64,000 nucleotides of DNA from Tepidiforma thermophila (lineage in GTDB: Bacteria; Chloroflexota; Dehalococcoidia; Tepidiformales; Tepidiformaceae). The DNA is taken from positions 434,001 to 498,000 of the forward strand of contig NZ_PDJQ01000001.1 in the NCBI RefSeq assembly GCF_002563855.1, in the 5' to 3' direction. The translations under genes and the position numbers were made by a program. Below the pieces are notes generated by a model. It did not search any database. It had not been told where the DNA came from and saw only the letters and a list, made by a program, of their open reading frames with translations. Positions 1 through 64,000 of the stretch are shown in pieces; the stretch's first letter is position 1; the number at the start of each line of letters is the position of its first letter.

Positions 1-81
1 GGAGAAGAGCGTGCCGATCCACAGCAGCCGGAACTGCGTGTTCTCGAGCGCGTAGAACGTCCGGCGAAGCCACCCGGCCAG
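1..81 (-). CDS. MFS transporter, N-terminal fragment
   Basis: Only the first 27 or so codons lie in the window; the rest runs off the left edge. The reverse-strand reading gives a basic, aromatic N-terminus followed by ENTQFRLLWIGTLFS, which is the usual opening of major facilitator superfamily transporters just before transmembrane helix 1. No ATG, GTG or TTG lies in this frame between the upstream in-frame TGA (114-112) and this reading, so the start is uncertain. A CTG at 81 preceded by GAGGG is the best candidate. The substrate cannot be told. Two palindromes lie directly upstream (88-103 and 107-119). Confidence 0.5.
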   Translation of the reverse strand, partial: MAGWLRRTFYALENTQFRLLWIGTLFS

Positions 82-87
82 CGCTTT

Positions 88-119
88 ACCCTCACGTGAA
101 GGTTTGAGGGTTCAACCCT
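88..119. promoter_or_regulatory. Two adjacent palindromes upstream of the MFS gene
   Basis: Positions 88-103 read ACCCTCACGTGAAGGT, a 16-bp palindrome with one mismatched pair. Positions 107-119 read AGGGTTCAACCCT, a perfect 6+6 palindrome around one base. They sit just before the likely start of the leftward transporter gene, where TetR- or MarR-type repressors often bind. The operator role is inferred. Confidence 0.35.
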
Positions 120-162
120 ACCACATCATTGGCCGGGGGCGAAGCTTTGCGGCAGCGGGGGC

Positions 163-657
163 TCACCCGGTGACCGTGAAGCTGGCGACCATCCCTTCTT
201 TGTAGTGGGAGATGGTCCTCCCGCCGACCTCTTCGACGACGTTGCAGGAGAGTTCGTACTCGCCGGGCTGGAGCTCGAGCGTGAGCGCCTTCGCCTCGCC
301 CATGCGGAGGCCCTGCGCCTGGCCGACGAGCTCCATGTCGCCCGAGGGGAGCTTCCGCATCACCTGGAGGTCGTGAATCTCGCCGCCCTCGTCGTGGCCG
401 TGCATGTGGTCCATGTCGTGCACGGCCCAGAAGGTGACCCTGCCGGCGCGGGCGGACGTCACCTCGGGGACGACCTCCCAGTTGCGCAGGCCGACACGGA
501 TGGAGCCCTCGGGCTGCTGCGCCATCATCCCCGCGCCGGCCATGTGGTCGGTGACCGCGGGGGCATCATTGCCGCCGCAGGCAGCGGCCGGCACCGCCAG
601 CACCGCAGCAAGGACGGCGAGCATGAGCCCCGGTTTGATGGCGGGCACACTGAACAC
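163..657 (-). CDS. Cupredoxin-like lipoprotein
   Basis: A 164-residue secreted protein. The GTG at 657 is chosen because GGGAG lies 7 bases upstream; a later ATG at 624 has no such site. The N-terminus is hydrophobic and reaches AVPAAACGG, a plausible lipobox with the acylated cysteine near residue 27. The mature part has the beta-sandwich pattern of small blue-copper proteins, with a histidine- and methionine-rich stretch (HDMDHMHGHDEG) and a C-terminal Cys...His...Met cluster (SCNVVEE, SHYKEGM) resembling a type 1 copper site. It may carry electrons or bind copper at the outer face of the membrane. It is transcribed alone, away from the hydrolase on the right. Confidence 0.75.
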   Translation of the reverse strand: MFSVPAIKPGLMLAVLAAVLAVPAAACGGNDAPAVTDHMAGAGMMAQQPEGSIRVGLRNWEVVPEVTSARAGRVTFWAVHDMDHMHGHDEGGEIHDLQVMRKLPSGDMELVGQAQGLRMGEAKALTLELQPGEYELSCNVVEEVGGRTISHYKEGMVASFTVTG

Positions 658-786
658 GGCGGATCTCCCGGGCGACAGGCTGCTCCGAGTGTACCCTCCC
701 GGCTCCTCCCGCTGGCTCTGCAGGGAAACCCGGCTTTCCCCCAGGACGTAGAATGCCCGTTCGACACCGTCCGCAGGAGCCTTCCC

Positions 787-2073
787 GTGCCCGATATCCG
801 CGACCTCGCCGAACGCCTCTGGAACGGCGAGCTTTCGACCGCCGAGCTGCACCCGGTGGCGTGGCGCCAGCCCGAGGGCCAGGAGATCGCCGACGGGGTG
901 CTCTTCTATAAAGGAATTGCGAGCGCGAACACGATCGATACGGGCGACGGCCTGGTGATGCTCGATACGGGCGCCGTGAACGACACGCGGCCGCTGTATG
1001 AGGAGGTGCGGCGCTGGCGGCCGGAGGCGCCGCTCCGGGCGGCCGTCTTTTCGCACCACCATGTGGACCACATCTTCGGCGTCGGGCCGTTCGAGCAGGA
1101 GGCCGCCGAGCGCCGGTGGCCGCGGCCGGTGGTGTACGGCCACGAGCTCCTGGAATGGCACTTCGCGCGGTACCAGCGGACGCTGGGGTGGAACACGGCG
1201 ATCAACCGGCGGCAGTTCGCGATCGATGCGCCGCAGTTCCGCTGGCCGGAGCAGTACCGGCTGCCGGATGTGACCTACACGCGCCGGCTGACCTTCCGGG
1301 CCGGGGAGCTGACCTTCGAGCTGCACCACACGCGGGGCGAGACGGAGGACGCGACCTGGACGTGGGTGCCCGAGCGGAAGCTGCTGGCGCCGGGCGACCT
1401 CTTCATCTGGGCGGTGCCGAACGCGGGCAACCCGCAGAAGGTGCAGCGGTACTGTTCGGAGTGGGCGGCCGGCCTGCGGGAGATGGCGGCGCTGGGCGCC
1501 GAGCTGCTCCTGCCGGGCCACGGGCTGCCGATCTTCGGGGCGGAACGGATCCGGCAGGCGCTGCTGGATACGGCCGAGCTGCTGGAGAGCATCGAGGCGC
1601 AGGTGCTGGCGCTGATGAACACGGGCTGCACGCTCGACCGCATCCTGCACGAGGTGGAGGTGCCGGCCCACCTGCTGGAGAAGCCGTACCTGCGGCCGGT
1701 GTACGACGACCCCCAGTTCCTGGTCCGGAATGTGTGGCGGCTGTACGGGGGCTGGTACGACGGCGAACCGGACAATTTGCTGCCGGCGCCGCGGGCCGAG
1801 CAGGCGCGGGAGTGGGTGGCGCTGGCGGGGGGCATCGAGCGGGTGCTGGAGCGGGCGGCGGCGCTCCGCGCGGAGGGGAATCTGCGGCTGGCGTGCCACC
1901 TGGTCGAGTTCGCCGTGATTGCGGAGCCGGGTTCGCGCGCGGCGCACGACCTGCGGGCGGAGATCTACGCGGCGCGGGCGGCGCTCCAGCCGTCGTCGAT
2001 GGCGCGGAACATCCTGAACCATGCGGCGCTGGCGAGCCGCCAGGGGAAGCGGGACCTTGCGGGCGACTTCTAG
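787..2073 (+). CDS. Alkyl-sulfatase-like metallo-beta-lactamase-fold hydrolase
   Basis: 428 residues. The GTG start at 787 has AGGAG 7 bases upstream. The metal-binding motif HHHVDH is at residues 90-95, and the core opens with TIDTGDGLVMLDTGA as in MBL-fold enzymes. Downstream, LLPGHG supplies the third metal-site histidine. The C-terminal part (NVWRLYGGWYDGEPDNLLP) matches the dimerisation region of SDS-hydrolase-type alkyl sulfatases. The likely reaction is hydrolysis of an alkyl sulfate or similar ester with two zinc ions. No signal peptide is visible, so it is probably cytoplasmic. It is divergently oriented from the cupredoxin gene. The substrate is not determinable. Confidence 0.8.
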   Translation: MPDIRDLAERLWNGELSTAELHPVAWRQPEGQEIADGVLFYKGIASANTIDTGDGLVMLDTGAVNDTRPLYEEVRRWRPEAPLRAAVFSHHHVDHIFGVGPFEQEAAERRWPRPVVYGHELLEWHFARYQRTLGWNTAINRRQFAIDAPQFRWPEQYRLPDVTYTRRLTFRAGELTFELHHTRGETEDATWTWVPERKLLAPGDLFIWAVPNAGNPQKVQRYCSEWAAGLREMAALGAELLLPGHGLPIFGAERIRQALLDTAELLESIEAQVLALMNTGCTLDRILHEVEVPAHLLEKPYLRPVYDDPQFLVRNVWRLYGGWYDGEPDNLLPAPRAEQAREWVALAGGIERVLERAAALRAEGNLRLACHLVEFAVIAEPGSRAAHDLRAEIYAARAALQPSSMARNILNHAALASRQGKRDLAGDF

Positions 2074-2151
2074 CCGCCGGGGGTCCTCAGCGCAGCGGCC
2101 GCGCGGCCGATATACTGGTGGTAGCCGTCACCGCAAGGAGGCCGGAGGGGA

Positions 2152-3618
2152 TTGCTCCCGGAAAGCGATAATCCGCGCGAGGCCTGCGGCGTCTTCGGGG
2201 TGTACAGCCCCGGCGACGACGTCGCACGGCTGACGTTCTATGGGCTGTACGCCCTCCAGCACCGGGGCCAGGAAAGCGCCGGCATCGCAACGAGCAACGG
2301 GGAAGACTTCAGCCTCCGCACAGGCATGGGCCTGGTGGCGCAGGTGTTCGATGAGGAGGACCTGGCCTACCTGAAGGGCCACATCGCCATCGGCCACACG
2401 CGCTACAGCACGGCGGGCGGTTCGCTGGCCTGCAACGCCCAGCCCATCGTGGTCTACGACCGGGAGACCGGGGACCCGATCGCCCTCGCCCACAACGGCA
2501 ACCTGACGAACGTCGATATCCTGCGCGAGGACCTCGAAGCGCAGGGGGTTGTCTTCGAATCGACGGCCGATTCCGAGGTGATCGCCCACCTGTTCACGAT
2601 TGCGCCGGGGCGCACCTTCGAGGAGCGGTTCCACTACGTGATGCGCCGGATCGAAGGCGCCTACAGCGTGGTGATGATGACGAAGGACCGGCTGTTTGCG
2701 ATGCGCGACCCGATGGGCGTGCGCCCGCTCTGCCTCGGGCGGCTGGACGGCGGCTGGGTCGTCGCGTCGGAATCGTGCGCGCTGGAGCACCTCGGCGTGC
2801 CGATGGAGCGCGAGGTCCAGCCGGGCGAGGTCATCGTGATCGATGAGCACGGCCCGGCGAGCTTCTACCCGGTGGCGCCGGCACGGAAGCGCGCGATCTG
2901 CACCTTCGAGTACACCTACTTTGCCCGCCCCGATTCCCGGATTGGCGGGCAGCTTATTTACCCGGCCCGCGAGGAGATGGGCGCCACGCTCGCGCGCGAG
3001 CACCCGGTGGAGGCCGACATCGTCATCGGCGTGCCGGACTCGGCGACACCGGCGGCGATCGGCTACGCGCGGGCCTCGGGCATTCCCTACCGCGAAGGGC
3101 TGGTGAAGAACCGGTACGTCGGGCGGACGTTCATCCAGCCCGACCAGCGGATCCGCGAGGCGGGCGTCAGCCTGAAGTTCAACGCCTTGAGCGATGTGCT
3201 CGCCGGCAAGCGGGTGGTGCTCGTCGACGACAGCATCGTGCGCGGGACGACGACGCCGCGCGTGATCCAGCTCCTCCGGCGGGCGGGCGCGAAGGAAGTG
3301 CACATGCGGATCACCACGCCGCCGATCGTGTCGCCGTGCTTCCTCGGCGTGGATATGGCGACGAAGGCGGAGCTGATTGCGGCGAATCATTCAATCGAGG
3401 AGATCCGCCAGCATATCGGGGCGGATTCGCTCGGCTTCCTGAGCCTCGAGGGGCTGAACCGGGCGACCGGGCAGAACCCGGAGGACCTCTGCAACGCCTG
3501 TTTCACCGGGGTCTACCCGCTGAATGTGCAGATGCAGCTGGAGCGGCTCGAAGCAGAGCGGGGGCGGGAGCCGGCGCTGGCGGCAGCCGAGAGCCTCCAC
3601 CGGGCCGGCAGGCCGTAG
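2152..3618 (+). CDS. purF: Amidophosphoribosyltransferase
   Basis: 488 residues. It catalyses the first committed step of purine synthesis, PRPP plus glutamine to phosphoribosylamine. The TTG start at 2152 follows AAGGAGG by 10 bases. An 11-residue propeptide precedes Cys12 ([10 protein letters not shown]), the nucleophile of the class II glutamine amidotransferase domain, followed by LQHRGQES. The PRPP loop [13 protein letters not shown] lies near residue 360. Cysteines in AICTFEY, SPCFLG and LCNACF match the four ligands of the [4Fe-4S] cluster in the Bacillus-type enzyme, so this is the cluster-bearing, propeptide-processed form. cysE follows 65 bases downstream. Confidence 0.97.
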
Positions 3619-3683
3619 CCGGCTCGCTGCCGGCGCCGCGGACGGGTAGCAGGCCCGGCAGGGGTTCGCGTAAGGTGGTGGGC

Positions 3684-4382
3684 ATGGGCATCCTTGCCGA
3701 AATCCGGGAGGACATCCGCGCTGCCATGGCGCGCGACCCTGCGGCGCGCTCGGCGCTGGAGGTGGTGCTCTTCTACCCCGGCTTCCACGCGCGGCTGGCG
3801 CACCGGCTGGCGCATGCGCTCCATCGGCGGGGCGTGCCGCTCATCCCCCGCGGGATTATGCACCTTGCGCGGTTCTTCACCGGCATCGAAATCCACCCCG
3901 GGGCGCGGATCGGGCGGCGGTTCTTCATCGACCACGGCATGGGGGTCGTCATCGGCGAGACGACCGAGATCGGCGACGACGTGACGCTCTACCAGGGCGT
4001 GACACTGGGCGGCACCAGCACCCGCCGGGTCAAGCGCCACCCCACGCTGCGCGACCGGGTGACCGTGGGGGCCGGCGCAAAGGTGATCGGCGCGGTGGAG
4101 ATCGGCGAAAACGTGCGGATCGGCGCCGGGAGCGTCGTCGTGACGAACGTGCCGCCGAACGCGACGGTCGTCGGGGTGCCGGGGCACATCGTGGCGTTCC
4201 ACGACGATTCGAACGGGGCGATCCAGCGGCTGCCGGACCCGGAGTGGGAGCGGCTGAACGACCTCGACCGGCGGCTGGACGAGCTGCGGGCGCAGATTGC
4301 CCACCTCGAGGAGCACCTCGCGCAGCTGCACGGCCGCCACCACGGTGGGCAGGAAGCGCCGGAAACGGCGGCCGAGCGCTGA
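3684..4382 (+). CDS. cysE: Serine O-acetyltransferase
   Basis: 232 residues of the short EpsC/CysE type. It makes O-acetylserine for cysteine synthesis. An N-terminal helical segment leads into a left-handed beta-helix with hexapeptide repeats ([31 protein letters not shown]). The catalytic Asp-His pair is in FIDHGMG, and the cofactor-binding tail includes VGVPGHIV. The C-terminal 45 residues form a likely coiled coil ([19 protein letters not shown]). ATG 3684 is preceded by a weak GGTGG site; GTGs at 3675 and 3678 are alternatives. The stop overlaps the next start as TGATG. Confidence 0.95.
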
Positions 4383-4552
4383 TGGGCTGGGAGGAGCGGG
4401 CGCGCAAGCTGGAGGCCCGGCGCCGGCGGATGCGGGTGAGCGGCCGGGGGCTCCTGACCGTGCTGCCGCAGGCCGAGCGGAAGCGGCTGGAACGGCTGGC
4501 GAAGCGGCAGGGGAACGGCCGGCCCGGGCGGAAGGGCCCGAAACGCGCCTGA
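4382..4552 (+). CDS. Small basic conserved protein
   Basis: 56 residues and very rich in Arg and Lys (ERARKLEARRRRMRVSGRG). The TGATG overlap with cysE suggests translational coupling. No domain is recognised. The mix of a charged helix and a Gly/Arg tail suggests nucleic-acid or ribosome contact, but this is only inference. GC-skewed codon use like its neighbours, plus the coupled start, argue that it is a real gene. Confidence 0.6.
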   Translation: MGWEERARKLEARRRRMRVSGRGLLTVLPQAERKRLERLAKRQGNGRPGRKGPKRA

Positions 4553-4578
4553 CCGGGGCCGCTGCTAGACTCGAGCAT

Positions 4579-5859
4579 ATGGACCTTGCGCAGTACCCCC
4601 TCCACGCGCTCGCCGAGCAGGTGGGCACCCCGTTCTACTTCTACGATGCGGCGATCATGGACCGGAAGTTCGCCGAGCTTGCGGCGATCACGTCCGGGCC
4701 GGGGCTCCACTGCCGGTACGCCGTGAAGGCGAACCCGGCGCGGCCGGTGCTCGAAACCGCCCGCCGGCACGGGCTCTGGATCGATGCCGTGAGCGGCAAC
4801 GAAGTGCTGCGGGCGAAAGCGGCCGGCTTCCCGATGGGCCACGAGCCGCCCGTCGTGATGTACACGGCAGATGTCTTCCGCGACAACGCGCTCCGGGTGG
4901 TGCTGGAGGAGGGGATCCTGCCGAACGTCGGCTCGCCGGGGATGATCCGGGAGCTGGCGGAGGCAGGGTACCGCGGCCCGGTGGCGATGCGGATCAACCC
5001 GGGCTTTGGGCACGGGCATGTGCAGGCGTGCGACACGGGCGGGCCGTCCTCGAAGCACGGCATCTGGTACGAAGACCACCTCGCGGCAAAGCGGATGGCC
5101 GATGAGGCGGGCTTCCCGGTGGTGACGCTGCACGCGCATGTCGGCACCGGGCCGCAGATCCGGGAGTTCGACGAGAACATGAAGAAGCTCATCGCGCTGT
5201 TCGCGCACCTGCTCCCGCACTACCCGGAGGTGACTGCGGTGAACCTCGGCGGGGGCATCCCCCACCCGTACCGGCCCGGGGCGCCGGCATACCCGCTGGA
5301 GGAGTATGGCGCGCTGCTCGCCGACGGGGTGCGGCAGCTGACGGCGGCGGCCGAGCGGCCGATCGGCATCGAAATCGAGCCGGGGCGGTACCCCGTGGCC
5401 GGCATGGCTCTGCTCGTCGCCCGGGTGACCGACGTGAAGGCGACGCGGACGAACGAGAAGGGGCCGGGCCACCAGTTCATCATGTGCGACGCGGGGTTCA
5501 ACGACCTGGTGCGCCCGGCGATGTACGGCTCCTACCACCACATCTCCATCGTCGGGAAGGGGGCCGGGCGGGAGCCGGAGCCGTTCGTGGTGGCCGGCCC
5601 GCTCTGCGAGAGCGGGGATGTCTTCACCCGGGACGACCGGGAGCTGCTGCAGCCGCGCCCGCTGCCGCGGCCCGAGCCGGGCGACCTGCTCGTGCTGCAC
5701 GATGCGGGCGCCTACGGCGCGGCGATGTCCTCGAACTACGTGTCGCTGGGGCGGGTGCCGCAGGTGCTGTGGGAGAACGGGAGCGCGCGGCTGATCGCCC
5801 GGCGGGAGACGTTCGAGGACCTTGTGCGGCGGGAGTGTGACGAGCCGATCGCGCTCTGA
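4579..5859 (+). CDS. lysA: Diaminopimelate decarboxylase
   Basis: 426 residues, fold-type III PLP enzyme converting meso-diaminopimelate to lysine. The PLP lysine sits in RYAVKANPARPVL (about residue 52). Other landmarks are AVSGNE, LHAHVGTGPQI, NLGGGIPHPY and EPGRYPVA for phosphate binding, and the second-subunit cysteine in GPLCESGDVF. The ATG at 4579 is the only sensible start. The protein fits the family length. It ends 6 bases before the convergent response-regulator gene, with no room for a classical terminator. Confidence 0.93.
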   Translation: MDLAQYPLHALAEQVGTPFYFYDAAIMDRKFAELAAITSGPGLHCRYAVKANPARPVLETARRHGLWIDAVSGNEVLRAKAAGFPMGHEPPVVMYTADVFRDNALRVVLEEGILPNVGSPGMIRELAEAGYRGPVAMRINPGFGHGHVQACDTGGPSSKHGIWYEDHLAAKRMADEAGFPVVTLHAHVGTGPQIREFDENMKKLIALFAHLLPHYPEVTAVNLGGGIPHPYRPGAPAYPLEEYGALLADGVRQLTAAAERPIGIEIEPGRYPVAGMALLVARVTDVKATRTNEKGPGHQFIMCDAGFNDLVRPAMYGSYHHISIVGKGAGREPEPFVVAGPLCESGDVFTRDDRELLQPRPLPRPEPGDLLVLHDAGAYGAAMSSNYVSLGRVPQVLWENGSARLIARRETFEDLVRRECDEPIAL

Positions 5860-5865
5860 GCCGGG

Positions 5866-6552
5866 CTAATCGGTCGGCGGGGCCGCTTTGCGGGCATCAG
5901 CGACGAGGCGGTAGCCGACGTTGCGGACCGTTTCGATGAAGGCGTGCCCGCGGATTTCGATCTTGGCGCGGATGCGCCGGATGTGGACATCGACGGTGCG
6001 GGCCCCGCCGAAGTAGTCGTACCCCCAGACGCGGTTGAGGAGCTGCTCGCGGGTGAAGACGCGGCCGGCGTTCATCGCGAGGAAGCGGAGGAGTTCGTAC
6101 TCCTTGAAGGTGAGGACGACCGGTTCGTCGTCGACGGTGACGCGGTAGTTGGTGAGGTCGATGGCGAGGGCGCCGCAGCGGATGACGTTTTCGGCATCGA
6201 CGCCGTGCTTGCGCCAGAGCGCGCGCTCGATCCGGCGGGCCAGCTCCTCGGGGGGCGCCGAGAGGAGGACGAAGTCGTCGACGGGGAGGTCGGGCGTAAT
6301 CCGGTCGAGCCCCTCGGGGGGAACGAGGGCGAAGAGGATGACGCCGTTTTCGCCGTAGGCCCCGGCGATGATGGAGAACGCCGCCGGGGGGATATCGCGG
6401 AAGTCGAGGACAGCGACGTCGACGCGGTTCTGGAACTCGTCGGAGGCGAGGCGCTCGGGGGCGATGACGGGGGCGTTGAAGCCGGCGCGTTCGAGTTCGG
6501 CGCCAAGACGGGCAGCATCGGGACGTCGGGTCACGAGGAAGACGGTGCGCAT
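5866..6552 (-). CDS. OmpR-family response regulator with degenerate receiver
   Basis: 228 residues. The C-terminal winged helix is typical (VLTFKEYELLRFLAMNAGR, REQLLNRVWGYDY, VDVHIRRIRAKI). The N-terminal receiver is atypical. A candidate phospho-acceptor Asp remains in VAVLDFRD, but the acidic pair after strand 1 is replaced by TRRPD, and the conserved Lys after strand 5 is absent (LLSAPPEE). It may therefore act without classical phosphorylation. It lies 85 bases downstream of a PAS histidine kinase on the same strand and is its probable partner. Confidence 0.85.
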   Translation of the reverse strand: MRTVFLVTRRPDAARLGAELERAGFNAPVIAPERLASDEFQNRVDVAVLDFRDIPPAAFSIIAGAYGENGVILFALVPPEGLDRITPDLPVDDFVLLSAPPEELARRIERALWRKHGVDAENVIRCGALAIDLTNYRVTVDDEPVVLTFKEYELLRFLAMNAGRVFTREQLLNRVWGYDYFGGARTVDVHIRRIRAKIEIRGHAFIETVRNVGYRLVADARKAAPPTD

Positions 6553-6637
6553 GCCGGAGGTGTCCCCTACCCGGGCCAGTATACGCCCGGCCTCCCGGGC
6601 CGGGCCGTCGCCGCCGATGAAATCCGTGTGAAATCTG

Positions 6638-8446
6638 TCACGATCCGGGCGGGGAACCGGCGGGCGCCGCAGGCAGGTAGAGGCGGAAGGTGCTCCCCTG
6701 GCCCGGCGTGGAATCGACCAGGATCGCGCCCTGGTGTCCGCGGGCGACGCCGGCCGCAGCGGCGAGGCCGAGGCCCCGCCCGGTGAAGCGGGTGGTGAAG
6801 AAGGGCTCGAAGATCCGCTCCTGGATGGCGGGGTCGATCCCTTCGCCCGAGTCGCGGACCTCGACGACCACGTACTCGCCGGCCGGGATGGGACCGGGGT
6901 GGGCGCGGGCGAACCGGTCGGCCGCTGCGGTTTCGGCGAAGGTGCGGACCGTGACCTCGGCCCCGGGCGGTGACGCCTCGGCGGCGTTCTCGAGGATGGC
7001 CGCGATGGCGAGGCGGAGCTGGCCGGGGTCGCCCAGGACTGGCGGGAGGCCGGGCTCGAGGTCGCGGCGGACGGTGACGCGGCGGCCGACGGAGGCGAGG
7101 GCGGCAGCAACCACCTCGTTGATGTCGACGCGCTGGCGGACGAACTGCCCGCGGCCGGAGAAGGCGAGCATCAGCCGGGCGAGGTCGGCCATGCGCCGCG
7201 CGGCGTCCTCGATCTCCAGGAGGAGCGGGCGCGCGGCGCTCTCCGCCGGGAGCTCGAGCATCGCCAGGGCAGCGTTGCCGAGAATGCCGACGAGGAGGTT
7301 GTTGAAGTCGTGGGCGATGCCCCCGGCAAGGATGGAGAGCGCCTGGAGCCGGTCGGCGCGGGCGCTGGCCTCGGCGGCGCGGACGCGCTCGGTGATGTCG
7401 AGGATGACCGACATGAGGCCGACCTGGCGGCCGTCCGCATCGCGGAGAGGGACGTAGTGCGCCTCCCAGGTGGTGTCCTGCCAGGTGCCGGTGGCGGTGA
7501 AGGCCTCGCCGGCGAGGCCGCGGCGGACCTGGGCGAGCACGCCGGGGGAATCGCGGTTGAACTCGAAGATGGACTGGCCGACCAGCTCCCCGGGGCGGAG
7601 GCCGTAGCGGGCGAGCCCGCCGCCTTCGAGGAGGGTGAAGCGGCCTTCCATATCGATAACCCAGATGACGATCGGGGCGGCCGCGGCAGCGCGGGAGAGG
7701 AGTTCGCGCGCTTCGGCGAGGGCGCGGCGCTCGGTGATGTCGCGGGCGACGTGGAAGGTGCCGGTCACGGCCCCATCCTCGACGAGGGTGCGGCCCTTAA
7801 CCTCGAACCAGCGGCGCTCGCCGCTCTTGAAGACGAATTCCACCTCAGGTGCGGGCACGCATTCGCCGGCCCATATCCGCTGAAGGATAGCGATGACACC
7901 GGATCGCTGCTCGGGCGGGATGAAGTCGAGCGCGGAGCGGCCGATCAGCTCGCCGGGCGTGTAGCCGGAGAGTTCGTAGCCGAGCCGGTTCATCTCGGTG
8001 AAGCGGCCCTGCCGGTCGAGCGCGAACATGATGTCGTTCGCCTCTTCGACGAATCGGCGGTAGCGGTCGGCGCCGGGCAGGAGGTCGACGATGGCGAGGA
8101 CGGCCGCGGCTGCCGTGCTGCCCTCGACGGGACGGCGCACGAGGCGAGCCGGGCCGGCACGGCCGGGGCCGGGGGCATCGCAGGCGAGCTCGTCGACGGC
8201 GCCGGAGAGCAGCGCCTCGACCTCAGCGGGGGAGCGGCAGGGGAGGATGCGGCGGACCGCCTCCGCAGCCGGTTCGCCGGGGGCGCAGGCGGGGTCGAGG
8301 GCGGCCCAGGCGGCGCTGGCGGCGATGAGCCGGCCGTTGCGGTCGACCGCGGCGGCCGGGACCGGCAGGGCATCGACGAGGGCGGGCAGGTCGCGCGGGG
8401 AGAGCGACGGGTGGATGCGCACGAGGCCGGTCCCGCGTGTTTTCAC
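6638..8446 (-). CDS. PAS-domain sensor histidine kinase
   Basis: About 602 residues, apparently cytosolic (no membrane helix). There is a weak N-terminal PAS-like segment, then two PAS domains (FVEEANDIMFALDRQGRF and VIWVIDMEGRFTLL regions) each ending in a PAC-like DITER motif. The H-box is LAGGIAHDFNNLL. ATPase boxes follow: N (ILENAAEASP), G1 (VRDSGEGIDP), F (FEPFFTTRF) and G2 (GRGLGLAAAAGVA). The GTG at 8446 is preferred (AAAGAA just upstream); the GTG at 8422 is possible. It is expressed with the downstream regulator. A TGCA-rich motif (8471-8505) lies directly upstream. Confidence 0.87.
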   Translation of the reverse strand: MKTRGTGLVRIHPSLSPRDLPALVDALPVPAAAVDRNGRLIAASAAWAALDPACAPGEPAAEAVRRILPCRSPAEVEALLSGAVDELACDAPGPGRAGPARLVRRPVEGSTAAAAVLAIVDLLPGADRYRRFVEEANDIMFALDRQGRFTEMNRLGYELSGYTPGELIGRSALDFIPPEQRSGVIAILQRIWAGECVPAPEVEFVFKSGERRWFEVKGRTLVEDGAVTGTFHVARDITERRALAEARELLSRAAAAAPIVIWVIDMEGRFTLLEGGGLARYGLRPGELVGQSIFEFNRDSPGVLAQVRRGLAGEAFTATGTWQDTTWEAHYVPLRDADGRQVGLMSVILDITERVRAAEASARADRLQALSILAGGIAHDFNNLLVGILGNAALAMLELPAESAARPLLLEIEDAARRMADLARLMLAFSGRGQFVRQRVDINEVVAAALASVGRRVTVRRDLEPGLPPVLGDPGQLRLAIAAILENAAEASPPGAEVTVRTFAETAAADRFARAHPGPIPAGEYVVVEVRDSGEGIDPAIQERIFEPFFTTRFTGRGLGLAAAAGVARGHQGAILVDSTPGQGSTFRLYLPAAPAGSPPGS

Positions 8447-8470
8447 AGATTCTTTACGAAATCCCTGGCG

Positions 8471-8505
8471 TTTGCAAGCGCAATAACTGCATGGAGTTTT
8501 GCAAG
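8471..8505 (-). promoter_or_regulatory. TGCA-rich motif upstream of the kinase gene
   Basis: An AT-rich patch in GC-rich surroundings. On the + strand it reads TTTGCAAGCGCA, then ATAAC, then TGCATGGAGTTTTGCA. A closely related pair of elements occurs at 48655-48679, upstream of the superoxide dismutase gene in the same relative direction. It lies between the divergent kinase and cobyrinate synthase genes and could be an operator or promoter element. Confidence 0.4.
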
Positions 8506-8559
8506 AACCAGCCGGGGCCTCCATCGCCCGGGAGGGCCGCGGCGTGCGAGGATGGCGCC

Positions 8560-9891
8560 ATGGCAGAGCTCCCGCGGGTGGTGGTTGCTGCGCCGAACTC
8601 CGGCGCGGGCAAGACGACGGTGACGCTGGCGCTGATTGCGGCGCTGCGCGCTGCCGGGGAGCGGGTTCAGCCGTTCAAGGTCGGGCCGGACTACATCGAC
8701 CCCTCCCACCTTGCGGCGGCAGCGGGCCGGCCCGCGTTCAACCTCGACACGTTCTTCCTGGGGCCGGGGCAGGTGCGGGGGCTGTTCGCCCATGCGATGC
8801 GGGGCGCGACGGTCGGCGTGGTCGAGGGCGTGATGGGGATGTTCGACGGGCGGAGCGGGGCGGGCGGGGCCGGCTCGACGGCCGATGCCGCCGCCGCGCT
8901 GGGGGCGCCGGTGGTGCTCGTGGTCGATGCGGCGGGAATGGCCGGGAGCATCGCCGCGCTGGCCCGCGGGTTCGCCGACTTCGACCCCCGGGTGCGGGTC
9001 GGCGGGGTGATTGCGAACCGGGTCGGTTCGGAGCGGCACGCGGAGCTGCTCCGGGAGGCCCTGGAGGCGGCGGGGGTGCCGCTGCTCGGCTGGCTGCCGA
9101 ACGACCCGGCGGTCGCCCTCCCGGGGCGCCACCTCGGGCTGGTGCTGGCGGGCGAGGCGACCCCGGCGCTGGATGCGCTGGCCCGGGCAGCGCGGCAGAT
9201 CGATACCGCGGCGGTGCTGCGGCTGGCGCGGGGCGCCGGGCCGCTGCCTGCGGCAGCGGCAGTCTTCCCGGAGCAGGGGCCGGGGCGCATCCGGCTCGCC
9301 TGGGCCGAGGATGCAGCCTTCCGCTTCACCTACCCGGAGACGCGTGAGCTGCTCAGGCGGCTGGGGGCGGAGATCCTTCCCTTTAGCCCGCTGGCCGACG
9401 CGCGGCTGCCGGCGGCCGATGCGCTCTACATCGGCGGGGGCTACCCCGAACTGCACGCGGAGGCGCTGGCGGCGAACCGGCCGATGCTGGAGGCGATCCG
9501 GGCATTCCGGGGGCCGGTGCTGGCGGAGTGCGGCGGGTACATGTACCTGGCCGAGGCGCTCGAAACGGAAGGCCGGCGGTACCCGATGGTCGGCCTTGCG
9601 CCCGGGGTCGCGCGGATGGCCGACCGGCCGGTGCTGGGCTACCGGGATGTGGTAGCGCTGGCGGCCAATCCGGTCGCTGCGGCAGGGTGGCGGCTGCGGG
9701 GGCATGAGTTCCACTACGCGCGGCTGGAGCCGGGGGACCGGCCCGCCTGGCGGCAGGCCGACGGCACGGCCGTCGAGGGCTTTACGGACGGGCGGGTGCT
9801 GGCGAGCTTTATCCACCTCTACCTGCAGGCGCACCCGCGCGCGGCGGAGCGGTTCATCGTGGCGGGCGAGCGGGCCCGGGCGGCCGGCTGA
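8560..9891 (+). CDS. cobB: Cobyrinate a,c-diamide synthase
   Basis: 443 residues. It amidates the a and c side chains of cobyrinate using glutamine and ATP in corrinoid synthesis. The N-terminal dethiobiotin-synthetase-like P-loop is APNSGAGKTTVTLAL, followed by KVGPDYIDPSHL and EGVMGMFDG. The C-terminal class I glutamine amidotransferase part holds the nucleophile Cys in LAECGGYMYLAEAL and the His in GHEFHYARL. No other corrinoid gene is nearby, so it may serve salvage or a dispersed pathway. The symbol cbiA is also used for the anaerobic-pathway enzyme. The ATG at 8560 follows a GC-rich, SD-poor region. Confidence 0.92.
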   Translation: MAELPRVVVAAPNSGAGKTTVTLALIAALRAAGERVQPFKVGPDYIDPSHLAAAAGRPAFNLDTFFLGPGQVRGLFAHAMRGATVGVVEGVMGMFDGRSGAGGAGSTADAAAALGAPVVLVVDAAGMAGSIAALARGFADFDPRVRVGGVIANRVGSERHAELLREALEAAGVPLLGWLPNDPAVALPGRHLGLVLAGEATPALDALARAARQIDTAAVLRLARGAGPLPAAAAVFPEQGPGRIRLAWAEDAAFRFTYPETRELLRRLGAEILPFSPLADARLPAADALYIGGGYPELHAEALAANRPMLEAIRAFRGPVLAECGGYMYLAEALETEGRRYPMVGLAPGVARMADRPVLGYRDVVALAANPVAAAGWRLRGHEFHYARLEPGDRPAWRQADGTAVEGFTDGRVLASFIHLYLQAHPRAAERFIVAGERARAAG

Positions 9892-9980
9892 CCGGGGCGG
9901 CGACACCCGCCCGTTGGGGAGGCGCTGGAGGGAGCGGCAGGGAGTTCCCCGATTCGCGGCGGGGCGAACCTTGCCGACGA

Positions 9981-10032
9981 TGAGCGTGCAGCACAGCCGC
10001 CCCCTCCGGGCGGCTGTGCTGCGAGACGCTCA
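9981..10032 (+). promoter_or_regulatory. 22-bp hairpin in the chemoreceptor leader
   Basis: TGAGCGT (9981-9987) pairs with ACGCTCA (10026-10032). Inside it, the 15-base arm 9988-10002 pairs perfectly with 10008-10022 around a CCTCC loop, leaving a GAG bulge on the 3' side. No T-tract follows. It lies 21 bases before the chemoreceptor start and is followed by GGGGGTAACC. It may be a structured leader, or a terminator for cobB. Confidence 0.6.
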
Positions 10033-10053
10033 GCACGGGGGTAACCAGGAATC

Positions 10054-12039
10054 GTGAGACTGACACTTTCAGCGAAGCTGTTCGGCGGATTCGCGCTGGC
10101 CGTCGTGCCCGCAGTGGCGATCGCGTTCGTCGGCTGGACGCGCCTCGACGCGGCCGCGAAGGACGAGAAGCGGCTTGCCGACGAAGGCGTGCAGGCGACG
10201 ATGCACATCACCGAAGCCCGGCGCGGCTTCGAGGTCGGCATCGCGAAGGCCGGGCTGCTGGCCTATACGACGGAGCCGGCGGCATTTACGAAGCTCCGCG
10301 AGGAGATTTCGCAGAACCTCGGCCACGGTTCGGAGCAGTTCCGGGGGCTCGAGGAGCACATTTCGACGCCCGAGGGCCGGGCGAAGTACGCCGAAGCGAA
10401 AACGGCAGTCACCGCATTCGAGGAGTTCGCGACGAAGTACGGCGAGGCCCTGGACAAGAAGGACTCGGCCGCGCTGCTGGAGCTTTCCGAGGAGTCCCCG
10501 GCGATTATCGGGGAGATGAACGCAAAGCTCAGCGCCCTGAACGAGTACGTTGGGCAGCACGCCGCAGCGATCGCCAGCGACGGACAGGATGCCGCCAACC
10601 AGGCGAAGCTGCTGATGGCGGTCCTCGGCGTGGTCTCGGCCGGGGTGGCCGGCGGCGTCGGGTTCTTTGTCGCGCGGCGGGTCGTGGCCGGGGTGCGGAC
10701 GGCCACTGAGGCGGCCCACCGGATCGCCCGCGGCGAGACGGACGTGGAGGTGGATATCCGCTCGAAGGACGAAATCGGCGACCTGGGCCGGGCGTTCCGG
10801 GAGATGACCGACTACCTGAAAGAGATGGCTGCTGCGGCCGCGGCCGTCGCGAACGGCGACCTGACCTCGCAGGTGCGGCCGCGCGGCGAAGGGGACACGC
10901 TCGGCACCGCGCTCAACCGCATGGTGACGAACCTGCGGGAGATGATCGGCAACGTCCGGAAGGGCGCTGCGGCGATTACCGAAGCGGCCGAGGCGCTGCG
11001 CGGCTCCTCGGACCAGATGGCGACGGCGACCGGGCAGATCGCCAACGCCATCGATGAGGTGACGCGGAGCGCGGTCTCGCTCAGCGGACTCTCGCAGGAG
11101 AGCGCGCGGGAGGTGGAGCAGCTGGCGAGCGGTTCGCAGCAGCTGGCTTCGACGGCGGCGACGTCGGCGGAGTCGGCGAAGCAGTCGCGCGTGGTGGCCG
11201 CGGAGATCGGCGAGCGGATCCAGGCCGTTGCGGCGGCATCGGAGGATGTGGCCCGCGCCGCGGAGGAATCGCGGGTGGCGGCCCAGCGCGGGCAGGAGGC
11301 CGTGGCCCAGGCGTTCGCCTCGATGGAGTCGATCGCGGCGGCGGTGGAGCGCGCGTCGAAGACGGTGGACCAGCTCGGCGAGTACGGCCAGCAGATCGGG
11401 GACATCGTGAAGGCGATCGACGAGATCGCCTCGCAGACGAACCTTCTGGCGCTGAATGCGGCGATCGAGGCCGCGCGGGCCGGCGAGCAGGGCCGCGGCT
11501 TCGCGGTGGTGGCCGAGAACGTGCGGTCGCTGGCGGAGCGGGCAAGCGCCTCAACGAAGGAGATTGCCGGGCTCATCGCGAAGGTCCAGCAGGGCACGCA
11601 GGAGGCCGTCCAGGCGATGGCCGCCGGCGTGCGGGACGTCGAGGCCGGCCGGGGCATCACCAGCGAGGCGGGCCGGGCGCTCGATTCGATCATCGCCTCG
11701 GTGCAGGAGTCGGCCGTGCGGATGCAGCAGATTGCGCGGGACGTGCAGGGCCTGGCCGAAGGGGCGGAGCGAATCGTGGCCTCGGCGGACCAGATCGCGA
11801 CGATGGCCGACGAATCGGCCGCGGGCGCGACCAGCATGGCATCGGCAACGAGCCGGGTGACCGACGCGATTATCCAGGTCTCGGCGACGAGCGAAGAGAC
11901 CAGCGCCTCGGCAGAAGAGGTTTCGGCTTCGACGGAGGAGCTTTCGGCGCAGGCGCAGGAGCTGGCCGCGACGGCGACGCAGATGCGGGAGCTTGCGGAA
12001 TCGCTCAATGCGGCGACGGCGCGGTTCCGGCTGGCCTAG
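10054..12039 (+). CDS. Methyl-accepting chemotaxis protein
   Basis: 661 residues. TM1 is about residues 8-26 and TM2 about 188-208, flanking a helical periplasmic or extracellular sensor of about 160 residues. HAMP-like segments follow ([21 protein letters not shown] and a second copy ending near residue 305). The long signalling coiled coil has the hairpin tip [22 protein letters not shown], which binds CheA and CheW. The GTG start at 10054 has AGGA close upstream. No che genes are in the window, so it is an orphan receptor here. A strong hairpin precedes it and a terminator follows. Confidence 0.93.
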
Positions 12040-12065
12040 ACGGCCCGGGACCGGCGTTGACCAGC

Positions 12066-12091
12066 ACGGGGGAGCCGGCCGGCTCCCCCGT
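12066..12091 (+). terminator. Hairpin terminator after the chemoreceptor
   Basis: ACGGGGGAGCCGG pairs perfectly with CCGGCTCCCCCGT (13 bp) and is followed by TTT, 27 bases after the chemoreceptor stop. This is a strong factor-independent terminator candidate. Confidence 0.75.
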
Positions 12092-12128
12092 TTCGCGTTC
12101 CGGAGCAGCGGGCCGCAGCCCGCGGGCG

Positions 12129-12347
12129 TCAGGGGTGGTAGAGGGCGACGAGCCGGCCGGGGAAGAGGGCGCGGGCGCGCTCGAGCGCCTCGCAGGCGGG
12201 GGCGCCGGGGCCGAGGCCGAGCGGGAGCCACGGCTGACACGGGCCTTCGGAGCCCGCCAGCAGCTGGACACTCCAGCCGGTCTCCACGAGCCGGACGAGG
12301 ACGCAGGCGGCGGTCACACCTTTCATAACGTCAGAATGCTTCGCCAC
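12129..12347 (-). CDS. Possible small protein of unknown function
   Basis: Up to 72 residues from a GTG at 12347, or 65 from the ATG in VMKGVTAACV. The reading is plausible protein (LVRLVETGWSVQLLAGSEG, ARALFPGRLVALYHP) with two cysteines, but neither start has a clear ribosome-binding site. It matches no family I know. It lies between the chemoreceptor terminator and the GerW-like gene. Confidence 0.35.
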   Translation of the reverse strand: MAKHSDVMKGVTAACVLVRLVETGWSVQLLAGSEGPCQPWLPLGLGPGAPACEALERARALFPGRLVALYHP

Positions 12348-12418
12348 GTGCGAACAGACCGCGATCGACCGGCCGGGATATTTGCGCCATTTGGCCGATA
12401 AATGGCTGGCTGGCAGGG

Positions 12419-12838
12419 TCAGCCGCGGAAGAGCTTCGCGAGGCCGCGGAGGGTGAGCCAGCCGGCGAAGGCGCCGGCGATGACGAGCGGGACGAGCGAG
12501 GCGGGATCCTTGATGCGGTGGAAGGTGGCCTGCCCGTCCTGGATTTCGATGTAGCCGACGGGGCTGGCCATCACGCCGCCGCCTGCGCCGGAGCCTTCGC
12601 CGATTTCGCCGGCCTCGCTGCCCTCTTCGATGCCGCGGCCGCTGCCGCCGCCGAAGCCCCAGCGGACCTTCGCGACGGGGATGACGGTGACGCCGTCGCG
12701 GTCGACGGGGTCGCCGAAGACGGCGCTGGCGGAGGCGTGGAGGCCGAGGCGGCCGGCGATCCGTTCGATGAAGGAGTCGGAAGCGCTGGAGGCGGCTTCC
12801 TGGGCTTCGCGGAGGACGCGGGAGAGGTCGTCGGTCAT
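12419..12838 (-). CDS. GerW/YtfJ-family protein
   Basis: 139 residues. The ATG at 12838 has GGGAGG 8 bases upstream. The order is a helical start, GLHASASAVFGDPVDRDGVTVIPVAKVRWGFGGG split by a Gly-rich loop, then ASPVGYIEIQDGQATFHRI. This is the pattern of the GerW (YtfJ) family, first described in spore germination but widespread in non-spore-formers. A C-terminal hydrophobic helix (LVPLVIAGAFAGWLTLRGL, about residues 115-135) could anchor it. The true role outside spores is unknown. Confidence 0.82.
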   Translation of the reverse strand: MTDDLSRVLREAQEAASSASDSFIERIAGRLGLHASASAVFGDPVDRDGVTVIPVAKVRWGFGGGSGRGIEEGSEAGEIGEGSGAGGGVMASPVGYIEIQDGQATFHRIKDPASLVPLVIAGAFAGWLTLRGLAKLFRG

Positions 12839-12929
12839 GGGTGGTACCTCCCGACGGGGATGCCGCCCATGGTGCGTCGCCGGCGGAGGGCTGGCAAGCG
12901 GCGCGGTGCCGGCAGGCGGGGTACGGAGC

Positions 12930-13148
12930 TTACTTGAAGCGGTAGGTGATGCGGCCGCGGGTGAGGTCGTAGGGGGAGAGTTCGACGAGGACACGGTCGC
13001 CGGTGAGGATTTTGATGTAGTTCTTGCGGATTTTGCCGCTGATGTGGGCGAGGACGAGGTGGCCGTTGGCCAGCTCGACCCGGAAGGTGGCGTTGGGGAG
13101 GGGCTGGGTCACGACCCCTTCAACTTCAATGCCGTCGTTTTCTGCCAT
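12930..13148 (-). CDS. infA: Translation initiation factor IF-1
   Basis: 72 residues, exactly the family length, one OB-fold. It occupies the A site of the 30S subunit during initiation. Recognisable features are [20 protein letters not shown], the [20 protein letters not shown] core and [27 protein letters not shown] site precedes ATG 13148. It stands apart from the ribosomal protein operons where infA often lies. Confidence 0.97.
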
Positions 13149-13193
13149 GGGGGCTCCTTCTGCGCGCGGCGCGGGCGGGCTGGGGGGAATGGA

Positions 13194-13225
13194 CCAGCGG
13201 GCGGAGGAGGTCCCCCGCCCGCTGG
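13194..13225 (-). terminator. Hairpin between RRM gene and infA
   Basis: CCAGCGGGCGG (13194-13204) pairs with CCGCCCGCTGG (13215-13225), an 11-bp perfect stem with a 10-base loop. It lies 55 bases after the RRM protein stop on the same strand. There is no T-run, as is usual in very GC-rich genomes. Confidence 0.55.
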
Positions 13226-13279
13226 CTGGTTGGTGTGCCGGGTGCTGCGCCATTCCCGCCTGGCGCTGCAGCGGGCGGT

Positions 13280-13639
13280 TTAGAAGCGGCGGTTGCCGGA
13301 GTAGCCGCCGGAGCGGCCGCCGCTGAACCCGCCGGAGCGGCCACCGCCATAGCCGCCGGAGCCTCCGCCGTAGCCGGAGCCGCCGCGCGGGCGGTCTTCG
13401 CGGGGGCGGGCCTCATTGACGATGAGGGTGCGGCCGCGGAGCTGGCTGCCGTTGAGGGCGTTGATGGCGGCTTCCGCCTGGGCGCGGTCGTCCATTTCGA
13501 CGAAGCCGAAGCCGCGGGAGCGGCCGGTATCGCGGTCGGTGACGACCTGTGCGGAGCGCACTTCGCCGTGGGCCGCGAAGGCGGCCTGGAGGTCAGCGTC
13601 CGTGGTTTCGTAGGAGAGATTGCCGATATAGAGCTTCAT
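13280..13639 (-). CDS. Glycine-rich RNA-recognition-motif protein
   Basis: 119 residues. One RRM spans residues 1-80, with RNP2 as LYIGNL at the start and RNP1 as [10 protein letters not shown] tail of [11 protein letters not shown] repeats (about residues 85-119) follows, like cyanobacterial and Chloroflexota cold-inducible RNA-binding proteins. It probably binds single-stranded RNA as a chaperone. Its leader of about 150 bases may be regulatory. AAAGGA lies upstream of ATG 13639. Confidence 0.92.
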
Positions 13640-13846
13640 CAAGTGCAGGTCCTTTCGCTGCGTGTGCGTCGTTGTGGCGAGCCGGCCGGGGGCACGAACG
13701 ATCACCTGCGACGACTCACGACAGACCAGCGGGAAGACGGAACCTGCGAGAGGAAGCGAAAGGGAGCGTGCTTTGGGCCTGCGGCGGGGGCTTCCCCCGT
13801 GCCACGTGAGTAACGTACCACATGGCGCGCCGGATGGAAAGTCGAG

Positions 13847-14090
13847 GGGAGGGAGGAGGGAGCGCCCCCCGGCCCCGGCTGCCCCGCCCGGGGGAGGAGC
13901 GGGGAGCAGGGAGCTGGGAGCCGGGAGCTGGGAGCTGGGAGCCGGGAGCTGGGAGCGGGGAGCGGGGAACGGGGAGCGGGGAGCGGGAGCCGGGAGCGGG
14001 GAGCGGGGAGCCGGGAGCCGGGAGCGGGGAGCGGGGAGCGGGGAGCGGGGAGCGGGGAGCGGGGAGCGGGGAGCGGGGTTCCCTCCTCCC
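13847..14090. repeat. Heptanucleotide tandem array, copy 1 (about 25 units)
   Basis: Units of GGGAGCN run from 13902 to 14075, about 25 copies, one shortened to 6 bases and one with AAC. The last base varies (A, T, C or G), more at the left than at the right. The left flank has GGGAGGGAGGAGGG (13847-13860) and the right has CCCTCCTCCC (14081-14090), an imperfect inverted repeat. Flank and unit match the larger array at 32609-33036. No convincing gene lies in 13640-14119. Confidence 0.9.
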
Positions 14091-14119
14091 CGGGGAGGGG
14101 CGACAGGGCGGGGTAGGGC

Positions 14120-15016
14120 TCAGGCGAGTTCGATGTTGTCGAGCAGGCGGGTGGCGCCGAAGCGGACGACGAGCGAGAGGAGCGCGGGGCCGCCGACCGT
14201 CCCCTCGAGCTCCTCGAGCGTCTCGTCGTCGGCGAGGGAGACGTATTCGAGCGCGGCGAGCGGTTCGCCGGCGATCACCTCGCGGACGATGCGGCGGAGC
14301 GTTTCGGCGTCGCGCTCGCCGGCGGCCCAGGCGGCGGCAGCGGCATCGAGCGACCGCTTGATGACCGGCGCGGCCGCGCGCTGCTCGGGACTGAGGTAGA
14401 CGTTGCGCGAACTCATGGCGAGGCCGTCGGGCTCGCGGACGATGTCGCAGGGGACGATCTCGACCGGCAGGTCGAGGTCGCGGACCATGCGGCGGATGAC
14501 GCGGAGCTGCTGGGCGTCTTTCCGCCCGAAGTAGGCGCGGGTGGGGCCGACGGCGTTGAACAGCTTGAGGACGACGGTGGCCACGCCGCGGAAGTGGCCG
14601 GGCCGGGCGGCGCCTTCGAGCCGACGGGTGACCTCTTCGACGGTGACGTAGGTCTGGTAACCGGGCGGGTACATCTCGGCGGCCGACGGGAGGTAGACGG
14701 CATCGACGCCGGCCTCGCGGAGGAGCTGGAGGTCGCGGACTTCGTCGCGGGGGTACCGTTCGAAGTCCTCGCCGGGGCCGAACTGGGTGGGATTGACGAA
14801 GATGGAGACGACGGTGAGGGCGTTTTCGGCTTTGGCGCGGCGGACGAGGGCGAGGTGCCCTTCGTGGAGGTAGCCCATGGTGGGGACGAAGCCGAGGTCG
14901 CCGGGGTGGTCGCGGCGCCAGCGCTGCATGGCTGCCGGCGTGGTGAGCACGGCGGGTCCGGGCGGCCCGGCGGGCTCGCCTGCGTGGCGAAAGTCGGCGT
15001 CGTTCGGCGCGGCCAT
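14120..15016 (-). CDS. panC: Pantoate--beta-alanine ligase
   Basis: 298 residues. It joins pantoate and beta-alanine using ATP, through a pantoyl-adenylate. Class I synthetase-like motifs are present: FVPTMGYLHEGHLALVRRA (HEGH is the HIGH equivalent), SIFVNPTQFGPGEDFERYPR, YFGRKDAQQL and MSSRNVYLSPEQR (KMSKS equivalent). It has an unusually long N-terminal extension of about 25 residues before VLTTPAAM. It is last in the panD-panB-panC operon, 11 bases after panB. Confidence 0.95.
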   Translation of the reverse strand: MAAPNDADFRHAGEPAGPPGPAVLTTPAAMQRWRRDHPGDLGFVPTMGYLHEGHLALVRRAKAENALTVVSIFVNPTQFGPGEDFERYPRDEVRDLQLLREAGVDAVYLPSAAEMYPPGYQTYVTVEEVTRRLEGAARPGHFRGVATVVLKLFNAVGPTRAYFGRKDAQQLRVIRRMVRDLDLPVEIVPCDIVREPDGLAMSSRNVYLSPEQRAAAPVIKRSLDAAAAAWAAGERDAETLRRIVREVIAGEPLAALEYVSLADDETLEELEGTVGGPALLSLVVRFGATRLLDNIELA

Positions 15017-15027
15017 GGCGGGGCGGG

Positions 15028-15870
15028 CTAGCCGGCCTGGGCGAGCTCGGCGAGGGTGGCTTCGTCCATTTCGAAGCTATGCTCGGCGGTGGGGAAGGCG
15101 CCGCCCTCGACCTCTTCGATGTAGGCGCGGACGGCATCGCGGATGGCGGCCCCGAGGACGGCATACCGCTTCGCGTGCTTGAGCGGGCGGCGGTCGTCGT
15201 AAATGCCGAGCATGTCGTGGAGGACCTGCACCTGGGCGTCGCAGTGGGGGCCGGCGCCGATGCCGATGGTGGGGATGGCGAGCCGCTCGGTGACCATGCG
15301 GGCGAGCGGCGCGGGGATGGTTTCGAGGACGACGGCGAAGGCGCCGGCATCCTCGAGGGCGCGGGCATCGGCGATGAGCTTCGCGGCGGCGGCGGGCGTT
15401 TTGCCCTGGACCTTGTGCCCGCCGAACTGGTTGACGGACTGGGGGGTGAGCCCGAGGTGGCCCATGACCGGGATGCCGGCTTCGACCATGCGGCGGACGA
15501 GGGGGACGATGTGGCTGCCGCCTTCGAGCTTGACCGCGGTGGCGCCGCCCTCCTTGAGGAGGCGGCCGGCGTTGCGCATCGCCTCATTCGGGTCGGCCTG
15601 GTAGCTCATGAAGGGCATATCGGCGACGACGATGGCTTTTTCCGTGGCGCGGACGACGGCCCGGGTGTGGTAGACGATGTCGTCCATGGTGACGGGCACG
15701 GTGGAGTCGTAGCCGAGGACGACGGAGCCGAGGGAGTCGCCGACGAGGATGATGGGGATGCCGGCCTGTTCGACGAGGCGGGCGGTCGGGTAGTCGTAGG
15801 CGGTGATCATGGCGAACCGCCGCCCCTGGGCCTTCCATTCCTTGAGCTTGTGGATTGAGAGCCGTCCCAT
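15028..15870 (-). CDS. panB: Ketopantoate hydroxymethyltransferase
   Basis: 280 residues, TIM barrel. It transfers a hydroxymethyl group from methylene-tetrahydrofolate to 2-oxoisovalerate. Motifs are MITAYDYPTARLVEQAG, ILVGDSLGSVVLGYDSTVPVT (metal ligands) and VMGHLGLTPQSVNQFGG, then IGIGAGPHCDAQVQVLHDMLG. AAGGAGG lies upstream of ATG 15870. It is the middle gene of panDBC; ketopantoate reductase (panE) is not in the window. Confidence 0.96.
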   Translation of the reverse strand: MGRLSIHKLKEWKAQGRRFAMITAYDYPTARLVEQAGIPIILVGDSLGSVVLGYDSTVPVTMDDIVYHTRAVVRATEKAIVVADMPFMSYQADPNEAMRNAGRLLKEGGATAVKLEGGSHIVPLVRRMVEAGIPVMGHLGLTPQSVNQFGGHKVQGKTPAAAAKLIADARALEDAGAFAVVLETIPAPLARMVTERLAIPTIGIGAGPHCDAQVQVLHDMLGIYDDRRPLKHAKRYAVLGAAIRDAVRAYIEEVEGGAFPTAEHSFEMDEATLAELAQAG

Positions 15871-15907
15871 GGCCCGGATGCCCCTCCTTCGCGCGCTGGG
15901 CGCGTGG

Positions 15908-16312
15908 TCAGCCGGCGGCGCCGGCGAGTTCGCGCGGGTTGTGGCTGTACCCGTCGCCCGCTTCGACGCTGACGATGCGGTTGGCTGCATCGACGAACAC
16001 CCGGCGGGGGGCGATGGCGCGGGCCTCTGCCTCCTCCAGGTGCTGGTACGCGATGATGATGACGATGTCGCCGCGGTGGATGAGGTGGGCGGCGGCGCCG
16101 TTGACGCAGATTTCGCCGGAGCCGCGCACACCGCGGATGGCGTAGGTTTCGAGGCGGGCGCCGTTGGTGACATCCACTACGTGGACCTGTTCGTAGGGGA
16201 GGATGTTGGCGGCCTCCATGAGGTCCGGGTCGATGGTGATGGAGCCTTCGTAGTCGAGGTTGGCGCCTGTGACGGTGGCGCGGTGGATTTTGCCGCTCAT
16301 CATGACGCGCAT
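15908..16312 (-). CDS. panD: Aspartate 1-decarboxylase
   Basis: 134 residues. It makes beta-alanine from aspartate. It is a pyruvoyl enzyme; the self-cleavage site is Gly-Ser in [10 protein letters not shown]. Further signatures are [21 protein letters not shown] and [12 protein letters not shown] 16312 has GGAGGGGG at good spacing. It is the first gene of the pantothenate operon, which would then give pantothenate from aspartate, valine precursor and folate C1. A folded leader precedes it. Confidence 0.96.
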
Positions 16313-16478
16313 GAGCTGTCCCCCTCCGGCGTGCCGCCGGCCGTTCAACACACGTCCCCGCTTCGGCGCATGCGAGGCGGGGACGAACGGGGGTCGTGCA
16401 GGTGCGCTGGGGCGCTGTTCCGGCTCAACTTCCCGGTCCGTACCGGCCACGCGGGTCCAGGCGGACGCTTGTTGAACG
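16313..16478 (-). promoter_or_regulatory. Structured leader of panDBC
   Basis: Read on the - strand, CGTTCAACA (16478-16470) pairs with TGTTGAACG (16350-16342), closing a 137-base domain. Inside are a CCGGT-ACGG-ACCGG hairpin and a 9-bp stem CGTCCCCGC/GCGGGGACG (16353-16385). A further CCGGCG-GCA-CGCCGG hairpin abuts the panD ribosome-binding site. The multi-stem layout suggests an RNA control element. The known pan motif RNA is also found upstream of pantothenate genes, including in Chloroflexi, but I could not match its bulged-A hairpins here. Confidence 0.45.
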
Positions 16479-16527
16479 TGCAGGCGGATTCGATAGCTGG
16501 GCTCGACGTCCGTGATGGATCGCCGGC

Positions 16528-16549
16528 GCCCTGATCGTTTCGATCGGGC
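16528..16549 (-). terminator. Hairpin downstream of the hemerythrin-like gene
   Basis: GCCC-T-GATCG pairs with CGATC-GGGC around TTT, a 9-bp stem with one bulge. It lies 58 bases after the stop at 16607 and before the panD leader, so it probably ends the c-di-AMP-controlled transcript. Confidence 0.5.
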
Positions 16550-16606
16550 GAAGTGTTGTCAAGGGGGCGGCGGCCCGGGAGCTGGAGCCGGGCCGTCGCG
16601 GGCAGG

Positions 16607-17098
16607 TCAGCCGGCTTCGCCGATGTCGCGGTGAGTGGTTTCGAAGACGAGCTGGGTGAGGCGGTTGTGGTGGCGGGCGAGGGCCATCTCGAGGAGGATG
16701 GCCTGCTCGCTGAGTTCGATCATCTTCCAGATGTCGACGTCGCCGGGTGCGCCGGCCTCTTCGACGAGTTCGTCGATTTTGCGGCTGAAGAGGTCGTGCT
16801 CTTCGCGCTGCTGGTCAACTTTCGGGAGGAGGCGCGGTTCGAGGGTTTCTGCGCGGTTGAGCGGCGAGTCGGGGAGCTCGGCAACCCAGATGTGGTGGCG
16901 GATGGCGGAGCGGGCATCGGTGACTGCCTGGCGGAAGGCGGCCTGCCAGGCCTGGGGCCGGTTGGCGTGGAAGGGGAGCCGGGCCGCCTGGCGGAGGAGC
17001 TCGCGCGCCTCCTCGAGGGGGTCGCGGATGGTGAAGATGGTGCCGTCCGGCTGGACCGGGGCAAAGGTACCGGAATACGACGTGGATGTAGTGGCCAT
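16607..17098 (-). CDS. Hemerythrin-like four-helix protein under c-di-AMP riboswitch
   Basis: 163 residues. AGGAGG lies 6 bases before ATG 17098. The body is predicted to be four long helices with scattered His and Glu: ARSAIRHHIWVAE, KVDQQREEHDLFSRKI, LEMALARHHNRLTQLVFE, and the end HRDIGEAG. The layout and ending resemble bacterial hemerythrin-like domains, though the classical iron ligands are not all evident. It may be a degenerate metal-binding or helical sensor protein. The leader carries a c-di-AMP aptamer, so expression should follow osmotic or cell-wall state. Confidence 0.65.
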   Translation of the reverse strand: MATTSTSYSGTFAPVQPDGTIFTIRDPLEEARELLRQAARLPFHANRPQAWQAAFRQAVTDARSAIRHHIWVAELPDSPLNRAETLEPRLLPKVDQQREEHDLFSRKIDELVEEAGAPGDVDIWKMIELSEQAILLEMALARHHNRLTQLVFETTHRDIGEAG

Positions 17099-17181
17099 TG
17101 CATACCTCCTGTAGGCCGTCGTGGGGCCGTGCGCCGGGGTGGGCCGGGCGCGGCCTGTTCGGATTCCTGGGAGGGCCTGGG

Positions 17182-17315
17182 CGCTGCCCTCCGAACGCCT
17201 GCGGGGTTAGCTGACGGGTTCGGCGTCGGAAGTCGCCTATGCGCCCGCTCGCGCAATACACCCCAAGGAGTTGGTTCCCCCGCCCCCGCCTCTGGCGGGG
17301 TTCGGCTCCAGCCAA
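17182..17315 (-). promoter_or_regulatory. Cyclic di-AMP (ydaO/yuaA) riboswitch
   Basis: The - strand carries the hallmark sequences of the ydaO/yuaA class in order: GCCGAACCCC, GGGGGAACCAACTCCTTGGGGTGTATT, the GCGAGCGGGC region, and then the highly conserved CCGACGCCGAACCCGTC plus AGCTAACCCCGCAGGCG and CGGAGG. The class binds c-di-AMP, usually turning genes off, and controls potassium transport, osmolyte and cell-wall genes. The next gene downstream is the hemerythrin-like protein, 84 bases after the aptamer; the expression platform probably lies in 17099-17181. Confidence 0.9.
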
Positions 17316-17361
17316 TCTACCACAGCGGGTCAAGCGCTGTGCAAGGCCTGGCCTGTTTTGG

Positions 17362-17387
17362 CGCCCCGCGGGCATGCCCGCGGGGCG
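17362..17387 (-). terminator. Perfect hairpin after cysS
   Basis: CGCCCCGCGGGC-AT-GCCCGCGGGGCG, a 12-bp perfect stem, 11 bases after the cysS stop. On the - strand it is followed by CCAAAAC rather than a U-run, so termination strength is uncertain. It separates cysS from the riboswitch transcript. Confidence 0.55.
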
Positions 17388-17397
17388 ATGGCGGCGG

Positions 17398-18771
17398 CTA
17401 TCGTTCGCTCCAGGTGGTGCCGTCGGGGCTGTCGTGGAGTTCGATGCCGAGGCCGGCGAGGCGGTCGCGGATCCGGTCGGCGAGGGCCCACTGCTTCGCG
17501 GCGCGGAGCTCGGCGCGGATTTCGACGAGGAGGTCGATGAAGGGGGCTGCAGCGAGGGACCGGGCTGCCGGCGCCTCGAGGGTGAGCCCGAGGACGCTGC
17601 ACAGTTCGCGGAGGGTGGCCCGGGCCGGGCCGACATCGCCGCCGGCGGCTGCCGCGCGGTTGATCTCGCGGGCGAGGTCGAAGAGGGCAGCGAGGGCGCG
17701 CGGGGTGTTCAGGTCGTCGTCCATCGCTTCGATGAAGCGGGCGCGGACGGCCTCGTGGTCGATGCCGGCGGGGGCGCTGCCGCCCTCGGCGGAGGCGGCA
17801 TGGCGGAGCCGCTCGGCGCCGGCGCGGGCGGCTTCGAGCGCTTCTTCGGAGTAGGTGACGGGGCTGCGGTAGTGGCTGGTGATGACGAACAGGCGGAGGG
17901 CGTCGCCGCCGTAGCGGTCGAGGGCCTCGTCGATGGAGACGAGGTTGCCGATGGACTTCGACATTTTTTCGCTGCCGAGCTGGAGGAGGGCGTTGTGCAT
18001 CCAGATGCGGGCGAAGGGGGGCTTGCCGGTGTAGGCCTCGGTCTGGGCGATTTCGTTGGTGTGGTGGGGGAAGATGAGGTCCATGCCGCCGCCGTGGATG
18101 TCGATCTGCTCGCCGAGGGTTTCGAGGGCCATGGCGGAGCATTCGATATGCCAGCCGGGGCGGCCGGGGCCCCACGGGCTCTCCCAGCTCGGTTCGCCGG
18201 GCTTCGCGGCTTTCCAGAGGGCGAAGTCGAGCGGGTCTTCCTTGTGCTCGGTGGGGTCGACGCGGGCGCCGGCGCGGAGGTCATCAATATCGCGGCGGGA
18301 GAGGGCGCCGTAGCGCTCGGCGCCGAAGGCGCGGACGCGGTAGTAGACGTCGCCGCCGGAGGCGTAGGCGTAGCCTTTTTCGATGAGCCCCTCGATGAAG
18401 CGGATGATCTGGGGCATCACCTGCGTCACGCGGGGGTAGTGGTGGGCGGGGAGGACGTTCATCGCGCGGAGCTGGTCGAGGTACCGGGCGATGTTCCGCT
18501 CGGCGAGCTCGGCCATTGGGATGCCGAGGCGGTTGGAGCGCTCGATGAGCTTGTCGTCGATGTCGGTGAAGTTCTGGACGTGGCGGACGGGGATGCCGCG
18601 CCAGTCGAGGTAGCGGCGGAGGGTATCGAAGACGATGGCGTGGAGGGCGTGGCCGACGTGGGCGTCGGCGTAGGGGGTAATGCCGCAGACGTACATGCGG
18701 ACGACGCCGTCTTCGCCGACGGGCGGGAGGAGGTCTTTCCGTGTCCCGGTGAGCGTATCGGTCAGCTGCAT
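17398..18771 (-). CDS. cysS: Cysteinyl-tRNA synthetase
   Basis: 457 residues. Class I synthetase: VCGITPYADAHVGHA holds the HIGH-like signature (HVGH) and the first zinc cysteine. WHIECSAMALETLG and FPHHTNEIAQ supply the other zinc ligands. The KMSKS loop is EKMSKSIGN. The DALR-type helical anticodon domain follows. The length is normal. It is more like CysS than the mycothiol ligase MshC, as it has the full C-terminal domain. The ATG at 18771 is supported by GGGGG upstream. Confidence 0.95.
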   Translation of the reverse strand: MQLTDTLTGTRKDLLPPVGEDGVVRMYVCGITPYADAHVGHALHAIVFDTLRRYLDWRGIPVRHVQNFTDIDDKLIERSNRLGIPMAELAERNIARYLDQLRAMNVLPAHHYPRVTQVMPQIIRFIEGLIEKGYAYASGGDVYYRVRAFGAERYGALSRRDIDDLRAGARVDPTEHKEDPLDFALWKAAKPGEPSWESPWGPGRPGWHIECSAMALETLGEQIDIHGGGMDLIFPHHTNEIAQTEAYTGKPPFARIWMHNALLQLGSEKMSKSIGNLVSIDEALDRYGGDALRLFVITSHYRSPVTYSEEALEAARAGAERLRHAASAEGGSAPAGIDHEAVRARFIEAMDDDLNTPRALAALFDLAREINRAAAAGGDVGPARATLRELCSVLGLTLEAPAARSLAAAPFIDLLVEIRAELRAAKQWALADRIRDRLAGLGIELHDSPDGTTWSER

Positions 18772-19082
18772 GGTGCGGCCCCCAGCAAAGCTTGGACCAG
18801 TGTAGCGGAGGCTTCGCTGGCCGCATTCCGGGGCGCTCCGGGCCGAAATCGTGGAAATCGCGGGCATGACTGGCGGTGGCCGGAGTATTGCCTGTTTGCG
18901 GGGAGCTGTGCGAACCTCAGGGTCACCCTTGGCGGGGTGAAGGGGTGCGTTCGTCCCCGGTCCGGGTCCCCCGATTGGGGTGCGTGGGCCCGAGGGAGCG
19001 CGCCGGTACTGCCTATGGGAAACGAAGAACGCGTGGAGACCGCCGCGTGACGGTCCGGCTCCCTGGAGGGCCGGTGCGCGTC
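18772..19082 (+). other. Intergenic region, possible structured leader of the transglycosylase
   Basis: 311 bases between divergent cysS and the transglycosylase. It is rich in pairing segments such as CCCC-GATT-GGGG near 18971, and a CCGGC...GCCGG stem whose loop exposes the GGAGG before the transglycosylase start. It resembles part of a riboswitch leader, but the conserved CAGCTAACC of the c-di-AMP class is absent. No gene is evident. Confidence 0.35.
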
Positions 19083-20009
19083 ATGAGCAGGCTCGCAGCG
19101 TGGGCCGACTACGGCGTTGCCGTGGCCTTCGCCCTGTGCCGCCGGGTGCGCGTGCCTGTGCGGCAGCGTGCTGCGCTGCTGCAGCCCGCCTGCGAACCGG
19201 TATACGCCTTCGAGGGCCGGCCGCTCGCCGTCGCGGCGCCGGTCGGGCTTCACTGGCACGAACCGCCGCCTTCGCCCGGGCGCCAGCCCTGGTTCGTCCG
19301 GCCGGCAGAGGTGGCGATGCTGACCCTTTCGTTCTTCCTTGCTGCGCACCTCGTGGGCGGGGGGACGCCGGAGGCTCGGGCCCCGCAGGCGAGCGCTGCA
19401 CTCGTGCCCGCCATCAGCCGGCCCGTGCCTGCGCGCGTGGTGGAGGTGCGTCCGACGGTTTCAGTTGACACCAGTCAGGCGGCGGGCGCGGCGGCAGCCG
19501 GCCCGGTCGAGGAGCCGAAACCCGCGCCGGCTCCCGCGACCGCCGATGCTGCGGCGTCGAGCACGTCGGCGGAGCGCCCGGGCGGGGGTGCAGCGGAAGC
19601 GCCGTCGCCGGCAGCGGCGGCCCCGGCTGAGCAGCCCATTCCCGCGGAGGCAGCGCCGTCGCCGGCCCCGGCCGTGGCGCCGCCGGCGGCGAGCCAGCCG
19701 CCGCTGACGTATGCGCAGGTGATTGCGTTCGCCATCGAAGCGGGGTGGCCGGCCGAGCTGACGGATGCTGTGGCGCGGGTCGCCTGGTGCGAGAGCCGGT
19801 TCCGGCCGGATGCCGTCGGCTACATGGCCTACGGGCTGATGCAGGTCGTCCCGCTCTGGTTCGAGTACGCGGGGATTCCGTTCGAGCACTGGTCGGACCC
19901 GGTGGCGAACCTGAAGGCGGCGCTGGCGGCGTTCCGGTACAGCGAGGCGCAGGGGCACAGCCCGTGGGCGGCGTGGACGTGCAAGCCCGAGGCGATCACG
20001 ATCCCGTAG
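19083..20009 (+). CDS. Membrane-anchored lytic transglycosylase-like protein
   Basis: 308 residues. After a basic cytosolic region of about 75 residues comes one membrane helix (VAMLTLSFFLAAHLVG). A roughly 120-residue Ala/Pro-rich linker follows, then a C-terminal lysozyme-like domain. That domain has DAVARVAWCESRFRPDAVGYMAYGLMQVVP, where the Glu in CESR is the likely catalytic acid and GLMQV the SLT motif, and it ends WAAWTCKP. It probably cleaves or senses peptidoglycan outside the membrane. ATG 19083 is used; GTG 19074 sits nearer to GGAGG and is equally possible. Confidence 0.82.
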   Translation: MSRLAAWADYGVAVAFALCRRVRVPVRQRAALLQPACEPVYAFEGRPLAVAAPVGLHWHEPPPSPGRQPWFVRPAEVAMLTLSFFLAAHLVGGGTPEARAPQASAALVPAISRPVPARVVEVRPTVSVDTSQAAGAAAAGPVEEPKPAPAPATADAAASSTSAERPGGGAAEAPSPAAAAPAEQPIPAEAAPSPAPAVAPPAASQPPLTYAQVIAFAIEAGWPAELTDAVARVAWCESRFRPDAVGYMAYGLMQVVPLWFEYAGIPFEHWSDPVANLKAALAAFRYSEAQGHSPWAAWTCKPEAITIP

Positions 20010-20262
20010 GGGCGAGGAGCTGACGGGGTCCTGTGCGGGAGGCCCGGCCGCAGGGCAGCGTTCCTCGATAGCGCAATTCGGTCGACGGCGTGTACAGGGC
20101 GCAGGGCAACCGGCGCGCCGGCGTTGCGCATCCGCTGCACCCGGAACGCTCAATCAGGGGTGCCGGCCCCGGGGAAGCCGCGCCTCCAGCCCAGCGTGAC
20201 GGAAGTGGAGGTCGAGGGAGCAAACGCGACAGCAGTTGTCGCTTTTGTGTCGCATTGTTGCA

Positions 20263-20292
20263 TTGCCTTAGCCGTCAAGGGACTGCTATGCT
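20263..20292 (+). promoter_or_regulatory. Promoter and repeat elements upstream of the BrxC/D-like cassette
   Basis: TTGCCT (20263-20268) and TATGCT (20287-20292) are spaced 18 bases, a reasonable sigma-70-type pair. Just upstream, GCGACA-GCAGT-TGTCGC forms a 6-bp palindrome, and TGTCGC is repeated directly after TTTTG, suggesting an operator. Transcription would start within about 15 bases of the first ATG, so the mRNA may be leaderless. The rest of 20010-20314 holds no gene I can support. Confidence 0.45.
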
Positions 20293-20314
20293 CCGGCCGC
20301 TTGCTATGGGACCT

Positions 20315-21094
20315 ATGAGCATCGAACAGCATTTCGAACAAATCGACAAAGAAACAGCGGCGCTTTCTGCGCTGGCAGCGAAGGTGAACCGGGCAACCCG
20401 GGCGGCCGCCAGGGCCGCGGCGGAGGGCAACCTGGCCGCGGCAGCACGCAATCTTCAAACGTGCGGGGCGTTGCTGGCCGAGGCCGCCGGCCAGGCCCAG
20501 GCGGCGCAGGCCGCGCTGGAACGGGCGCGGGCCCGGCTCGCCGAAGGCCCCGGCGACCTCATCAGGGAAGTCGGCGAGCGGGTCTCCGCCAGCGGTGCAC
20601 CGTGGCTGCCAACCGAGAATCCGTACGCCTTCGTCTCGTTCCCCGTGCTGGTCCGGTTCCTCGGCGATGGTGTCCGCATCGACCGCAAGCTGGTGCGCTC
20701 GCAGCGGCCGGGCGCAATCGCCGCAAGCATCGAGCGGGCGCGCACGGCAAAGGACGGCAATGCAGAGCGCATCCTCCGGCTGGTGTGGCGGGCCGCACGC
20801 GCAGCCGCAGGGCACGTGTCAACCCCGGTGGCGAAGCTGCCCCCAACCATCCGGGTGCCGGCGAAGGATGTCTTTGAAGTGCTCGGTCTGAACAACCCCG
20901 ACTACACGGAGGTCGACTTCACGCGCCACCTCTATCTGCTCGACCGCACGCGAGTAAGCGACATCGACGGCTACCGCCTGACCTTCTCGGCCTCGACCGG
21001 CACGCGGTCGGGGCGCCATTTCCGCATCCTGGATGAGTACGGGGCCGAACATGCCTACTACCTCGTCGAATTCGAACGGGTCACCAGCTCCTGA
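20315..21094 (+). CDS. Cassette protein A, coiled-coil protein of unknown function
   Basis: 259 residues; ATGs at 20288 and 20306 are alternative starts and none has a Shine-Dalgarno site. Residues 1-85 are an Ala-rich, charged coiled coil (ALSALAAKVNRATRAAARAA). The rest is a compact mixed domain with FVSFPVLVRFLGDGVRIDRKLVR and the end SGRHFRILDEYGAEHAYYLVEFER. I recognise no family. It overlaps the next gene by 44 bases, so it belongs with the two P-loop-type proteins that follow and may be a substrate- or DNA-binding partner. No membrane helix or signal is seen. Confidence 0.7.
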   Translation: MSIEQHFEQIDKETAALSALAAKVNRATRAAARAAAEGNLAAAARNLQTCGALLAEAAGQAQAAQAALERARARLAEGPGDLIREVGERVSASGAPWLPTENPYAFVSFPVLVRFLGDGVRIDRKLVRSQRPGAIAASIERARTAKDGNAERILRLVWRAARAAAGHVSTPVAKLPPTIRVPAKDVFEVLGLNNPDYTEVDFTRHLYLLDRTRVSDIDGYRLTFSASTGTRSGRHFRILDEYGAEHAYYLVEFERVTSS

Positions 21095-22037
21095 CCAGCC
21101 GGAGCGGCTGCCGCTTGACCTGTGGTTGCGCTGCCTCGAGGCCGAGTATCTCAAGACCTTCATCCCGCAGGGCGGGGCGGCAATCAAGGTAGCGGTGGTG
21201 CCGGATGAGTCGCGCGGAACTGTGAGAACTGCCCTCCGGGAGCGCCTCGAACACAGCGGGTTCACGGTGTTCGACCTTACGGAGGAAGCGGCGGGCGTTC
21301 ATTCGATTGAGCAGTTCTGGTTCGCCCTCGCGAGGCTGGTGGACTGGGAGCGCCTCGCCGGGCGGGTACGGGCCCGGGTTGCGACCGAAGCCGGGTATCC
21401 GCCGGGTCCGAACGGCGAGGCCTGCACGCTGGGCGAACTCGCCCGCAGCTACGACATTGAGGCGCACGAGGTGAGCAGGCAGTTCCAGCAAACGCTGAGC
21501 CGGCTGGTGTTCCGCGACTACTCGCTCGCGCTGGACTTCCGCAAGGCGATGGTCCGGCTGGTCCATGACCCGTTTCAGAACCCGGAGTCAATCGACGGCT
21601 CCTGCGCGGTGATCCGCCAGTGGTTCGACGGAACACTGCCATCCATCAGCCAGGTGCGCTCGGCGACCATATTCCGGCGGATTGACCGGACGAACGCCCG
21701 GCAAATTTTGCTCTCCTTCCTGCGATTGTTCACCAGGGAGTTCGGCCCGGCCGCAATCCTCGTCGACCTTACGAGGTACTACCGGGAAACGAATGAACGG
21801 GGCTATCCGCGATTCACCCGGCGGCAGCTCTTCGACCTGTACGAAACGCTGCGCGAGTTTCTCGACGCGGCGAGCGAGATGGAACGAACAGTGTTGTTCT
21901 TCCTGACGTCCCGGGAGTTTATTGAGTCAGAGCGGATCTCCTACCACCAGTACCGGGCCCTCCAGGCTCGCATCGAGAACGAGGTCCGGTCGCTGTCGTA
22001 CCCGAACCCGTGTGCTGCCATGGTGCAACTGCGATGA
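21051..22037 (+). CDS. Cassette protein B, BrxC/BrxD-like domain with degenerate P-loop
   Basis: 328 residues from ATG 21051 (ATG 21033 is possible). The opening LPLDLWLRCLEAEYLKTFI, then QGGAAIKVAVV near residues 40-50 and FWFALARLVDWERLA, recalls the BREX ATP-binding (DUF2791-type) proteins that pair with an active ATPase. The Walker A position reads GGAAIK rather than GxxxxGKS, so it probably does not hydrolyse ATP by itself. Later helices include VRSATIFRRIDRTNARQILLSFLRLF and PAAILVDLTRYYRE. It is the middle gene of a three-gene overlap series, its stop joined to the next start as ATGA. Confidence 0.72.
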   Translation: MPTTSSNSNGSPAPDQPERLPLDLWLRCLEAEYLKTFIPQGGAAIKVAVVPDESRGTVRTALRERLEHSGFTVFDLTEEAAGVHSIEQFWFALARLVDWERLAGRVRARVATEAGYPPGPNGEACTLGELARSYDIEAHEVSRQFQQTLSRLVFRDYSLALDFRKAMVRLVHDPFQNPESIDGSCAVIRQWFDGTLPSISQVRSATIFRRIDRTNARQILLSFLRLFTREFGPAAILVDLTRYYRETNERGYPRFTRRQLFDLYETLREFLDAASEMERTVLFFLTSREFIESERISYHQYRALQARIENEVRSLSYPNPCAAMVQLR

Positions 22038-23266
22038 CGATGACCTACCCCCTTGATATCGATGCCCGGCGGGCCACTGAGGCGCTCCGGAACGGCGTCC
22101 CGAACCGGTTCGCCGTCGCCGCACTCGGTTCATGGCAGACAGAAGCCGTCAGCCGGTTCGAGGCGCTCTGCGGGCAGGGCGACGCCGGGCCCCGGGGGAT
22201 GATGGTGCGCGGCGACTTCGGGACGGGGAAATCGCACCTGCTGATGCTGCTGCGGGAACGTGCCCGGTCGATGGGATATGCAACCGCAATGGTCGTCGTC
22301 TCGAAGGAATTGCCGCTCGGCAACCCTTCCCGGCTCATCCCGCGGATTCTGCTCGAGGCCGAGCTCCCCGATATGCCGGAGCGCGGCCTGCCGGTCATTG
22401 CGAGCCGCCTGAATTTCAACACGCGGGCGTACGCCGAGTTTTTCCGGTGGGCAGACCAGTGGCAATTCGGCGATGGATGGTGGTCGGCTACGCTCGCGCT
22501 CTATGAGCGGCTGCGGTCCGCAACGGAGGTGCTCGACAGCATTGCCAGGTTCTGGGCCGGAGAGCCTGCCCTGACCGCCTCCCTGGTCCGACAGCATCTC
22601 CGAGAATCGGGGCTCGCCGGCGCCCACTCCATCGGGAAGCTCCCGTCTGCGGAGAGCCTCAACTGGCAGCGGCTTACGTTCGGAGCAAGGCTGTGCGGAG
22701 CTGTCGGACTTCGAGGACTTGTCGTCTTCGTCGACGAGATTGAGCTGATTGCCCAGTACAGCCGCCTGCAGCGCATCAAGGCGTATGGCATGCTCGGCCA
22801 CCTTCTCGGCGGAGCCCCGAGGCCGGAGCTGGCCGATGCGCCGCTCGTCGTTGTCGGCGCCGTAACCCGGGACTTCGATGAAGCTGTCCTCGTGGCCAAG
22901 GGCGACGCCGACGAGGCGCCCGGCGTGGCGCGGCAGAAGTACGGCGAGCAAGCCGCCGAGGCTGTGAGTGCGGCGATCTCAGCCATCAGAGGCTCAGTCC
23001 CGCTCACGGCGCCGACCAACGAGACCATTGAGCAGCTGCTCCACAAAGTGACGGTGCTCTACCACCAGGCCTACCCGGACTGGACGCCGACCCGTCCGCA
23101 GACGCCGGAACTCCATTCGACAACGACGGTGCGTTCGGTGATCCGCAGGTGGATTACCGACTGGGACCTGCGGCGGTACTACGGGACCTCCGGGGAGATC
23201 GTCGAGACTGACATCGGGGCGACGCGAACGGAGGAGGACGAGGAGCTGGCGGGGGACGAGGAGTAG
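22034..23266 (+). CDS. Cassette protein C, BrxD-like P-loop ATPase
   Basis: 410 residues. RRATEALRNGVPNRFAVAALG leads to Walker A GDFGTGKS (residues 60-67), then MVVVSKELPLGNPSRLIPRIL. Walker B is VVFVDEIE (about 230-237). These match the BrxC/BrxD ATPase family (DUF2791/PF10923 type, from memory), found in BREX phage defence and in related stand-alone clusters. The ATP site is complete, unlike in its neighbour B. The C-terminus has a Glu/Asp-rich end. The ATGA overlap with B implies a joint complex. No PglZ, methyltransferase, Lon or helicase gene is nearby. Confidence 0.82.
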   Translation: MTMTYPLDIDARRATEALRNGVPNRFAVAALGSWQTEAVSRFEALCGQGDAGPRGMMVRGDFGTGKSHLLMLLRERARSMGYATAMVVVSKELPLGNPSRLIPRILLEAELPDMPERGLPVIASRLNFNTRAYAEFFRWADQWQFGDGWWSATLALYERLRSATEVLDSIARFWAGEPALTASLVRQHLRESGLAGAHSIGKLPSAESLNWQRLTFGARLCGAVGLRGLVVFVDEIELIAQYSRLQRIKAYGMLGHLLGGAPRPELADAPLVVVGAVTRDFDEAVLVAKGDADEAPGVARQKYGEQAAEAVSAAISAIRGSVPLTAPTNETIEQLLHKVTVLYHQAYPDWTPTRPQTPELHSTTTVRSVIRRWITDWDLRRYYGTSGEIVETDIGATRTEEDEELAGDEE

Positions 23267-23364
23267 CGGCATCCCTGCCGAGGTAGAGGATTCCCCGCAT
23301 GGGGGCCGCAGGCCGGCAGTAATCGCCGCCGGCACAGCTCCCCGGCAGCAAAGCCGGCACCGCG

Positions 23365-23568
23365 TCAGTCTTCGAGGATGAAGGTGACCTTCATGTTGAC
23401 GTGGTACTCCTTGATGGCGCCGTCTTCGACGCTGACGGTCTGCTCCTGGACCCAGGCGCCTTTGACGTTGCGCAGGGTCTTGTTGGCCCGTTCGATGCCG
23501 ACCTTGATGGCGTCTTCGAAGGAGACGGGCGAGGCGGCGGTGATTTCGGTAACGCGTGCGACAGACAT
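23365..23568 (-). CDS. Dodecin flavin-binding protein
   Basis: 67 residues, the family size. Dodecins form 12-mers that store or buffer flavins. The sequence fits strand-helix-strands: ARVTEITAASPVSFEDAIKVG, ANKTLRNVKGAWVQEQTV and IKEYHVNMKVTFIL. The tryptophan in GAWVQEQ sits where the flavin-stacking Trp lies. A GGAGGT site precedes ATG 23568. It is a single-gene unit convergent with the cassette ATPase gene. Confidence 0.95.
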   Translation of the reverse strand: MSVARVTEITAASPVSFEDAIKVGIERANKTLRNVKGAWVQEQTVSVEDGAIKEYHVNMKVTFILED

Positions 23569-23714
23569 GACGCACCTCCATCGGGGGATGGCTGCACCTT
23601 AGCACGCGACATTGCAGGGCAGCGTGCGCCGGATGGCGCAACGGCAGTGGGCCATACGGTCCGAACCGGGCCGGGTGGACGGTACGCCCGCCAGCTGCGA
23701 GACTGGCGACCGAA

Positions 23715-23866
23715 CCGAAGGGGAGTAGCCCTGCGCGCGTCATCGACATGCTCCCGCTGCGGCGGGCGGTGGCGCGGCCCGGCCGAAGGGCCGGGCGGGC
23801 GAGACTTTCGGCCAGCACACCATGCTGTGTGCCGGCCGAGGGCGCTCCCCGGAGCAGCCGGCACAC
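23715..23866 (+). promoter_or_regulatory. Manganese (yybP-ykoY) riboswitch
   Basis: CCGAAGGGGAGTAGCC (from 23715) and GCGAGACTTTCGG (to 23811) are the two conserved sides of the yybP-ykoY aptamer, with GTCATCGACATGCTC between. The outer stem CCGAAG/CTTTCGG closes it. Downstream, GTGTGCCGGC (23827-23836) can pair with GCCGGCACAC (23857-23866), right beside the GAGGAGG ribosome-binding site. This offers a plausible on/off platform. The class senses Mn2+ and the controlled gene is a GDT1-type exporter, which fits. Confidence 0.85.
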
Positions 23867-23879
23867 GAGGAGGCTCGTG

Positions 23880-24449
23880 ATGTCGGCGTTTTTCGTTTCG
23901 ACGGTCCTGATTTTCGTTGCAGAGCTGGGCGATAAATCGCAGCTCGTGGCGCTCTGGTTCGCCACACGCTACCGGTGGTGGCTGGTGCTCGCGGGGGTGA
24001 GCACGGCGACGCTCGTGGTGCACCTCGGGTCGGTCGCCATCGGCCTGGCGTTCGATGAGCTGCTCCCGGAGCGGGTGGTGCTCACCGTGGTGGGCCTTTC
24101 GTTCTTCGGGTTCGCTGCCTGGAGCCTGCGGGGCGACCGCCTGGAGGAGGAGCCGGGCGAGCCGCGGCTGGGGGCCCGCTTTGGCGCCTTCGGCGTGGTG
24201 ACGGCCGCGTTCTTCCTTTCGGAGCTGGGCGATAAGACGATGCTGGCGACCGTTTCGCTGGCAGGGCGGGAATCGAGCGCGGTCGGGGTGTGGCTCGGCT
24301 CGACGCTGGGGATGGTGCTGGCCGACGCGGCGGCGATTGCGGCGGGCGTCCTGGCCGGCAGGCGGCTCCCCCAGCGGGCGATCGCGGTCGTCGCGGCGCT
24401 GCTGTTCATCGCCTTCGGGGCAGCGGCGCTCTGGCAGGCGTGGCGGTAG
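23880..24449 (+). CDS. GDT1/TMEM165-family manganese exporter
   Basis: 189 residues, six predicted membrane helices in two repeats. Each repeat carries the family signature E-x-G-D-K-S/T: VAELGDKSQLVAL in helix 1 and LSELGDKTMLATV in helix 4. The acidic residues are the likely cation site. The family exports Mn2+ (or Ca2+) in exchange for protons. ATG 23880 follows GAGGAGG by 6 bases. It is preceded by a yybP-ykoY riboswitch, so high Mn2+ should raise its expression. Confidence 0.93.
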   Translation: MSAFFVSTVLIFVAELGDKSQLVALWFATRYRWWLVLAGVSTATLVVHLGSVAIGLAFDELLPERVVLTVVGLSFFGFAAWSLRGDRLEEEPGEPRLGARFGAFGVVTAAFFLSELGDKTMLATVSLAGRESSAVGVWLGSTLGMVLADAAAIAAGVLAGRRLPQRAIAVVAALLFIAFGAAALWQAWR

Positions 24450-24452
24450 CGG

Positions 24453-25193
24453 CTACCCGCGGCGGCGGATGGCGACGGCGGAGAGCACGATTGACCCGAC
24501 GGCAAAGAGGGTCATGGCGGCGAGCGAGGCGGCGAGGTTCGTGCCCGGGAGGTCGGTGACGGTCGCGCGGACGGCATCGGCAGCGTAGCTCGGGGGCGCA
24601 AAGCGGGCCGTTGCGCGCAGGAGCGCCGGGAGCTGCTCGCGCGGCATGAGGACCGGCGCGAAGAACAGCACGTAAAAGATGATGAGCTGCGTGGCCGCGT
24701 TGGTGACCTGCTGATGGGGCGAGTAGACGGCCAGGGCGATGCCGACCCCGGCGAGGGAGGCGACCCCGAGGACAACGACGGCGGGGAAGAGCGGGCTCAC
24801 GGCCAGGCTGAGGTCGTAATGCCAGGCGCCGAAGAGGAGGCAGAAGACGATGCCGGGGAGGGCCATGAGCCCGACCACGGTGACGAGGGCGAGGAGGTAC
24901 GCCTCGCGGCTGATGGGCATGGCGAGGAAGTAGTCGAGCCGCCCTTCGTGCTTCGACTGGGCGAGAATTTGGGGAAGCATCACGAGGCCTATGGTCACCA
25001 GCCCCTGGGTAGCGGTCCCGGTGATGATGTAGAGCGCGGTCTGCTCGCGGATATCGGGGATGAGGTAGCCGAAGCCGAGGACGAAGCCGACGGTGAAGCC
25101 GGCCTGGATGACGGCCACCATCGGCACCTCGGCGCGCATGCTGCGCAGCTCCATGGAGACGAGGTCGCGGTACTGGCGGAGAAAGGCGGTCAT
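24453..25193 (-). CDS. ABC-2 type transporter permease
   Basis: 246 residues with six membrane helices. The layout is that of ABC-2 permeases: a short N-terminal amphipathic helix, then TM segments around residues 28-48, 57-78, 103-125, 135-156, 168-186 and 222-241. It shows the typical coupling stretch HEGRLDYFLAMPISREAYLLAL. It is the last gene of a three-gene operon, its ATG joined to the ATPase stop by a 4-base ATGA overlap. The exported substrate is unknown. Confidence 0.88.
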   Translation of the reverse strand: MTAFLRQYRDLVSMELRSMRAEVPMVAVIQAGFTVGFVLGFGYLIPDIREQTALYIITGTATQGLVTIGLVMLPQILAQSKHEGRLDYFLAMPISREAYLLALVTVVGLMALPGIVFCLLFGAWHYDLSLAVSPLFPAVVVLGVASLAGVGIALAVYSPHQQVTNAATQLIIFYVLFFAPVLMPREQLPALLRATARFAPPSYAADAVRATVTDLPGTNLAASLAAMTLFAVGSIVLSAVAIRRRG

Positions 25194-26140
25194 TGGCGGG
25201 CCCCTGCGGGAAGCGGTGCGGAGCGGCCGGGGCCGGCCGGGGCCATGGCGGCAGCGTAAATGTCATCGAGGGTGGGCGGGCCGATGCGGAAGTCGAGGAC
25301 AGCACCGGCATCGCGCAGCTCCGCGACCCAGGCGGCGACGGCGGGGAGCAGGGCGGCGTCGAAGAGGAAGGCCGAGTTGCCGTCCGGTGCGAGCGCGGGG
25401 TGCGGGACGAGCGGCCGGGCGGCGGTCACCTCGAGGCGGAGCCGCTCGGTGACGAGGGCGCGGAGGGCGGCGGGGGTTCCTTCGCGGATGATCCGGCCGG
25501 CGTTCATGATGGCGAGCCGGTCGATGACGCGCTCGGCTTCGGCGAGGTTATGGGTGACGAGGAGGACCGTCGCGCCCCCGCGGCCGAGCTCGGCGATGAG
25601 GTCCCAGAGCACCGCGCGCCGGAGGGGGTCGACGTCGTTGGTGGGCTCATCGAGGACGAGGAGGCGCGCGGGGGCCGCGACGGCTGCAGCGAAACCGGCC
25701 AGGCGGCGGACGCCGCCCGAAGCCGCGTGCATTGCGGTGTTCCGGAAGGGGCCGAGGTCGAGCTGCTCGACCAGCCGGGCAGCGGCCGCGCGCGCCTGGC
25801 GGGGCGGGACGCCGCGCAGCCGGGCAGCGAACTCGATCGTCTCGGCCACGGTGAGCGACTGGAGGTCGAAGCTGCCCTGGGGGAGGAAGCCGATGTTGCG
25901 GCGGGCGAAGCCGGGGTCGGCGACGATGTCGACGCCGTCGAGGGTGATGCTGCCGGAGGTCGGCCGGGCCAGCCCGAGGAGCTGACGGACGAGGGTGGTC
26001 TTGCCGGCGCCGTTCGGGCCGAGGAGGGCGAAGACTTCGCCGGGGTAGAGGTCGAGGTCGAGGCCGGCGTTGGCCAGGGTGCCGTTCCGGTACCGCTTGA
26101 CGAGGTCGCGCACGCTGAGGACGGGCGGCAGCGGGGTCAC
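25190..26140 (-). CDS. ABC transporter ATP-binding protein
   Basis: 316 residues. Walker A is GPNGAGKTT, the Q-loop GFLPQGSFD, the signature ASGGVRRLAG (a divergent LSGGQ), Walker B LLVLDEPT and the switch His in VTHN. The C-terminal 90 residues (VTERLRLEVTAARPL onward) form the extra domain seen in DrrA/NodI-like exporters. The GTG start at 26140 overlaps the previous stop (GTGA) and has GGAG 8 bases upstream. It pairs with the downstream ABC-2 permease to form an exporter. Confidence 0.9.
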   Translation of the reverse strand: MTPLPPVLSVRDLVKRYRNGTLANAGLDLDLYPGEVFALLGPNGAGKTTLVRQLLGLARPTSGSITLDGVDIVADPGFARRNIGFLPQGSFDLQSLTVAETIEFAARLRGVPPRQARAAAARLVEQLDLGPFRNTAMHAASGGVRRLAGFAAAVAAPARLLVLDEPTNDVDPLRRAVLWDLIAELGRGGATVLLVTHNLAEAERVIDRLAIMNAGRIIREGTPAALRALVTERLRLEVTAARPLVPHPALAPDGNSAFLFDAALLPAVAAWVAELRDAGAVLDFRIGPPTLDDIYAAAMAPAGPGRSAPLPAGARQ

Positions 26141-26460
26141 GCGGCGGACTCCGAACGGGCGGCAGTGCGGGCGAGGAGGTCTTCGATGGCGTCGAGGGCG
26201 GCCGCGATTGCCCCCGGGTCGGCGCCCGCGCGGGCGGCCGCGGCCAGGCCGTCGATGGCGGCCGCGGCGGCGGTCGCGAGGCCGCGGAGGTCGAGGTCCC
26301 GGGCGATCTCGCGGAACGCCATGGCGGTGAGGAGGCCGGCGGAGGCGCGGTCGACGAGTTCGTCGAAGGGCGGGAGGGAGCCGCCGTGGCGGGCGGCTTC
26401 GATGAGGGTGCGGGCGACGCCGAGGAGCAGGTCGAGCGGCCGGGGATCGTCTGTGGCCAT
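26137..26460 (-). CDS. Small helical protein, first gene of the ABC operon
   Basis: 107 residues, entirely helical by composition (ALDAIEDLLARTAAR), no cysteines, no membrane segment. The AGGTGAAG site precedes ATG 26460. No family is recognised. Position at the head of the exporter operon with a 4-base overlap to the ATPase suggests a regulatory or accessory role, but nothing in the sequence shows it. Confidence 0.7.
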   Translation of the reverse strand: MATDDPRPLDLLLGVARTLIEAARHGGSLPPFDELVDRASAGLLTAMAFREIARDLDLRGLATAAAAAIDGLAAAARAGADPGAIAAALDAIEDLLARTAARSESAA

Positions 26461-26480
26461 TCTTCACCTCCGTGTGCCGG

Positions 26481-26508
26481 ATCTTAATCGAGAAATTCAG
26501 AAAGTCAA
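26481..26508 (-). promoter_or_regulatory. Promoter of the ABC exporter operon
   Basis: On the - strand, TTGACT (26508-26503) and TAAGAT (26486-26481) are spaced 16 bases, close to the sigma-70 consensus, in an AT-rich patch 20 bases before the first gene. An ATTGAC sequence occurs again about 15 bases upstream and may be part of an operator. Confidence 0.6.
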
Positions 26509-26578
26509 TGTTCTTGTGGTCAATGGCCACTTGCTGATGGAAGACGAACCTTGCCGGCAGCTGGCGTAGGCTTCCCCC

Positions 26579-27817
26579 ATGCGGGGAGGAGCCAGCCGGG
26601 GCAGCCTGGGGGAAGTGGCGCGGTACTTTCTCCGCCTGGGATGCGTCGCCTTCGGCGGGCCGGCGGCGCACATCGCCATCATGCGTCGCGAGCTGGTGGA
26701 CGAACGGCGCTGGCTGAGCGACCGGGAGTTTCTCGACATGCTCGGGGTGACCAACCTCATCCCCGGTCCGAATTCGACGGAGATGACGATGCACCTCGGC
26801 TACCGGCGCGCCGGCCTGGCGGGGCTGTGGGCCGGGGGGCTGCTCTTCCTGGTCCCGGCGGTCGCCATCGTGACGGTGCTGGCCTGGGCGTACGTGCGGT
26901 ACGGTTCGACGCCGGCGGGCGAGGCGGTGCTGCTGGGGGCGCAGCCGGTGGTGCTGGCGATTATCCTGCAGGCCGCCTGGGGGCTGACGGGCGCGGCCTT
27001 CCGCGGGCTGGAGTCGTTCGGCATCGTCGCCGGCGTGCTGGTCCTGGCGCTGGCCGGCGTCAGCGAAGTCGTGCTGGTGCTGGGCGCCGGGGTGTTTACG
27101 GCGCTGCTCTGGTGGTTCATCCGGCTGCTGGCCCGGTCGAGCCGGCGCTCGCTGCCGGAGCTGCCGCGGGCGGGCCAGCACCCCTGGGCGCTGCCGCGGC
27201 CCCGCCGGCGCCGGGACGACGGCCAGCGGGGCTGGCTGCCGTTCGCGCCGCCCCTGCCGGTTGCCCTGTCGGCCGCGGCCGGGGCGTCCGGTGCGACCAC
27301 GGCGGGCATCTTCCTCGGCTTCCTGAAGATCGGCGCGGTGCTGTACGGCAGCGGCTACGTGCTCGTCTCGTTCATGCGCGACGAGTTCGTCGAAGGGCGC
27401 GGCTGGCTGACCGAGCGGCAGCTGCTCGACGCGATTGCGGCCGGGCAGGTGACGCCGGGCCCGCTCTTCAGCTCGGCGGCGTTCGCGGGCTATGTGATGG
27501 ACGGGCTGGCGGGGGCGCTGGCGGCGTCGGCCGGCATCTTCCTGCCATCGTTCCTCTTCCTGATGGCGGCGGCCCCCCTGGTGCCGCGGCTGCGCTCCTG
27601 GCAGCCCGGCAACGCCTTCCTCGATGGGGTGAACGCGGCGGCCTGGGCGCTCATCGTGTTCGCCGGGGTCACGCTTGCCGGCGAGGTGCTCGACGGGTGG
27701 TTTCCCGCGGTGCTGTTCGCGGCGGCGCTGGTCCTCGCCACCTGGACGCGGCTGAACACGGCGTGGCTGGTGCTGGGCGGCATCGCCTGCGGGCTCGCCT
27801 GGACGGGCCTGGCCTGA
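26579..27817 (+). CDS. chrA: Chromate transporter (long-chain ChrA)
   Basis: 412 residues with two homologous CHR halves. Half 1 has FGGPAAHIAIMRRELVDERRWLSDREFLDML and LIPGPNSTEM. Half 2 has FLKIGAVLYGSGYVLVSFM, DEFVEGRGWLTERQLLDAIA and GQVTPGPLFSSA. An Arg-rich loop of about 45 residues separates the halves. The family exports chromate and may move other oxyanions such as sulfate. It is divergent from the ABC operon, sharing the AT-rich gap 26461-26578. The start has little SD sequence. Confidence 0.92.
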   Translation: MRGGASRGSLGEVARYFLRLGCVAFGGPAAHIAIMRRELVDERRWLSDREFLDMLGVTNLIPGPNSTEMTMHLGYRRAGLAGLWAGGLLFLVPAVAIVTVLAWAYVRYGSTPAGEAVLLGAQPVVLAIILQAAWGLTGAAFRGLESFGIVAGVLVLALAGVSEVVLVLGAGVFTALLWWFIRLLARSSRRSLPELPRAGQHPWALPRPRRRRDDGQRGWLPFAPPLPVALSAAAGASGATTAGIFLGFLKIGAVLYGSGYVLVSFMRDEFVEGRGWLTERQLLDAIAAGQVTPGPLFSSAAFAGYVMDGLAGALAASAGIFLPSFLFLMAAAPLVPRLRSWQPGNAFLDGVNAAAWALIVFAGVTLAGEVLDGWFPAVLFAAALVLATWTRLNTAWLVLGGIACGLAWTGLA

Positions 27818-27832
27818 ACCGGCGGGCCGGCG

Positions 27833-28372
27833 TCAGCGCTCGTTTGCCCGCATCTTCCAGTAATCGCTGAGGGCGGTGCGGATCACCTCAAGGGCGCGTT
27901 CGCGGCCTTCGAAGGGGTCGACCACCACTTCCTTCTCTTCGAGCACCTTGTAGTCGATGAAGAACCGCTGGATTTCGGCGACGAGGTGCGGGGGCACGTC
28001 TTCGAGCTTGCGGATGTGGTTGAAGGCCGGGTCGTGGGCGTGGACGGCGAGGATCTTTTCGTCGGCCTTGCCGCTATCGCGCATGTGCATGACGCCGACG
28101 GGGCGGACGTAGACGAGGGTCATGGGGACAACCGGCTCCTGGCCGAGAACGAGCACGTCGAGGGGGTCGCCGTCGTCGCAGAAGCTGCGGGGGATGAAGC
28201 CGTAGTTCGCCGGGTAGCGGACGGAGCTGGAGAGGACGCGGTCGAGCTTGAGGATGCCGCTCTTCTTTTCGAGCTCGTACTTGTTCTTGCTGCCGGCGGG
28301 AATTTCGATGACGACCGGGAGCTCGGATTCGATGCGGTCGGGGTCGACGGCGATATCGTGCCAGGGGTGCAT
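27833..28372 (-). CDS. ppa: Inorganic pyrophosphatase
   Basis: 179 residues, family I soluble pyrophosphatase, hydrolysing PPi to drive biosynthesis. EIPAGSKNKYELEKKSG, RVLSSSVRYPANYGFIPRS, then the metal-binding signature DGDPLDVLVL. Later GKADEKILAV and FFIDYKVLE complete the active site. Length is normal. It ends 15 bases from the convergent chrA stop. Confidence 0.96.
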   Translation of the reverse strand: MHPWHDIAVDPDRIESELPVVIEIPAGSKNKYELEKKSGILKLDRVLSSSVRYPANYGFIPRSFCDDGDPLDVLVLGQEPVVPMTLVYVRPVGVMHMRDSGKADEKILAVHAHDPAFNHIRKLEDVPPHLVAEIQRFFIDYKVLEEKEVVVDPFEGRERALEVIRTALSDYWKMRANER

Positions 28373-28487
28373 GGGCGCGCGGCTCGCAGCGGTGAGATGG
28401 GTCGAGTGTCGCACCCCCGGCGGAGCAGCGCGAGTGACGTGACAGGCACCGGTTGGAGCTGCGGGCGCGCCCGTCCACTGTGGCGGC

Positions 28488-29084
28488 ATGACGACGATTG
28501 CTGACCTCCGCGCGCGCATGCGCATCGACCTGCAGGACCCCGGCGGCGACCGGTGGAGCGACGCCGCGCTCGACCGGCACCTGCGCCACGCCCTGGCCGA
28601 GCTCTCGCGGGCGGCCCCGCGGCAAGAGCGGGTGACGCTGGCGACCTCGCCCGGGAGCCGGGAGCTGGACCTTTCGGGGATCGCCGGGCTGATGGGCGTC
28701 GACCGGGCCGAGTACCCGGCGGGCGCAGAGCCGCCGGCGTTCCGGCAGTTCACGGTGTACGGCGCCGTGCTGAGGTTTGACGAGGGCCCGCTGCCCGACG
28801 GGTCGGACGCCCGGCTCTGGTGCCGGCTGGTGCACGAGGCTGATGGAAGCGGGTGCACGCTGCCGGCTGCGCTGGAGGACGTTGCAGTGCTGGGGGCGAC
28901 GGCGTTCGCGGCGGCGGAGGCGGCGAGCGGCACGCTGGAGCAGCTGACGCTGAACCCGGGGACAGCGGCCGGCTACGCCGCGCTGGCGCGCGAGCGGGAG
29001 ACGGCGTTCCGGCAGCTGCTGCGGGAGCTGGGCGGGCGTGGCCGGCTGCGAACGGGCCGGGTGAGGAGCGCGGGATTCAGTTGA
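28488..29084 (+). CDS. Virus-like structural protein, isolated
   Basis: 198 residues. The opening MTTIADLRARMRIDLQDPGG and DAALDRHLRHALAELSRAAP resembles phage head-tail connector-like proteins, with small helical and beta parts. It continues LDLSGIAGLMGVDRAEYP and ends with a long helix and an Arg tail. I do not recognise a named family. It has no phage neighbours. The similar style of the tail-like genes at 41394-43549 suggests dispersed domesticated viral genes. The DUF262 gene starts 4 bases after its stop. Confidence 0.55.
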   Translation: MTTIADLRARMRIDLQDPGGDRWSDAALDRHLRHALAELSRAAPRQERVTLATSPGSRELDLSGIAGLMGVDRAEYPAGAEPPAFRQFTVYGAVLRFDEGPLPDGSDARLWCRLVHEADGSGCTLPAALEDVAVLGATAFAAAEAASGTLEQLTLNPGTAAGYAALARERETAFRQLLRELGGRGRLRTGRVRSAGFS

Positions 29085-29088
29085 AACG

Positions 29089-31014
29089 GTGACCGGCCGT
29101 AACGATACTGAGGCATCGCTTTGGAGGCCTAAATTGTCGTTCGGCATCGAAAAGGAATTTCTCCGGTCACTGCTTGAGGAAGCGGAAAAGGGTCATCTTC
29201 AGCTCCCGGACTTCCAGCGCCCGTGGGTGTGGGATATCGACCACATTCGCAGCCTGCTCGCCACGATCTCGCTCGGGCAGCCAGCAGGCGCGCTGATGCT
29301 CCTCCAGACGGGCGGCCCGCACCTTGCGTTCAAGCCCCGCCCCATCGAGGGCGCCGACAAGGCCACTGCCGCACCACACCGCCTCGTCCTCGACGGCCAG
29401 CAGCGCCTCACGTCGCTGTACCAGACGCTCATGCGCGACCAGCCGATCGCCACCCGGGACTCCCGCGGTAAGCCGCTTACCGGCTGGCTCTACATCGACA
29501 TGCAGGAAGCGCTCGCAGAATCCTCCGACCGGGAATCCTGCTTCGTCTTCACCCCGCCAGACAGGGTGGTCCGGGCCTTCAACCGGGAAATCATTCGTGA
29601 CCTCTCCGCTCCGGATGCCGAATTCGAGCACATGATGTTCCCGAGCTACCTTGTGTTCGACCCAACGAAGTGGCAGACCGGGTTTTTCAAATACCACGGC
29701 GTCGAGAGTGAGGCGTACGACGTCTGGACCAAGTTCCAGAACACTGTCCTCGAGCGTTTCAAGACGTACCTCTTCCCGGTCATCGAACTGAAGAACGACA
29801 ACGACAGAGCCTCCATTTGCCACGTTTTCGAAAAGGTCAACACGGCCGGGGTTCCTCTCACGACCTTCGAGCTGGCGACGGCCACGTACGCAGCGGAGGG
29901 CTTCGAGCTCCGGAAGGACTGGGACGAACACCGGAAGCACATGGTGAGCGCCTCGCCCATCCTGAAGGAGGTCACCGAGACCCAGTTCCTCCAGGCGGTG
30001 ACGCTCTACGCGACGTACCGCGCAAACCGGGAAGGAATCCCCTGGTCGACCCGAAACGGGCGCGTCCCGGCTGTCGGGGGGCGCCGCCAGGATATGCTCG
30101 AGCTGCCACTCGACCAGTACCGCGCGCATGCTCCCGCCATACGGCAGGGCATGATCGATGCCGCGAAATTCCTGCATTCACAACACATCTTCGACGAACG
30201 GTTCATTCCGTACGATTCTCAGCTCGTCCCGCTTTCCGCAATCCTTGCGGTATTAGGGTGGCCGCTGAAGTCGATGCAACACTTTTCCAAGCTCAAGCAA
30301 TGGTACTGGTGCGGTGTGCTTGGAGAGCTGTACGGAGGCACCACCGAGACCAGGTTCTCCGCTGATATGCAGCAGGTGATTGACTGGGTCCTGAATCATG
30401 GTCCAGAACCTGCAACGATAAAGGATGCCGTCTTCAGCAGCGGCCGCATCGACGAGCTGCGCTACCGTAACAGTGCAGCATACAAGGGAATCTATGCCCT
30501 GCTCACTGCCGAAGCGCTGGAGTGGCTGAGTTTGCAGCCGATGCAGCACGCAACCTACTTCAACGAAAAGATTGACATTCATCACATCTTCCCGCGCGAC
30601 TGGTGCCGGCGCAACGGGATAGCTGATGCGATCTCAGATTCTGTCGTCAACAAGAGTCCTATCGGATCCTATACGAATCGTCTCATCGGCGGGAACGCGC
30701 CATCGAAGTACCTGAATCTCCTGATGGCCAGGGGTGAGCACACGCCTGAAAGCCTGGAGAAGGCCCTGACAAGCCATCGGATTGCGCTGAAGTTCCTGCA
30801 GGCGGATGACTTTGCCGGCTTCTACCAGGACCGGCGTGCCCGGCTGCTGCAGCTCGTCGCCGAGGCGATGGGGAAGCCGGTGGCCGGGAACACAATGCAG
30901 GGGATGCCCAACCTCAGTGCCCTCGCCCCAACCACTGAGGCCGACGCCGCCGCCGATATCGCGGAAAACATTGAGCCGTACGAAACGGAGGAGTTTGGCG
31001 AGGCGGCCGGTTAG
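29089..31014 (+). CDS. DUF262/DUF1524 (GmrSD-like) nuclease
   Basis: 641 residues from a GTG; a TTG at LSFGIEKEF is an alternative start. The N-terminal DUF262 part has LPDFQRPWVWD and the DGQQRLTSL motif near residue 102, thought to bind and hydrolyse nucleotides. The C-terminal DUF1524 part holds an HNH-type site, DIHHIFPRDWC at about 496, followed by NKSPIGSYTNRLIGG. Such fusions are type IV restriction enzymes that attack glucosylated or otherwise modified phage DNA. Codon use is less GC-biased than its neighbours, suggesting transfer. It overlaps the convergent ABC-F gene by 4 bases. Confidence 0.88.
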   Translation: MTGRNDTEASLWRPKLSFGIEKEFLRSLLEEAEKGHLQLPDFQRPWVWDIDHIRSLLATISLGQPAGALMLLQTGGPHLAFKPRPIEGADKATAAPHRLVLDGQQRLTSLYQTLMRDQPIATRDSRGKPLTGWLYIDMQEALAESSDRESCFVFTPPDRVVRAFNREIIRDLSAPDAEFEHMMFPSYLVFDPTKWQTGFFKYHGVESEAYDVWTKFQNTVLERFKTYLFPVIELKNDNDRASICHVFEKVNTAGVPLTTFELATATYAAEGFELRKDWDEHRKHMVSASPILKEVTETQFLQAVTLYATYRANREGIPWSTRNGRVPAVGGRRQDMLELPLDQYRAHAPAIRQGMIDAAKFLHSQHIFDERFIPYDSQLVPLSAILAVLGWPLKSMQHFSKLKQWYWCGVLGELYGGTTETRFSADMQQVIDWVLNHGPEPATIKDAVFSSGRIDELRYRNSAAYKGIYALLTAEALEWLSLQPMQHATYFNEKIDIHHIFPRDWCRRNGIADAISDSVVNKSPIGSYTNRLIGGNAPSKYLNLLMARGEHTPESLEKALTSHRIALKFLQADDFAGFYQDRRARLLQLVAEAMGKPVAGNTMQGMPNLSALAPTTEADAAADIAENIEPYETEEFGEAAG

Positions 31015-32582
31015 CCCTTCCGCAGGTGGAGGAGCTCGCGTACGCCGAGGTCCTTCACTTCGTAGACGTGGGTGGCGACCCCTTCGACGATGCCCGGGTC
31101 GTGGCTGGCGCAGAGGATGGTGCCGTCGTACGCCTGGAGCGCCTCGAGCAGCTTCCGCCGGGTGGTCCGGTCGAGGTGGTTCGTCGGCTCGTCGAGCAGG
31201 AGCACGTTGGTGGGCTGGAGGAGGAACTTCGCCAGCGCCACCCGGCTCCGTTCGCCGCCGGAGAGCACCGCAATCGGCTTGAAGACGTCGTCGCCCTTGA
31301 AGAGGAACTGGCCGAGCACGGTGCGCAGGCGCACCTCCGGCTCGTGCGGGGCCACGGAGCGGACCTCTTCGAGCACGGTGCGGCCCATGTCGAGGGCCTC
31401 GTCCTGGTGTTGGTCGTAGTAGCCGAAGCGGGCGCGCTCGGCCCATTCGACGACGCCCTCGGTCGGCCGGATGAGCCCGGCAGCGATCTTCAGCAGGGTG
31501 CTCTTGCCGCCGCCGTTCGGGCCCACCAGCGCGACCTTTTGCCCGCGCTCGATGTGGAGGTTCACGTCGACGAGCACGATATGGTCGCCGTAGGCGTGGC
31601 TCACGTGCTTGAAGACGAGGACATCGCGCTCGGTGCGGCCGTGGGCGGCGATCTCGAAGTGGACCTCGGCCTCCTTCTTCGGGCGCTCAATCCGCTCGAT
31701 GCGGGCGAGCTGCTTTTCGCGTGATTGCACCTGGGCCGCCTTTGTGGCCTTCGCGCGGAAGCGTTCGATGAACCGCTCCTGGCGGGCGATCTCCCGCTCC
31801 TGCCGGGCGGCCGCCTGGTCGAGCGCCTGGAGGCGGGCGGCCTTCTGCTTCTGGAAGGCGGTGTAGTTGCCGGTGTAGCTCTCGATGGTGCGGTCGCGGA
31901 GGTCGAGGATGCGGGTGGCGAAGCGGTCGAGGAACTCGCCGTCGTGGGTGACGACGAGGATGGCGGCATCCCACTCCTTCAGCTCGTCGGCGAGCCAGTC
32001 GCGGGCGCGGGCATCGAGATGGTTGGTCGGCTCGTCGAGGAGGACGTTCTCCGGGCGGCGGACGAGGACCTTGGCGAGGGCGATGCGCATCTGCCAGCCG
32101 CCGGAGAACTCGCCGCAGCGCTTCTGCCAGTCTGCGGGTTCGAAACCGAGGCCATCGAGGACGCGGCCGATGCGGGCTTCGATGCGGTAGCCGTCGAGGG
32201 CATCGAACTGTTCGAAGAGGCGGGCCTGCTCGTCGACGAGGGCATCGAGGTCCCCTTCGCCGGCTTCGATGGCTGCCGCGACGCGGGCGAGTTCGCGCTC
32301 GATGGCGGCGGCCTCGGGGAAGGCGCGCCAGAGCTCCTGGAGGAGGGTGTTGTCGTCGTCGAGGCCGGCTTCCTGGCGGAGGTAGCCGAGGTCGCCGCCG
32401 CGGTAGCCGGCGCGGCCGGTATCGGGCGTTTCGAGGCCGGCGATGAGGCGGAGGATGGTGGACTTGCCGGCGCCGTTCGGGCCGACGAGCCCCACGCGCT
32501 CGCCCTCGCTGACCACGAAGGAGACATCGCGGAGGATTTCGCGGCCGCCGAAGGCTTTGGAGACCGATTCGCAGAACAGCAT
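31011..32582 (-). CDS. ABC-F family ATPase
   Basis: 523 residues with two ABC domains and no membrane part. Walker A motifs are GPNGAGKST and GPNGGGKST, signatures FSGGWQMR and LSGGERSR, Walker B motifs NVLLDEPTNHLD and VLLLDEPTNHLD. The linker between them (RQEREIARQERFIERFRAKATKA) is the P-site tRNA interaction motif region. ABC-F proteins act on ribosomes to relieve stalling or antibiotic binding. The N-terminal start has only a weak SD. The large heptamer array lies right before it. Confidence 0.92.
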   Translation of the reverse strand: MLFCESVSKAFGGREILRDVSFVVSEGERVGLVGPNGAGKSTILRLIAGLETPDTGRAGYRGGDLGYLRQEAGLDDDNTLLQELWRAFPEAAAIERELARVAAAIEAGEGDLDALVDEQARLFEQFDALDGYRIEARIGRVLDGLGFEPADWQKRCGEFSGGWQMRIALAKVLVRRPENVLLDEPTNHLDARARDWLADELKEWDAAILVVTHDGEFLDRFATRILDLRDRTIESYTGNYTAFQKQKAARLQALDQAAARQEREIARQERFIERFRAKATKAAQVQSREKQLARIERIERPKKEAEVHFEIAAHGRTERDVLVFKHVSHAYGDHIVLVDVNLHIERGQKVALVGPNGGGKSTLLKIAAGLIRPTEGVVEWAERARFGYYDQHQDEALDMGRTVLEEVRSVAPHEPEVRLRTVLGQFLFKGDDVFKPIAVLSGGERSRVALAKFLLQPTNVLLLDEPTNHLDRTTRRKLLEALQAYDGTILCASHDPGIVEGVATHVYEVKDLGVRELLHLRKG

Positions 32583-32608
32583 GGGGACAGGGCGAGAGTA
32601 GCAGAGGG

Positions 32609-33036
32609 GGGAGGGAGGAGGGAGCGGGGAGCGGGGAGCCGGGAGCGGGGAGCGGGGAGCCGGGAGCCGGGAGCCGGGAGCCGGGAGCCGGGAGCCGGGA
32701 GCCGGGAGCCGGGAGCCGGGAGCCGGGAGCCGGGAGCCGGGAGCCGGGAGCCGGGAGCCGGGAGCCGGGAGCCGGGAGCCGGGAGCCGGGAGCCGGGAGC
32801 CGGGAGCCGGGAGCCGGGAGCCGGGAGCCGGGAGCCGGGAGCCGGGAGCCGGGAGCCGGGAGCCGGGAGCCGGGAGCCGGGAGCCGGGAGCCGGGAGCCG
32901 GGAGCCGGGAGCCGGGAGCCGGGAGCCGGGAGCGAGTGTCGCGGGCGGGTTCGGCCTGTCAAGCTCCAACCTCCAACCTCCAAGCTCCTCCCTCGGTGGG
33001 GAGGAAGGGCAGGGCGGGGCAACCCTCCTCCCTCCC
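32609..33036. repeat. Heptanucleotide tandem array, copy 2 (45 units, inverted-repeat flanks)
   Basis: Positions 32620-32934 are 45 units of 7 bases, nearly all GGGAGCC, with GGGAGCG among the first five and as the last. The array is bracketed by a perfect 14-bp inverted repeat: GGGAGGGAGGAGGG (32609-32622) and CCCTCCTCCCTCCC (33023-33036). Every unit offers a GGG run with a 4-base spacer, ideal for G-quadruplexes. It fills the intergenic space between the divergent ABC-F and FAD-oxidase genes. 7-base units rule out an in-frame coding repeat. Confidence 0.95.
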
Positions 33037-33075
33037 GGGGGGCTATCATCCGCGGTGCAGCGCGGGAGGTGACGC

Positions 33076-34674
33076 ATGACTGGACGACGGAGCTTCTGGG
33101 CGTGGGGCCTGGAGGCAGAGGAACCGACGAACGAGCAGCGGCAGCAGGCCGCGGCACGGCTTGCGGCGCGGTACGGGGTGCCGGTCGAGGCGCCGCCGGT
33201 GCCGCGCATCGAGCAGGTGCAGCTCCGCCCGCCGCGCATCGCCCCGCCGGAGGCGCTGGCCGAAATCTGCACGACCGACACGCACGAGCGCGCCGCTCAC
33301 CACTACGGCAAGAGCTTCCGCGACATCGTCCGGGCGTTCCGGTGCGAATTCCCGAACCCGCCCGACGTGGTGGCCTTCCCGCGGACCGAGGCAGAGGTCG
33401 TCGCCGTGCTCGAATGGTGCGCCCAGGTGAACGCGGCCGCGGTCCCGTACGGCGGCGGCTCGTCGGTGGTCGGCGGCGTCGAGCCGCCCGCCGGCGACCG
33501 GCCGGTGGTGAGCATCGACCTCCGCGAGCTGAACCGCGTGCTGGAGGTGGACCCGGTGTCGCGGGCGGCCCGCATCCAGGCCGGGGTGCTGGGCCCGGCG
33601 CTGGAGGAGCAGCTCCGCCCGCACGGGCTCACCCTGCGGCACTTCCCCCAGAGCTTCGAGTGGTCGAGCCTCGGGGGCTGGATTGCGACCCGCTCGGGCG
33701 GGCACTACGCCACGAACCACACCCACATCGACGATTTCGTCGAATCGGTCCGGATGGTCACGCCGAAGGGCGTATGGGAGTCGCGGCGGCTGCCCGGCTC
33801 GGGCGCAGGGCCGAGCCCCGACCGGCTGGTCATCGGCAGCGAGGGCACGCTCGGCATCATCACCGAGGCGTGGATGCGGCTCCAGGCGCGGCCGCGGTTC
33901 CGGGCCTCAGCGGGAATGCTGTTCCCGACCTGGGAGGCCGGGTACGAAGCCGCCCGGCGGGTGGTGCAGGCGAAACTCTGGCCGGCGAACTGCCGGCTGC
34001 TCGACCCCGCCGAAGCCGAGGCTGCGGCCGGCGGCGACGGCGTGCACGCGCTGCTCATCCTCGGCTTCGAATCCGCGGAGGTGCCGCAGGGGCCGTACCT
34101 GCAGGAGGCGGTGCGCATCGCGCGGGAGTGCGGCGGCGAGGTCGATGCCGCCGGCATCCGCATTGCGGATGGGACGGACGACGCAGACGCCGGGCGGCAG
34201 GGCGCCGTGGGCGCCTGGCGGAACGCCTTCATCCGGGCGCCGTACCAGCGGAACCTGACAGCCGGCACGGGGGTCGTCGGCGATACCTTCGAGACCGCGA
34301 TCACGTGGGACCGCTGGCCCGAGTTCGACCGGGTCATTCGCGAACACGTCGGGGCGGCGATTGCGGCAGCAAGCGGCGGGAGCCTGACCTGCCGGTTCAC
34401 GCACGTCTACCCTGATGGGCCGGCGCCGTACTACACCTTCCAGGTGCTCGGCAAACCGGGCGGCGAGCTGGAGACCTGGGCCGCCATCAAGCAGGCCGCG
34501 AGCGACGCCGTCATCGCCGGGGGCGGGACGATCACCCACCACCACGCAGTGGGGCGCGACCACATGCCCTGGTACCGCCAGCAGCGGCCGCCGCTCTTCG
34601 CTGAGGCGCTGCGGGCGGTGAAGGCCGCGCTCGACCCGCAGGGGCTGCTGAACCCGGGCATCCTCGTCGACTGA
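33076..34674 (+). CDS. FAD-linked oxidase, alkyl-DHAP synthase-like
   Basis: 532 residues. The FAD-binding PCMH domain runs from PPDVVAFPRTEAEVVAVLEW through VPYGGGSSVVGGVEP and GGWIATRSGGHYA to IGSEGTLGIITEAW. The C-terminal cap has GGTITHHHAVGRDHMPWY, the His-rich active-site loop of alkyldihydroxyacetonephosphate synthase, and ends LDPQGLLNPG. The likely reaction is replacement of an acyl by an alkyl group on dihydroxyacetone phosphate to make ether lipid. A D-lactate dehydrogenase-type oxidase is a weaker alternative. Confidence 0.86.
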   Translation: MTGRRSFWAWGLEAEEPTNEQRQQAAARLAARYGVPVEAPPVPRIEQVQLRPPRIAPPEALAEICTTDTHERAAHHYGKSFRDIVRAFRCEFPNPPDVVAFPRTEAEVVAVLEWCAQVNAAAVPYGGGSSVVGGVEPPAGDRPVVSIDLRELNRVLEVDPVSRAARIQAGVLGPALEEQLRPHGLTLRHFPQSFEWSSLGGWIATRSGGHYATNHTHIDDFVESVRMVTPKGVWESRRLPGSGAGPSPDRLVIGSEGTLGIITEAWMRLQARPRFRASAGMLFPTWEAGYEAARRVVQAKLWPANCRLLDPAEAEAAAGGDGVHALLILGFESAEVPQGPYLQEAVRIARECGGEVDAAGIRIADGTDDADAGRQGAVGAWRNAFIRAPYQRNLTAGTGVVGDTFETAITWDRWPEFDRVIREHVGAAIAAASGGSLTCRFTHVYPDGPAPYYTFQVLGKPGGELETWAAIKQAASDAVIAGGGTITHHHAVGRDHMPWYRQQRPPLFAEALRAVKAALDPQGLLNPGILVD

Positions 34675-34739
34675 GCGGCGGCCGGCGCCGATTCGGCGGT
34701 GCTGTCTCGTTCGATGAGGAGCGCCTACGATCGGGGGCG

Positions 34740-35111
34740 ATGGACGAGCACGACGCACGGCTGGCTGCGGCCCGGGAGGCTGCGCAGCAGCGCGAGATCG
34801 GGAGCTACGAGCGGCATATCCTCCTGTGCACCGGGCCGGACTGCTGCACGCCTGAGGAGGGGCAGCGGGCGTGGGACCGGCTGAAAGCGCTGGCGGCGAA
34901 GGTGAACCGGACGCCCGGCGCGCCGAAGCTCTACCGGACGAAGGTCGGGTGCCTGCGCATCTGTGCGGCCGGGCCGACGGCCGTGGTCTACCCCGAGGGG
35001 ACGTGGTACGCGTGCCTGACGCCGGAGAACCTGGAGCGGGTGGCTGCCGAGCACCTGGTCGGCGGGCGTGAGGTGGAGGAGCTGGTCATCGGCCGGAACC
35101 CTCTGGGCTGA
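34740..35111 (+). CDS. Thioredoxin-like [2Fe-2S] ferredoxin
   Basis: 123 residues. Cysteines in LLCTGPDCCTPEEG and VGCLRICAAGPTAVVYPEG give the C-x4/5-C ... C-x3-C pattern of the thioredoxin-fold ferredoxin family. YACLTPENLERV is the typical C-terminal helix region. A soluble electron carrier; its partner is unknown, but it follows the flavoprotein gene by 65 bases on the same strand and might serve it. Confidence 0.85.
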   Translation: MDEHDARLAAAREAAQQREIGSYERHILLCTGPDCCTPEEGQRAWDRLKALAAKVNRTPGAPKLYRTKVGCLRICAAGPTAVVYPEGTWYACLTPENLERVAAEHLVGGREVEELVIGRNPLG

Positions 35112-35183
35112 GGCAGCGCCGGGCCGCCGGGCTGCCGGGCGGGGGTATACTCTCGAGGCTGCCCGGCCGGGCACCCCCTCACC

Positions 35184-36113
35184 ATGACCGAGGTACGCAC
35201 CGCTACCCTGCTTGTGAACCCCGCAGCGCGCGGGGTCGCGCGGCGGTTCGATGCTGCGCAGGTGGTTCGCCGCCTCGAGGAGCGGGGCATCGAGGTGCGC
35301 CTGGCGGTGCCCGGTTCGCCCGAGGAGGCGACTGCCGAAGCGCGGGCCGCGGCCGCGCGGGGCGACGACCTCTGCTTCGTGGTCGGCGGCGACGGCACGC
35401 TGCGGCAGGCGGCCGAGGGGCTCGCCGGGAGCGCCACCGCGCTGGCCGCCATCCCGGCCGGCACGGTGAACATCTGGGCCCGCGAAACCGGCATCCCCCA
35501 GGACGTGCTCGCGGCCGTCGACCTCCACCTCGCGGGGCAAACGGCCGCGATGGACCTGGGCCGGGCGAACGGCCATGCCTTTCTGCTGATGGCCGGCATC
35601 GGCTGGGATGCCGAGATTGCGGCAGGGGTGAACCCCCGGCTGAAGCGCGCGGCCGGCGACCTCGCCTACATCCTCAACGCGCTCGTCCACCTGCCGGCCC
35701 TGCGGACCCACCCGGCGCGCTGGCGGGCCGACGGCCGCAGCTACCGGGAGCCGCTCGCCTGGATGGTGCTGGGGAATACGCGGCTGTACGGCGGCCGGAT
35801 CCACCTGACCCCGGAGGCGCGGGTCGATGACGGGCGGCTCGACCTGGTCGCCTTTTGCCCGCACGGGCCCGGGGAGACGCTGGCGATGGCCGTCCGGGTG
35901 CTCGCCGGCCGGCGCGAGGGCCGGCACGTTGTCGGCGGGCGGTTCGCGGAGATCGCGGTCGAAACGCCGGGCCTGCCGGTGCAGCTCGACGGCGACACCG
36001 TCGGCGCCACGCCGATGACCTTCCGGGTCGAGCCCGGCGCGCTGCGGGTGCGGGTGCCGGCGGGGCCGCTCCCTGCGCTCTGGGGCGGCGGCGCCCAGGG
36101 GCCCGGCTGGTAA
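35184..36113 (+). CDS. Diacylglycerol/sphingosine kinase-family lipid kinase
   Basis: 309 residues. VNPAARG at the start, then CFVVGGDGTLRQAAEGL (the GGDGT catalytic loop) and AAIPAGTVNIWARE. The C-terminal beta-sandwich follows, with VQLDGDTVG near the end. The protein phosphorylates a lipid alcohol such as diacylglycerol, using ATP. It lies next to the ether-lipid-type oxidase and ferredoxin, consistent with a lipid-metabolism neighbourhood. No membrane helix. Confidence 0.9.
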   Translation: MTEVRTATLLVNPAARGVARRFDAAQVVRRLEERGIEVRLAVPGSPEEATAEARAAAARGDDLCFVVGGDGTLRQAAEGLAGSATALAAIPAGTVNIWARETGIPQDVLAAVDLHLAGQTAAMDLGRANGHAFLLMAGIGWDAEIAAGVNPRLKRAAGDLAYILNALVHLPALRTHPARWRADGRSYREPLAWMVLGNTRLYGGRIHLTPEARVDDGRLDLVAFCPHGPGETLAMAVRVLAGRREGRHVVGGRFAEIAVETPGLPVQLDGDTVGATPMTFRVEPGALRVRVPAGPLPALWGGGAQGPGW

Positions 36114-36155
36114 TCGCCCTCCCGCGTTCGCGTGGGGCCGCGTAGGCTACGCAGC

Positions 36156-36391
36156 ATGAGCATCCGCGTGAAATGGTTCCCGACGCTGGTGAAGCGGACC
36201 CATTCGAAACAGCCCGAGACGACCGTGGAGTGGCGCGAGGGGCTCACCCCGCTCGCGATCTTTACCGGGGAGGGCTTTTCGGAGGTCGACGCCGAGGCCG
36301 TGATGGTCGTCGTGAATGACCAGCAGGCATCGATGGCGACGCCGCTGACGGACGGCGATCGGGTCGAGTTCCTCGTGAGCATCCAGGGCGG

Positions 36392-36395
<4 letters not shown>
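36156..36395 (+). CDS. ThiS/MoaD-like sulfur carrier
   Basis: 79 residues, beta-grasp. VKWFPTLVKRTHS, VMVVVNDQQASMATPLTDGDRVEFLVSIQGG. The C-terminal Gly-Gly is at the exact end, as needed for adenylation and thiocarboxylate formation. The pathway (thiamine, molybdopterin or other) cannot be told, as no E1-like activating enzyme is adjacent. Its stop overlaps the convergent histidine kinase stop by 4 bases. Confidence 0.85.
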
Positions 36396-38677
<2,282 letters not shown>

Positions 38678-38761
38678 GACAGGGCGCCCCCCGCCGGCGC
38701 ACGATGTAGCGTACCCGGAAGATCGCCGCCGCGGCTCGGGGAATTCCCTGAATTTGCCGGG

Positions 38762-40243
38762 TCAGAAGCGGGTGGACACTTCATCGCCGGCGGCGCGCAC
38801 GCAGTTGCGGCCGGCGCGCTTCGCTTCGTACAGGGCGAGGTCGGCCTCTTTGATCAGCCACTCGGGCGTCATGAGGGCATCGGCGCGGTAGGCCGAGACG
38901 CCGAAGGACGCCGTGACGGGAATCTCCTGGCCGGCAGCCTCGATCGGCCGGGCGGCGAGGGCCTCGCGGACCCGCTCGGCGCTCTGGACCGCGCCCTCGA
39001 GCGGCGTGGAGGGGAGGACGACGACGAACTCTTCGCCGCCGAAGCGGGCGAGGAGGTCGGCATCGCGCAGGTGGGCGCGCATCCGCTGGGCGACGGCGCG
39101 GAGCACTTCGTCGCCGACGAGGTGGCCGTAGGTGTCGTTGAGCTGCTTGAAGCGGTCGAGGTCGACGAGGAAGAGGCTGAGCGGCGTGCCGTAGCGGGCG
39201 GCGAGGCGGAAGTGCTCTTCGAGGAACTCGTGAAAATGGCGGCGATTGGCCACCCCGGTGAGGACATCGGTGGAGGCCTGCTGGATGAGCTGCTCGCGCT
39301 CGGCCTGGAGGGCGGCGTTTTCGCGCTCCGATTCGATGGTGAGGCGGAGGAGCGCCTCGTTGGCGCGGGCGAGCACCTCCTCGGGTTCGAGGCAGCTGGC
39401 CGGGATGTCGAGGGTGGCGCCGAGCGCGGCCCCGCCGGCGAGCCCGTCGGCGACGAGCTCCTCCGCGGCCTCGGGCGGCAGGCCGAGCCGCTCGCAGGCG
39501 GTGCGGAGCTGGCCGAGCCGCTCGCCAGGGCGCTCGCCGAGGATGACATCTGCCGCGGCGCAGCCGGCGTGGACGCACATGACGAGCTGAGCGGTCTCGA
39601 GCGGTGCTTCGCCCGGGTCGGCGGCGTGGCGGATGGAATCGACCAGGGCCGCGGGCAGGTTCCAGCGCTCGGCCAGGCTCGCGCCGACGCGGCTGTGGTC
39701 GACCCCGAACCGCTCGAACTCGCGGGCGCGGAGGAGGTCGATGTCGCGGCCGGCTGCGCTGGCGAGGGCGCGGTACTCGTCGCCGAGGGCAGATTCGAGG
39801 GCGATGACGCCGAGGAGATGGAAGAGGCCGCCGAGGAACGCCTCATCGGCGGTGCGGAGGCCGGCCCGGGCGGCGGCGCCGCGCGCGACGACGCCGGCGT
39901 AGAGGCTGCGCTGCCAGAGCCAGGTGTGGTCGAGGCCCACGCCTTCGCGGGCCCGGAGGTCGTGCACGAGGGTGAAGCCGAGGGCGAGCGTCTTGACGGT
40001 GCGGAGGCCGAGGATGAGCACCGCGTCGCGCACGCGGGAGATGGAGCGCGGGCGGCCGTAGAAGCCGGAGTTGGCCATGCGGAGGACGCGGGCGGCGAGC
40101 GCGGGGTCGCGCTCGATCATGGCGCCGAGCTCGTCGAGGGAGACGTCGGGGCGCTGGACCAGCTCGATGACGCGGACCGCCACGGCAGGGATGGTAGGCA
40201 GCCGTTCGGACTGCATAATGCGCTCGAGCGGCGAGGACGGCAT
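38762..40243 (-). CDS. HDOD-GGDEF protein (probable diguanylate cyclase)
   Basis: 493 residues. An N-terminal HDOD domain (about residues 10-220; IPAVAVRVIELVQRPDVSLDEL, ARVLRMANSGFYG, SRVRDAVLILGLRTVKTLAL) is followed by a helical linker. The C-terminal GGDEF domain carries TDVLTGVANRRHFHEFL and the active-site loop RFGGEEFVVVL (GGEEF is competent). It likely makes c-di-GMP from two GTP, with HDOD as a sensory or binding part. AGGAGG lies 9 bases before ATG 40243. Confidence 0.92.
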   Translation of the reverse strand: MPSSPLERIMQSERLPTIPAVAVRVIELVQRPDVSLDELGAMIERDPALAARVLRMANSGFYGRPRSISRVRDAVLILGLRTVKTLALGFTLVHDLRAREGVGLDHTWLWQRSLYAGVVARGAAARAGLRTADEAFLGGLFHLLGVIALESALGDEYRALASAAGRDIDLLRAREFERFGVDHSRVGASLAERWNLPAALVDSIRHAADPGEAPLETAQLVMCVHAGCAAADVILGERPGERLGQLRTACERLGLPPEAAEELVADGLAGGAALGATLDIPASCLEPEEVLARANEALLRLTIESERENAALQAEREQLIQQASTDVLTGVANRRHFHEFLEEHFRLAARYGTPLSLFLVDLDRFKQLNDTYGHLVGDEVLRAVAQRMRAHLRDADLLARFGGEEFVVVLPSTPLEGAVQSAERVREALAARPIEAAGQEIPVTASFGVSAYRADALMTPEWLIKEADLALYEAKRAGRNCVRAAGDEVSTRF

Positions 40244-40552
40244 GGCGGCTGGGCCTCCTGTCCCAAGCGTAGCGGAGCCGCGGGGGCTCCGACGTGGGTA
40301 TCGGCACGCGCGGGGCATCCGGCGAGGGATTTCCTGCGAAAAATCGGGAAAAGCCCGTAAGGGGGCGGAAGTTCGCTAGAATCAGATCACCCGGCTGGCA
40401 GCACGCCTGGGGCAATGGCAGGGCGACCATGAAGTACGGCACAAAGCCGATTGGCTTCCCGCTGTTCAGCGTCCACGTGAGCGCTCTCGTCGATGCGTGG
40501 GGCAATTGCACACCGGCCGTCAGCGTGCGGTGGTTCTGACGGAGTGAGCAGG
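40244..40552 (+). other. Intergenic region with direct repeat
   Basis: 309 bases between divergent genes. It holds an 18-base direct repeat with 15 matches, ACGCCTGGGGCAATGGCA (40403-40420) and ATGCGTGGGGCAATTGCA (40493-40510). Between them lies GGCACAAAGCC, which vaguely recalls c-di-GMP-I aptamers but lacks their key GACGCAAAGCC. A TAGAAT -10-like box is near 40377. A short reading frame at 40429-40539 is given separately. Confidence 0.4.
40429..40539 (+). CDS. Possible 36-residue peptide
   Basis: ATG 40429 follows CAGGGCGACC. The peptide MKYGTKPIGFPLFSVHVSAL continues to VDAWGNCTPAVSVRWF. Its end is 13 bases from the next start. It spans one copy of the direct repeat described for this gap, so it may instead be part of an RNA structure. 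Weak support. Confidence 0.25.
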   Translation: MKYGTKPIGFPLFSVHVSALVDAWGNCTPAVSVRWF

Positions 40553-40861
40553 ATGCAGCAGTTCCGCCGATGGCTTATACCCCTGCCCCCGACGCCGGGC
40601 CGGCTCGCGCGGTTCGGCACCGTGCTCTTCTTCGTTTACGTCCTCGCTGTCACCGCGATGGACGCCGTCGACAGGCTCTCCGGCGGTGACGGCTGGTTCA
40701 CCGCCCCGGCGGGTGACGATGCCTCGCTGTTCGCCAGCCTGGGTGCGCGCCTGGCCATCGCAGGCCTGACGGTCCTCAGCGGAACGCTGTTGGGCTGGCT
40801 CATCGGTTTCATCCTGCTGCTCGCGCGGAAACTGGAGGCGCAGCTCCTCAAGCGGGCCTGA
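40553..40861 (+). CDS. Small membrane protein, two helices
   Basis: 102 residues; GGAG lies about 9 bases before ATG 40553. Two membrane helices, about residues 20-40 (FGTVLFFVYVLAVTAMDAVD) and 66-92 (LAIAGLTVLSGTLLGWLIGFILLLA), flank an Asp-rich polar loop. The N-terminus is basic and proline-rich. No family is recognised. Confidence 0.65.
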   Translation: MQQFRRWLIPLPPTPGRLARFGTVLFFVYVLAVTAMDAVDRLSGGDGWFTAPAGDDASLFASLGARLAIAGLTVLSGTLLGWLIGFILLLARKLEAQLLKRA

Positions 40862-40970
40862 GTCCGGATTCGGCCGGGCAGCCCGGCTGCAGGGGCCCGC
40901 GCGGACGTTGCGCGGCCGGCGCCGCTGCCGCAGGCTCTCGGTACAACCACCCCGGCAGGAGCCTCCCGCT

Positions 40971-41381
40971 ATGGCCAGCGTCGAACCGCCCCCCGGCGCC
41001 CTCACGGGCAGCCGCCGCCACCGCCGCATCGCCTACCGGTGCGCCTTTGGCGAGCCGCTCGCCCACACCGGCGCGCCGTACCTCGTGGAGGGCATCTACC
41101 GCGACCGCGAAGGGAAACGGATCGGCCCCGTCTTCACGAACGAGGACCCGCCCGAGGAGTTCCTCGTGCTGCCCGATGAAGACATCCCGCTCGTCCACGT
41201 GGAGGCAGCCCTCGACGAGGACCATCGCGTCGCGAGCTACGAACAGGTGGTCGGCCTGCTGTTCGACCCGCTGGAGCCGGTGCCCCCGGGCGTCGACGAG
41301 AACGGCGAACGGTGGGACAACGGCGAGCTCGTGGTCTACACGTTCGACTCCGACGAGGAGGCGCTCGAGGCCCAGTACTGA
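40971..41381 (+). CDS. Conserved protein of unknown function
   Basis: 136 residues. AGGAG lies 9 bases before ATG 40971. Acidic, no cysteine pair, no membrane helix. It has a repeated charged pattern (EGIYRDREGKRIGPVFTNED, FLVLPDEDIPLVHVEAALDEDHRV), likely a small beta-rich domain. I recognise no family. Confidence 0.6.
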   Translation: MASVEPPPGALTGSRRHRRIAYRCAFGEPLAHTGAPYLVEGIYRDREGKRIGPVFTNEDPPEEFLVLPDEDIPLVHVEAALDEDHRVASYEQVVGLLFDPLEPVPPGVDENGERWDNGELVVYTFDSDEEALEAQY

Positions 41382-41393
41382 CGCGCCGGCACG

Positions 41394-41603
41394 CTACCAT
41401 GCCGCGATAACGACGGCATCGGCGGGGTGGTGGTGGTCGCCGGTTTCGACGAGGACGCGCCGGCCGGGTGTCAGCTCCGCGGCAGGCAGCGCCCGGCTGA
41501 CCGCCACGCCGGTGACGAGCGCGGTGGGCGAGCCGTCGAGCCGGAGGGCAGCCGTCCAGGTGGCGGCATCGAAGGCGAGCAGGCGGCCGCGGCGGAGCGC
41601 CAT
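41394..41603 (-). CDS. Small virus-like beta protein
   Basis: 69 residues. RGRLLAFDAATWTAALRLDGSPTALVTGVAVSRALPAAEL has the look of small beta-barrel adaptor proteins in tail modules. The ATG at 41603 overlaps the upstream stop (TGATG), so it is translationally coupled to the large tail-like protein. Function unknown; see that entry. Confidence 0.65.
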   Translation of the reverse strand: MALRRGRLLAFDAATWTAALRLDGSPTALVTGVAVSRALPAAELTPGRRVLVETGDHHHPADAVVIAAW

Positions 41604-43549
41604 CACCCTGCCTCCCCGAGGTCGAGCCGGCTCTCGAAGGCGAGGCCGGCGCGGCAGTCCACCGTCATCCCGAGCACGCGGTAGTCCACGGGCGCCGGGC
41701 CGGCGAGCGGGTGGGCGCAGGACACGACGTCGTACAGCTGCAGCCCGGCGTGGAAGGGGATGCGCGCCCGGGCGAGGACCGGGGCGCGCCGGAGCCGGGC
41801 GAGCAGCCGCTCGGCGAAAGCGGCAGCGAGCGCATCGCTGGAAGCGCCGAGTTCGCGGCGGAGGAGGAGCGCCGGGCCGTCGCGGAGGAGGTCGGCGCCG
41901 CGGTACGCCTCGGCGAGGCGCCCGTCGCCCTGGACCCGGACCCAGGCTGGGCGCGCCCGGGCCGCCGGCTCGAACGCGAGCAGCGGGTGGCCGCCAGCAC
42001 CGAGGAGCGCCGCCGGCGGGTCGCCGGGGGATAGGCCGCAGATTTCGAGGCCGGATTCCGCGCGGAAGGCGTCGGCGGTGGGTTCGAGCAGGCGGAGCGC
42101 AGCCGCGAGCGCCGGCTCGCCGGCCTGGATCACGAAGGCGACGGTTTCGGTGGTCCAGGCGCCGGAGGGCGGGAGGTCGGCCGCGGCCGTAACCGGCAGC
42201 CCGGCGCGCGCGGCCAGCCAGGTGATCGCCTCGCCGCGGGTGGCGCCGGGCGGCGCGGCCCAGCTGGCCGGGGCGCGATACGCGGCGAGCCGCTCCCAGG
42301 GGCCGTCGACCGTGAGCCGCACGGACTGCACGCCCCCGGCGCGGCGGCGGACGGCGCGGGCGACCGTCCCGCGGAGGACGAGGCCGTACTCGGGCGCGCC
42401 GCCGGGCCCGGAGCGGTAGCCGAAGCTCACCTCCACGCCCGCGCCCGGCCCGAGGAGCGGGTGCGAACCGGCGAGGCCGTCCCGGTCGTCGAGGTCGAGC
42501 TCCCCGGCCGAGGCCGCCGGCCCGAGCGTCCAGCGGAGCCCGCGCAGCCGGCCAGAGACGTCGAGCAGGTCGCCGAGCGGGGCTGCCCTGCGGGAGGTCG
42601 GCGAGGCGGCGACGAGCTGCGCGGCGTCGGCGGCGAGGGCGAGGCCGTACGGCGCCCCGCCGGCCAGCGGCACGGGCTCCGACCAGGGCGCAAGCGTGGC
42701 CGTCACCGCCTGGGCGACCATGACGCGGGTCTCCGCCACCGGCCCGGCGCGCACCTCGCGGAAGGCGGCCACCGGGAGGTCGGCCGCGGCGACGGCGGGC
42801 CGGTCGAAGGCGATGCCGGCGAGGGCGTCGGCGCGGGCGACGACCGCGGGGCCGAACCACGCGTTGGCGGGCAGGGTGCCGTCGCCCATCACGTGGGCAG
42901 CGGCGAGGGCGTCGCCGGAGCCGGGCGCGGTGCCGGTCACGACCAGGTGGTAGTCGTCCGGGACGTGGACCGCGGCGAGGCCGGAGATCGTGCTCCAGGC
43001 CGCGGAGGCGGTCCAGGCGGTGCCCGAGCCTGCCCAGGTTCCGCCCGTCCGGCGGAGGCGCTTCACCGGCGGTGCCGTCCCAACGGTGTAGAAGGCGCAA
43101 AGGTTGCCGTTCGACTGGCGGCCCGCCAGGGCAAGCGTGCCGATGGCGCCGCTTTCGGTCACGCGGGTAACGGGCGCCGACCAGGTGAGGCCGTCGTCGA
43201 AGGAGCTGAGCGTGCGCAGGGCGGGCCCGTCGGCGAAGGCGATGACGGCTTCGCCGGGCACAGCGGCCAGGGCGACCGGCGCGCCGGCGGGAAGGGCGGC
43301 GAGCGGCGCCGACCACGCGCCCCAGGAGCGCCGCACCCGGAGGGCGCCGCCATCATTGACGGCCTGCACGAGCGTGCCCGCAGCCGTGAGGGCGAGGGCG
43401 TGGGGCGCCTCCGTGCCGGGCATCGTGGCGGGCGGGCCGAACGCGAGGAGGGCGATCGCCGCCCGCCGCCGGGAGAGGATGACGCGGAGCGCCGGCCGGC
43501 GGCGCGGGCCGGACTGGTGGGCGAGGAGCGAGGGAGGGAGGGTGCGCAT
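41603..43549 (-). CDS. Virus-like tail protein with beta-propeller region
   Basis: 648 residues, no signal peptide. Residues 1-300 hold repeated strands like a sialidase-type propeller (FADGPALRTLSSFDDGLTWSAPVT), some with Asp-box-like S-x-D-x-G-x-T-W. Residues 310-640 read like a baseplate or tail protein (LLDVSGRLRGLRWTLGPAAS, EVSFGYRSG, VRLTVDGPWERLAAYRA). It is coupled to the 69-residue gene. Isolated from any head, portal or integrase gene, it may be a domesticated remnant or a surface device. No family name can be given safely. Confidence 0.6.
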   Translation of the reverse strand: MRTLPPSLLAHQSGPRRRPALRVILSRRRAAIALLAFGPPATMPGTEAPHALALTAAGTLVQAVNDGGALRVRRSWGAWSAPLAALPAGAPVALAAVPGEAVIAFADGPALRTLSSFDDGLTWSAPVTRVTESGAIGTLALAGRQSNGNLCAFYTVGTAPPVKRLRRTGGTWAGSGTAWTASAAWSTISGLAAVHVPDDYHLVVTGTAPGSGDALAAAHVMGDGTLPANAWFGPAVVARADALAGIAFDRPAVAAADLPVAAFREVRAGPVAETRVMVAQAVTATLAPWSEPVPLAGGAPYGLALAADAAQLVAASPTSRRAAPLGDLLDVSGRLRGLRWTLGPAASAGELDLDDRDGLAGSHPLLGPGAGVEVSFGYRSGPGGAPEYGLVLRGTVARAVRRRAGGVQSVRLTVDGPWERLAAYRAPASWAAPPGATRGEAITWLAARAGLPVTAAADLPPSGAWTTETVAFVIQAGEPALAAALRLLEPTADAFRAESGLEICGLSPGDPPAALLGAGGHPLLAFEPAARARPAWVRVQGDGRLAEAYRGADLLRDGPALLLRRELGASSDALAAAFAERLLARLRRAPVLARARIPFHAGLQLYDVVSCAHPLAGPAPVDYRVLGMTVDCRAGLAFESRLDLGEAG

Positions 43550-43612
43550 GCCGCCACGCTGGCAGGGCCGTACGGCAGCGCCAAGCGGCGGGCGTCACCG
43601 GCCCCGGGGCGG

Positions 43613-45004
43613 TCAGGCGTGGGAGGCGCTGGCGGCGCGGGCTGCTTCGAGCCCGGCGTCGGAGCTTTTCGGCGCGGGCAGCAGGAGGAGGTAGGCGGAG
43701 CCGAGAACGCCGGCGAGGGCCGAGGCGGCGAGGATGCCGACCTTCGCTTCGTCGAGGTGGGCCGGGTTCTCGAAGCTGAGCCCGGCGATGAAGAGCGCGA
43801 CGGTGAAGCCGATGCCGGCAATCATCCCGGCGCCGAGCACCTGCCGGAAGCTGGTGTTGGCCGGGAGCTGGGCCAGCCCGAGCCGCACGCAGACCCAGCT
43901 CGTGAGGAAGATGCCGATCGGCTTGCCGAGCACGAGGCCGAGGGCAACGCCGAGCGTCACCGGGCTGGAGACGGCCTCCCGCAGCATCTCGCCGGAGACC
44001 GCCACGCCGGCATTCGCGATCGCAAAGATCGGCACGATAACGAACGCCGTCCAGGGCGCGAGTCGGTGCTCCAGCCGGTCGAGGGGGCTCTCCATGCCGC
44101 TGGCCAGGTCTTCGATCTGGGCGAGCGCCTGCTGCATCCGGTCGTGGTCGCCATCGGCGCGGGCGAGCGCGTACTCGGTCTGCAGGCGCTCCAGCGTCGC
44201 GTCGAAATCCTCATCGGTGTAGTACGGGCGCGACGGGGTCAGCATGGCGAGGATGACGCCGGCGATGGTGGCGTGGATGCCGGACTTGAGCATCGCGGCC
44301 CAGAAGAGCACCCCGAGGAAGACGTAGGGGCCGATGGCGCTGACGCCGCCGCGGTTGATGACCAGGATGACCAGGAGCACGAGCGCGGCCCAGCCGAGCG
44401 CCTCGAACGAGAGCGATTCGGTGTAGAAGACGGCGATGACGACGATGCCGCCGAGGTCGTCGGCGACGGCGAGGGCGAGCAGGAAGACCTTGAGCGGCGC
44501 CGGCACGCGCCTGCCAAGGAGGGTGAGCACACCGACGGCGAAGGCGATATCGGTGGCCATGGGGATGCCCCAGCCGTGCGCGGTCTCGGTGCCGATGTTG
44601 AAGGCGGTGTAGATGAGCGCCGGGCCGAGCATGCCGCCGAGCGCGGCCGCAGCCGGGAGGATGGCGCGGCGCGGGCTCGAGAGTTCGCCGGAGACCAGCT
44701 CGCGCTTGATTTCGAGGCCGACAACGAAGAAGAAGAGCACCATCAGGCCGTCGTTCACGGCGTGCCCGAGGTGCTGCTCGATTTTGAACAGGTGGAGGTC
44801 GAGGGCGAGTTCCGTCTCCCAGAGGTCGTGGTAGCTCTGCTCCCAGGGGGAGTTCACCCAGGCGAGGGCGATGAGGGCGCCGAGGAGGAGGACGATGCCG
44901 CCCGAGGCTTCGATGGCGGCAAAGCGCTGCGCCGGCCGGACAAAACGCCGGACAACGAACCGGCGGCCCTGGCCGCCGATAAAGGTGTCAAGTGCCCGTA
45001 ACAC
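43613..45004 (-). CDS. nhaA: Na+/H+ antiporter NhaA
   Basis: 463 residues, 11-12 membrane helices. Family hallmarks are FFFVVGLEIKRELVSGEL, GWGIPMATDIAFAVGVLTLLG and LALAVADDLGGIVVIAVFY, whose Asp-Asp pair is the ion site, and FEALGWAAL. A long inserted acidic loop (about residues 270-310; LERLQTEYALARADGDHDRM) lengthens it over the E. coli protein. It exports Na+ in exchange for protons. The GTG 45004 start has no clear SD. Confidence 0.95.
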   Translation of the reverse strand: MLRALDTFIGGQGRRFVVRRFVRPAQRFAAIEASGGIVLLLGALIALAWVNSPWEQSYHDLWETELALDLHLFKIEQHLGHAVNDGLMVLFFFVVGLEIKRELVSGELSSPRRAILPAAAALGGMLGPALIYTAFNIGTETAHGWGIPMATDIAFAVGVLTLLGRRVPAPLKVFLLALAVADDLGGIVVIAVFYTESLSFEALGWAALVLLVILVINRGGVSAIGPYVFLGVLFWAAMLKSGIHATIAGVILAMLTPSRPYYTDEDFDATLERLQTEYALARADGDHDRMQQALAQIEDLASGMESPLDRLEHRLAPWTAFVIVPIFAIANAGVAVSGEMLREAVSSPVTLGVALGLVLGKPIGIFLTSWVCVRLGLAQLPANTSFRQVLGAGMIAGIGFTVALFIAGLSFENPAHLDEAKVGILAASALAGVLGSAYLLLLPAPKSSDAGLEAARAASASHA

Positions 45005-45107
45005 GCTGGACGTAGCGTAGATCGGCCGGGGGTGCGGTCAACCGGGGCCGGCGCTGTCCCGCGTGGCGGCTTCCGCCAGCCCGCGACGGGCCGTACCATC
45101 GCCCCCC

Positions 45108-46502
45108 ATGGGGCCGCGCATCCTGATCCTCGCCCGGGGGTACCTCGGCAGCCACATGTCCGCGCCGGGTATCCGCGCCACGGCCCAGGCGCGCGTCCTG
45201 GCCGAGCACGTGCCGGGGGCGCAGGTCACGCTCGCCGGGCCGAACGAGGATTTCGAACAGCCGGCCGACGGCGCCTACCGGGTGACCCGCTGGAGCGCCC
45301 GAAACCTGCTCCAGCTGACAGCCGCGCACGATGTGGTCATCAGCTCGATGCTCCCCCCGCACATCGCCATCTTCTACCCGTGGAAGCGGTACGTGGTGGA
45401 CCTCTTCTCGCAGTACGCGATGGAGTGGATGGAGGTGGGGATGCAGCACTACGAAGGGCGCCACCGCGACGCCTGGGCCGAGCGGACGCGGGCCGTGCTC
45501 GGCATGCAGCTGACGCTCGCCGATTTCATCCTCACCTGCAACGAACGCCAGCGCGACAGCTACATCGGGATGATGACCTCGCTCGGGCTGATTTCGCCGC
45601 GGGTGTACGAGGCCGACCCGACGCTTCGCCGTTACATCGACTCGGCGCCGCACGGCATCCGGCCCGAACCGCCCGTCCCGGGGAAGCGGGTGCTCCGCGG
45701 CGTGCGGCCCGGCTTCGGCGAGAACGACCGGATCATCCTCTGGAACGGCGGCATCATCCAGTGGTACGACCCGGCGACGCTGATCGAGGCGCTCCGCCTG
45801 CTGAACCGCGACGATGTCAAGCTGCTCTTCCTCGGCGCCTCCTACCCGGGCATCCGCGAACTCGGCAAGGGCGTTCGCTTCCAGGACGCGAAGGCGATCG
45901 CCGCCCGGAACGGCCAGCTGAACCGGACGGTCTTTTTCGAGGAGGGCTGGGTCTCCCACGACGAGGCGAAGCAGTACGTGCTGGAGGCCGACATCTCGGT
46001 CTGCACCTACTTCGACAACATGGAGACCCGCTACAGCCACCGCACCCGGTTCGTCGACCTGATCTGGGGCGAGCTGCCGTTCATCTGCACGCACGGCGAC
46101 GTGCTGGCGGAGGAGGTGGCGCAGGAGGGCTGGGGGCTCGTCGTGCCCGAAGGGGATGCGCCGGCGCTCGCCCGCGCGATCGCGAAGCTGCTCGACGACC
46201 GGGAGTTGTATGCCCGCTGCAGGGCGAACCTCGCGGCCGCGCGGCCGCGGCTACAGTGGCGTGAGACGCTCAAGCCGCTGATCCGTTTCTGCATGGAGAC
46301 CGGCGAGCCGATTTCACCGAAGTGGGAGCGGCTGCCCGGGCTGGCCCAGCGGCTGACCGCCTACACCGCGCGGCGCGCCGTCTTCAACCTCTTCGACCGG
46401 AAGCTGAAGCAGCGCTCGGAGCGGCTGGAGGCGGCGGAGAAGAAGGAGCGGCTCCGGCAGGAGCGGCTGGCGCGCTTCGCCGGCGGGGGGAGCGCGAAGT
46501 GA
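45108..46502 (+). CDS. Glycosyltransferase 1
   Basis: 464 residues, GT-B-like. An N-terminal Rossmann half begins MGPRILILARGYLGSHMSAPG. The second half begins with the nucleotide-sugar-binding strand RIILWNGGIIQWYDPATLIEAL and continues VKLLFLGASYPG, FFEEGWVSHDEAKQYVLEADISVC. A C-terminal basic tail (LKQRSERLEAAEKKERLRQE) may lie near the membrane. The acceptor is unknown. It overlaps the next, related gene by 4 bases (GTGA); the two are probably a tandem duplicate acting in one glycan pathway. Confidence 0.85.
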   Translation: MGPRILILARGYLGSHMSAPGIRATAQARVLAEHVPGAQVTLAGPNEDFEQPADGAYRVTRWSARNLLQLTAAHDVVISSMLPPHIAIFYPWKRYVVDLFSQYAMEWMEVGMQHYEGRHRDAWAERTRAVLGMQLTLADFILTCNERQRDSYIGMMTSLGLISPRVYEADPTLRRYIDSAPHGIRPEPPVPGKRVLRGVRPGFGENDRIILWNGGIIQWYDPATLIEALRLLNRDDVKLLFLGASYPGIRELGKGVRFQDAKAIAARNGQLNRTVFFEEGWVSHDEAKQYVLEADISVCTYFDNMETRYSHRTRFVDLIWGELPFICTHGDVLAEEVAQEGWGLVVPEGDAPALARAIAKLLDDRELYARCRANLAAARPRLQWRETLKPLIRFCMETGEPISPKWERLPGLAQRLTAYTARRAVFNLFDRKLKQRSERLEAAEKKERLRQERLARFAGGGSAK

Positions 46503-47806
46503 AGCTTCTCGTCCTGTCGCGGGCGGCGGTCGGGCCGCGGATGGCCTCGCCCGGGGTGCGAGCCTACCAGCTGGCCGGGGCGCTCAGCCGGGCCCTGCCC
46601 GAGGCGGAGATTACGCTCGCCGTCCCCGGCGACCGGGGGGAGGTGGCGCCGCCGGGCCGGACGGTCCGCATCCAGCCCTACGCCACGAACGCCGATGCCG
46701 TCTTCCTCGCCGGCCAGCACGACGTGGCGATTTCCCGGAACTTTCCGCCGCAGTTCATCCGGCTCATGGGGAGGACCCGGCTGGCGCTCGATGCGTTCAC
46801 GCCGCTCTTCATCGAATGGATGGAGCTCTCGCAGCGGGACATCCTGCCGAAGTGGCGGCGGACGTGGATGGCGTCGAACCGCTGGTACCTGAACATGCAG
46901 CTCACGATGGCGGATTTCATCTTCTGCGCCGACGACCGACAGCGGGACCTCTGGATCGGGATGATGATGGCGCTCGACCTCGTGCCGCCCTCGGTCTACG
47001 CGCGCGACCCGTCGCTCCGGCAGTACATCGACGTGGTGCCCTACGGGGTGCCGTCGCAGCCGCTCCGCCCGAAGGGGCCGGTGCTGAAGGGGGTGGTGCC
47101 GGGCATCGGGCCGGGCGACCGGGTGCTGCTCTGGAACGGCGGCATCACCGAGTGGAACGACACCGAGACGCTCCTCCGGGCGATGGCCCTGCTCGCCGAA
47201 CGCCGGCCGGAGGTGAAACTCGTCTTCATGGGCGTGAACCACCCCGACTACGCCTTCGGGCCGAACGCCGGGGTCACGCGGCGGACGTTCGAGCTGGCCG
47301 AGGAGCTGGGGCTGCGCGGGCGGACGGTCTTCCTGCTCGAGGGCTGGGTGCCCTACGCCGAGATCGACGGCTACCTCGCGGAAGCCGACGCCAGCGTCTG
47401 CCTCGGCTATGAAAACCTCGAGGCCCGCTTCGCCTTCCGGACGCGGTACGTCGACCTCTTCCGGGCGCGGGTGCCGCTGCTCTGCACGCGTGGGGATGTG
47501 CTGGCCGAGCGGGTGGAGCGGGAGCCGCTCGGCATCACCGTAGCGGAGCGCGACGTGGAGGCCGTCGCAGCGGGAATCGAGCGGCTGCTCGATGACGAGC
47601 CCTTCCGGGAGCGGTGCCGCGAGAACCTTGGCCGCGTTGCGGCCGAGCTCTCGTGGGATGCGGCCGTGCGGCCGCTGGTCGACTTCTGCCTGCGGGACGG
47701 GAGCGTCGCCCTGCCGGCGCGGCAGCGGCAGCTCCGGGCGCTGGTGCGCGGGGGCATGTACGTCGGCCTGAAGAAGGCCTGCAAGAGCCCGCCGCTCCAC
47801 CTGTAG
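46499..47806 (+). CDS. Glycosyltransferase 2
   Basis: 435 residues. It has the same layout as its upstream neighbour: MASPGVRAYQLAGALSRALP near the start, MQLTMADFIFCADDRQRDLW mid-protein, then RVLLWNGGITEWNDTETLLRAM and EGWVPYAEIDGYLAEADASVC. The GTG start is inside the preceding stop, with GGGGGAG upstream. It lacks the basic C-terminal tail of gene 1. Its shared motifs imply duplication and divergence, probably with different acceptors or sugars. Confidence 0.85.
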   Translation: MKLLVLSRAAVGPRMASPGVRAYQLAGALSRALPEAEITLAVPGDRGEVAPPGRTVRIQPYATNADAVFLAGQHDVAISRNFPPQFIRLMGRTRLALDAFTPLFIEWMELSQRDILPKWRRTWMASNRWYLNMQLTMADFIFCADDRQRDLWIGMMMALDLVPPSVYARDPSLRQYIDVVPYGVPSQPLRPKGPVLKGVVPGIGPGDRVLLWNGGITEWNDTETLLRAMALLAERRPEVKLVFMGVNHPDYAFGPNAGVTRRTFELAEELGLRGRTVFLLEGWVPYAEIDGYLAEADASVCLGYENLEARFAFRTRYVDLFRARVPLLCTRGDVLAERVEREPLGITVAERDVEAVAAGIERLLDDEPFRERCRENLGRVAAELSWDAAVRPLVDFCLRDGSVALPARQRQLRALVRGGMYVGLKKACKSPPLHL

Positions 47807-47847
47807 CCGGCGGCGGGCCGGGCCGCTCGCACCAGCCGCGCACTGTC

Positions 47848-47882
47848 GCGGGGCGCAGGGAGGGGAGTGGACCGCGCCCCGC
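47848..47882. terminator. Hairpin between convergent genes
   Basis: GCGGGGCGC (47848-47856) pairs with GCGCCCCGC (47874-47882), a 9-bp perfect stem with a 17-base loop. It lies between the glycosyltransferase and superoxide dismutase stops, so it can serve both strands. Confidence 0.5.
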
Positions 47883-47910
47883 ACCGGGTTCCGCCGACGA
47901 GGCGGCTCAA

Positions 47911-48537
47911 TCAGGGGGCGCGGACGATCGGCACCCGGGCAGCCCGCGCCTCCCGGTAGCGCCGGGCCACATCCTCCCAGTTGATGATGTTCCAGACGGC
48001 CTTCACGAAGTCGGCCCGGGCGTTCCGGTACTGCAGGTAGTAGGCGTGCTCCCAGGCATCGATGACGAGGATGGGCGTGGACGCGTTCGCGATATTCGAC
48101 TGGTGGTCGTACACCTGCTCGATGACCAGCCGGTCGGAGACGGGCTCGTAGGCGAGGACGCCCCAGCCGGAGCCCTGGACGCTGTTCGTGGTGTTCGAAA
48201 GCTGCTTCATGAACGCGTCGAAGCTGCCGAAGTCGCGCTCGATCGCCTGGCGCAATTCGCCGGCCGGTTCGTCGCCGCCGTGGGGGCTCAGGTTGTTCCA
48301 GAAGATCGAATGGAGGATGTGCCCGGAGAGGTGGAAGGCGAGGTTCTTCGCCAGCATGTTGACGGTGGAGAAGTCCTCCTTCGCGCGGGCCTCCTCCAGC
48401 TTCTCGAGGGTGGTGTTGGCGCCGGTCACGTAGGCGGCGTGGTGGCGGGCGTGGTGCAGCTCCATGATTTCGCCGCTGATGTGCGGCTCGAGGGCACCGT
48501 AGTCGTAGGCGAGGTCGGGCAGCGTGTAGACGGGCAT
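47911..48537 (-). CDS. sodA: Superoxide dismutase, Fe/Mn type
   Basis: 208 residues, normal length, no signal peptide. Metal ligands are visible: His in [13 protein letters not shown], His in [12 protein letters not shown], then Asp and His in [15 protein letters not shown]. It dismutates superoxide. AAGGAG precedes ATG 48537. The choice of iron or manganese cannot be told with confidence. A TGCA-rich motif 118 bases upstream matches one near the kinase at 8446. Confidence 0.95.
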
Positions 48538-48654
48538 GGGCAGCGCTCCTTCTCGTGGGGTGCGCGCCCGCCGCCGGGCACGCGCACCATGGCACCACGA
48601 CCGGGCGACGGCGGCGGGCTGACGCAGCCGTCAGTCTGGATCGTTCTGCAATTC

Positions 48655-48679
48655 TTTGCAAGTGCATGAGTTTGCATAT
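48655..48679 (-). promoter_or_regulatory. TGCA-rich motif upstream of sodA
   Basis: TTTGCAAGTGCA (48655-48666) and TGCATGAGTTTGCATAT (48663-48679) overlap. The same two elements occur at 8471-8505 with 5 extra bases between them. It lies in an AT-rich gap between sodA and the chemoreceptor terminator; an operator or promoter role is inferred. Confidence 0.4.
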
Positions 48680-48704
48680 AGCCCGCCCGGCCCCGGACGT
48701 GGAC

Positions 48705-48730
48705 GGGGGAGCGGCCGCAGCCGCTCCCCC
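48705..48730 (-). terminator. Hairpin terminator after chemoreceptor 2
   Basis: GGGGGAGCGGC-CGCA-GCCGCTCCCCC, an 11-bp perfect stem, 29 bases after the chemoreceptor stop on the - strand. The GGGGGAGC...GCTCCCCC stem resembles the terminator of the other chemoreceptor at 12066-12091. Confidence 0.7.
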
Positions 48731-48758
48731 TGGAGCACCCGGTGCCCGGTCCGGGGGC

Positions 48759-50801
48759 TCAGCCCTGGGCGAGGCGGAACCTGCCGGCAGCCTCGGCGAG
48801 CGCCTTCGCGAACTCGCGCATTTGGCTCGCGGTTGCCGCCAGCTCTTCCGACTGCGCGGAGAGCTCTTCGGTGGAGGCCGAGACCTGCTCGGCCGAGGCG
48901 GAGGTCTGCTCGGAGGTGACCGAGACCTGGGAGATGACCATGGCGACCCGCTCGGTGCCCGAGGCCATCTCGGCGGCGCCGGCGGCCGAATCGCGGCTCA
49001 CCTGCGCGATCGCCTCGGTCGCTTCGACGATGCGTCCGGCGCCCCGGGCGAGCTCCTGCACCTCGGTGGCGACCTCCTTCATCCGGTCGGCGGCCGACTG
49101 GACCGCGCCGATGATCGCCTCGAGCGACTGGCCGGCGTGCTGGGTGATTTCGCGGCCGCTCGTCACATCGCGGACGCCCTCGGCCATCGCGGCGACCGCC
49201 TCGCGGGTGCCGGCCTGCACCCGCGCGATGAGGTCGGCGATTTCGCGGGTGCTCGCCTTGGAGCGCTCGGCGAGGCTGCGGACGTTCTCGGCGACGACGG
49301 CGAAGCCGCGGCCCTGTTCGCCGGCGCGGGCGGCCTCAATCGCCGCGTTGAGGGCGAGGAGGTTCGTCTGGCTCGCGATCTCGTCGATCACCTTCACGAT
49401 GTCGCCGATCTGCTGGCCGAGCCGGCCGAGTTCGTCGACCCGCTCCGAGGCACGGCCGACGGCAGCGGCGATCGACTCCATCGCGGCGACGGCCTGGCCG
49501 ACGGCCTGTTTGCCCTGGAGGGCGGCCTCGCGCGTCTCCTCGGCGGCTTTTGCGACATCGAGCGAGACGGAGGAGGCGTGGCTGATGCGCTGGCCCATCG
49601 CCTCGGCCTCGCGCTGGCCGGCGGCGGCCGATTCGGCGCTCGACTGTGCGCTGGCGCTGAGCTGCTGCGAGCCGGCGGCCAGCTGGGTCACCTCATGGGT
49701 GCTCTCCTGGGCGAGGGAGTTGAGCGTGACGGTCGAGGTTGTGACCTCGTTGATCGCCTGGGCGATCTGGCCCGTGGCGGCGGCCATCTGGTTGGACGAC
49801 TCCTCGAGCTGGGCCGAGGCCGCGAAGATCGCCTGCGCGTTCTCCTGCACGGTGCCGACGAGCCTCGCGAGGCTTGCGACCATGTCCCGGAGGGCGAGCC
49901 CGAGGGCATCCTGGGGGCCGCGCGGCGCCACCCGGACATCCAGGTTGCCGCTGGCGACCTCTCTGGCAACACCGACCATCTCGCGCAGGTAGGACGTCAT
50001 GTTCTCGAACGACCGGGCCATCCGGCCGAGTTCGTCCTTCGACTGGATGTCGACCGAGACCTCGACGTCGCCCTGGGCGATCCGGTCGGCGGCATCGGCG
50101 GCCTTGCGGGCGGCGCCGGCGATCGAGCGGGCGAGCACCCAGGCGCCGCCGAAGCCGAGGATAACGGCGGCAACTGTCAGCCCGATGAGCACCGTCCGCG
50201 CATCGGCAGCCGCCGCATCCATCCGCTTGGCCGCCTTCGCGGCCTGCTCGGCGTTGTAGCGGGCCAGGAGGTCGAGGTTGTCGTTCAGCCGCTGGGCATC
50301 GGATTCAATCTGCGAGGCGGTGATGACGGCGCCGACCTGGTCGCCCTTCGCCGCCTGGTCGAGGACGGAGGTGCGCCCGGCGACGACCCGCTGGGCCAGC
50401 TCCTCGATGAGCAGGAAGAGATCGGCCTCATCCTTCGAAGTGATGGTTGCGCGGTAGGCCTCGAGCTCCTGCTGGGCCTTCTGCAGTCCATCTTTCGAGG
50501 CATCGACCGCGCGGCTGCGCTGGCTCGCTTCGGCGGCGAGCAGCGCCTTCTTCTCGTCGCGGGCGCTGGCGTTGAAGTAGCGGATCGCCATCGCCGAGTG
50601 CTGCACACCGAGCGTGTTGATCCGGTACATCCTGTCGGCGCGTTTCGCGGCCTCGTTGAGCTGGTAGATGCCCATCGCGGCGACGACCGCCATCAGGACG
50701 AGGACGACGACAAATCCGCCCAGGATCTTGTGGACGAGGCGGAGGTTCGAGATGAACCGCGGCAACCGCAGGAATCCCGGCCGCGCAATGGCCTTCCGCA
50801 T
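48759..50801 (-). CDS. Methyl-accepting chemotaxis protein
   Basis: 680 residues. TM1 about residues 25-46 and TM2 about 205-225. The sensor between is a four-helix-bundle (4HB-MCP-like) domain ([22 protein letters not shown]). HAMP follows ([22 protein letters not shown]), then the signalling bundle with [22 protein letters not shown] and a Glu/Ser-rich C-terminus. AGGAGGG lies before ATG 50801. It is closely related to the receptor at 10054 over the signalling part but has a different sensor. No che genes are adjacent. Confidence 0.94.
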
Positions 50802-51005
50802 TCCGTAAACCCTCCTGTCGCTGGCGCGTTCAGCGCGCTAACGCTGTGTTCATCATCGTTTGCGTACCGGCGCCAGCCGCACGGGAGGATCACCTAGGGG
50901 GCGGGCCGGTTGCCACTACGGAGCGGGGCCGAAAACACCGGTTAGCGAGCGCCCAGGGCGGATAGGACGCCACGGCCGGCGCGCCGGGGCGGTAGACTGC
51001 CCGGC

Positions 51006-51455
51006 ATGGAATTCGACTACGCCCTCCTCGCCGACCACGCTGAAGTCATCAACGGGAAGCTGTACCTGATGGGCGGCGGCTGGGATGTGCGACACGCGCC
51101 CCAGGCGCCAGCTCGCGCCCAGTTCGCCGTCGCCCTCGGCATCCGCGTGGCCTGGGAGGAGACGAACCTGCCCATCGCCCTGCGCCTGGCGCTCGAAGAC
51201 GACGACGGCGCCGAGCTGCTCCGGGTCGACGGGCAGATGCAGGTCGGCCGGCCGCCGCAGCTGCCGCCGGGCTCCAGCCAGCTCTCGGCCACCGTGGTGG
51301 TGATGCAGGTCGACCTCCCCCGGTTCGGCGGGTATCGCGTGCGCGCCACGGCCACGGGGCCGGGCGGGGCCGTCATCGACAAGGCGCTGCCGTTCCGGAT
51401 GGTGCAGGCCGGGCAGTCGCCTGGTGCCGCGGCAGCTCCGCCGGGCGCCGTCTGA
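51006..51455 (+). CDS. Conserved small beta protein
   Basis: 149 residues. MEFDYALLADHAEVINGKLYLMGGGWD, then VALGIRVAWEETNLPIALRLALEDDDG. This opening and the immunoglobulin-like strand pattern recall the DUF6941 family (from memory). No signal peptide. It lies 10 bases before the Na/Pi symporter gene on the same strand and may share a transcript. Function unknown. Confidence 0.7.
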   Translation: MEFDYALLADHAEVINGKLYLMGGGWDVRHAPQAPARAQFAVALGIRVAWEETNLPIALRLALEDDDGAELLRVDGQMQVGRPPQLPPGSSQLSATVVVMQVDLPRFGGYRVRATATGPGGAVIDKALPFRMVQAGQSPGAAAAPPGAV

Positions 51456-51465
51456 GGGGAGCGGC

Positions 51466-53145
51466 GTGCTGCTGACCCTCATCGGGGGCATCGGCATCTT
51501 CCTGGTCGGCATGGCGCTGCTGACCGAGGGGCTGAAAACGGCAGCCGGCAGCGCCCTGCGCGAGGTGCTCCGGCGCTTCACCGGGAACCGGTTCGCCGCG
51601 GTCGCCAGCGGGGCAGCCATCACGGCCCTCGTCCAGTCATCGAGCGCAACGACCCTCGCAACCATCGGCTTTGTGAGCGCGGGCCTCCTCAGCTTCCAGG
51701 GCGCCGTCGGGGTCATCTTCGGCGCGAACCTGGGCACGACCTCGACCGGATGGCTCGTCTCGACGATCGGCCTGAAGGTGAGCGTTTCGGAGTGGACGCT
51801 GCCGCTCATCGGGGCCGGGGCGCTGTTCTGGCTGCTGGCCCCCGGGCGCCGGGGCGCCGCCGGGCAGGCGCTGGCCGGCTTTGGGCTGATTTTCGTTGGC
51901 ATCGGCACGCTGCAGGAGGGAATGGGCGGCCTCGCCGAGCGGATCGACCCGGGCAGCTTTGCCGGGGGCGGCATTGGCGCCCGCTTCCTCCTGGTCGGCA
52001 TCGGCGTCGTGATGACCGTCGTGATGCAGTCATCAAGCGCAGCGATCGCCACGACGCTCGCCGCCGTCGATTCCGGCGCCATCAGCCTCGAAGAAGCGGC
52101 GGCGCTGGCGATCGGCCAGAACCTGGGCACGACCGTCACGGCCGGGATTGCGGCCATCGGCGCGACGACGGCGGCGAAGCGGACTGCGCTCGCGCACGTG
52201 CTGTTCAATGCCGTCACCGCCGTGGTCGCGCTCGCGGCGCTCCCTGCGTTCGTCGAAGCTGCGGAGGACACCACCGGCGAAGGCGACCCGGCGATGGCGC
52301 TCGCGGCCTTCCACACGCTGTTCAACCTTGTCGGCGTGGTGCTGCTGCTGCCCGTGCTCGGCACGTTCGCCGGGGTAGTCGCCCGGCTGGTGCCGGAGCG
52401 GGGCCCGCGCTACCTGGCGGACCTGGACGATGCCGTAGCGACCGTGCCGGACCTCGCGATCGATGCCGCGCGCCGGGCCGCCGCGGCGATCGGGCAGGCC
52501 ATGCTCTACGCGGCAGCCGACCTTGCCCGGGGCGTGCCGCCGCGCGCAACCGCGGAGGCGGCGGCCGCAATCGAGCCGCTGACGCGCTTCATCGAGCGGG
52601 TGGACCCCGGCAGCGACCCCGCAACGCGTCAGCAGTACGCTTCGCTTCTGCACGCCGTGGACCACCTCCATCGGCTGGCCGGTCTCGTGGCCGAGCGGCG
52701 GCCGCCGCTCGTGCCCGCGGCGGTATTCCCGCGCCGGAGCGCCATGCTTGCGGCACAGCTCGAATCGCTGGCGGCCGCCTTCGGCGATGCCGGGCAACTG
52801 CGGGCGGTGCTGCCGGAAACGGCGGAGGCTGCCCGCCGGTTCGCTCACTGGCGGGAGTCGCGCCGGCGGCGGCTGATCAACGAGGCGGCTGCGCCGCGGG
52901 CCGCCCCGGGCGTGGTCGAAACCGTTGCCCAGGATGTCCGGGCATGGCGGCGCCGGCTCTTCGGCGCTCCCGGCCCGAGGCCGCCCGAGACCGCGGCCAC
53001 GCCGCCGCAGCCGGGACTCGTCGAGCGGCTGGATACGATGCTCTGGATGGCGCGCGTCGTCTACCACGGCTGGCGGCTGGCGGCCCACCTCGACGCGATC
53101 GCGAGCGGGGAGCGGGCAGCCGCCGCCCCGCCTGAGCCGGACTGA
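51466..53145 (+). CDS. Na+/phosphate cotransporter, NptA/PhoU-type
   Basis: 559 residues. GTG 51466 has GGGGAG just upstream. The membrane domain has two inverted repeats marked by QSSSATTLATIGFVSAG and QSSSAAIATTLAAVDSG, the QSSSA signature of the PF02690 family. A C-terminal PhoU-like helical region (residues 320-540) follows. It imports phosphate with sodium. The first helix is IGIFLVGMALLTEGLK. It ends 4 bases before the convergent PI-PLC gene. Confidence 0.9.
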   Translation: MLLTLIGGIGIFLVGMALLTEGLKTAAGSALREVLRRFTGNRFAAVASGAAITALVQSSSATTLATIGFVSAGLLSFQGAVGVIFGANLGTTSTGWLVSTIGLKVSVSEWTLPLIGAGALFWLLAPGRRGAAGQALAGFGLIFVGIGTLQEGMGGLAERIDPGSFAGGGIGARFLLVGIGVVMTVVMQSSSAAIATTLAAVDSGAISLEEAAALAIGQNLGTTVTAGIAAIGATTAAKRTALAHVLFNAVTAVVALAALPAFVEAAEDTTGEGDPAMALAAFHTLFNLVGVVLLLPVLGTFAGVVARLVPERGPRYLADLDDAVATVPDLAIDAARRAAAAIGQAMLYAAADLARGVPPRATAEAAAAIEPLTRFIERVDPGSDPATRQQYASLLHAVDHLHRLAGLVAERRPPLVPAAVFPRRSAMLAAQLESLAAAFGDAGQLRAVLPETAEAARRFAHWRESRRRRLINEAAAPRAAPGVVETVAQDVRAWRRRLFGAPGPRPPETAATPPQPGLVERLDTMLWMARVVYHGWRLAAHLDAIASGERAAAAPPEPD

Positions 53146-53149
53146 CGGC

Positions 53150-54610
53150 TCAGCGGGCGGCAGCCTCGCGGTTCAGGGCCTCGACGACACGGAACAGGTC
53201 GCCGGTCTCCGAAAAGTTGACGGCAATGACGTTGGGCATCCGGCCGCGCTCCTTCCAGCACCGTTCGAACCGCTCGCGCAGCACCGGTTCGCTGTTCGCC
53301 GGGAGGGCATCGGCCGGCGAAGGCGGGAAGTTCGAAACCCAGTGGTTCACCAGGAAGAGCGGGCTGTCTGGCCGGCCGCGGAACGGCTCGCAGCTGAACT
53401 CCTCGGCCGAGCGGAAGAGGAACGGGGTGTCCTGGATCCAGGTGAAGGCATCGTGGTACCAGGGCGGCGCGGGGGCATCCTTCACGTTCTCCGAGAACAC
53501 GAGCAGGCGGCGGTCGGTTTCGACCAGCGCGCGCAGGGTGGGGAGCGGTTCGCCCCAGGTGAGCGTCGCGACGTAGTCGATGAGGCCGGTGCGGACCATC
53601 GCGTCCTGGACGTCGAAGGGGGAGACGTAATCCTGCAGGACGAGGATGACAACCTCGCCGGGGTTCCGGCGGAGGAAAGTGCGGAGGTCGCGCATGACCG
53701 ATTCGAACGGGGTGGCGCCGAGTTCGCAGTAGCCGTGGCAGAGGTAGAGGCCCGGCTTCGCACCCGGCGGGATGGGACCAATACTGTCGGCGAGGCGGGT
53801 TGCGGCCTCCAGCGCCTGGGGACCCCAGTACGGCTCGAGCTTCTCGATCAGCAGGTCCGGGTCGGTGCGGACGCCCCGCCGGGTGGGATAGCCGTAGTGG
53901 ACGTCGACGAGGAGCGCCCGGACGCCGTCCTCGAGCTGCCGGTCAATCGGGTGGATGTGCTCGGCGAGGAACCAGCCGGGCGATTCCGCCGCGCCCATCG
54001 AGTTGTGGGTCGCTGCAAAGACGACCTCATCCAGGCGGCGGTCGCAAAGGGCTTCGGAGCCGTTGCAGCCCTCGTAACGGACGAGGTCGGCGGGCGAAGG
54101 GGCGCGGAGGGCATCGCGGTTGAGCCAGAACAGGCCGCCGACAGTGAGGCCGGCCAGGGCCAGGGTGCTCCCGGCGAAGAGGGCGGGCACGGCCGCCTCC
54201 CGGCGCGCTGGAGCAGGGAGGTCGCGACGGGCGGCCTTGCGGGCGAGCCCGAGGGTGCGCAGGAGTTCAACCCCGGCGAGGTGGGCCAGCGCCAGCCCCG
54301 CGGCGCGCGCGGCCAGCACGAGGCTGCCCAGGGGCGAAATGAAGAGGAGCATGCCGGCCGCGACGCCGCCGGCCGCGACGCCGCCGGCCGCGAGCGCGAC
54401 GCGGCCCGCCCGGTGCTCCCAGGCGCCCGCGAACCAGCGCCGCACGGCCGCAGCCTGGTCGCGGGCGGAGGTTGTGGCGACGAGGCTGGAGGCGACGGAG
54501 GCGACCCCCACGCCGGCCGCGGCCTGGAGCCACATCCACCAGCGCAGCTCCTCGCTGTAGCGGTCCCAGACTGCGCGGGCAGCGGCGCCGGCGGCAGGCG
54601 GCCCGGGCAC
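53150..54610 (-). CDS. PI-PLC X-domain membrane protein, downstream part of a broken gene
   Basis: 486 residues from a GTG at 54610. Membrane helices lie in residues 20-170. The catalytic-like region has ATHNSMGAAESPGW (first active-site His), EDGVRALLVDVHYG and LLVFSEN, as in PI-PLC X-domain proteins. The frame is the same as that of the upstream 195-residue piece at 54707-55294; only one TGA separates them, and the intervening codons (RAASTAFGIGLIGGALFTWL) form a clean membrane helix. So the two are one 714-residue protein interrupted by a nonsense codon, unless read through. Confidence 0.75.
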   Translation of the reverse strand: MPGPPAAGAAARAVWDRYSEELRWWMWLQAAAGVGVASVASSLVATTSARDQAAAVRRWFAGAWEHRAGRVALAAGGVAAGGVAAGMLLFISPLGSLVLAARAAGLALAHLAGVELLRTLGLARKAARRDLPAPARREAAVPALFAGSTLALAGLTVGGLFWLNRDALRAPSPADLVRYEGCNGSEALCDRRLDEVVFAATHNSMGAAESPGWFLAEHIHPIDRQLEDGVRALLVDVHYGYPTRRGVRTDPDLLIEKLEPYWGPQALEAATRLADSIGPIPPGAKPGLYLCHGYCELGATPFESVMRDLRTFLRRNPGEVVILVLQDYVSPFDVQDAMVRTGLIDYVATLTWGEPLPTLRALVETDRRLLVFSENVKDAPAPPWYHDAFTWIQDTPFLFRSAEEFSCEPFRGRPDSPLFLVNHWVSNFPPSPADALPANSEPVLRERFERCWKERGRMPNVIAVNFSETGDLFRVVEALNREAAAR

Positions 54611-54706
54611 CCGCGCAGCAATGACATCGCCGATGACGGCGATGGCGAGCCACGTGAAGAGCGCGCCGCCGATGAGCCCGATGCCGAAGGCCGTGGAGGC
54701 AGCCCG

Positions 54707-55294
54707 TCAGGAGTGGCCGATGAGCCCGGCCGCCAGGTAGCAGGCTGCGGCACCGGCGAGCACGGCCACGGTGAGCGCCCGCAGCTGCCGATCAATCTCG
54801 ATCAGCCGCGTCCCGGCGCTGCGGGTCGCCAGCTCGATCGCGCCGAGGTTCGGCCCGCCGGGGAAGCGGTCGGCCAGCCCAGGGTCGTTGGCGCGCAGGC
54901 CGGCCTCGGCGAGGAGGGCAACATCCGAGACATTGAGCACAAAGCTCTGGCGTTCGCCGGCGAAGATCGCCCGGTGGAGGTCGCGCGCGGCGGCTTCAAG
55001 GATCCGTTCGAACGGCCGGCTCACCAGGGCGGTTTCGACGACCGTCTCGACGAGCGGGCGGGCAGCGAGGAGGTCCGGCTGCTGGTCGACGGCCTGGTTG
55101 AGGATGACCCGGCGCACCTCCGCGCGGACCGTCTCGTTCTCCATGAGCGATACGGCCGTCGCCGCGAAGCGGTCCTCGTCGTAAAGGACATCGGCAAGCC
55201 AGAAGCGGACGACGGCGGCGTTGAGGAGCAGCGCGGCAGCGACGCCGAGCAGGGCGGATCCGGCCGAGCGCGAGAGGTGGAACGTCCTGTTCAT
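54707..55294 (-). pseudogene. N-terminal part of the broken PI-PLC membrane protein
   Basis: 195 residues, ATG 55294. The first helix is AGSALLGVAAALLLNAAVVRFWLA, followed by an outer-face domain (VSLMENETVRAEVRRVILNQAV, FERILEAAARDLHRAIF) and a second helix ending AGLIGHS, then TGA (54709-54707). The next codon in frame is CGG (Arg), and the downstream sequence continues in frame into the PI-PLC part. A CGA to TGA change would explain it. Sequencing error, recent pseudogene or real readthrough remain open. Confidence 0.65.
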
Positions 55295-55355
55295 GCTGCA
55301 GCGCAGCGGCGAGCGGGCGCCCGCACCTGGCGGAGCATCATGCCACCCGGCGGCG

Positions 55356-55859
55356 CTACTCGGCGACCATGAACGCCCAGCCGACCGCCTGCTTCACCTG
55401 CGCATTCGGGTTGAGCGGGTCCTGCACGACGATGGCGGCCTCGTGGCGGCCCGGCGTGAGCCCCTCGGGCGGCGCGTAGCAGACCCTGCCGTTCTCCGGC
55501 GCTTCGCGGGTGGGGATGACCCACGTGAGCTTGTCAGTGACTTCGACACCGTCGACGGCCATGCGGAACCACTGGCCGTACTGCGGGGTGCCGTCGAAGC
55601 TGACCTCGGCGCAGATGCCGCCCGGGTTGGCCGGGTTCGGCGAGCGGGTCGCGGCCTGCGACACCGTCGTGCCGTGCTCGGGGTAGACCTTCAGGATGTT
55701 GCCGCCGAGCTTCGGCGCGGGGCCGAACTGGCCGTAGTCGGGCGTGGGCGTCGGCGTCGGGACCGGGTCGGGGCCGTCGCCGCAGGCAGCCGCCGCGAGG
55801 AGGACGGCCGGGAGGGCGAGCGCGAGCAGGATGCGGCGGAGGCGCGGCAGGGGGTGCAT
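55356..55859 (-). CDS. Secreted lipoprotein, unknown function
   Basis: 167 residues. A classical lipoprotein signal: RRILLALALPAVLLAAAACGDG, with the acylated cysteine about residue 26. A Thr/Pro linker (PVPTPTPTP) leads to a single domain with two cysteines (GICAEVSF, GRVCYAPPEG), perhaps a disulphide, and strand-rich sequence (GRHEAAIVVQDP). Immunoglobulin-like by pattern, function unknown. It lies just upstream of the broken membrane gene on the same strand. Confidence 0.75.
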   Translation of the reverse strand: MHPLPRLRRILLALALPAVLLAAAACGDGPDPVPTPTPTPDYGQFGPAPKLGGNILKVYPEHGTTVSQAATRSPNPANPGGICAEVSFDGTPQYGQWFRMAVDGVEVTDKLTWVIPTREAPENGRVCYAPPEGLTPGRHEAAIVVQDPLNPNAQVKQAVGWAFMVAE

Positions 55860-55970
55860 CGACCCGAAGGTAGCAAACGGCGCGCCAGCGGGGAACGTGC
55901 CACCTTTCCCTTGGCGTTCCGCGGCGGGCCGGGCAGCTTCGAGCCCGAGAACCTGTCATGGAGGTGCCCG

Positions 55971-56333
55971 ATGGACCCGAACGACCCCGCGCGCGACGAC
56001 CTCGTGCTCGAACTGGAGGAGCTGCGGGCGCAGCTCGCGGAGCGCGACGAGGCGCTGGCCGCTGCGCGGGCGGCCCACGACCGCGCCGTCGCCCGCCTGC
56101 GCGACGCGCTCCTCGCGAGCGAGCCGGCGCTCGACCCGGCGCTGCTCGGCGGCGCGACCGTCGAGGAGGTGGAGGCGAGCTTCGCGGCGGCGAAGGAGAC
56201 GCTGGCGCGCATCCGCGAGGCCGTGCGGCGGGAGGCCGCGGCCGCCATCCCGGCCGGGTCGGCCCTGCGCCAGAACGGCCAGCCGGCGCTCTCCCCGCTC
56301 GAAAAGATCCGCGCCGGGCTGAGCCGGCGGTAG
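55971..56333 (+). CDS. Coiled-coil protein of unknown function
   Basis: 120 residues. GGAGG lies 7 bases before ATG 55971. Nearly all helix: DLVLELEELRAQLAERDEAL, then ARLRDALLASEP and EASFAAAKETLARIREAVRR. A short disordered tail follows. No cysteine, no membrane segment. It ends next to the convergent ruvA stop. No family is recognised. Confidence 0.65.
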   Translation: MDPNDPARDDLVLELEELRAQLAERDEALAAARAAHDRAVARLRDALLASEPALDPALLGGATVEEVEASFAAAKETLARIREAVRREAAAAIPAGSALRQNGQPALSPLEKIRAGLSRR

Positions 56334-56334
56334 C

Positions 56335-56994
56335 TCAGCGGGCGTCGAGGCTGCGGAGCACGGCCATCACCACGGCATCGAGCGAATCGAGCGAGGGGTC
56401 GGCGCGGACCGCCTCCTCGACCCGGCGGCGGGCCTCGGCGCGGCTGTAGCCGAGGCCCGCAATCGCTTCGGCGGCATCGGCGAGCAGCCGCTTCTCTTCG
56501 AACTGCGCGGCATCGACCGGCCGTTCGACGCCGGCATCCTGCAGGGCGGCTTCGGCGGTCACGCGGCCGCGGAGGGTCGCGATGATCTTGTCGGCGGAGC
56601 GCGGGCCGATGCCGGGCAGGCGGGCGAGGGTGGCCCGGTCTTCCTGCTCAATCGCCCGGGCGATGGTCGAGACCGAGACGTTCATCGCTTTCACCGCCTT
56701 GGCCGGGCCGATCCCTTCGACCATGGTGAACTTGCGGAAGAAGTCGCGCTCGGCCCGGCGGAGGAAGCCGACGAGGACGGGCGTCGGGTTGTTGGCGGTG
56801 ACGTGATAGAAGATGTGGAGGCCGAGTTCGGGCCCTTCGCCGGCGGCGAGGTCGGCCTCGCCCGCGAGCTCGGTCAGCTCGGGCCAGAGCGCAATCGGCA
56901 CGAGAATTTCGAAGCGCACGCCGTGGACATCGAGCTCGACCAGCGGGCCGGCGAGGTCCATCCGCGCGAGCCGGCCGCGAAGGTGCGTGATCAT
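56335..56994 (-). CDS. ruvA: Holliday junction DNA helicase subunit RuvA
   Basis: 219 residues. An OB-like N-terminus (MITHLRGRL, FEILVPIALWPELTE), then the double HhH region with VEGIGPAKAVKAM and LPGIGPRSADKII, and the C-terminal third domain (YSRAEARRRVEEAVR) that activates RuvB. With RuvB and RuvC it drives branch migration in recombination. ruvB and ruvC are not adjacent. It is divergent from mutM. Confidence 0.94.
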   Translation of the reverse strand: MITHLRGRLARMDLAGPLVELDVHGVRFEILVPIALWPELTELAGEADLAAGEGPELGLHIFYHVTANNPTPVLVGFLRRAERDFFRKFTMVEGIGPAKAVKAMNVSVSTIARAIEQEDRATLARLPGIGPRSADKIIATLRGRVTAEAALQDAGVERPVDAAQFEEKRLLADAAEAIAGLGYSRAEARRRVEEAVRADPSLDSLDAVVMAVLRSLDAR

Positions 56995-57051
56995 CGGGCG
57001 CCAGTATGCCACGGGTGGCGCGAGCGGGGCCGCCGGTTCGACAATCGGTGC

Positions 57052-57912
57052 GTGCCCGAGCTGCCGGAAGTCGAAACGATCCGCCGCGACCTCGCGCCGC
57101 TCGTCACCGGGCGCACCATCGTCGATGTCGAGGTCGACCCCGGCACGATTCACCTGCTGGCCGGGGTGCCGCTCGAAACGCTCCGGGCGAGCCTCGCCGG
57201 GCGGACGATCCGGTCGCTCGGCCGGCGCGGCAAGTATCTCCTCTTCGAACTGGACGACGGCCGCTGGTGGGTCGCCCACCTCCGGATGACCGGCAGGCTT
57301 GTCTGGCGGCCCCACGCTGCCCCGCCCGAGCCGTATGAGCGGGCGCGCGTTGTGTTCGATAACGGCCACGACCTGCGCTGGAGCGACCTGCGGAAGTTCG
57401 GCACCTGGCGCATCCACGCCTCCGCCGAGGAGGTGGTGGGCCGGCTCGGCCCGGAGCCGATCGACGCCGGGCTGACGGAGGCGCAGTTCCGCCGGGCCTT
57501 CGAAGGGCGGACCGCGCCGGTGAAGGCAGTCCTGCTCGACCAGCGCCGGTTCGCCGGGCTCGGCAACATTTATGTCGATGAAGCGCTGTTCGCGGCCCGC
57601 ATCCGGCCCGATACACCGGCCGGCCAGCTCTCCCGCGCAGCGCTCGGGCGGCTCTACCGCGCCTGCCGCGACGTGCTGGAGCGGGGCATCGCCCACCGCG
57701 GCGCGAGCTTCCGCGACTACGTCGACGGGCAGGGGAACGAAGGCCGGCAGCACATGTTCGTGCAGGTCTTCCGGCGGACGGGGAAGCCGTGCTACGCCTG
57801 CGGTACGCCGATTGAACGGAGCATTGTCGGCGGGCGGGCCACCCACTACTGCCCGCGCTGCCAGCGGCCCGCCCGCCGGCCGCAGCGGAGGGAGGCCGGG
57901 CGTGCTGGCTGA
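57052..57912 (+). CDS. mutM: Formamidopyrimidine-DNA glycosylase
   Basis: 286 residues. GTG 57052 gives (V)PELPEVETIRRDL; after Met removal Pro2 is the catalytic amine and Glu3 the acid. Lys is present in RRGKYLLF, and the H2TH region has LLDQRRFAGLGNIYVDEALF. The zinc finger has Cys pairs in GKPCYACGTPI and HYCPRCQRP. It removes oxidised purines. The stop overlaps the next gene by 11 bases. Confidence 0.96.
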   Translation: MPELPEVETIRRDLAPLVTGRTIVDVEVDPGTIHLLAGVPLETLRASLAGRTIRSLGRRGKYLLFELDDGRWWVAHLRMTGRLVWRPHAAPPEPYERARVVFDNGHDLRWSDLRKFGTWRIHASAEEVVGRLGPEPIDAGLTEAQFRRAFEGRTAPVKAVLLDQRRFAGLGNIYVDEALFAARIRPDTPAGQLSRAALGRLYRACRDVLERGIAHRGASFRDYVDGQGNEGRQHMFVQVFRRTGKPCYACGTPIERSIVGGRATHYCPRCQRPARRPQRREAGRAG

Positions 57913-58804
57913 CCCGCGGGACGCTGCGCGCGCCCTCGGGCTGCCGACCGGGAGCGAACCGGTACGGGAGCCGCTGGGCGAGGCCCCCGGCGCCCCGGAA
58001 CGGTGGAGCGGGGGCGGCCGGGCCCTCATCGCCCGGCGCCCGCTGCCGGAGGAGGCGGCGCACAACCACGCCGCGGTCTTCGAAGCGCTCAGCAGGGCCG
58101 GGTTCCCGCACATCCCGCGGCTGCTCGGCTTCTCCGGGCTCGCCACGCTCGAAGAGGAAGTCCCGGGGCTGACCGCGCTGCAGGTAGAGCCGCCGCCGGG
58201 CTCGGCCGCGGCGGCCGTCGGGGCGCTCGCCGCGCTCCACGCCCTGCCGCTGCGGGAAGGGCTCGACTGGGAGAAGCCGCCGGCGGAGCTGCTGCCGGGG
58301 GCGCCGCCGCTCTACCGCCTCGGCTTCGCCGCGCACGAGCGGGAGGCGGCGGGGCCGGGGTTCGCCGCGGCCCGGGAGGCGCTGCTGGCCGGGCCGTTCG
58401 GCTTCGCGCACCGGGCGGCGACCGCGGCGAACATCCTGCTCGCGCCGGGCCGGGCGTGGCTGGTGAACTTCGGCGCCGCCGGGTTCGGCCACCAGCTCTT
58501 CGATGTGGCGGCCTTCCTCCTCACCAGCGGGCTCAATGCGCCGGCCCGGCGGGCCCTCGCCATGGAGTACGCCCGCCTGCGGGGGCTCGAACCGGAGGCC
58601 ACGGCCGACCTGGTCGACCTCGCCGGCATCGCCTGGGGGGTGGAGGAGCTGCTCGGGCTGCCGCGCCGCCAGGTGGAGACGCTCGGCGACGACGCCGCGC
58701 TGGCGGCGCTCAACCTCGCGGCGGTCCGGATCGAGCGGGGCATGCGCGAACCGGCGGGCGGTGCGCCCGCGGCGGCGGCGATCCGGCGGGCGCTCTGGGG
58801 CTAG
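57902..58804 (+). CDS. APH-fold protein with degenerate catalytic motifs
   Basis: 300 residues. GTG 57902 overlaps mutM. The overall course follows aminoglycoside-phosphotransferase-like kinases (LEEEVPGLTALQVEPP, AAVGALAALHALPLR, FGHQLFDVAAFLL). The catalytic HxDxxxxN reads HRAATAAN (residues 170-177), and the DFG-like metal site reads NFG (189-191). Both key acidic residues are lost, so it is probably a pseudokinase. Role unknown; coupling to mutM suggests co-expression. Confidence 0.7.
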   Translation: MLADPRDAARALGLPTGSEPVREPLGEAPGAPERWSGGGRALIARRPLPEEAAHNHAAVFEALSRAGFPHIPRLLGFSGLATLEEEVPGLTALQVEPPPGSAAAAVGALAALHALPLREGLDWEKPPAELLPGAPPLYRLGFAAHEREAAGPGFAAAREALLAGPFGFAHRAATAANILLAPGRAWLVNFGAAGFGHQLFDVAAFLLTSGLNAPARRALAMEYARLRGLEPEATADLVDLAGIAWGVEELLGLPRRQVETLGDDAALAALNLAAVRIERGMREPAGGAPAAAAIRRALWG

Positions 58805-58844
58805 CCCGCTCCGGCAGCGGCCATCCCGTGCCGATGATCCCGGT

Positions 58845-59573
58845 ATGCTCCGCAAGCTCCCGTGGGTGGTGCTCGCGCTCCTCTTTTTGAGCACAGCCCG
58901 CTGCTACACGGCCGACCTCGCCGCCGGCGTCGCCGGGCTGCCCGTCGTGGGGCCGATCCTCGTGCCGCCGGCGCCGGTCCCGGCCTACGTCCAGGCGATC
59001 GGCACGCCGGCGCCGGTCGAGCTGCCTGAGGGGGATTTCGCCGCCTGGTTCCCGGCCGAGGGCGGCTGGCGGGGGGTGCCGCCGGCAGAGTGGCAGGCGA
59101 TGGCGCTCGCTGCGACCGCTGCCGGGACGCCGGCGGGCTGGGCCGAACTGTGCGCGAAGGCCTCCGCGGCTGCCGGCGCCGACCGGGCCGCCGCCCCGCT
59201 GCCCGGCGCGCTCGCCTGCAGCGACGACCCGGCCCTCACCGCCGTGCAGCGGGTCGCGCTCCAGCTGTTCGACCTGCGGGCGGAGCTCGGGCTCTGGCTG
59301 AACGGCGCGCCGAACGGCTCCATCGGCGCGGTCCAGGCGCGCCAGGCCGGCCTCCGCCTGCTCTGCGCGACCGCGGCACCGGGCCGGCTCGACCCCGCGG
59401 CGCTGGCCGCCGCCTGCACGAAGGGGCTCGATGCCGCCTACCTCGCCGGCGACGGGGCCGCCACGATGGCCGCGGTCGAGGAGGCGTACGCGGGGCTGGC
59501 GGCCGCGATCGCCGCCGCCGACCCGACCATCGAGAGCGAACCGGCGGCCTACGGGGGAGAGGCCGCGCCCTGA
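58845..59573 (+). CDS. Secreted or membrane-anchored Ala-rich protein
   Basis: 242 residues. The N-terminus WVVLALLFLSTARC is a signal or anchor; the Arg before Cys does not fit a lipobox. The mature part has cysteine-bearing helical repeats (WAELCAKASAAAGA, GALACSDDPAL, LRLLCATAAPG, ALAAACTKGLDA), perhaps stabilised by disulphides. No family is recognised. Its stop is 46 bases before a short reading frame and the methyltransferase-like gene. Confidence 0.7.
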   Translation: MLRKLPWVVLALLFLSTARCYTADLAAGVAGLPVVGPILVPPAPVPAYVQAIGTPAPVELPEGDFAAWFPAEGGWRGVPPAEWQAMALAATAAGTPAGWAELCAKASAAAGADRAAAPLPGALACSDDPALTAVQRVALQLFDLRAELGLWLNGAPNGSIGAVQARQAGLRLLCATAAPGRLDPAALAAACTKGLDAAYLAGDGAATMAAVEEAYAGLAAAIAAADPTIESEPAAYGGEAAP

Positions 59574-59618
59574 GCCGCGTAGAATGCGGCCGACCTGCCA
59601 CCCGCGAGGAGCCGCCCG

Positions 59619-59702
59619 ATGCCCGCCTTCGCCCGCCCGGCGCCGACCCTGGACGACCGCGAGGCCGCGGCGGCGCACCGGGAGCTCCCGGCGGCGGTGT
59701 AG
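59619..59702 (+). CDS. Possible 27-residue leader peptide
   Basis: ATG 59619 has GAGGAG 8 bases upstream. The peptide MPAFARPAPTLDDREAAAAH runs on to ELPAAV and a TAG one base before the next GTG. It may let ribosomes reinitiate on the following gene. The peptide itself shows no motif. Confidence 0.3.
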   Translation: MPAFARPAPTLDDREAAAAHRELPAAV

Positions 59703-59703
59703 C

Positions 59704-60555
59704 GTGGCCGGGAAGGGGCGCGCGGCCGCGGACTGGCTCGAGCGGACGCTCGCCGGGCCCGCGCTCGTGCAGGCGCTGGCCGCCGCGGCCCGGCTCGGCA
59801 TCTTCGACCTGGTGCGCGACCAGCCCCGCTCGGCGCTGCTCCTCGCCAGCACGGCGGGCGTGCACCCCGAGGGGCTGGCCCGGCTGCTCCGGGCGCTGGC
59901 CGCCGCGGGGGTGCTCGCCCCTACAGGGGACGGCCGCTTCGGCCCCACGCCGGTCTCCGACCTGCTCTGCCGGGACGCGCGCGGGCCGCACCGGGAGCGG
60001 CTGCTCGCGCTGGCGAACCTGGAGTGGGAGGGCTGGGCCGGCCTCCTGCAGGCCGTGGAGACCGGCCGCCCCGCCCGCGCGCTGCCCGGCCCGGGCGAGG
60101 AGCTCCCCCCGGCGGCGGCCGCCGACGCGCTCCGGCGGGCGCCGGGCAGCGCAGCGCCGGCCATCGTCTTCGGCAGCGAGGGGGCCCGGGCGTGGCTCGC
60201 CGCTGCCATCCCCGCCGCCACGGGGGCGGCCGGGCCGCCCGCCTGCGCCGCCGGGAGCGGGCTCTCTGCCCGGGACGATGCCGGCGTCCTCGCCGAGCTG
60301 GCGGCCGTCCACGCCGCACTCCCGCCGGGCGGGCGGGTGCTCCTGGTCGAACCGGTGCTGTCCGCGGACCCGGCCGCCGGCCTCGACCTCGCGCTGCGCG
60401 ACCTGCGCCGGCTCGCGCTCGGGGCCGGACGCTACCGCACGGCGGAGGAGTGGCAGCGGCTGCTGGAGCGGGCCGGGCTCCGCTTCGAGGGGATGCAGCC
60501 GGTGCGCGGGGCCGGGGGCTGGGCCGTGCTCACGGCGAGCCGGGGGCTCGTGTAG
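59704..60555 (+). CDS. Methyltransferase-like protein lacking the SAM motif
   Basis: 283 residues. The N-terminal winged-helix dimerisation domain of plant-type O-methyltransferases is recognisable (LERTLAGPALVQALAAAARLGIFDLVRD, LARLLRALAAAGVLAP). The C-terminus has PPGGRVLLVEPVL and YRTAEEWQRLLERAGLRFE, as in the SAM-dependent core. The glycine-rich SAM loop (VDVGGGxG) is missing and the central region is short. It is probably an inactive or remodelled member. GTG 59704 directly follows the short reading frame's stop. Confidence 0.65.
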   Translation: MAGKGRAAADWLERTLAGPALVQALAAAARLGIFDLVRDQPRSALLLASTAGVHPEGLARLLRALAAAGVLAPTGDGRFGPTPVSDLLCRDARGPHRERLLALANLEWEGWAGLLQAVETGRPARALPGPGEELPPAAAADALRRAPGSAAPAIVFGSEGARAWLAAAIPAATGAAGPPACAAGSGLSARDDAGVLAELAAVHAALPPGGRVLLVEPVLSADPAAGLDLALRDLRRLALGAGRYRTAEEWQRLLERAGLRFEGMQPVRGAGGWAVLTASRGLV

Positions 60556-60705
60556 CACGAAGACGCCCTGCGTTCCGGCCGTCCACCCCGCGGTCACCGG
60601 TCGGTCACCGGCCGGGGGCGTCACCCCGGGAGCGGCCCGTGCCATAGGACCGGCAAGGAGGACACGACTCCCTGCCGGGGCACCCCGGGAGAGAGGCTGG
60701 ACCGC

Positions 60706-62661
60706 ATGAACTTCACACGGCGCACACTGCTCGGCCTGTGCCTCGCCGCAGGCCTCGCGGCAGCCGCCGCCTGCACCGATGCCGTGCCCGGGGGCAGCGG
60801 CGCCGGGCCCGCTGCCGCCCCCGGGCCGCTCCTCTTCGGCATCGGCATCCACATCGAGCCGATGGGCACCACGGCCCAGGGCTTCTCCACCGGCGGCCCA
60901 TCCGGCACCGGCGCCGCCATCGACTACAACCGGCCGGACGCCTTCGCCCGCGCGGCCGCGGACATCGAGGCCGTCGCGGCGATCGTGGAGCACCACGGCG
61001 GCACGTTGACCGTCCAAACGCAATCGCCGTTCACGACGACGGCGATCGCAACCGGGTCGACCGTGCTCGCCGACCTCGAGGAGCGCGGCCACGAAGTGGG
61101 CCTCCACTTCCACGAGGACGCGCATCTCGGCAAGGATTCCTCCAGCGTGCCGGTCGAGACCTGGTGCGCCGTGATGGCGGAGGAGATCGGCTACATCCGG
61201 CAGGCCGGCGTCGAGCGGGTGGAATACTGGAGCGGCGGCAATCTCTTTCCCGGGGTGTTCGAGGCCGCCGCCTGCGCCGGCCTCTCGGTGAACAGCGACT
61301 GGAAAAACCCGCGGACGCAGACGACCCCGGCGGAGATCGCCGGCACGGTCCCCTGGCGGCCGGCGGGCGGCACCGATGGCAGCGATTTCTCGGCCTTCCT
61401 GGCGCACGACCCCGACGGGCCGGTCGTCTTCCTCCCCGAGGGCAGCTACGACCGCACCGATTACGCCTCCGGCCGGCGGACGAGCAGCGACGAGGAGTAC
61501 TTCGCCTACCTCGCTGAGCGGCTCCGGGCTTCGGTGGAGAGCGCCGTGCCGGGGACCGTGAACGTCTTCCACTTCACTATCCACCCCGGCGAGTTCCGCG
61601 GGGCGCCCGGCACGAGCGAACCGTTCGCGCTGATCGACCGGTTCCTGGCGGAGGTGGTCGACCCGCTCGTCGCCGAAGGGAAGGTGCAGTGGGCGACCTA
61701 CAGCGAGATGGCCGCGGCCTACGAAGTGTGGGAGGAGGCCCACCCGGGCCAGGACGCCCGCACCACCGCCCCGGCCGCGACCGCCACCGCCGCGACGGCC
61801 GCTGCTCCGACAGCAGCCGCCCCGGCAGGGCAGCCGACCCGCCCCGCCCCGGGCGGCCAGGCGCCCGGCCAGCAGCTGCCCGGCACGGTGCGGCCCAACC
61901 TCGCCTACCCCACCGAGGGCGGCACGCAGCCGTTCGACCTCTACCTGCCCGAGCGCCAGAACGGCGCGCTCATCGTCTACGTGCACGGCGGCGGCTGGAC
62001 CTCGGGGACACGGCGGCCCGGCCAGCTGACCGACCTCTTCGCGGAGCTGCTCCGGCGGGGGTACACGATCGCCGCGATTGACTACCGGCTCGCGCCGCAG
62101 TACCCCTTCCCTGCCCAGTCGGTCGACGTGGCGAACGCGGTGGCGTACCTGAAGGCGCACGCGGCCGAGTACGGCATCGACCCGGCCCGGGTCGGGCTGA
62201 TCGGCGGGAGTGCGGGCGGCCACCTGGTGGCGCTCCACGGCACGACCGGCGGGCAGGGGTTCGTCACCATCGGCGGCGATGCGGGCGTGGCCGCAGTCGT
62301 GGACCTCTACGGCCCGGCCGACCTCTCGGACGAGTTCCCGGGCGCGAGCGCGGCTATCCTGCAGACGGTGTTCGGCGCCTCCAGCCGCTCCGACCCCGTG
62401 GTCCGGGCGGCGAGCCCCATCACCCATGTCTCGGCGGGCGACCCGCCGTTTCTCCTGGTCCACGGCGAGGAGGACCCCCTGGTGCCGATTCAGCAGAGCG
62501 AGGAGTTCGCAGCCGCGCTCCAGGCGGCGGGAGTCGAGGCGACGCTTGTGCGGGTGGCAAACGCCGGGCACGGGTTCGTGCCGGAGGGCGGGCAGCCGAG
62601 CCCCTCGGGGGCGGAGCTGACCCGGATCATGGCCGACTTCTTCGACGCCCACCTCCGCTGA
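60706..62661 (+). CDS. Tat-type lipoprotein, deacetylase-like domain fused to alpha/beta hydrolase
   Basis: 651 residues. The N-terminus NFTRRTLLGLCLAAGL is twin-arginine-like and runs to AAAAACTD, a lipobox. Residues 40-350 resemble a NodB-like polysaccharide-deacetylase fold (HEVGLHFHEDAHLGKD, FHFTIHPGEF). A 45-residue Ala/Pro/Thr linker follows. Residues 400-650 are an alpha/beta hydrolase of the BD-FAE/HSL type: IVYVHGGGWTSGTRRPG, LIGGSAGGHLVAL (Ser nucleophile), GEEDPLVP and NAGHGFVP. It may remove acyl or acetyl groups from a surface glycan. The gene is monocistronic. Confidence 0.82.
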   Translation: MNFTRRTLLGLCLAAGLAAAAACTDAVPGGSGAGPAAAPGPLLFGIGIHIEPMGTTAQGFSTGGPSGTGAAIDYNRPDAFARAAADIEAVAAIVEHHGGTLTVQTQSPFTTTAIATGSTVLADLEERGHEVGLHFHEDAHLGKDSSSVPVETWCAVMAEEIGYIRQAGVERVEYWSGGNLFPGVFEAAACAGLSVNSDWKNPRTQTTPAEIAGTVPWRPAGGTDGSDFSAFLAHDPDGPVVFLPEGSYDRTDYASGRRTSSDEEYFAYLAERLRASVESAVPGTVNVFHFTIHPGEFRGAPGTSEPFALIDRFLAEVVDPLVAEGKVQWATYSEMAAAYEVWEEAHPGQDARTTAPAATATAATAAAPTAAAPAGQPTRPAPGGQAPGQQLPGTVRPNLAYPTEGGTQPFDLYLPERQNGALIVYVHGGGWTSGTRRPGQLTDLFAELLRRGYTIAAIDYRLAPQYPFPAQSVDVANAVAYLKAHAAEYGIDPARVGLIGGSAGGHLVALHGTTGGQGFVTIGGDAGVAAVVDLYGPADLSDEFPGASAAILQTVFGASSRSDPVVRAASPITHVSAGDPPFLLVHGEEDPLVPIQQSEEFAAALQAAGVEATLVRVANAGHGFVPEGGQPSPSGAELTRIMADFFDAHLR

Positions 62662-62669
62662 GGGGCGGC

Positions 62670-63908
62670 TCAGGCGCGCCAGAGGGCGTCGATCGGCAGC
62701 GCGCAGAGCCGGTCGCCGGCGGGCAGCGGCTCGGGCGCGGGCGAGAGGACGGCGCCGGCCGCGAACCGGGGGCCGAGCTCGTCGCGGAGGGCGGCGAGGG
62801 CGCGGAAGTCGCGGCGCGACGGCCGGGCGGCAGCCTTCACTTCGAGGGCGGCGACCCGGCCGTCCGGCGCTTCGAGGACGAGGTCGATTTCGAGGCCGCC
62901 GTAGGTGCGCAGGTAGGCAACGGAGGGGCCGGTGGCGCTCCAGGCCGCCTGCTTCCGCACCTCGCCGACGACGAACGCTTCGAGCAGCTGGCCGGCGGCC
63001 TCGGGCACGAGCGGGACGCGGGCGGCGGCCGCCTCGGCGAGGGCGGCGGTCAGGCCGGAATCGGCGAGGTAGAACTTCGGGCTCTTCGTGAGCCGCGCCG
63101 AGAAGTTCGTGGACCAGGCCGGGAGCGGCGCGAGCAGGTAGAGCGTCTCGAGGTGGCGGAGGTAGCGGGAGACGGTCGAGACAGGGAGCTGGAGGTCCTG
63201 GGCGAGGCCGGCCGCGTTGGCGACGCTGCCGACCCTGCCGGCGAGCAGGCGGAGGAGCGCCGGGAGCGCGTGGACGTGCTCGATCGCGCTGAGGTCGCGC
63301 AGGTCGCGGCGGATGATGGTATCGAGGTAGGAGGCGAACCAGCGGCGGCGGCGCGCGGGCGAGGGCCGGCCGACGACCTCCGGGTAGCCGCCGACCTCGG
63401 CGCGGCGGAGGTACTCCTCGCGGGAGAGGGCGGAGGGCGGGAGGGCGCCGGGGAGCTCGCCGGCGAAGAGGGCATCGATGAACCGTTCGCGGGTGCCTTC
63501 GAGCTCGCCCTGGCTGAGCGTCTGGAGTTCGAGGATTTCGACGCGGCCGGCGAGGGAATCGGCGACCTTCGGGAGGGCGAGGAAGTTGGCCGAGCCGGTG
63601 AGGAGGAAGCGGCCGGGGCGGTTGTCGGCATCGACCGCCTGCTTGATGGCGAGGAGGAGCTCGGGCAGGCGCTGGGCCTCGTCGATGACGAGCGGCTGGA
63701 GGTCGGCCTGGCGGACGAAACCGGCCGGGTCGGCGCGGGCGAGGTCGAGGGTGAGCGGGTCATCGAGGGAGAGGTAGCGGCGGCCGGTCGCCTCGGCGAA
63801 GGCCCGGGCGAGGGTGGATTTGCCGCACTGGCGGGGGCCGGCGAGGTAGACGACGCGCGTATCGCTGAGGGCTTCGCGCAGGAGGGGCTCGATGTTCCGC
63901 CGGTACAT
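62670..63908 (-). CDS. DUF4143/AAA_14-family ATPase
   Basis: 412 residues. Walker A is LAGPRQCGKSTLARAFA, Walker B PLVIDEAQRLPEL, then the sensor LLTGSANFLAL. A DNA-binding-like wHTH region (VANAAGLAQDLQLPVSTVSRYL) and the PD-(D/E)xK-like DUF4143 tail (GGLEIDLVLEAPDGRVAALEVKAA) complete the family plan. Its function is unsettled; it often behaves as a mobile, self-standing gene. ATG 63908 is used. The preceding gene ends 9 bases away. Confidence 0.92.
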   Translation of the reverse strand: MYRRNIEPLLREALSDTRVVYLAGPRQCGKSTLARAFAEATGRRYLSLDDPLTLDLARADPAGFVRQADLQPLVIDEAQRLPELLLAIKQAVDADNRPGRFLLTGSANFLALPKVADSLAGRVEILELQTLSQGELEGTRERFIDALFAGELPGALPPSALSREEYLRRAEVGGYPEVVGRPSPARRRRWFASYLDTIIRRDLRDLSAIEHVHALPALLRLLAGRVGSVANAAGLAQDLQLPVSTVSRYLRHLETLYLLAPLPAWSTNFSARLTKSPKFYLADSGLTAALAEAAAARVPLVPEAAGQLLEAFVVGEVRKQAAWSATGPSVAYLRTYGGLEIDLVLEAPDGRVAALEVKAAARPSRRDFRALAALRDELGPRFAAGAVLSPAPEPLPAGDRLCALPIDALWRA

Positions 63909-64000
63909 GGCGGAAATCTTACCACGGCGTGACCGATTTTCGCGCACAGGACGGCCGCGCCGCGCCCGCAGCGGGGCCGCAGGGGGCGAACCGCGGTCAG
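63909..64000. other. No gene seen at the right edge
   Basis: 92 bases with an AT-rich patch (GGAAATCTTACC) just before the ATPase start that may hold its promoter. Nothing else is recognisable. Confidence 0.4.

Follow-up and report, generated by a model that had tools for sequence, protein, structure and literature searches.

ATPases of the BrxC/BrxD type are found in a number of phage-defence systems, and a compact three-gene cassette of Tepidiforma thermophila (genes A, B and C) raises the question of what such ATPases might do when they are encoded apart from BREX partners. The window, a stretch of 64,000 nucleotides (positions 434001-498000) of a 2.74-Mb single-contig genome, carries the three genes intact on the forward strand, with products of 259, 328 and 410 residues and with translational overlaps of 44 bases and then ATGA, as an earlier note on this DNA had described. 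That note had also seen no BREX partners nearby, and this held for the whole 64 kb, among whose 69 ORFs PADLOC found no PglZ, methyltransferase, BrxL/Lon or BREX helicase at E<1e-15. With about even confidence, the cassette is read here as a BrxD/ORC-like, helicase-recruiting ATPase module composed of a dead B, an active C and an adaptor A, probably directed against invading DNA (Table 1).

Table 1. Features of the A-B-C locus (window coordinates)
Feature	Position	Strand	Remarks
Gene A	20315..21094	+	259 aa; helical hairpin (coiled coil) at the N-terminus, winged-helix-like region at the C-terminus; matches no known family
Gene B	21051..22037	+	328 aa; BrxD-like ATPase relative lacking the P-loop
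Degenerate P-loop slot of B, ~residues 50-57, VPDESRGT	21198..21221	+	By alignment to GRPGSGKT of L042 B
Gene C	22034..23266	+	410 aa; active-looking, predicted BrxC/BrxD-type (ORC/Cdc6-like AAA+) ATPase
Walker A of C, GDFGTGKS, residues 60-67	22211..22234	+	Motif in 94/96 C ORFs
Walker B of C, VVFVDE, residues 230-235	22721..22738	+	DE-x-E motif in 95/96 C ORFs
Candidate operator GCGACA-N5-TGTCGC-N5-TGTCGC	20226..20253	+	Half-sites with 11-base period
Segment absent in G022 (closest relative)	20029..23354	.	~36 bp of C 3' end left behind upstream gene, a deletion scar

The product of gene C belongs to the PF10923 ATPase family (46.8 bits, E = 2.7e-12, against a Pfam gathering score of 22.2) and also matched the PADLOC BrxD model (E = 8e-10), and the intact Walker A and Walker B motifs ascribed to it earlier were both present. 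Forty-one columns were invariant among 14 C homologs, the window protein included, and the Walker A pattern was missing from only two of the 96 C ORFs, both of them pieces of one split gene (L043), in which the motif reads ADFGAGKS.

Gene B proved to be a relative of C that has lost its P-loop. The window protein alone matched PF10923 weakly and below the cut-off (14.9 bits, E = 0.013), and 15 of 16 homologs in its family matched at E<0.01 (best 6e-15). The G-x4-GK[ST] motif that C keeps was found in 0 of 52 B homologs and in 0 of 37 N-terminal halves of fused proteins. GGAAIK, which the earlier note had placed in the position of the P-loop, is instead a motif conserved across B proteins that lies just before the slot, its GG invariant in all 52 homologs (52/52), whereas the slot itself aligns to VPDES-RGT. 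Direct profile comparison of B with C was not significant (hhalign probability 2.9%), the C profile scored no better on B than on decoys, and the relation of the two was established only through an intermediate from a distant A-B-C locus (L042, 7156-10439), where the P-loop is intact in B as well as in C. The B protein of this locus, with the P-loop GRPGSGKT, matched PF10923 (E = 5e-31), the B profile (E = 7e-53), the C profile (E = 3e-9) and its own C neighbour (E = 1e-9), and as a query it recovered B homologs across the phylum. Because the same P-loop-bearing protein is matched by both profiles, B and C are products of a duplication, and B of the main clade has lost its ATP site; the view of B as a degenerate member of the ATPase family of C was thereby upheld, and the L042 locus could serve as a reference for the ancestral state. 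The nearest PDB fold to the model of B (pLDDT 90.7) was the BrxC ATPase dimer 9zdx (probability 0.92, E = 0.029), with the BREX complex 9zll also among the best and archaeal ORC2 further down; these fold matches, though not significant, are suggestive.

Gene A of the window matched nothing in Pfam, PADLOC and NCBIfam beyond weak coiled-coil-type matches, and its confident model (mean pLDDT 94.2) contains a helical hairpin, in agreement with its earlier description as an unrecognised coiled-coil protein. The model runs from long helices 3-36 and 40-76 through a short beta segment and a further long helix to a strand-helix-helix-strands arrangement, and from this topology the C-terminal end possibly resembles a winged helix. 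A fold search with the model against solved structures gave no match with E below 0.1, and the PDB matches of the A profile, which were designed helical bundles, were dismissed as coiled-coil noise. That A is the source of specificity is a guess.

A first scan of the sequence collection with window C alone as query found nothing, and a scan of genome contigs with a C alignment recovered 368 C relatives, from which 79 loci were kept for examination, spanning Chloroflexota, Nitrospirota, Acidobacteriota, Actinomycetota, Bacillota, Thermodesulfobacteriota, Myxococcota, Gemmatimonadota, and others. As the earlier note had expected, A-B-C was a conserved unit among the loci examined: A lay upstream of B and B upstream of C in loci from the family and the phylum, and the A profile recovered homologs in 16 of the 16 loci fetched. 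Presence was patchy, at 3-11% of genomes (for C in whole genomes, 4/38 members of the family, ~13/400 Chloroflexota genomes at E<1e-40, and 11/117 genomes in the class of one Nitrospirota relative), and closely related C proteins occurred in different phyla. More neighbouring BrxD-like ATPase matches were seen in Chloroflexota at L161 (G061:C401:1-14000) and L162 (G205:C14), and these seem not to belong to the A-B-C family.

The suggestion that the three genes form a whole, minimal system did not hold for the related loci generally, since a helicase directly follows C in 37 of the 79; yet ~17, mostly Acidobacteriota, have the trio without a recognised helicase, and 21 have a B-C fusion. An SNF2 helicase, E, followed C in 28 loci, 24 of which also encoded D, a small conserved protein of ~190 aa that matched nothing in Pfam, and among four E proteins scanned, a C-terminal Mrr nuclease was present in the two from D-bearing loci and not in the two from D-less loci. 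A distinct, XPB/PbeA-like SF2 helicase, H, followed C in nine loci, with an upstream protein X in six of them; X and H occurred in Chloroflexota too (L034). The fusions, nearly all from Nitrospirota, were ~765 aa or more and usually present in two tandem copies, and none of the 21 fused loci had a helicase adjoining them. The rest comprised two loci at contig edges, one with D and no recognised E (L052), and one with a truncated fused form (L111); ORFs in the 79 loci were called mechanically, and a rarer partner could be overlooked. Thus, given the frequency of helicases after C, the trio of Tepidiforma is possibly reduced, while the natural fusions imply that B and C are physical partners. 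In Nitrospirota, the tandem fusion genes adjoin A (L065 7907-13952 and relatives), and one genome (G434) had a third, larger fusion on another contig (866-aa open frame); histidine-kinase/response-regulator and SDR genes next to the fused form were dismissed as ordinary neighbours.

The two helicases had different closest relatives among known systems, E matching best to ZorD and DpdE and H to PbeA. E resembles ZorD (an SNF2 helicase with an Mrr-like nuclease, E = 3e-71) and DpdE but is shorter, and no ZorA/ZorB motor or Dpd set was seen beside it; ZorA and ZorB were absent from the PADLOC hits among the neighbours scanned, a general rather than gene-by-gene scan. The match of H to PbeA (E = 1.7e-59) was confined to the helicase part of that protein, residues 248-625, and left out the PLD/HKD nuclease part at its N-terminus; neither the PbeC ABC-ATPase of PbeABCD nor phosphorothioation genes were seen.

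The ATPases likewise recall named systems. Shango consists of the TerB protein SngA, the ATPase SngB and the helicase SngC. The cassette resembles it in encoding a same-family ATPase with an SF2 helicase, and L042 and the fused proteins also match SngB; however, no TerB protein was found (A matched no TerB model in Pfam and PADLOC), the cassette's ATPases are paired, and its helicases are different. In type 2 BREX, the stand-alone ORC/Cdc6-like ATPase BrxD (PF10923, NF033438) lies beside the SF2 helicase BrxHI, with which it is predicted to pair and which it may load (PMC12839542). BrxD is nevertheless single and active, with no dead paralog and no A, its locus has PglZ, PglX and PglW, and BrxHI is Ski2-like, in contrast to the SNF2 or PbeA-like helicases here. 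BrxC and BrxB also combine an active ORC-like ATPase with an inactive P-loop protein, and BrxC is the nearest solved fold to the B model, but the inactive partner BrxB is a STAND protein, and BrxC is ~1200 aa (PMC12839542), whereas B and C share one BrxD-like ancestor. The cassette is highly unlikely to be a piece or a subtype of a named system, for instance type 2 BREX or Shango: the matches of C to BrxD and of L042 and the fused proteins to SngB point that way, but C reached only 37 bits against the NCBI BrxD equivalog NF033438, far from its 350-bit cut-off, and no PglZ, methyltransferase, BrxL, PglW or TerB recurred in the 79 related loci. The earlier note had allowed that relatives might always carry the genes beside a helicase and a methyltransferase, as part of a known system; helicases adjoin fewer than half, and since neither methyltransferase nor PglZ accompanies A-B-C in the loci examined, the cassette is not a fragment of BREX. 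By the sequence features tested, it belongs with the PF10923 ATPase family and with neither BREX nor Shango.

Comparison within Tepidiforma bears on whether the window copy still works. The closest relative, G022 (91% DNA identity), aligns up to window position 20028 and resumes at 23355, with a membrane-protein-like gene in place of A-B-C; the ~36 bp before that gene match the 3' end of C (23245-23280), and thus G022 once carried the cassette and then deleted it. G025, of the same genus, has kept the trio, with the membrane-protein-like gene after it; a frameshift, perhaps a sequencing or assembly error, splits C in G025. The membrane-protein-like gene (~410 aa) precedes a dodecin-like gene in G022, G023 and G025 and has been lost from the window lineage, at 23281-23354. 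Tepidiforma C had a very long branch in the comparison of C proteins, and long branches, one frameshifted copy and one deletion together make relaxed selection possible. The window genome has no E ortholog (its best SNF2 match scored 163 bits, versus ~690-980 for true E), and in the same taxonomic family an SNF2 gene is kept after C in L007 and L008. Such observations would fit a decaying, non-working remnant of a larger A-B-C-helicase operon that has lost its helicase-nuclease, which we consider unlikely, as the window ORFs retain their overlaps, the invariant columns of C include the window protein, and the trio stands alone in ~17 other loci; on the reading preferred here, the window copy may still work.

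In the helicase-recruiting module proposed above, C would be the ATP-hydrolysing ORC/Cdc6-like AAA+ subunit of BrxD type, and B, its paralog without ATP binding, would be a structural or regulatory partner, the two forming a mixed complex on DNA to which A would serve as a DNA-binding adaptor through its coiled coil and possible winged-helix end. In relatives, the module would load or control the adjacent helicase, either SNF2 E (often with Mrr nuclease and D) or XPB/PbeA-like H with X, and module and helicase together would probably target invading DNA; the Tepidiforma trio, with no helicase in cis, would use one in trans or act alone by binding or blocking DNA. The loci themselves show gene order, paralogy, loss of the P-loop, B-C fusion, adjacency to two unrelated helicases and patchy spread across phyla; complex formation, DNA loading and an anti-phage role are inferred, and a loader or recruiter is favoured by the use of a common ATPase core with two unrelated helicases, together with the proposal that BrxD loads BrxHI (PMC12839542). 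Replication origin complexes likewise combine active with inactive subunits, a parallel to such a dead/active pair. More broadly, and with confidence somewhat short of even, A-B-C may be the core of an undescribed, widespread DNA-targeting immune family, in which a dead/active ORC-like pair, sometimes fused, loads interchangeable helicase-nuclease effectors and can act without an effector in cis. If so, it would be another recurrent system, seen by the searched defence catalogue only as a weak BrxD hit; open-access papers on DUF2791, PF10923, BrxD-like proteins and SNF2/Mrr combinations did not describe the cassette. The family displays gene duplication, a lost ability to bind ATP, fused proteins and exchanged helicase partners side by side, and it offers a compact, testable case for asking whether BrxC/BrxD-type ATPases load helicases onto DNA.

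Defence as the role is favoured by the patchiness of the cassette, its exchange between phyla and a nuclease-bearing partner. The expectation that it would lie among other defence genes was borne out weakly, as only a few of 106 neighbouring proteins looked defence-like (PADLOC hits counted without a matched control), and neighbours of A-B-C loci were mostly housekeeping genes. No homolog was found in plasmid and phage collections, a single short viral-contig match being set aside because it covered the P-loop region only. These two observations argue against the preferred explanation, as do the lack of an E ortholog in the window genome, the long branches, frameshift and deletion in Tepidiforma, and the non-significant direct comparison of the B and C profiles. 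Combined with the conserved flanks around the Nitrospirota loci, the housekeeping neighbours and the absence from plasmid and phage collections leave room for a DNA-repair or genome-maintenance module, in which A with B-C would load a helicase-nuclease at damaged rather than phage DNA. Helicase and exonuclease-like partners would suit such a module, the latter being an RNase_H_2 protein (PF13482) beside A-B-C in L097, which we take to have the fold of YprB/MrfB. Against a repair module stand its presence in only 3-11% of genomes, the loss from a sister species and the movement between phyla, and we regard this alternative as rather unlikely and defence as the likelier role.

Upstream of A, the TGTCGC palindrome noted earlier is real (GCGACA-N5-TGTCGC, 20226-20242), but ~0.4 such sites per window are expected by chance with one mismatch allowed. 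The direct repeat TGTCGC-N5-TGTCGC (20237-20253, 62-78 bases before A) is better conserved and recurs in a similar place upstream of A in Tepidiforma G025 (L006 8730-8746). Exact copies numbered five in the window genome (G000) and 16 in four genomes, against two for the reversed control; with one mismatch allowed, the excess was small (26 sites versus 18 in the control, in G000). In the window genome, one exact site is flanked by cas10 and a Csx1-like gene, with an equivalent site in G023; others precede an SNF2 helicase gene (G000, G022) and a globin-like gene (G023, G025), lie ~4 kb from a DpdE/DruE-like operon, or fall inside a SoFic-like gene, those neighbours without a PADLOC hit being named by reading of the sequence. 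These few sites hint at co-regulation of the cassette with defence genes. Alphaproteobacterial LexA boxes have an 11-base period, which the direct repeat shares, a point in favour of repair, but none of the other exact sites that were read adjoins recA or lexA. The cas10 site belongs to a type III CRISPR locus with cas10, a divergent Csx1/Csm6-like gene and cas1 (L203 4131-8922; G000:C1:794130-798921), whose divergent promoter shares the direct repeat with the promoter of A. Elsewhere in the window genome, a DpdE-like SNF2 helicase (E = 1e-245) lies beside a 1764-aa DruE/YprA-like helicase ORF (L204 2532-10642; G000:C1:2460531-2468641), probably a DISARM/Druantia-like defence operon.
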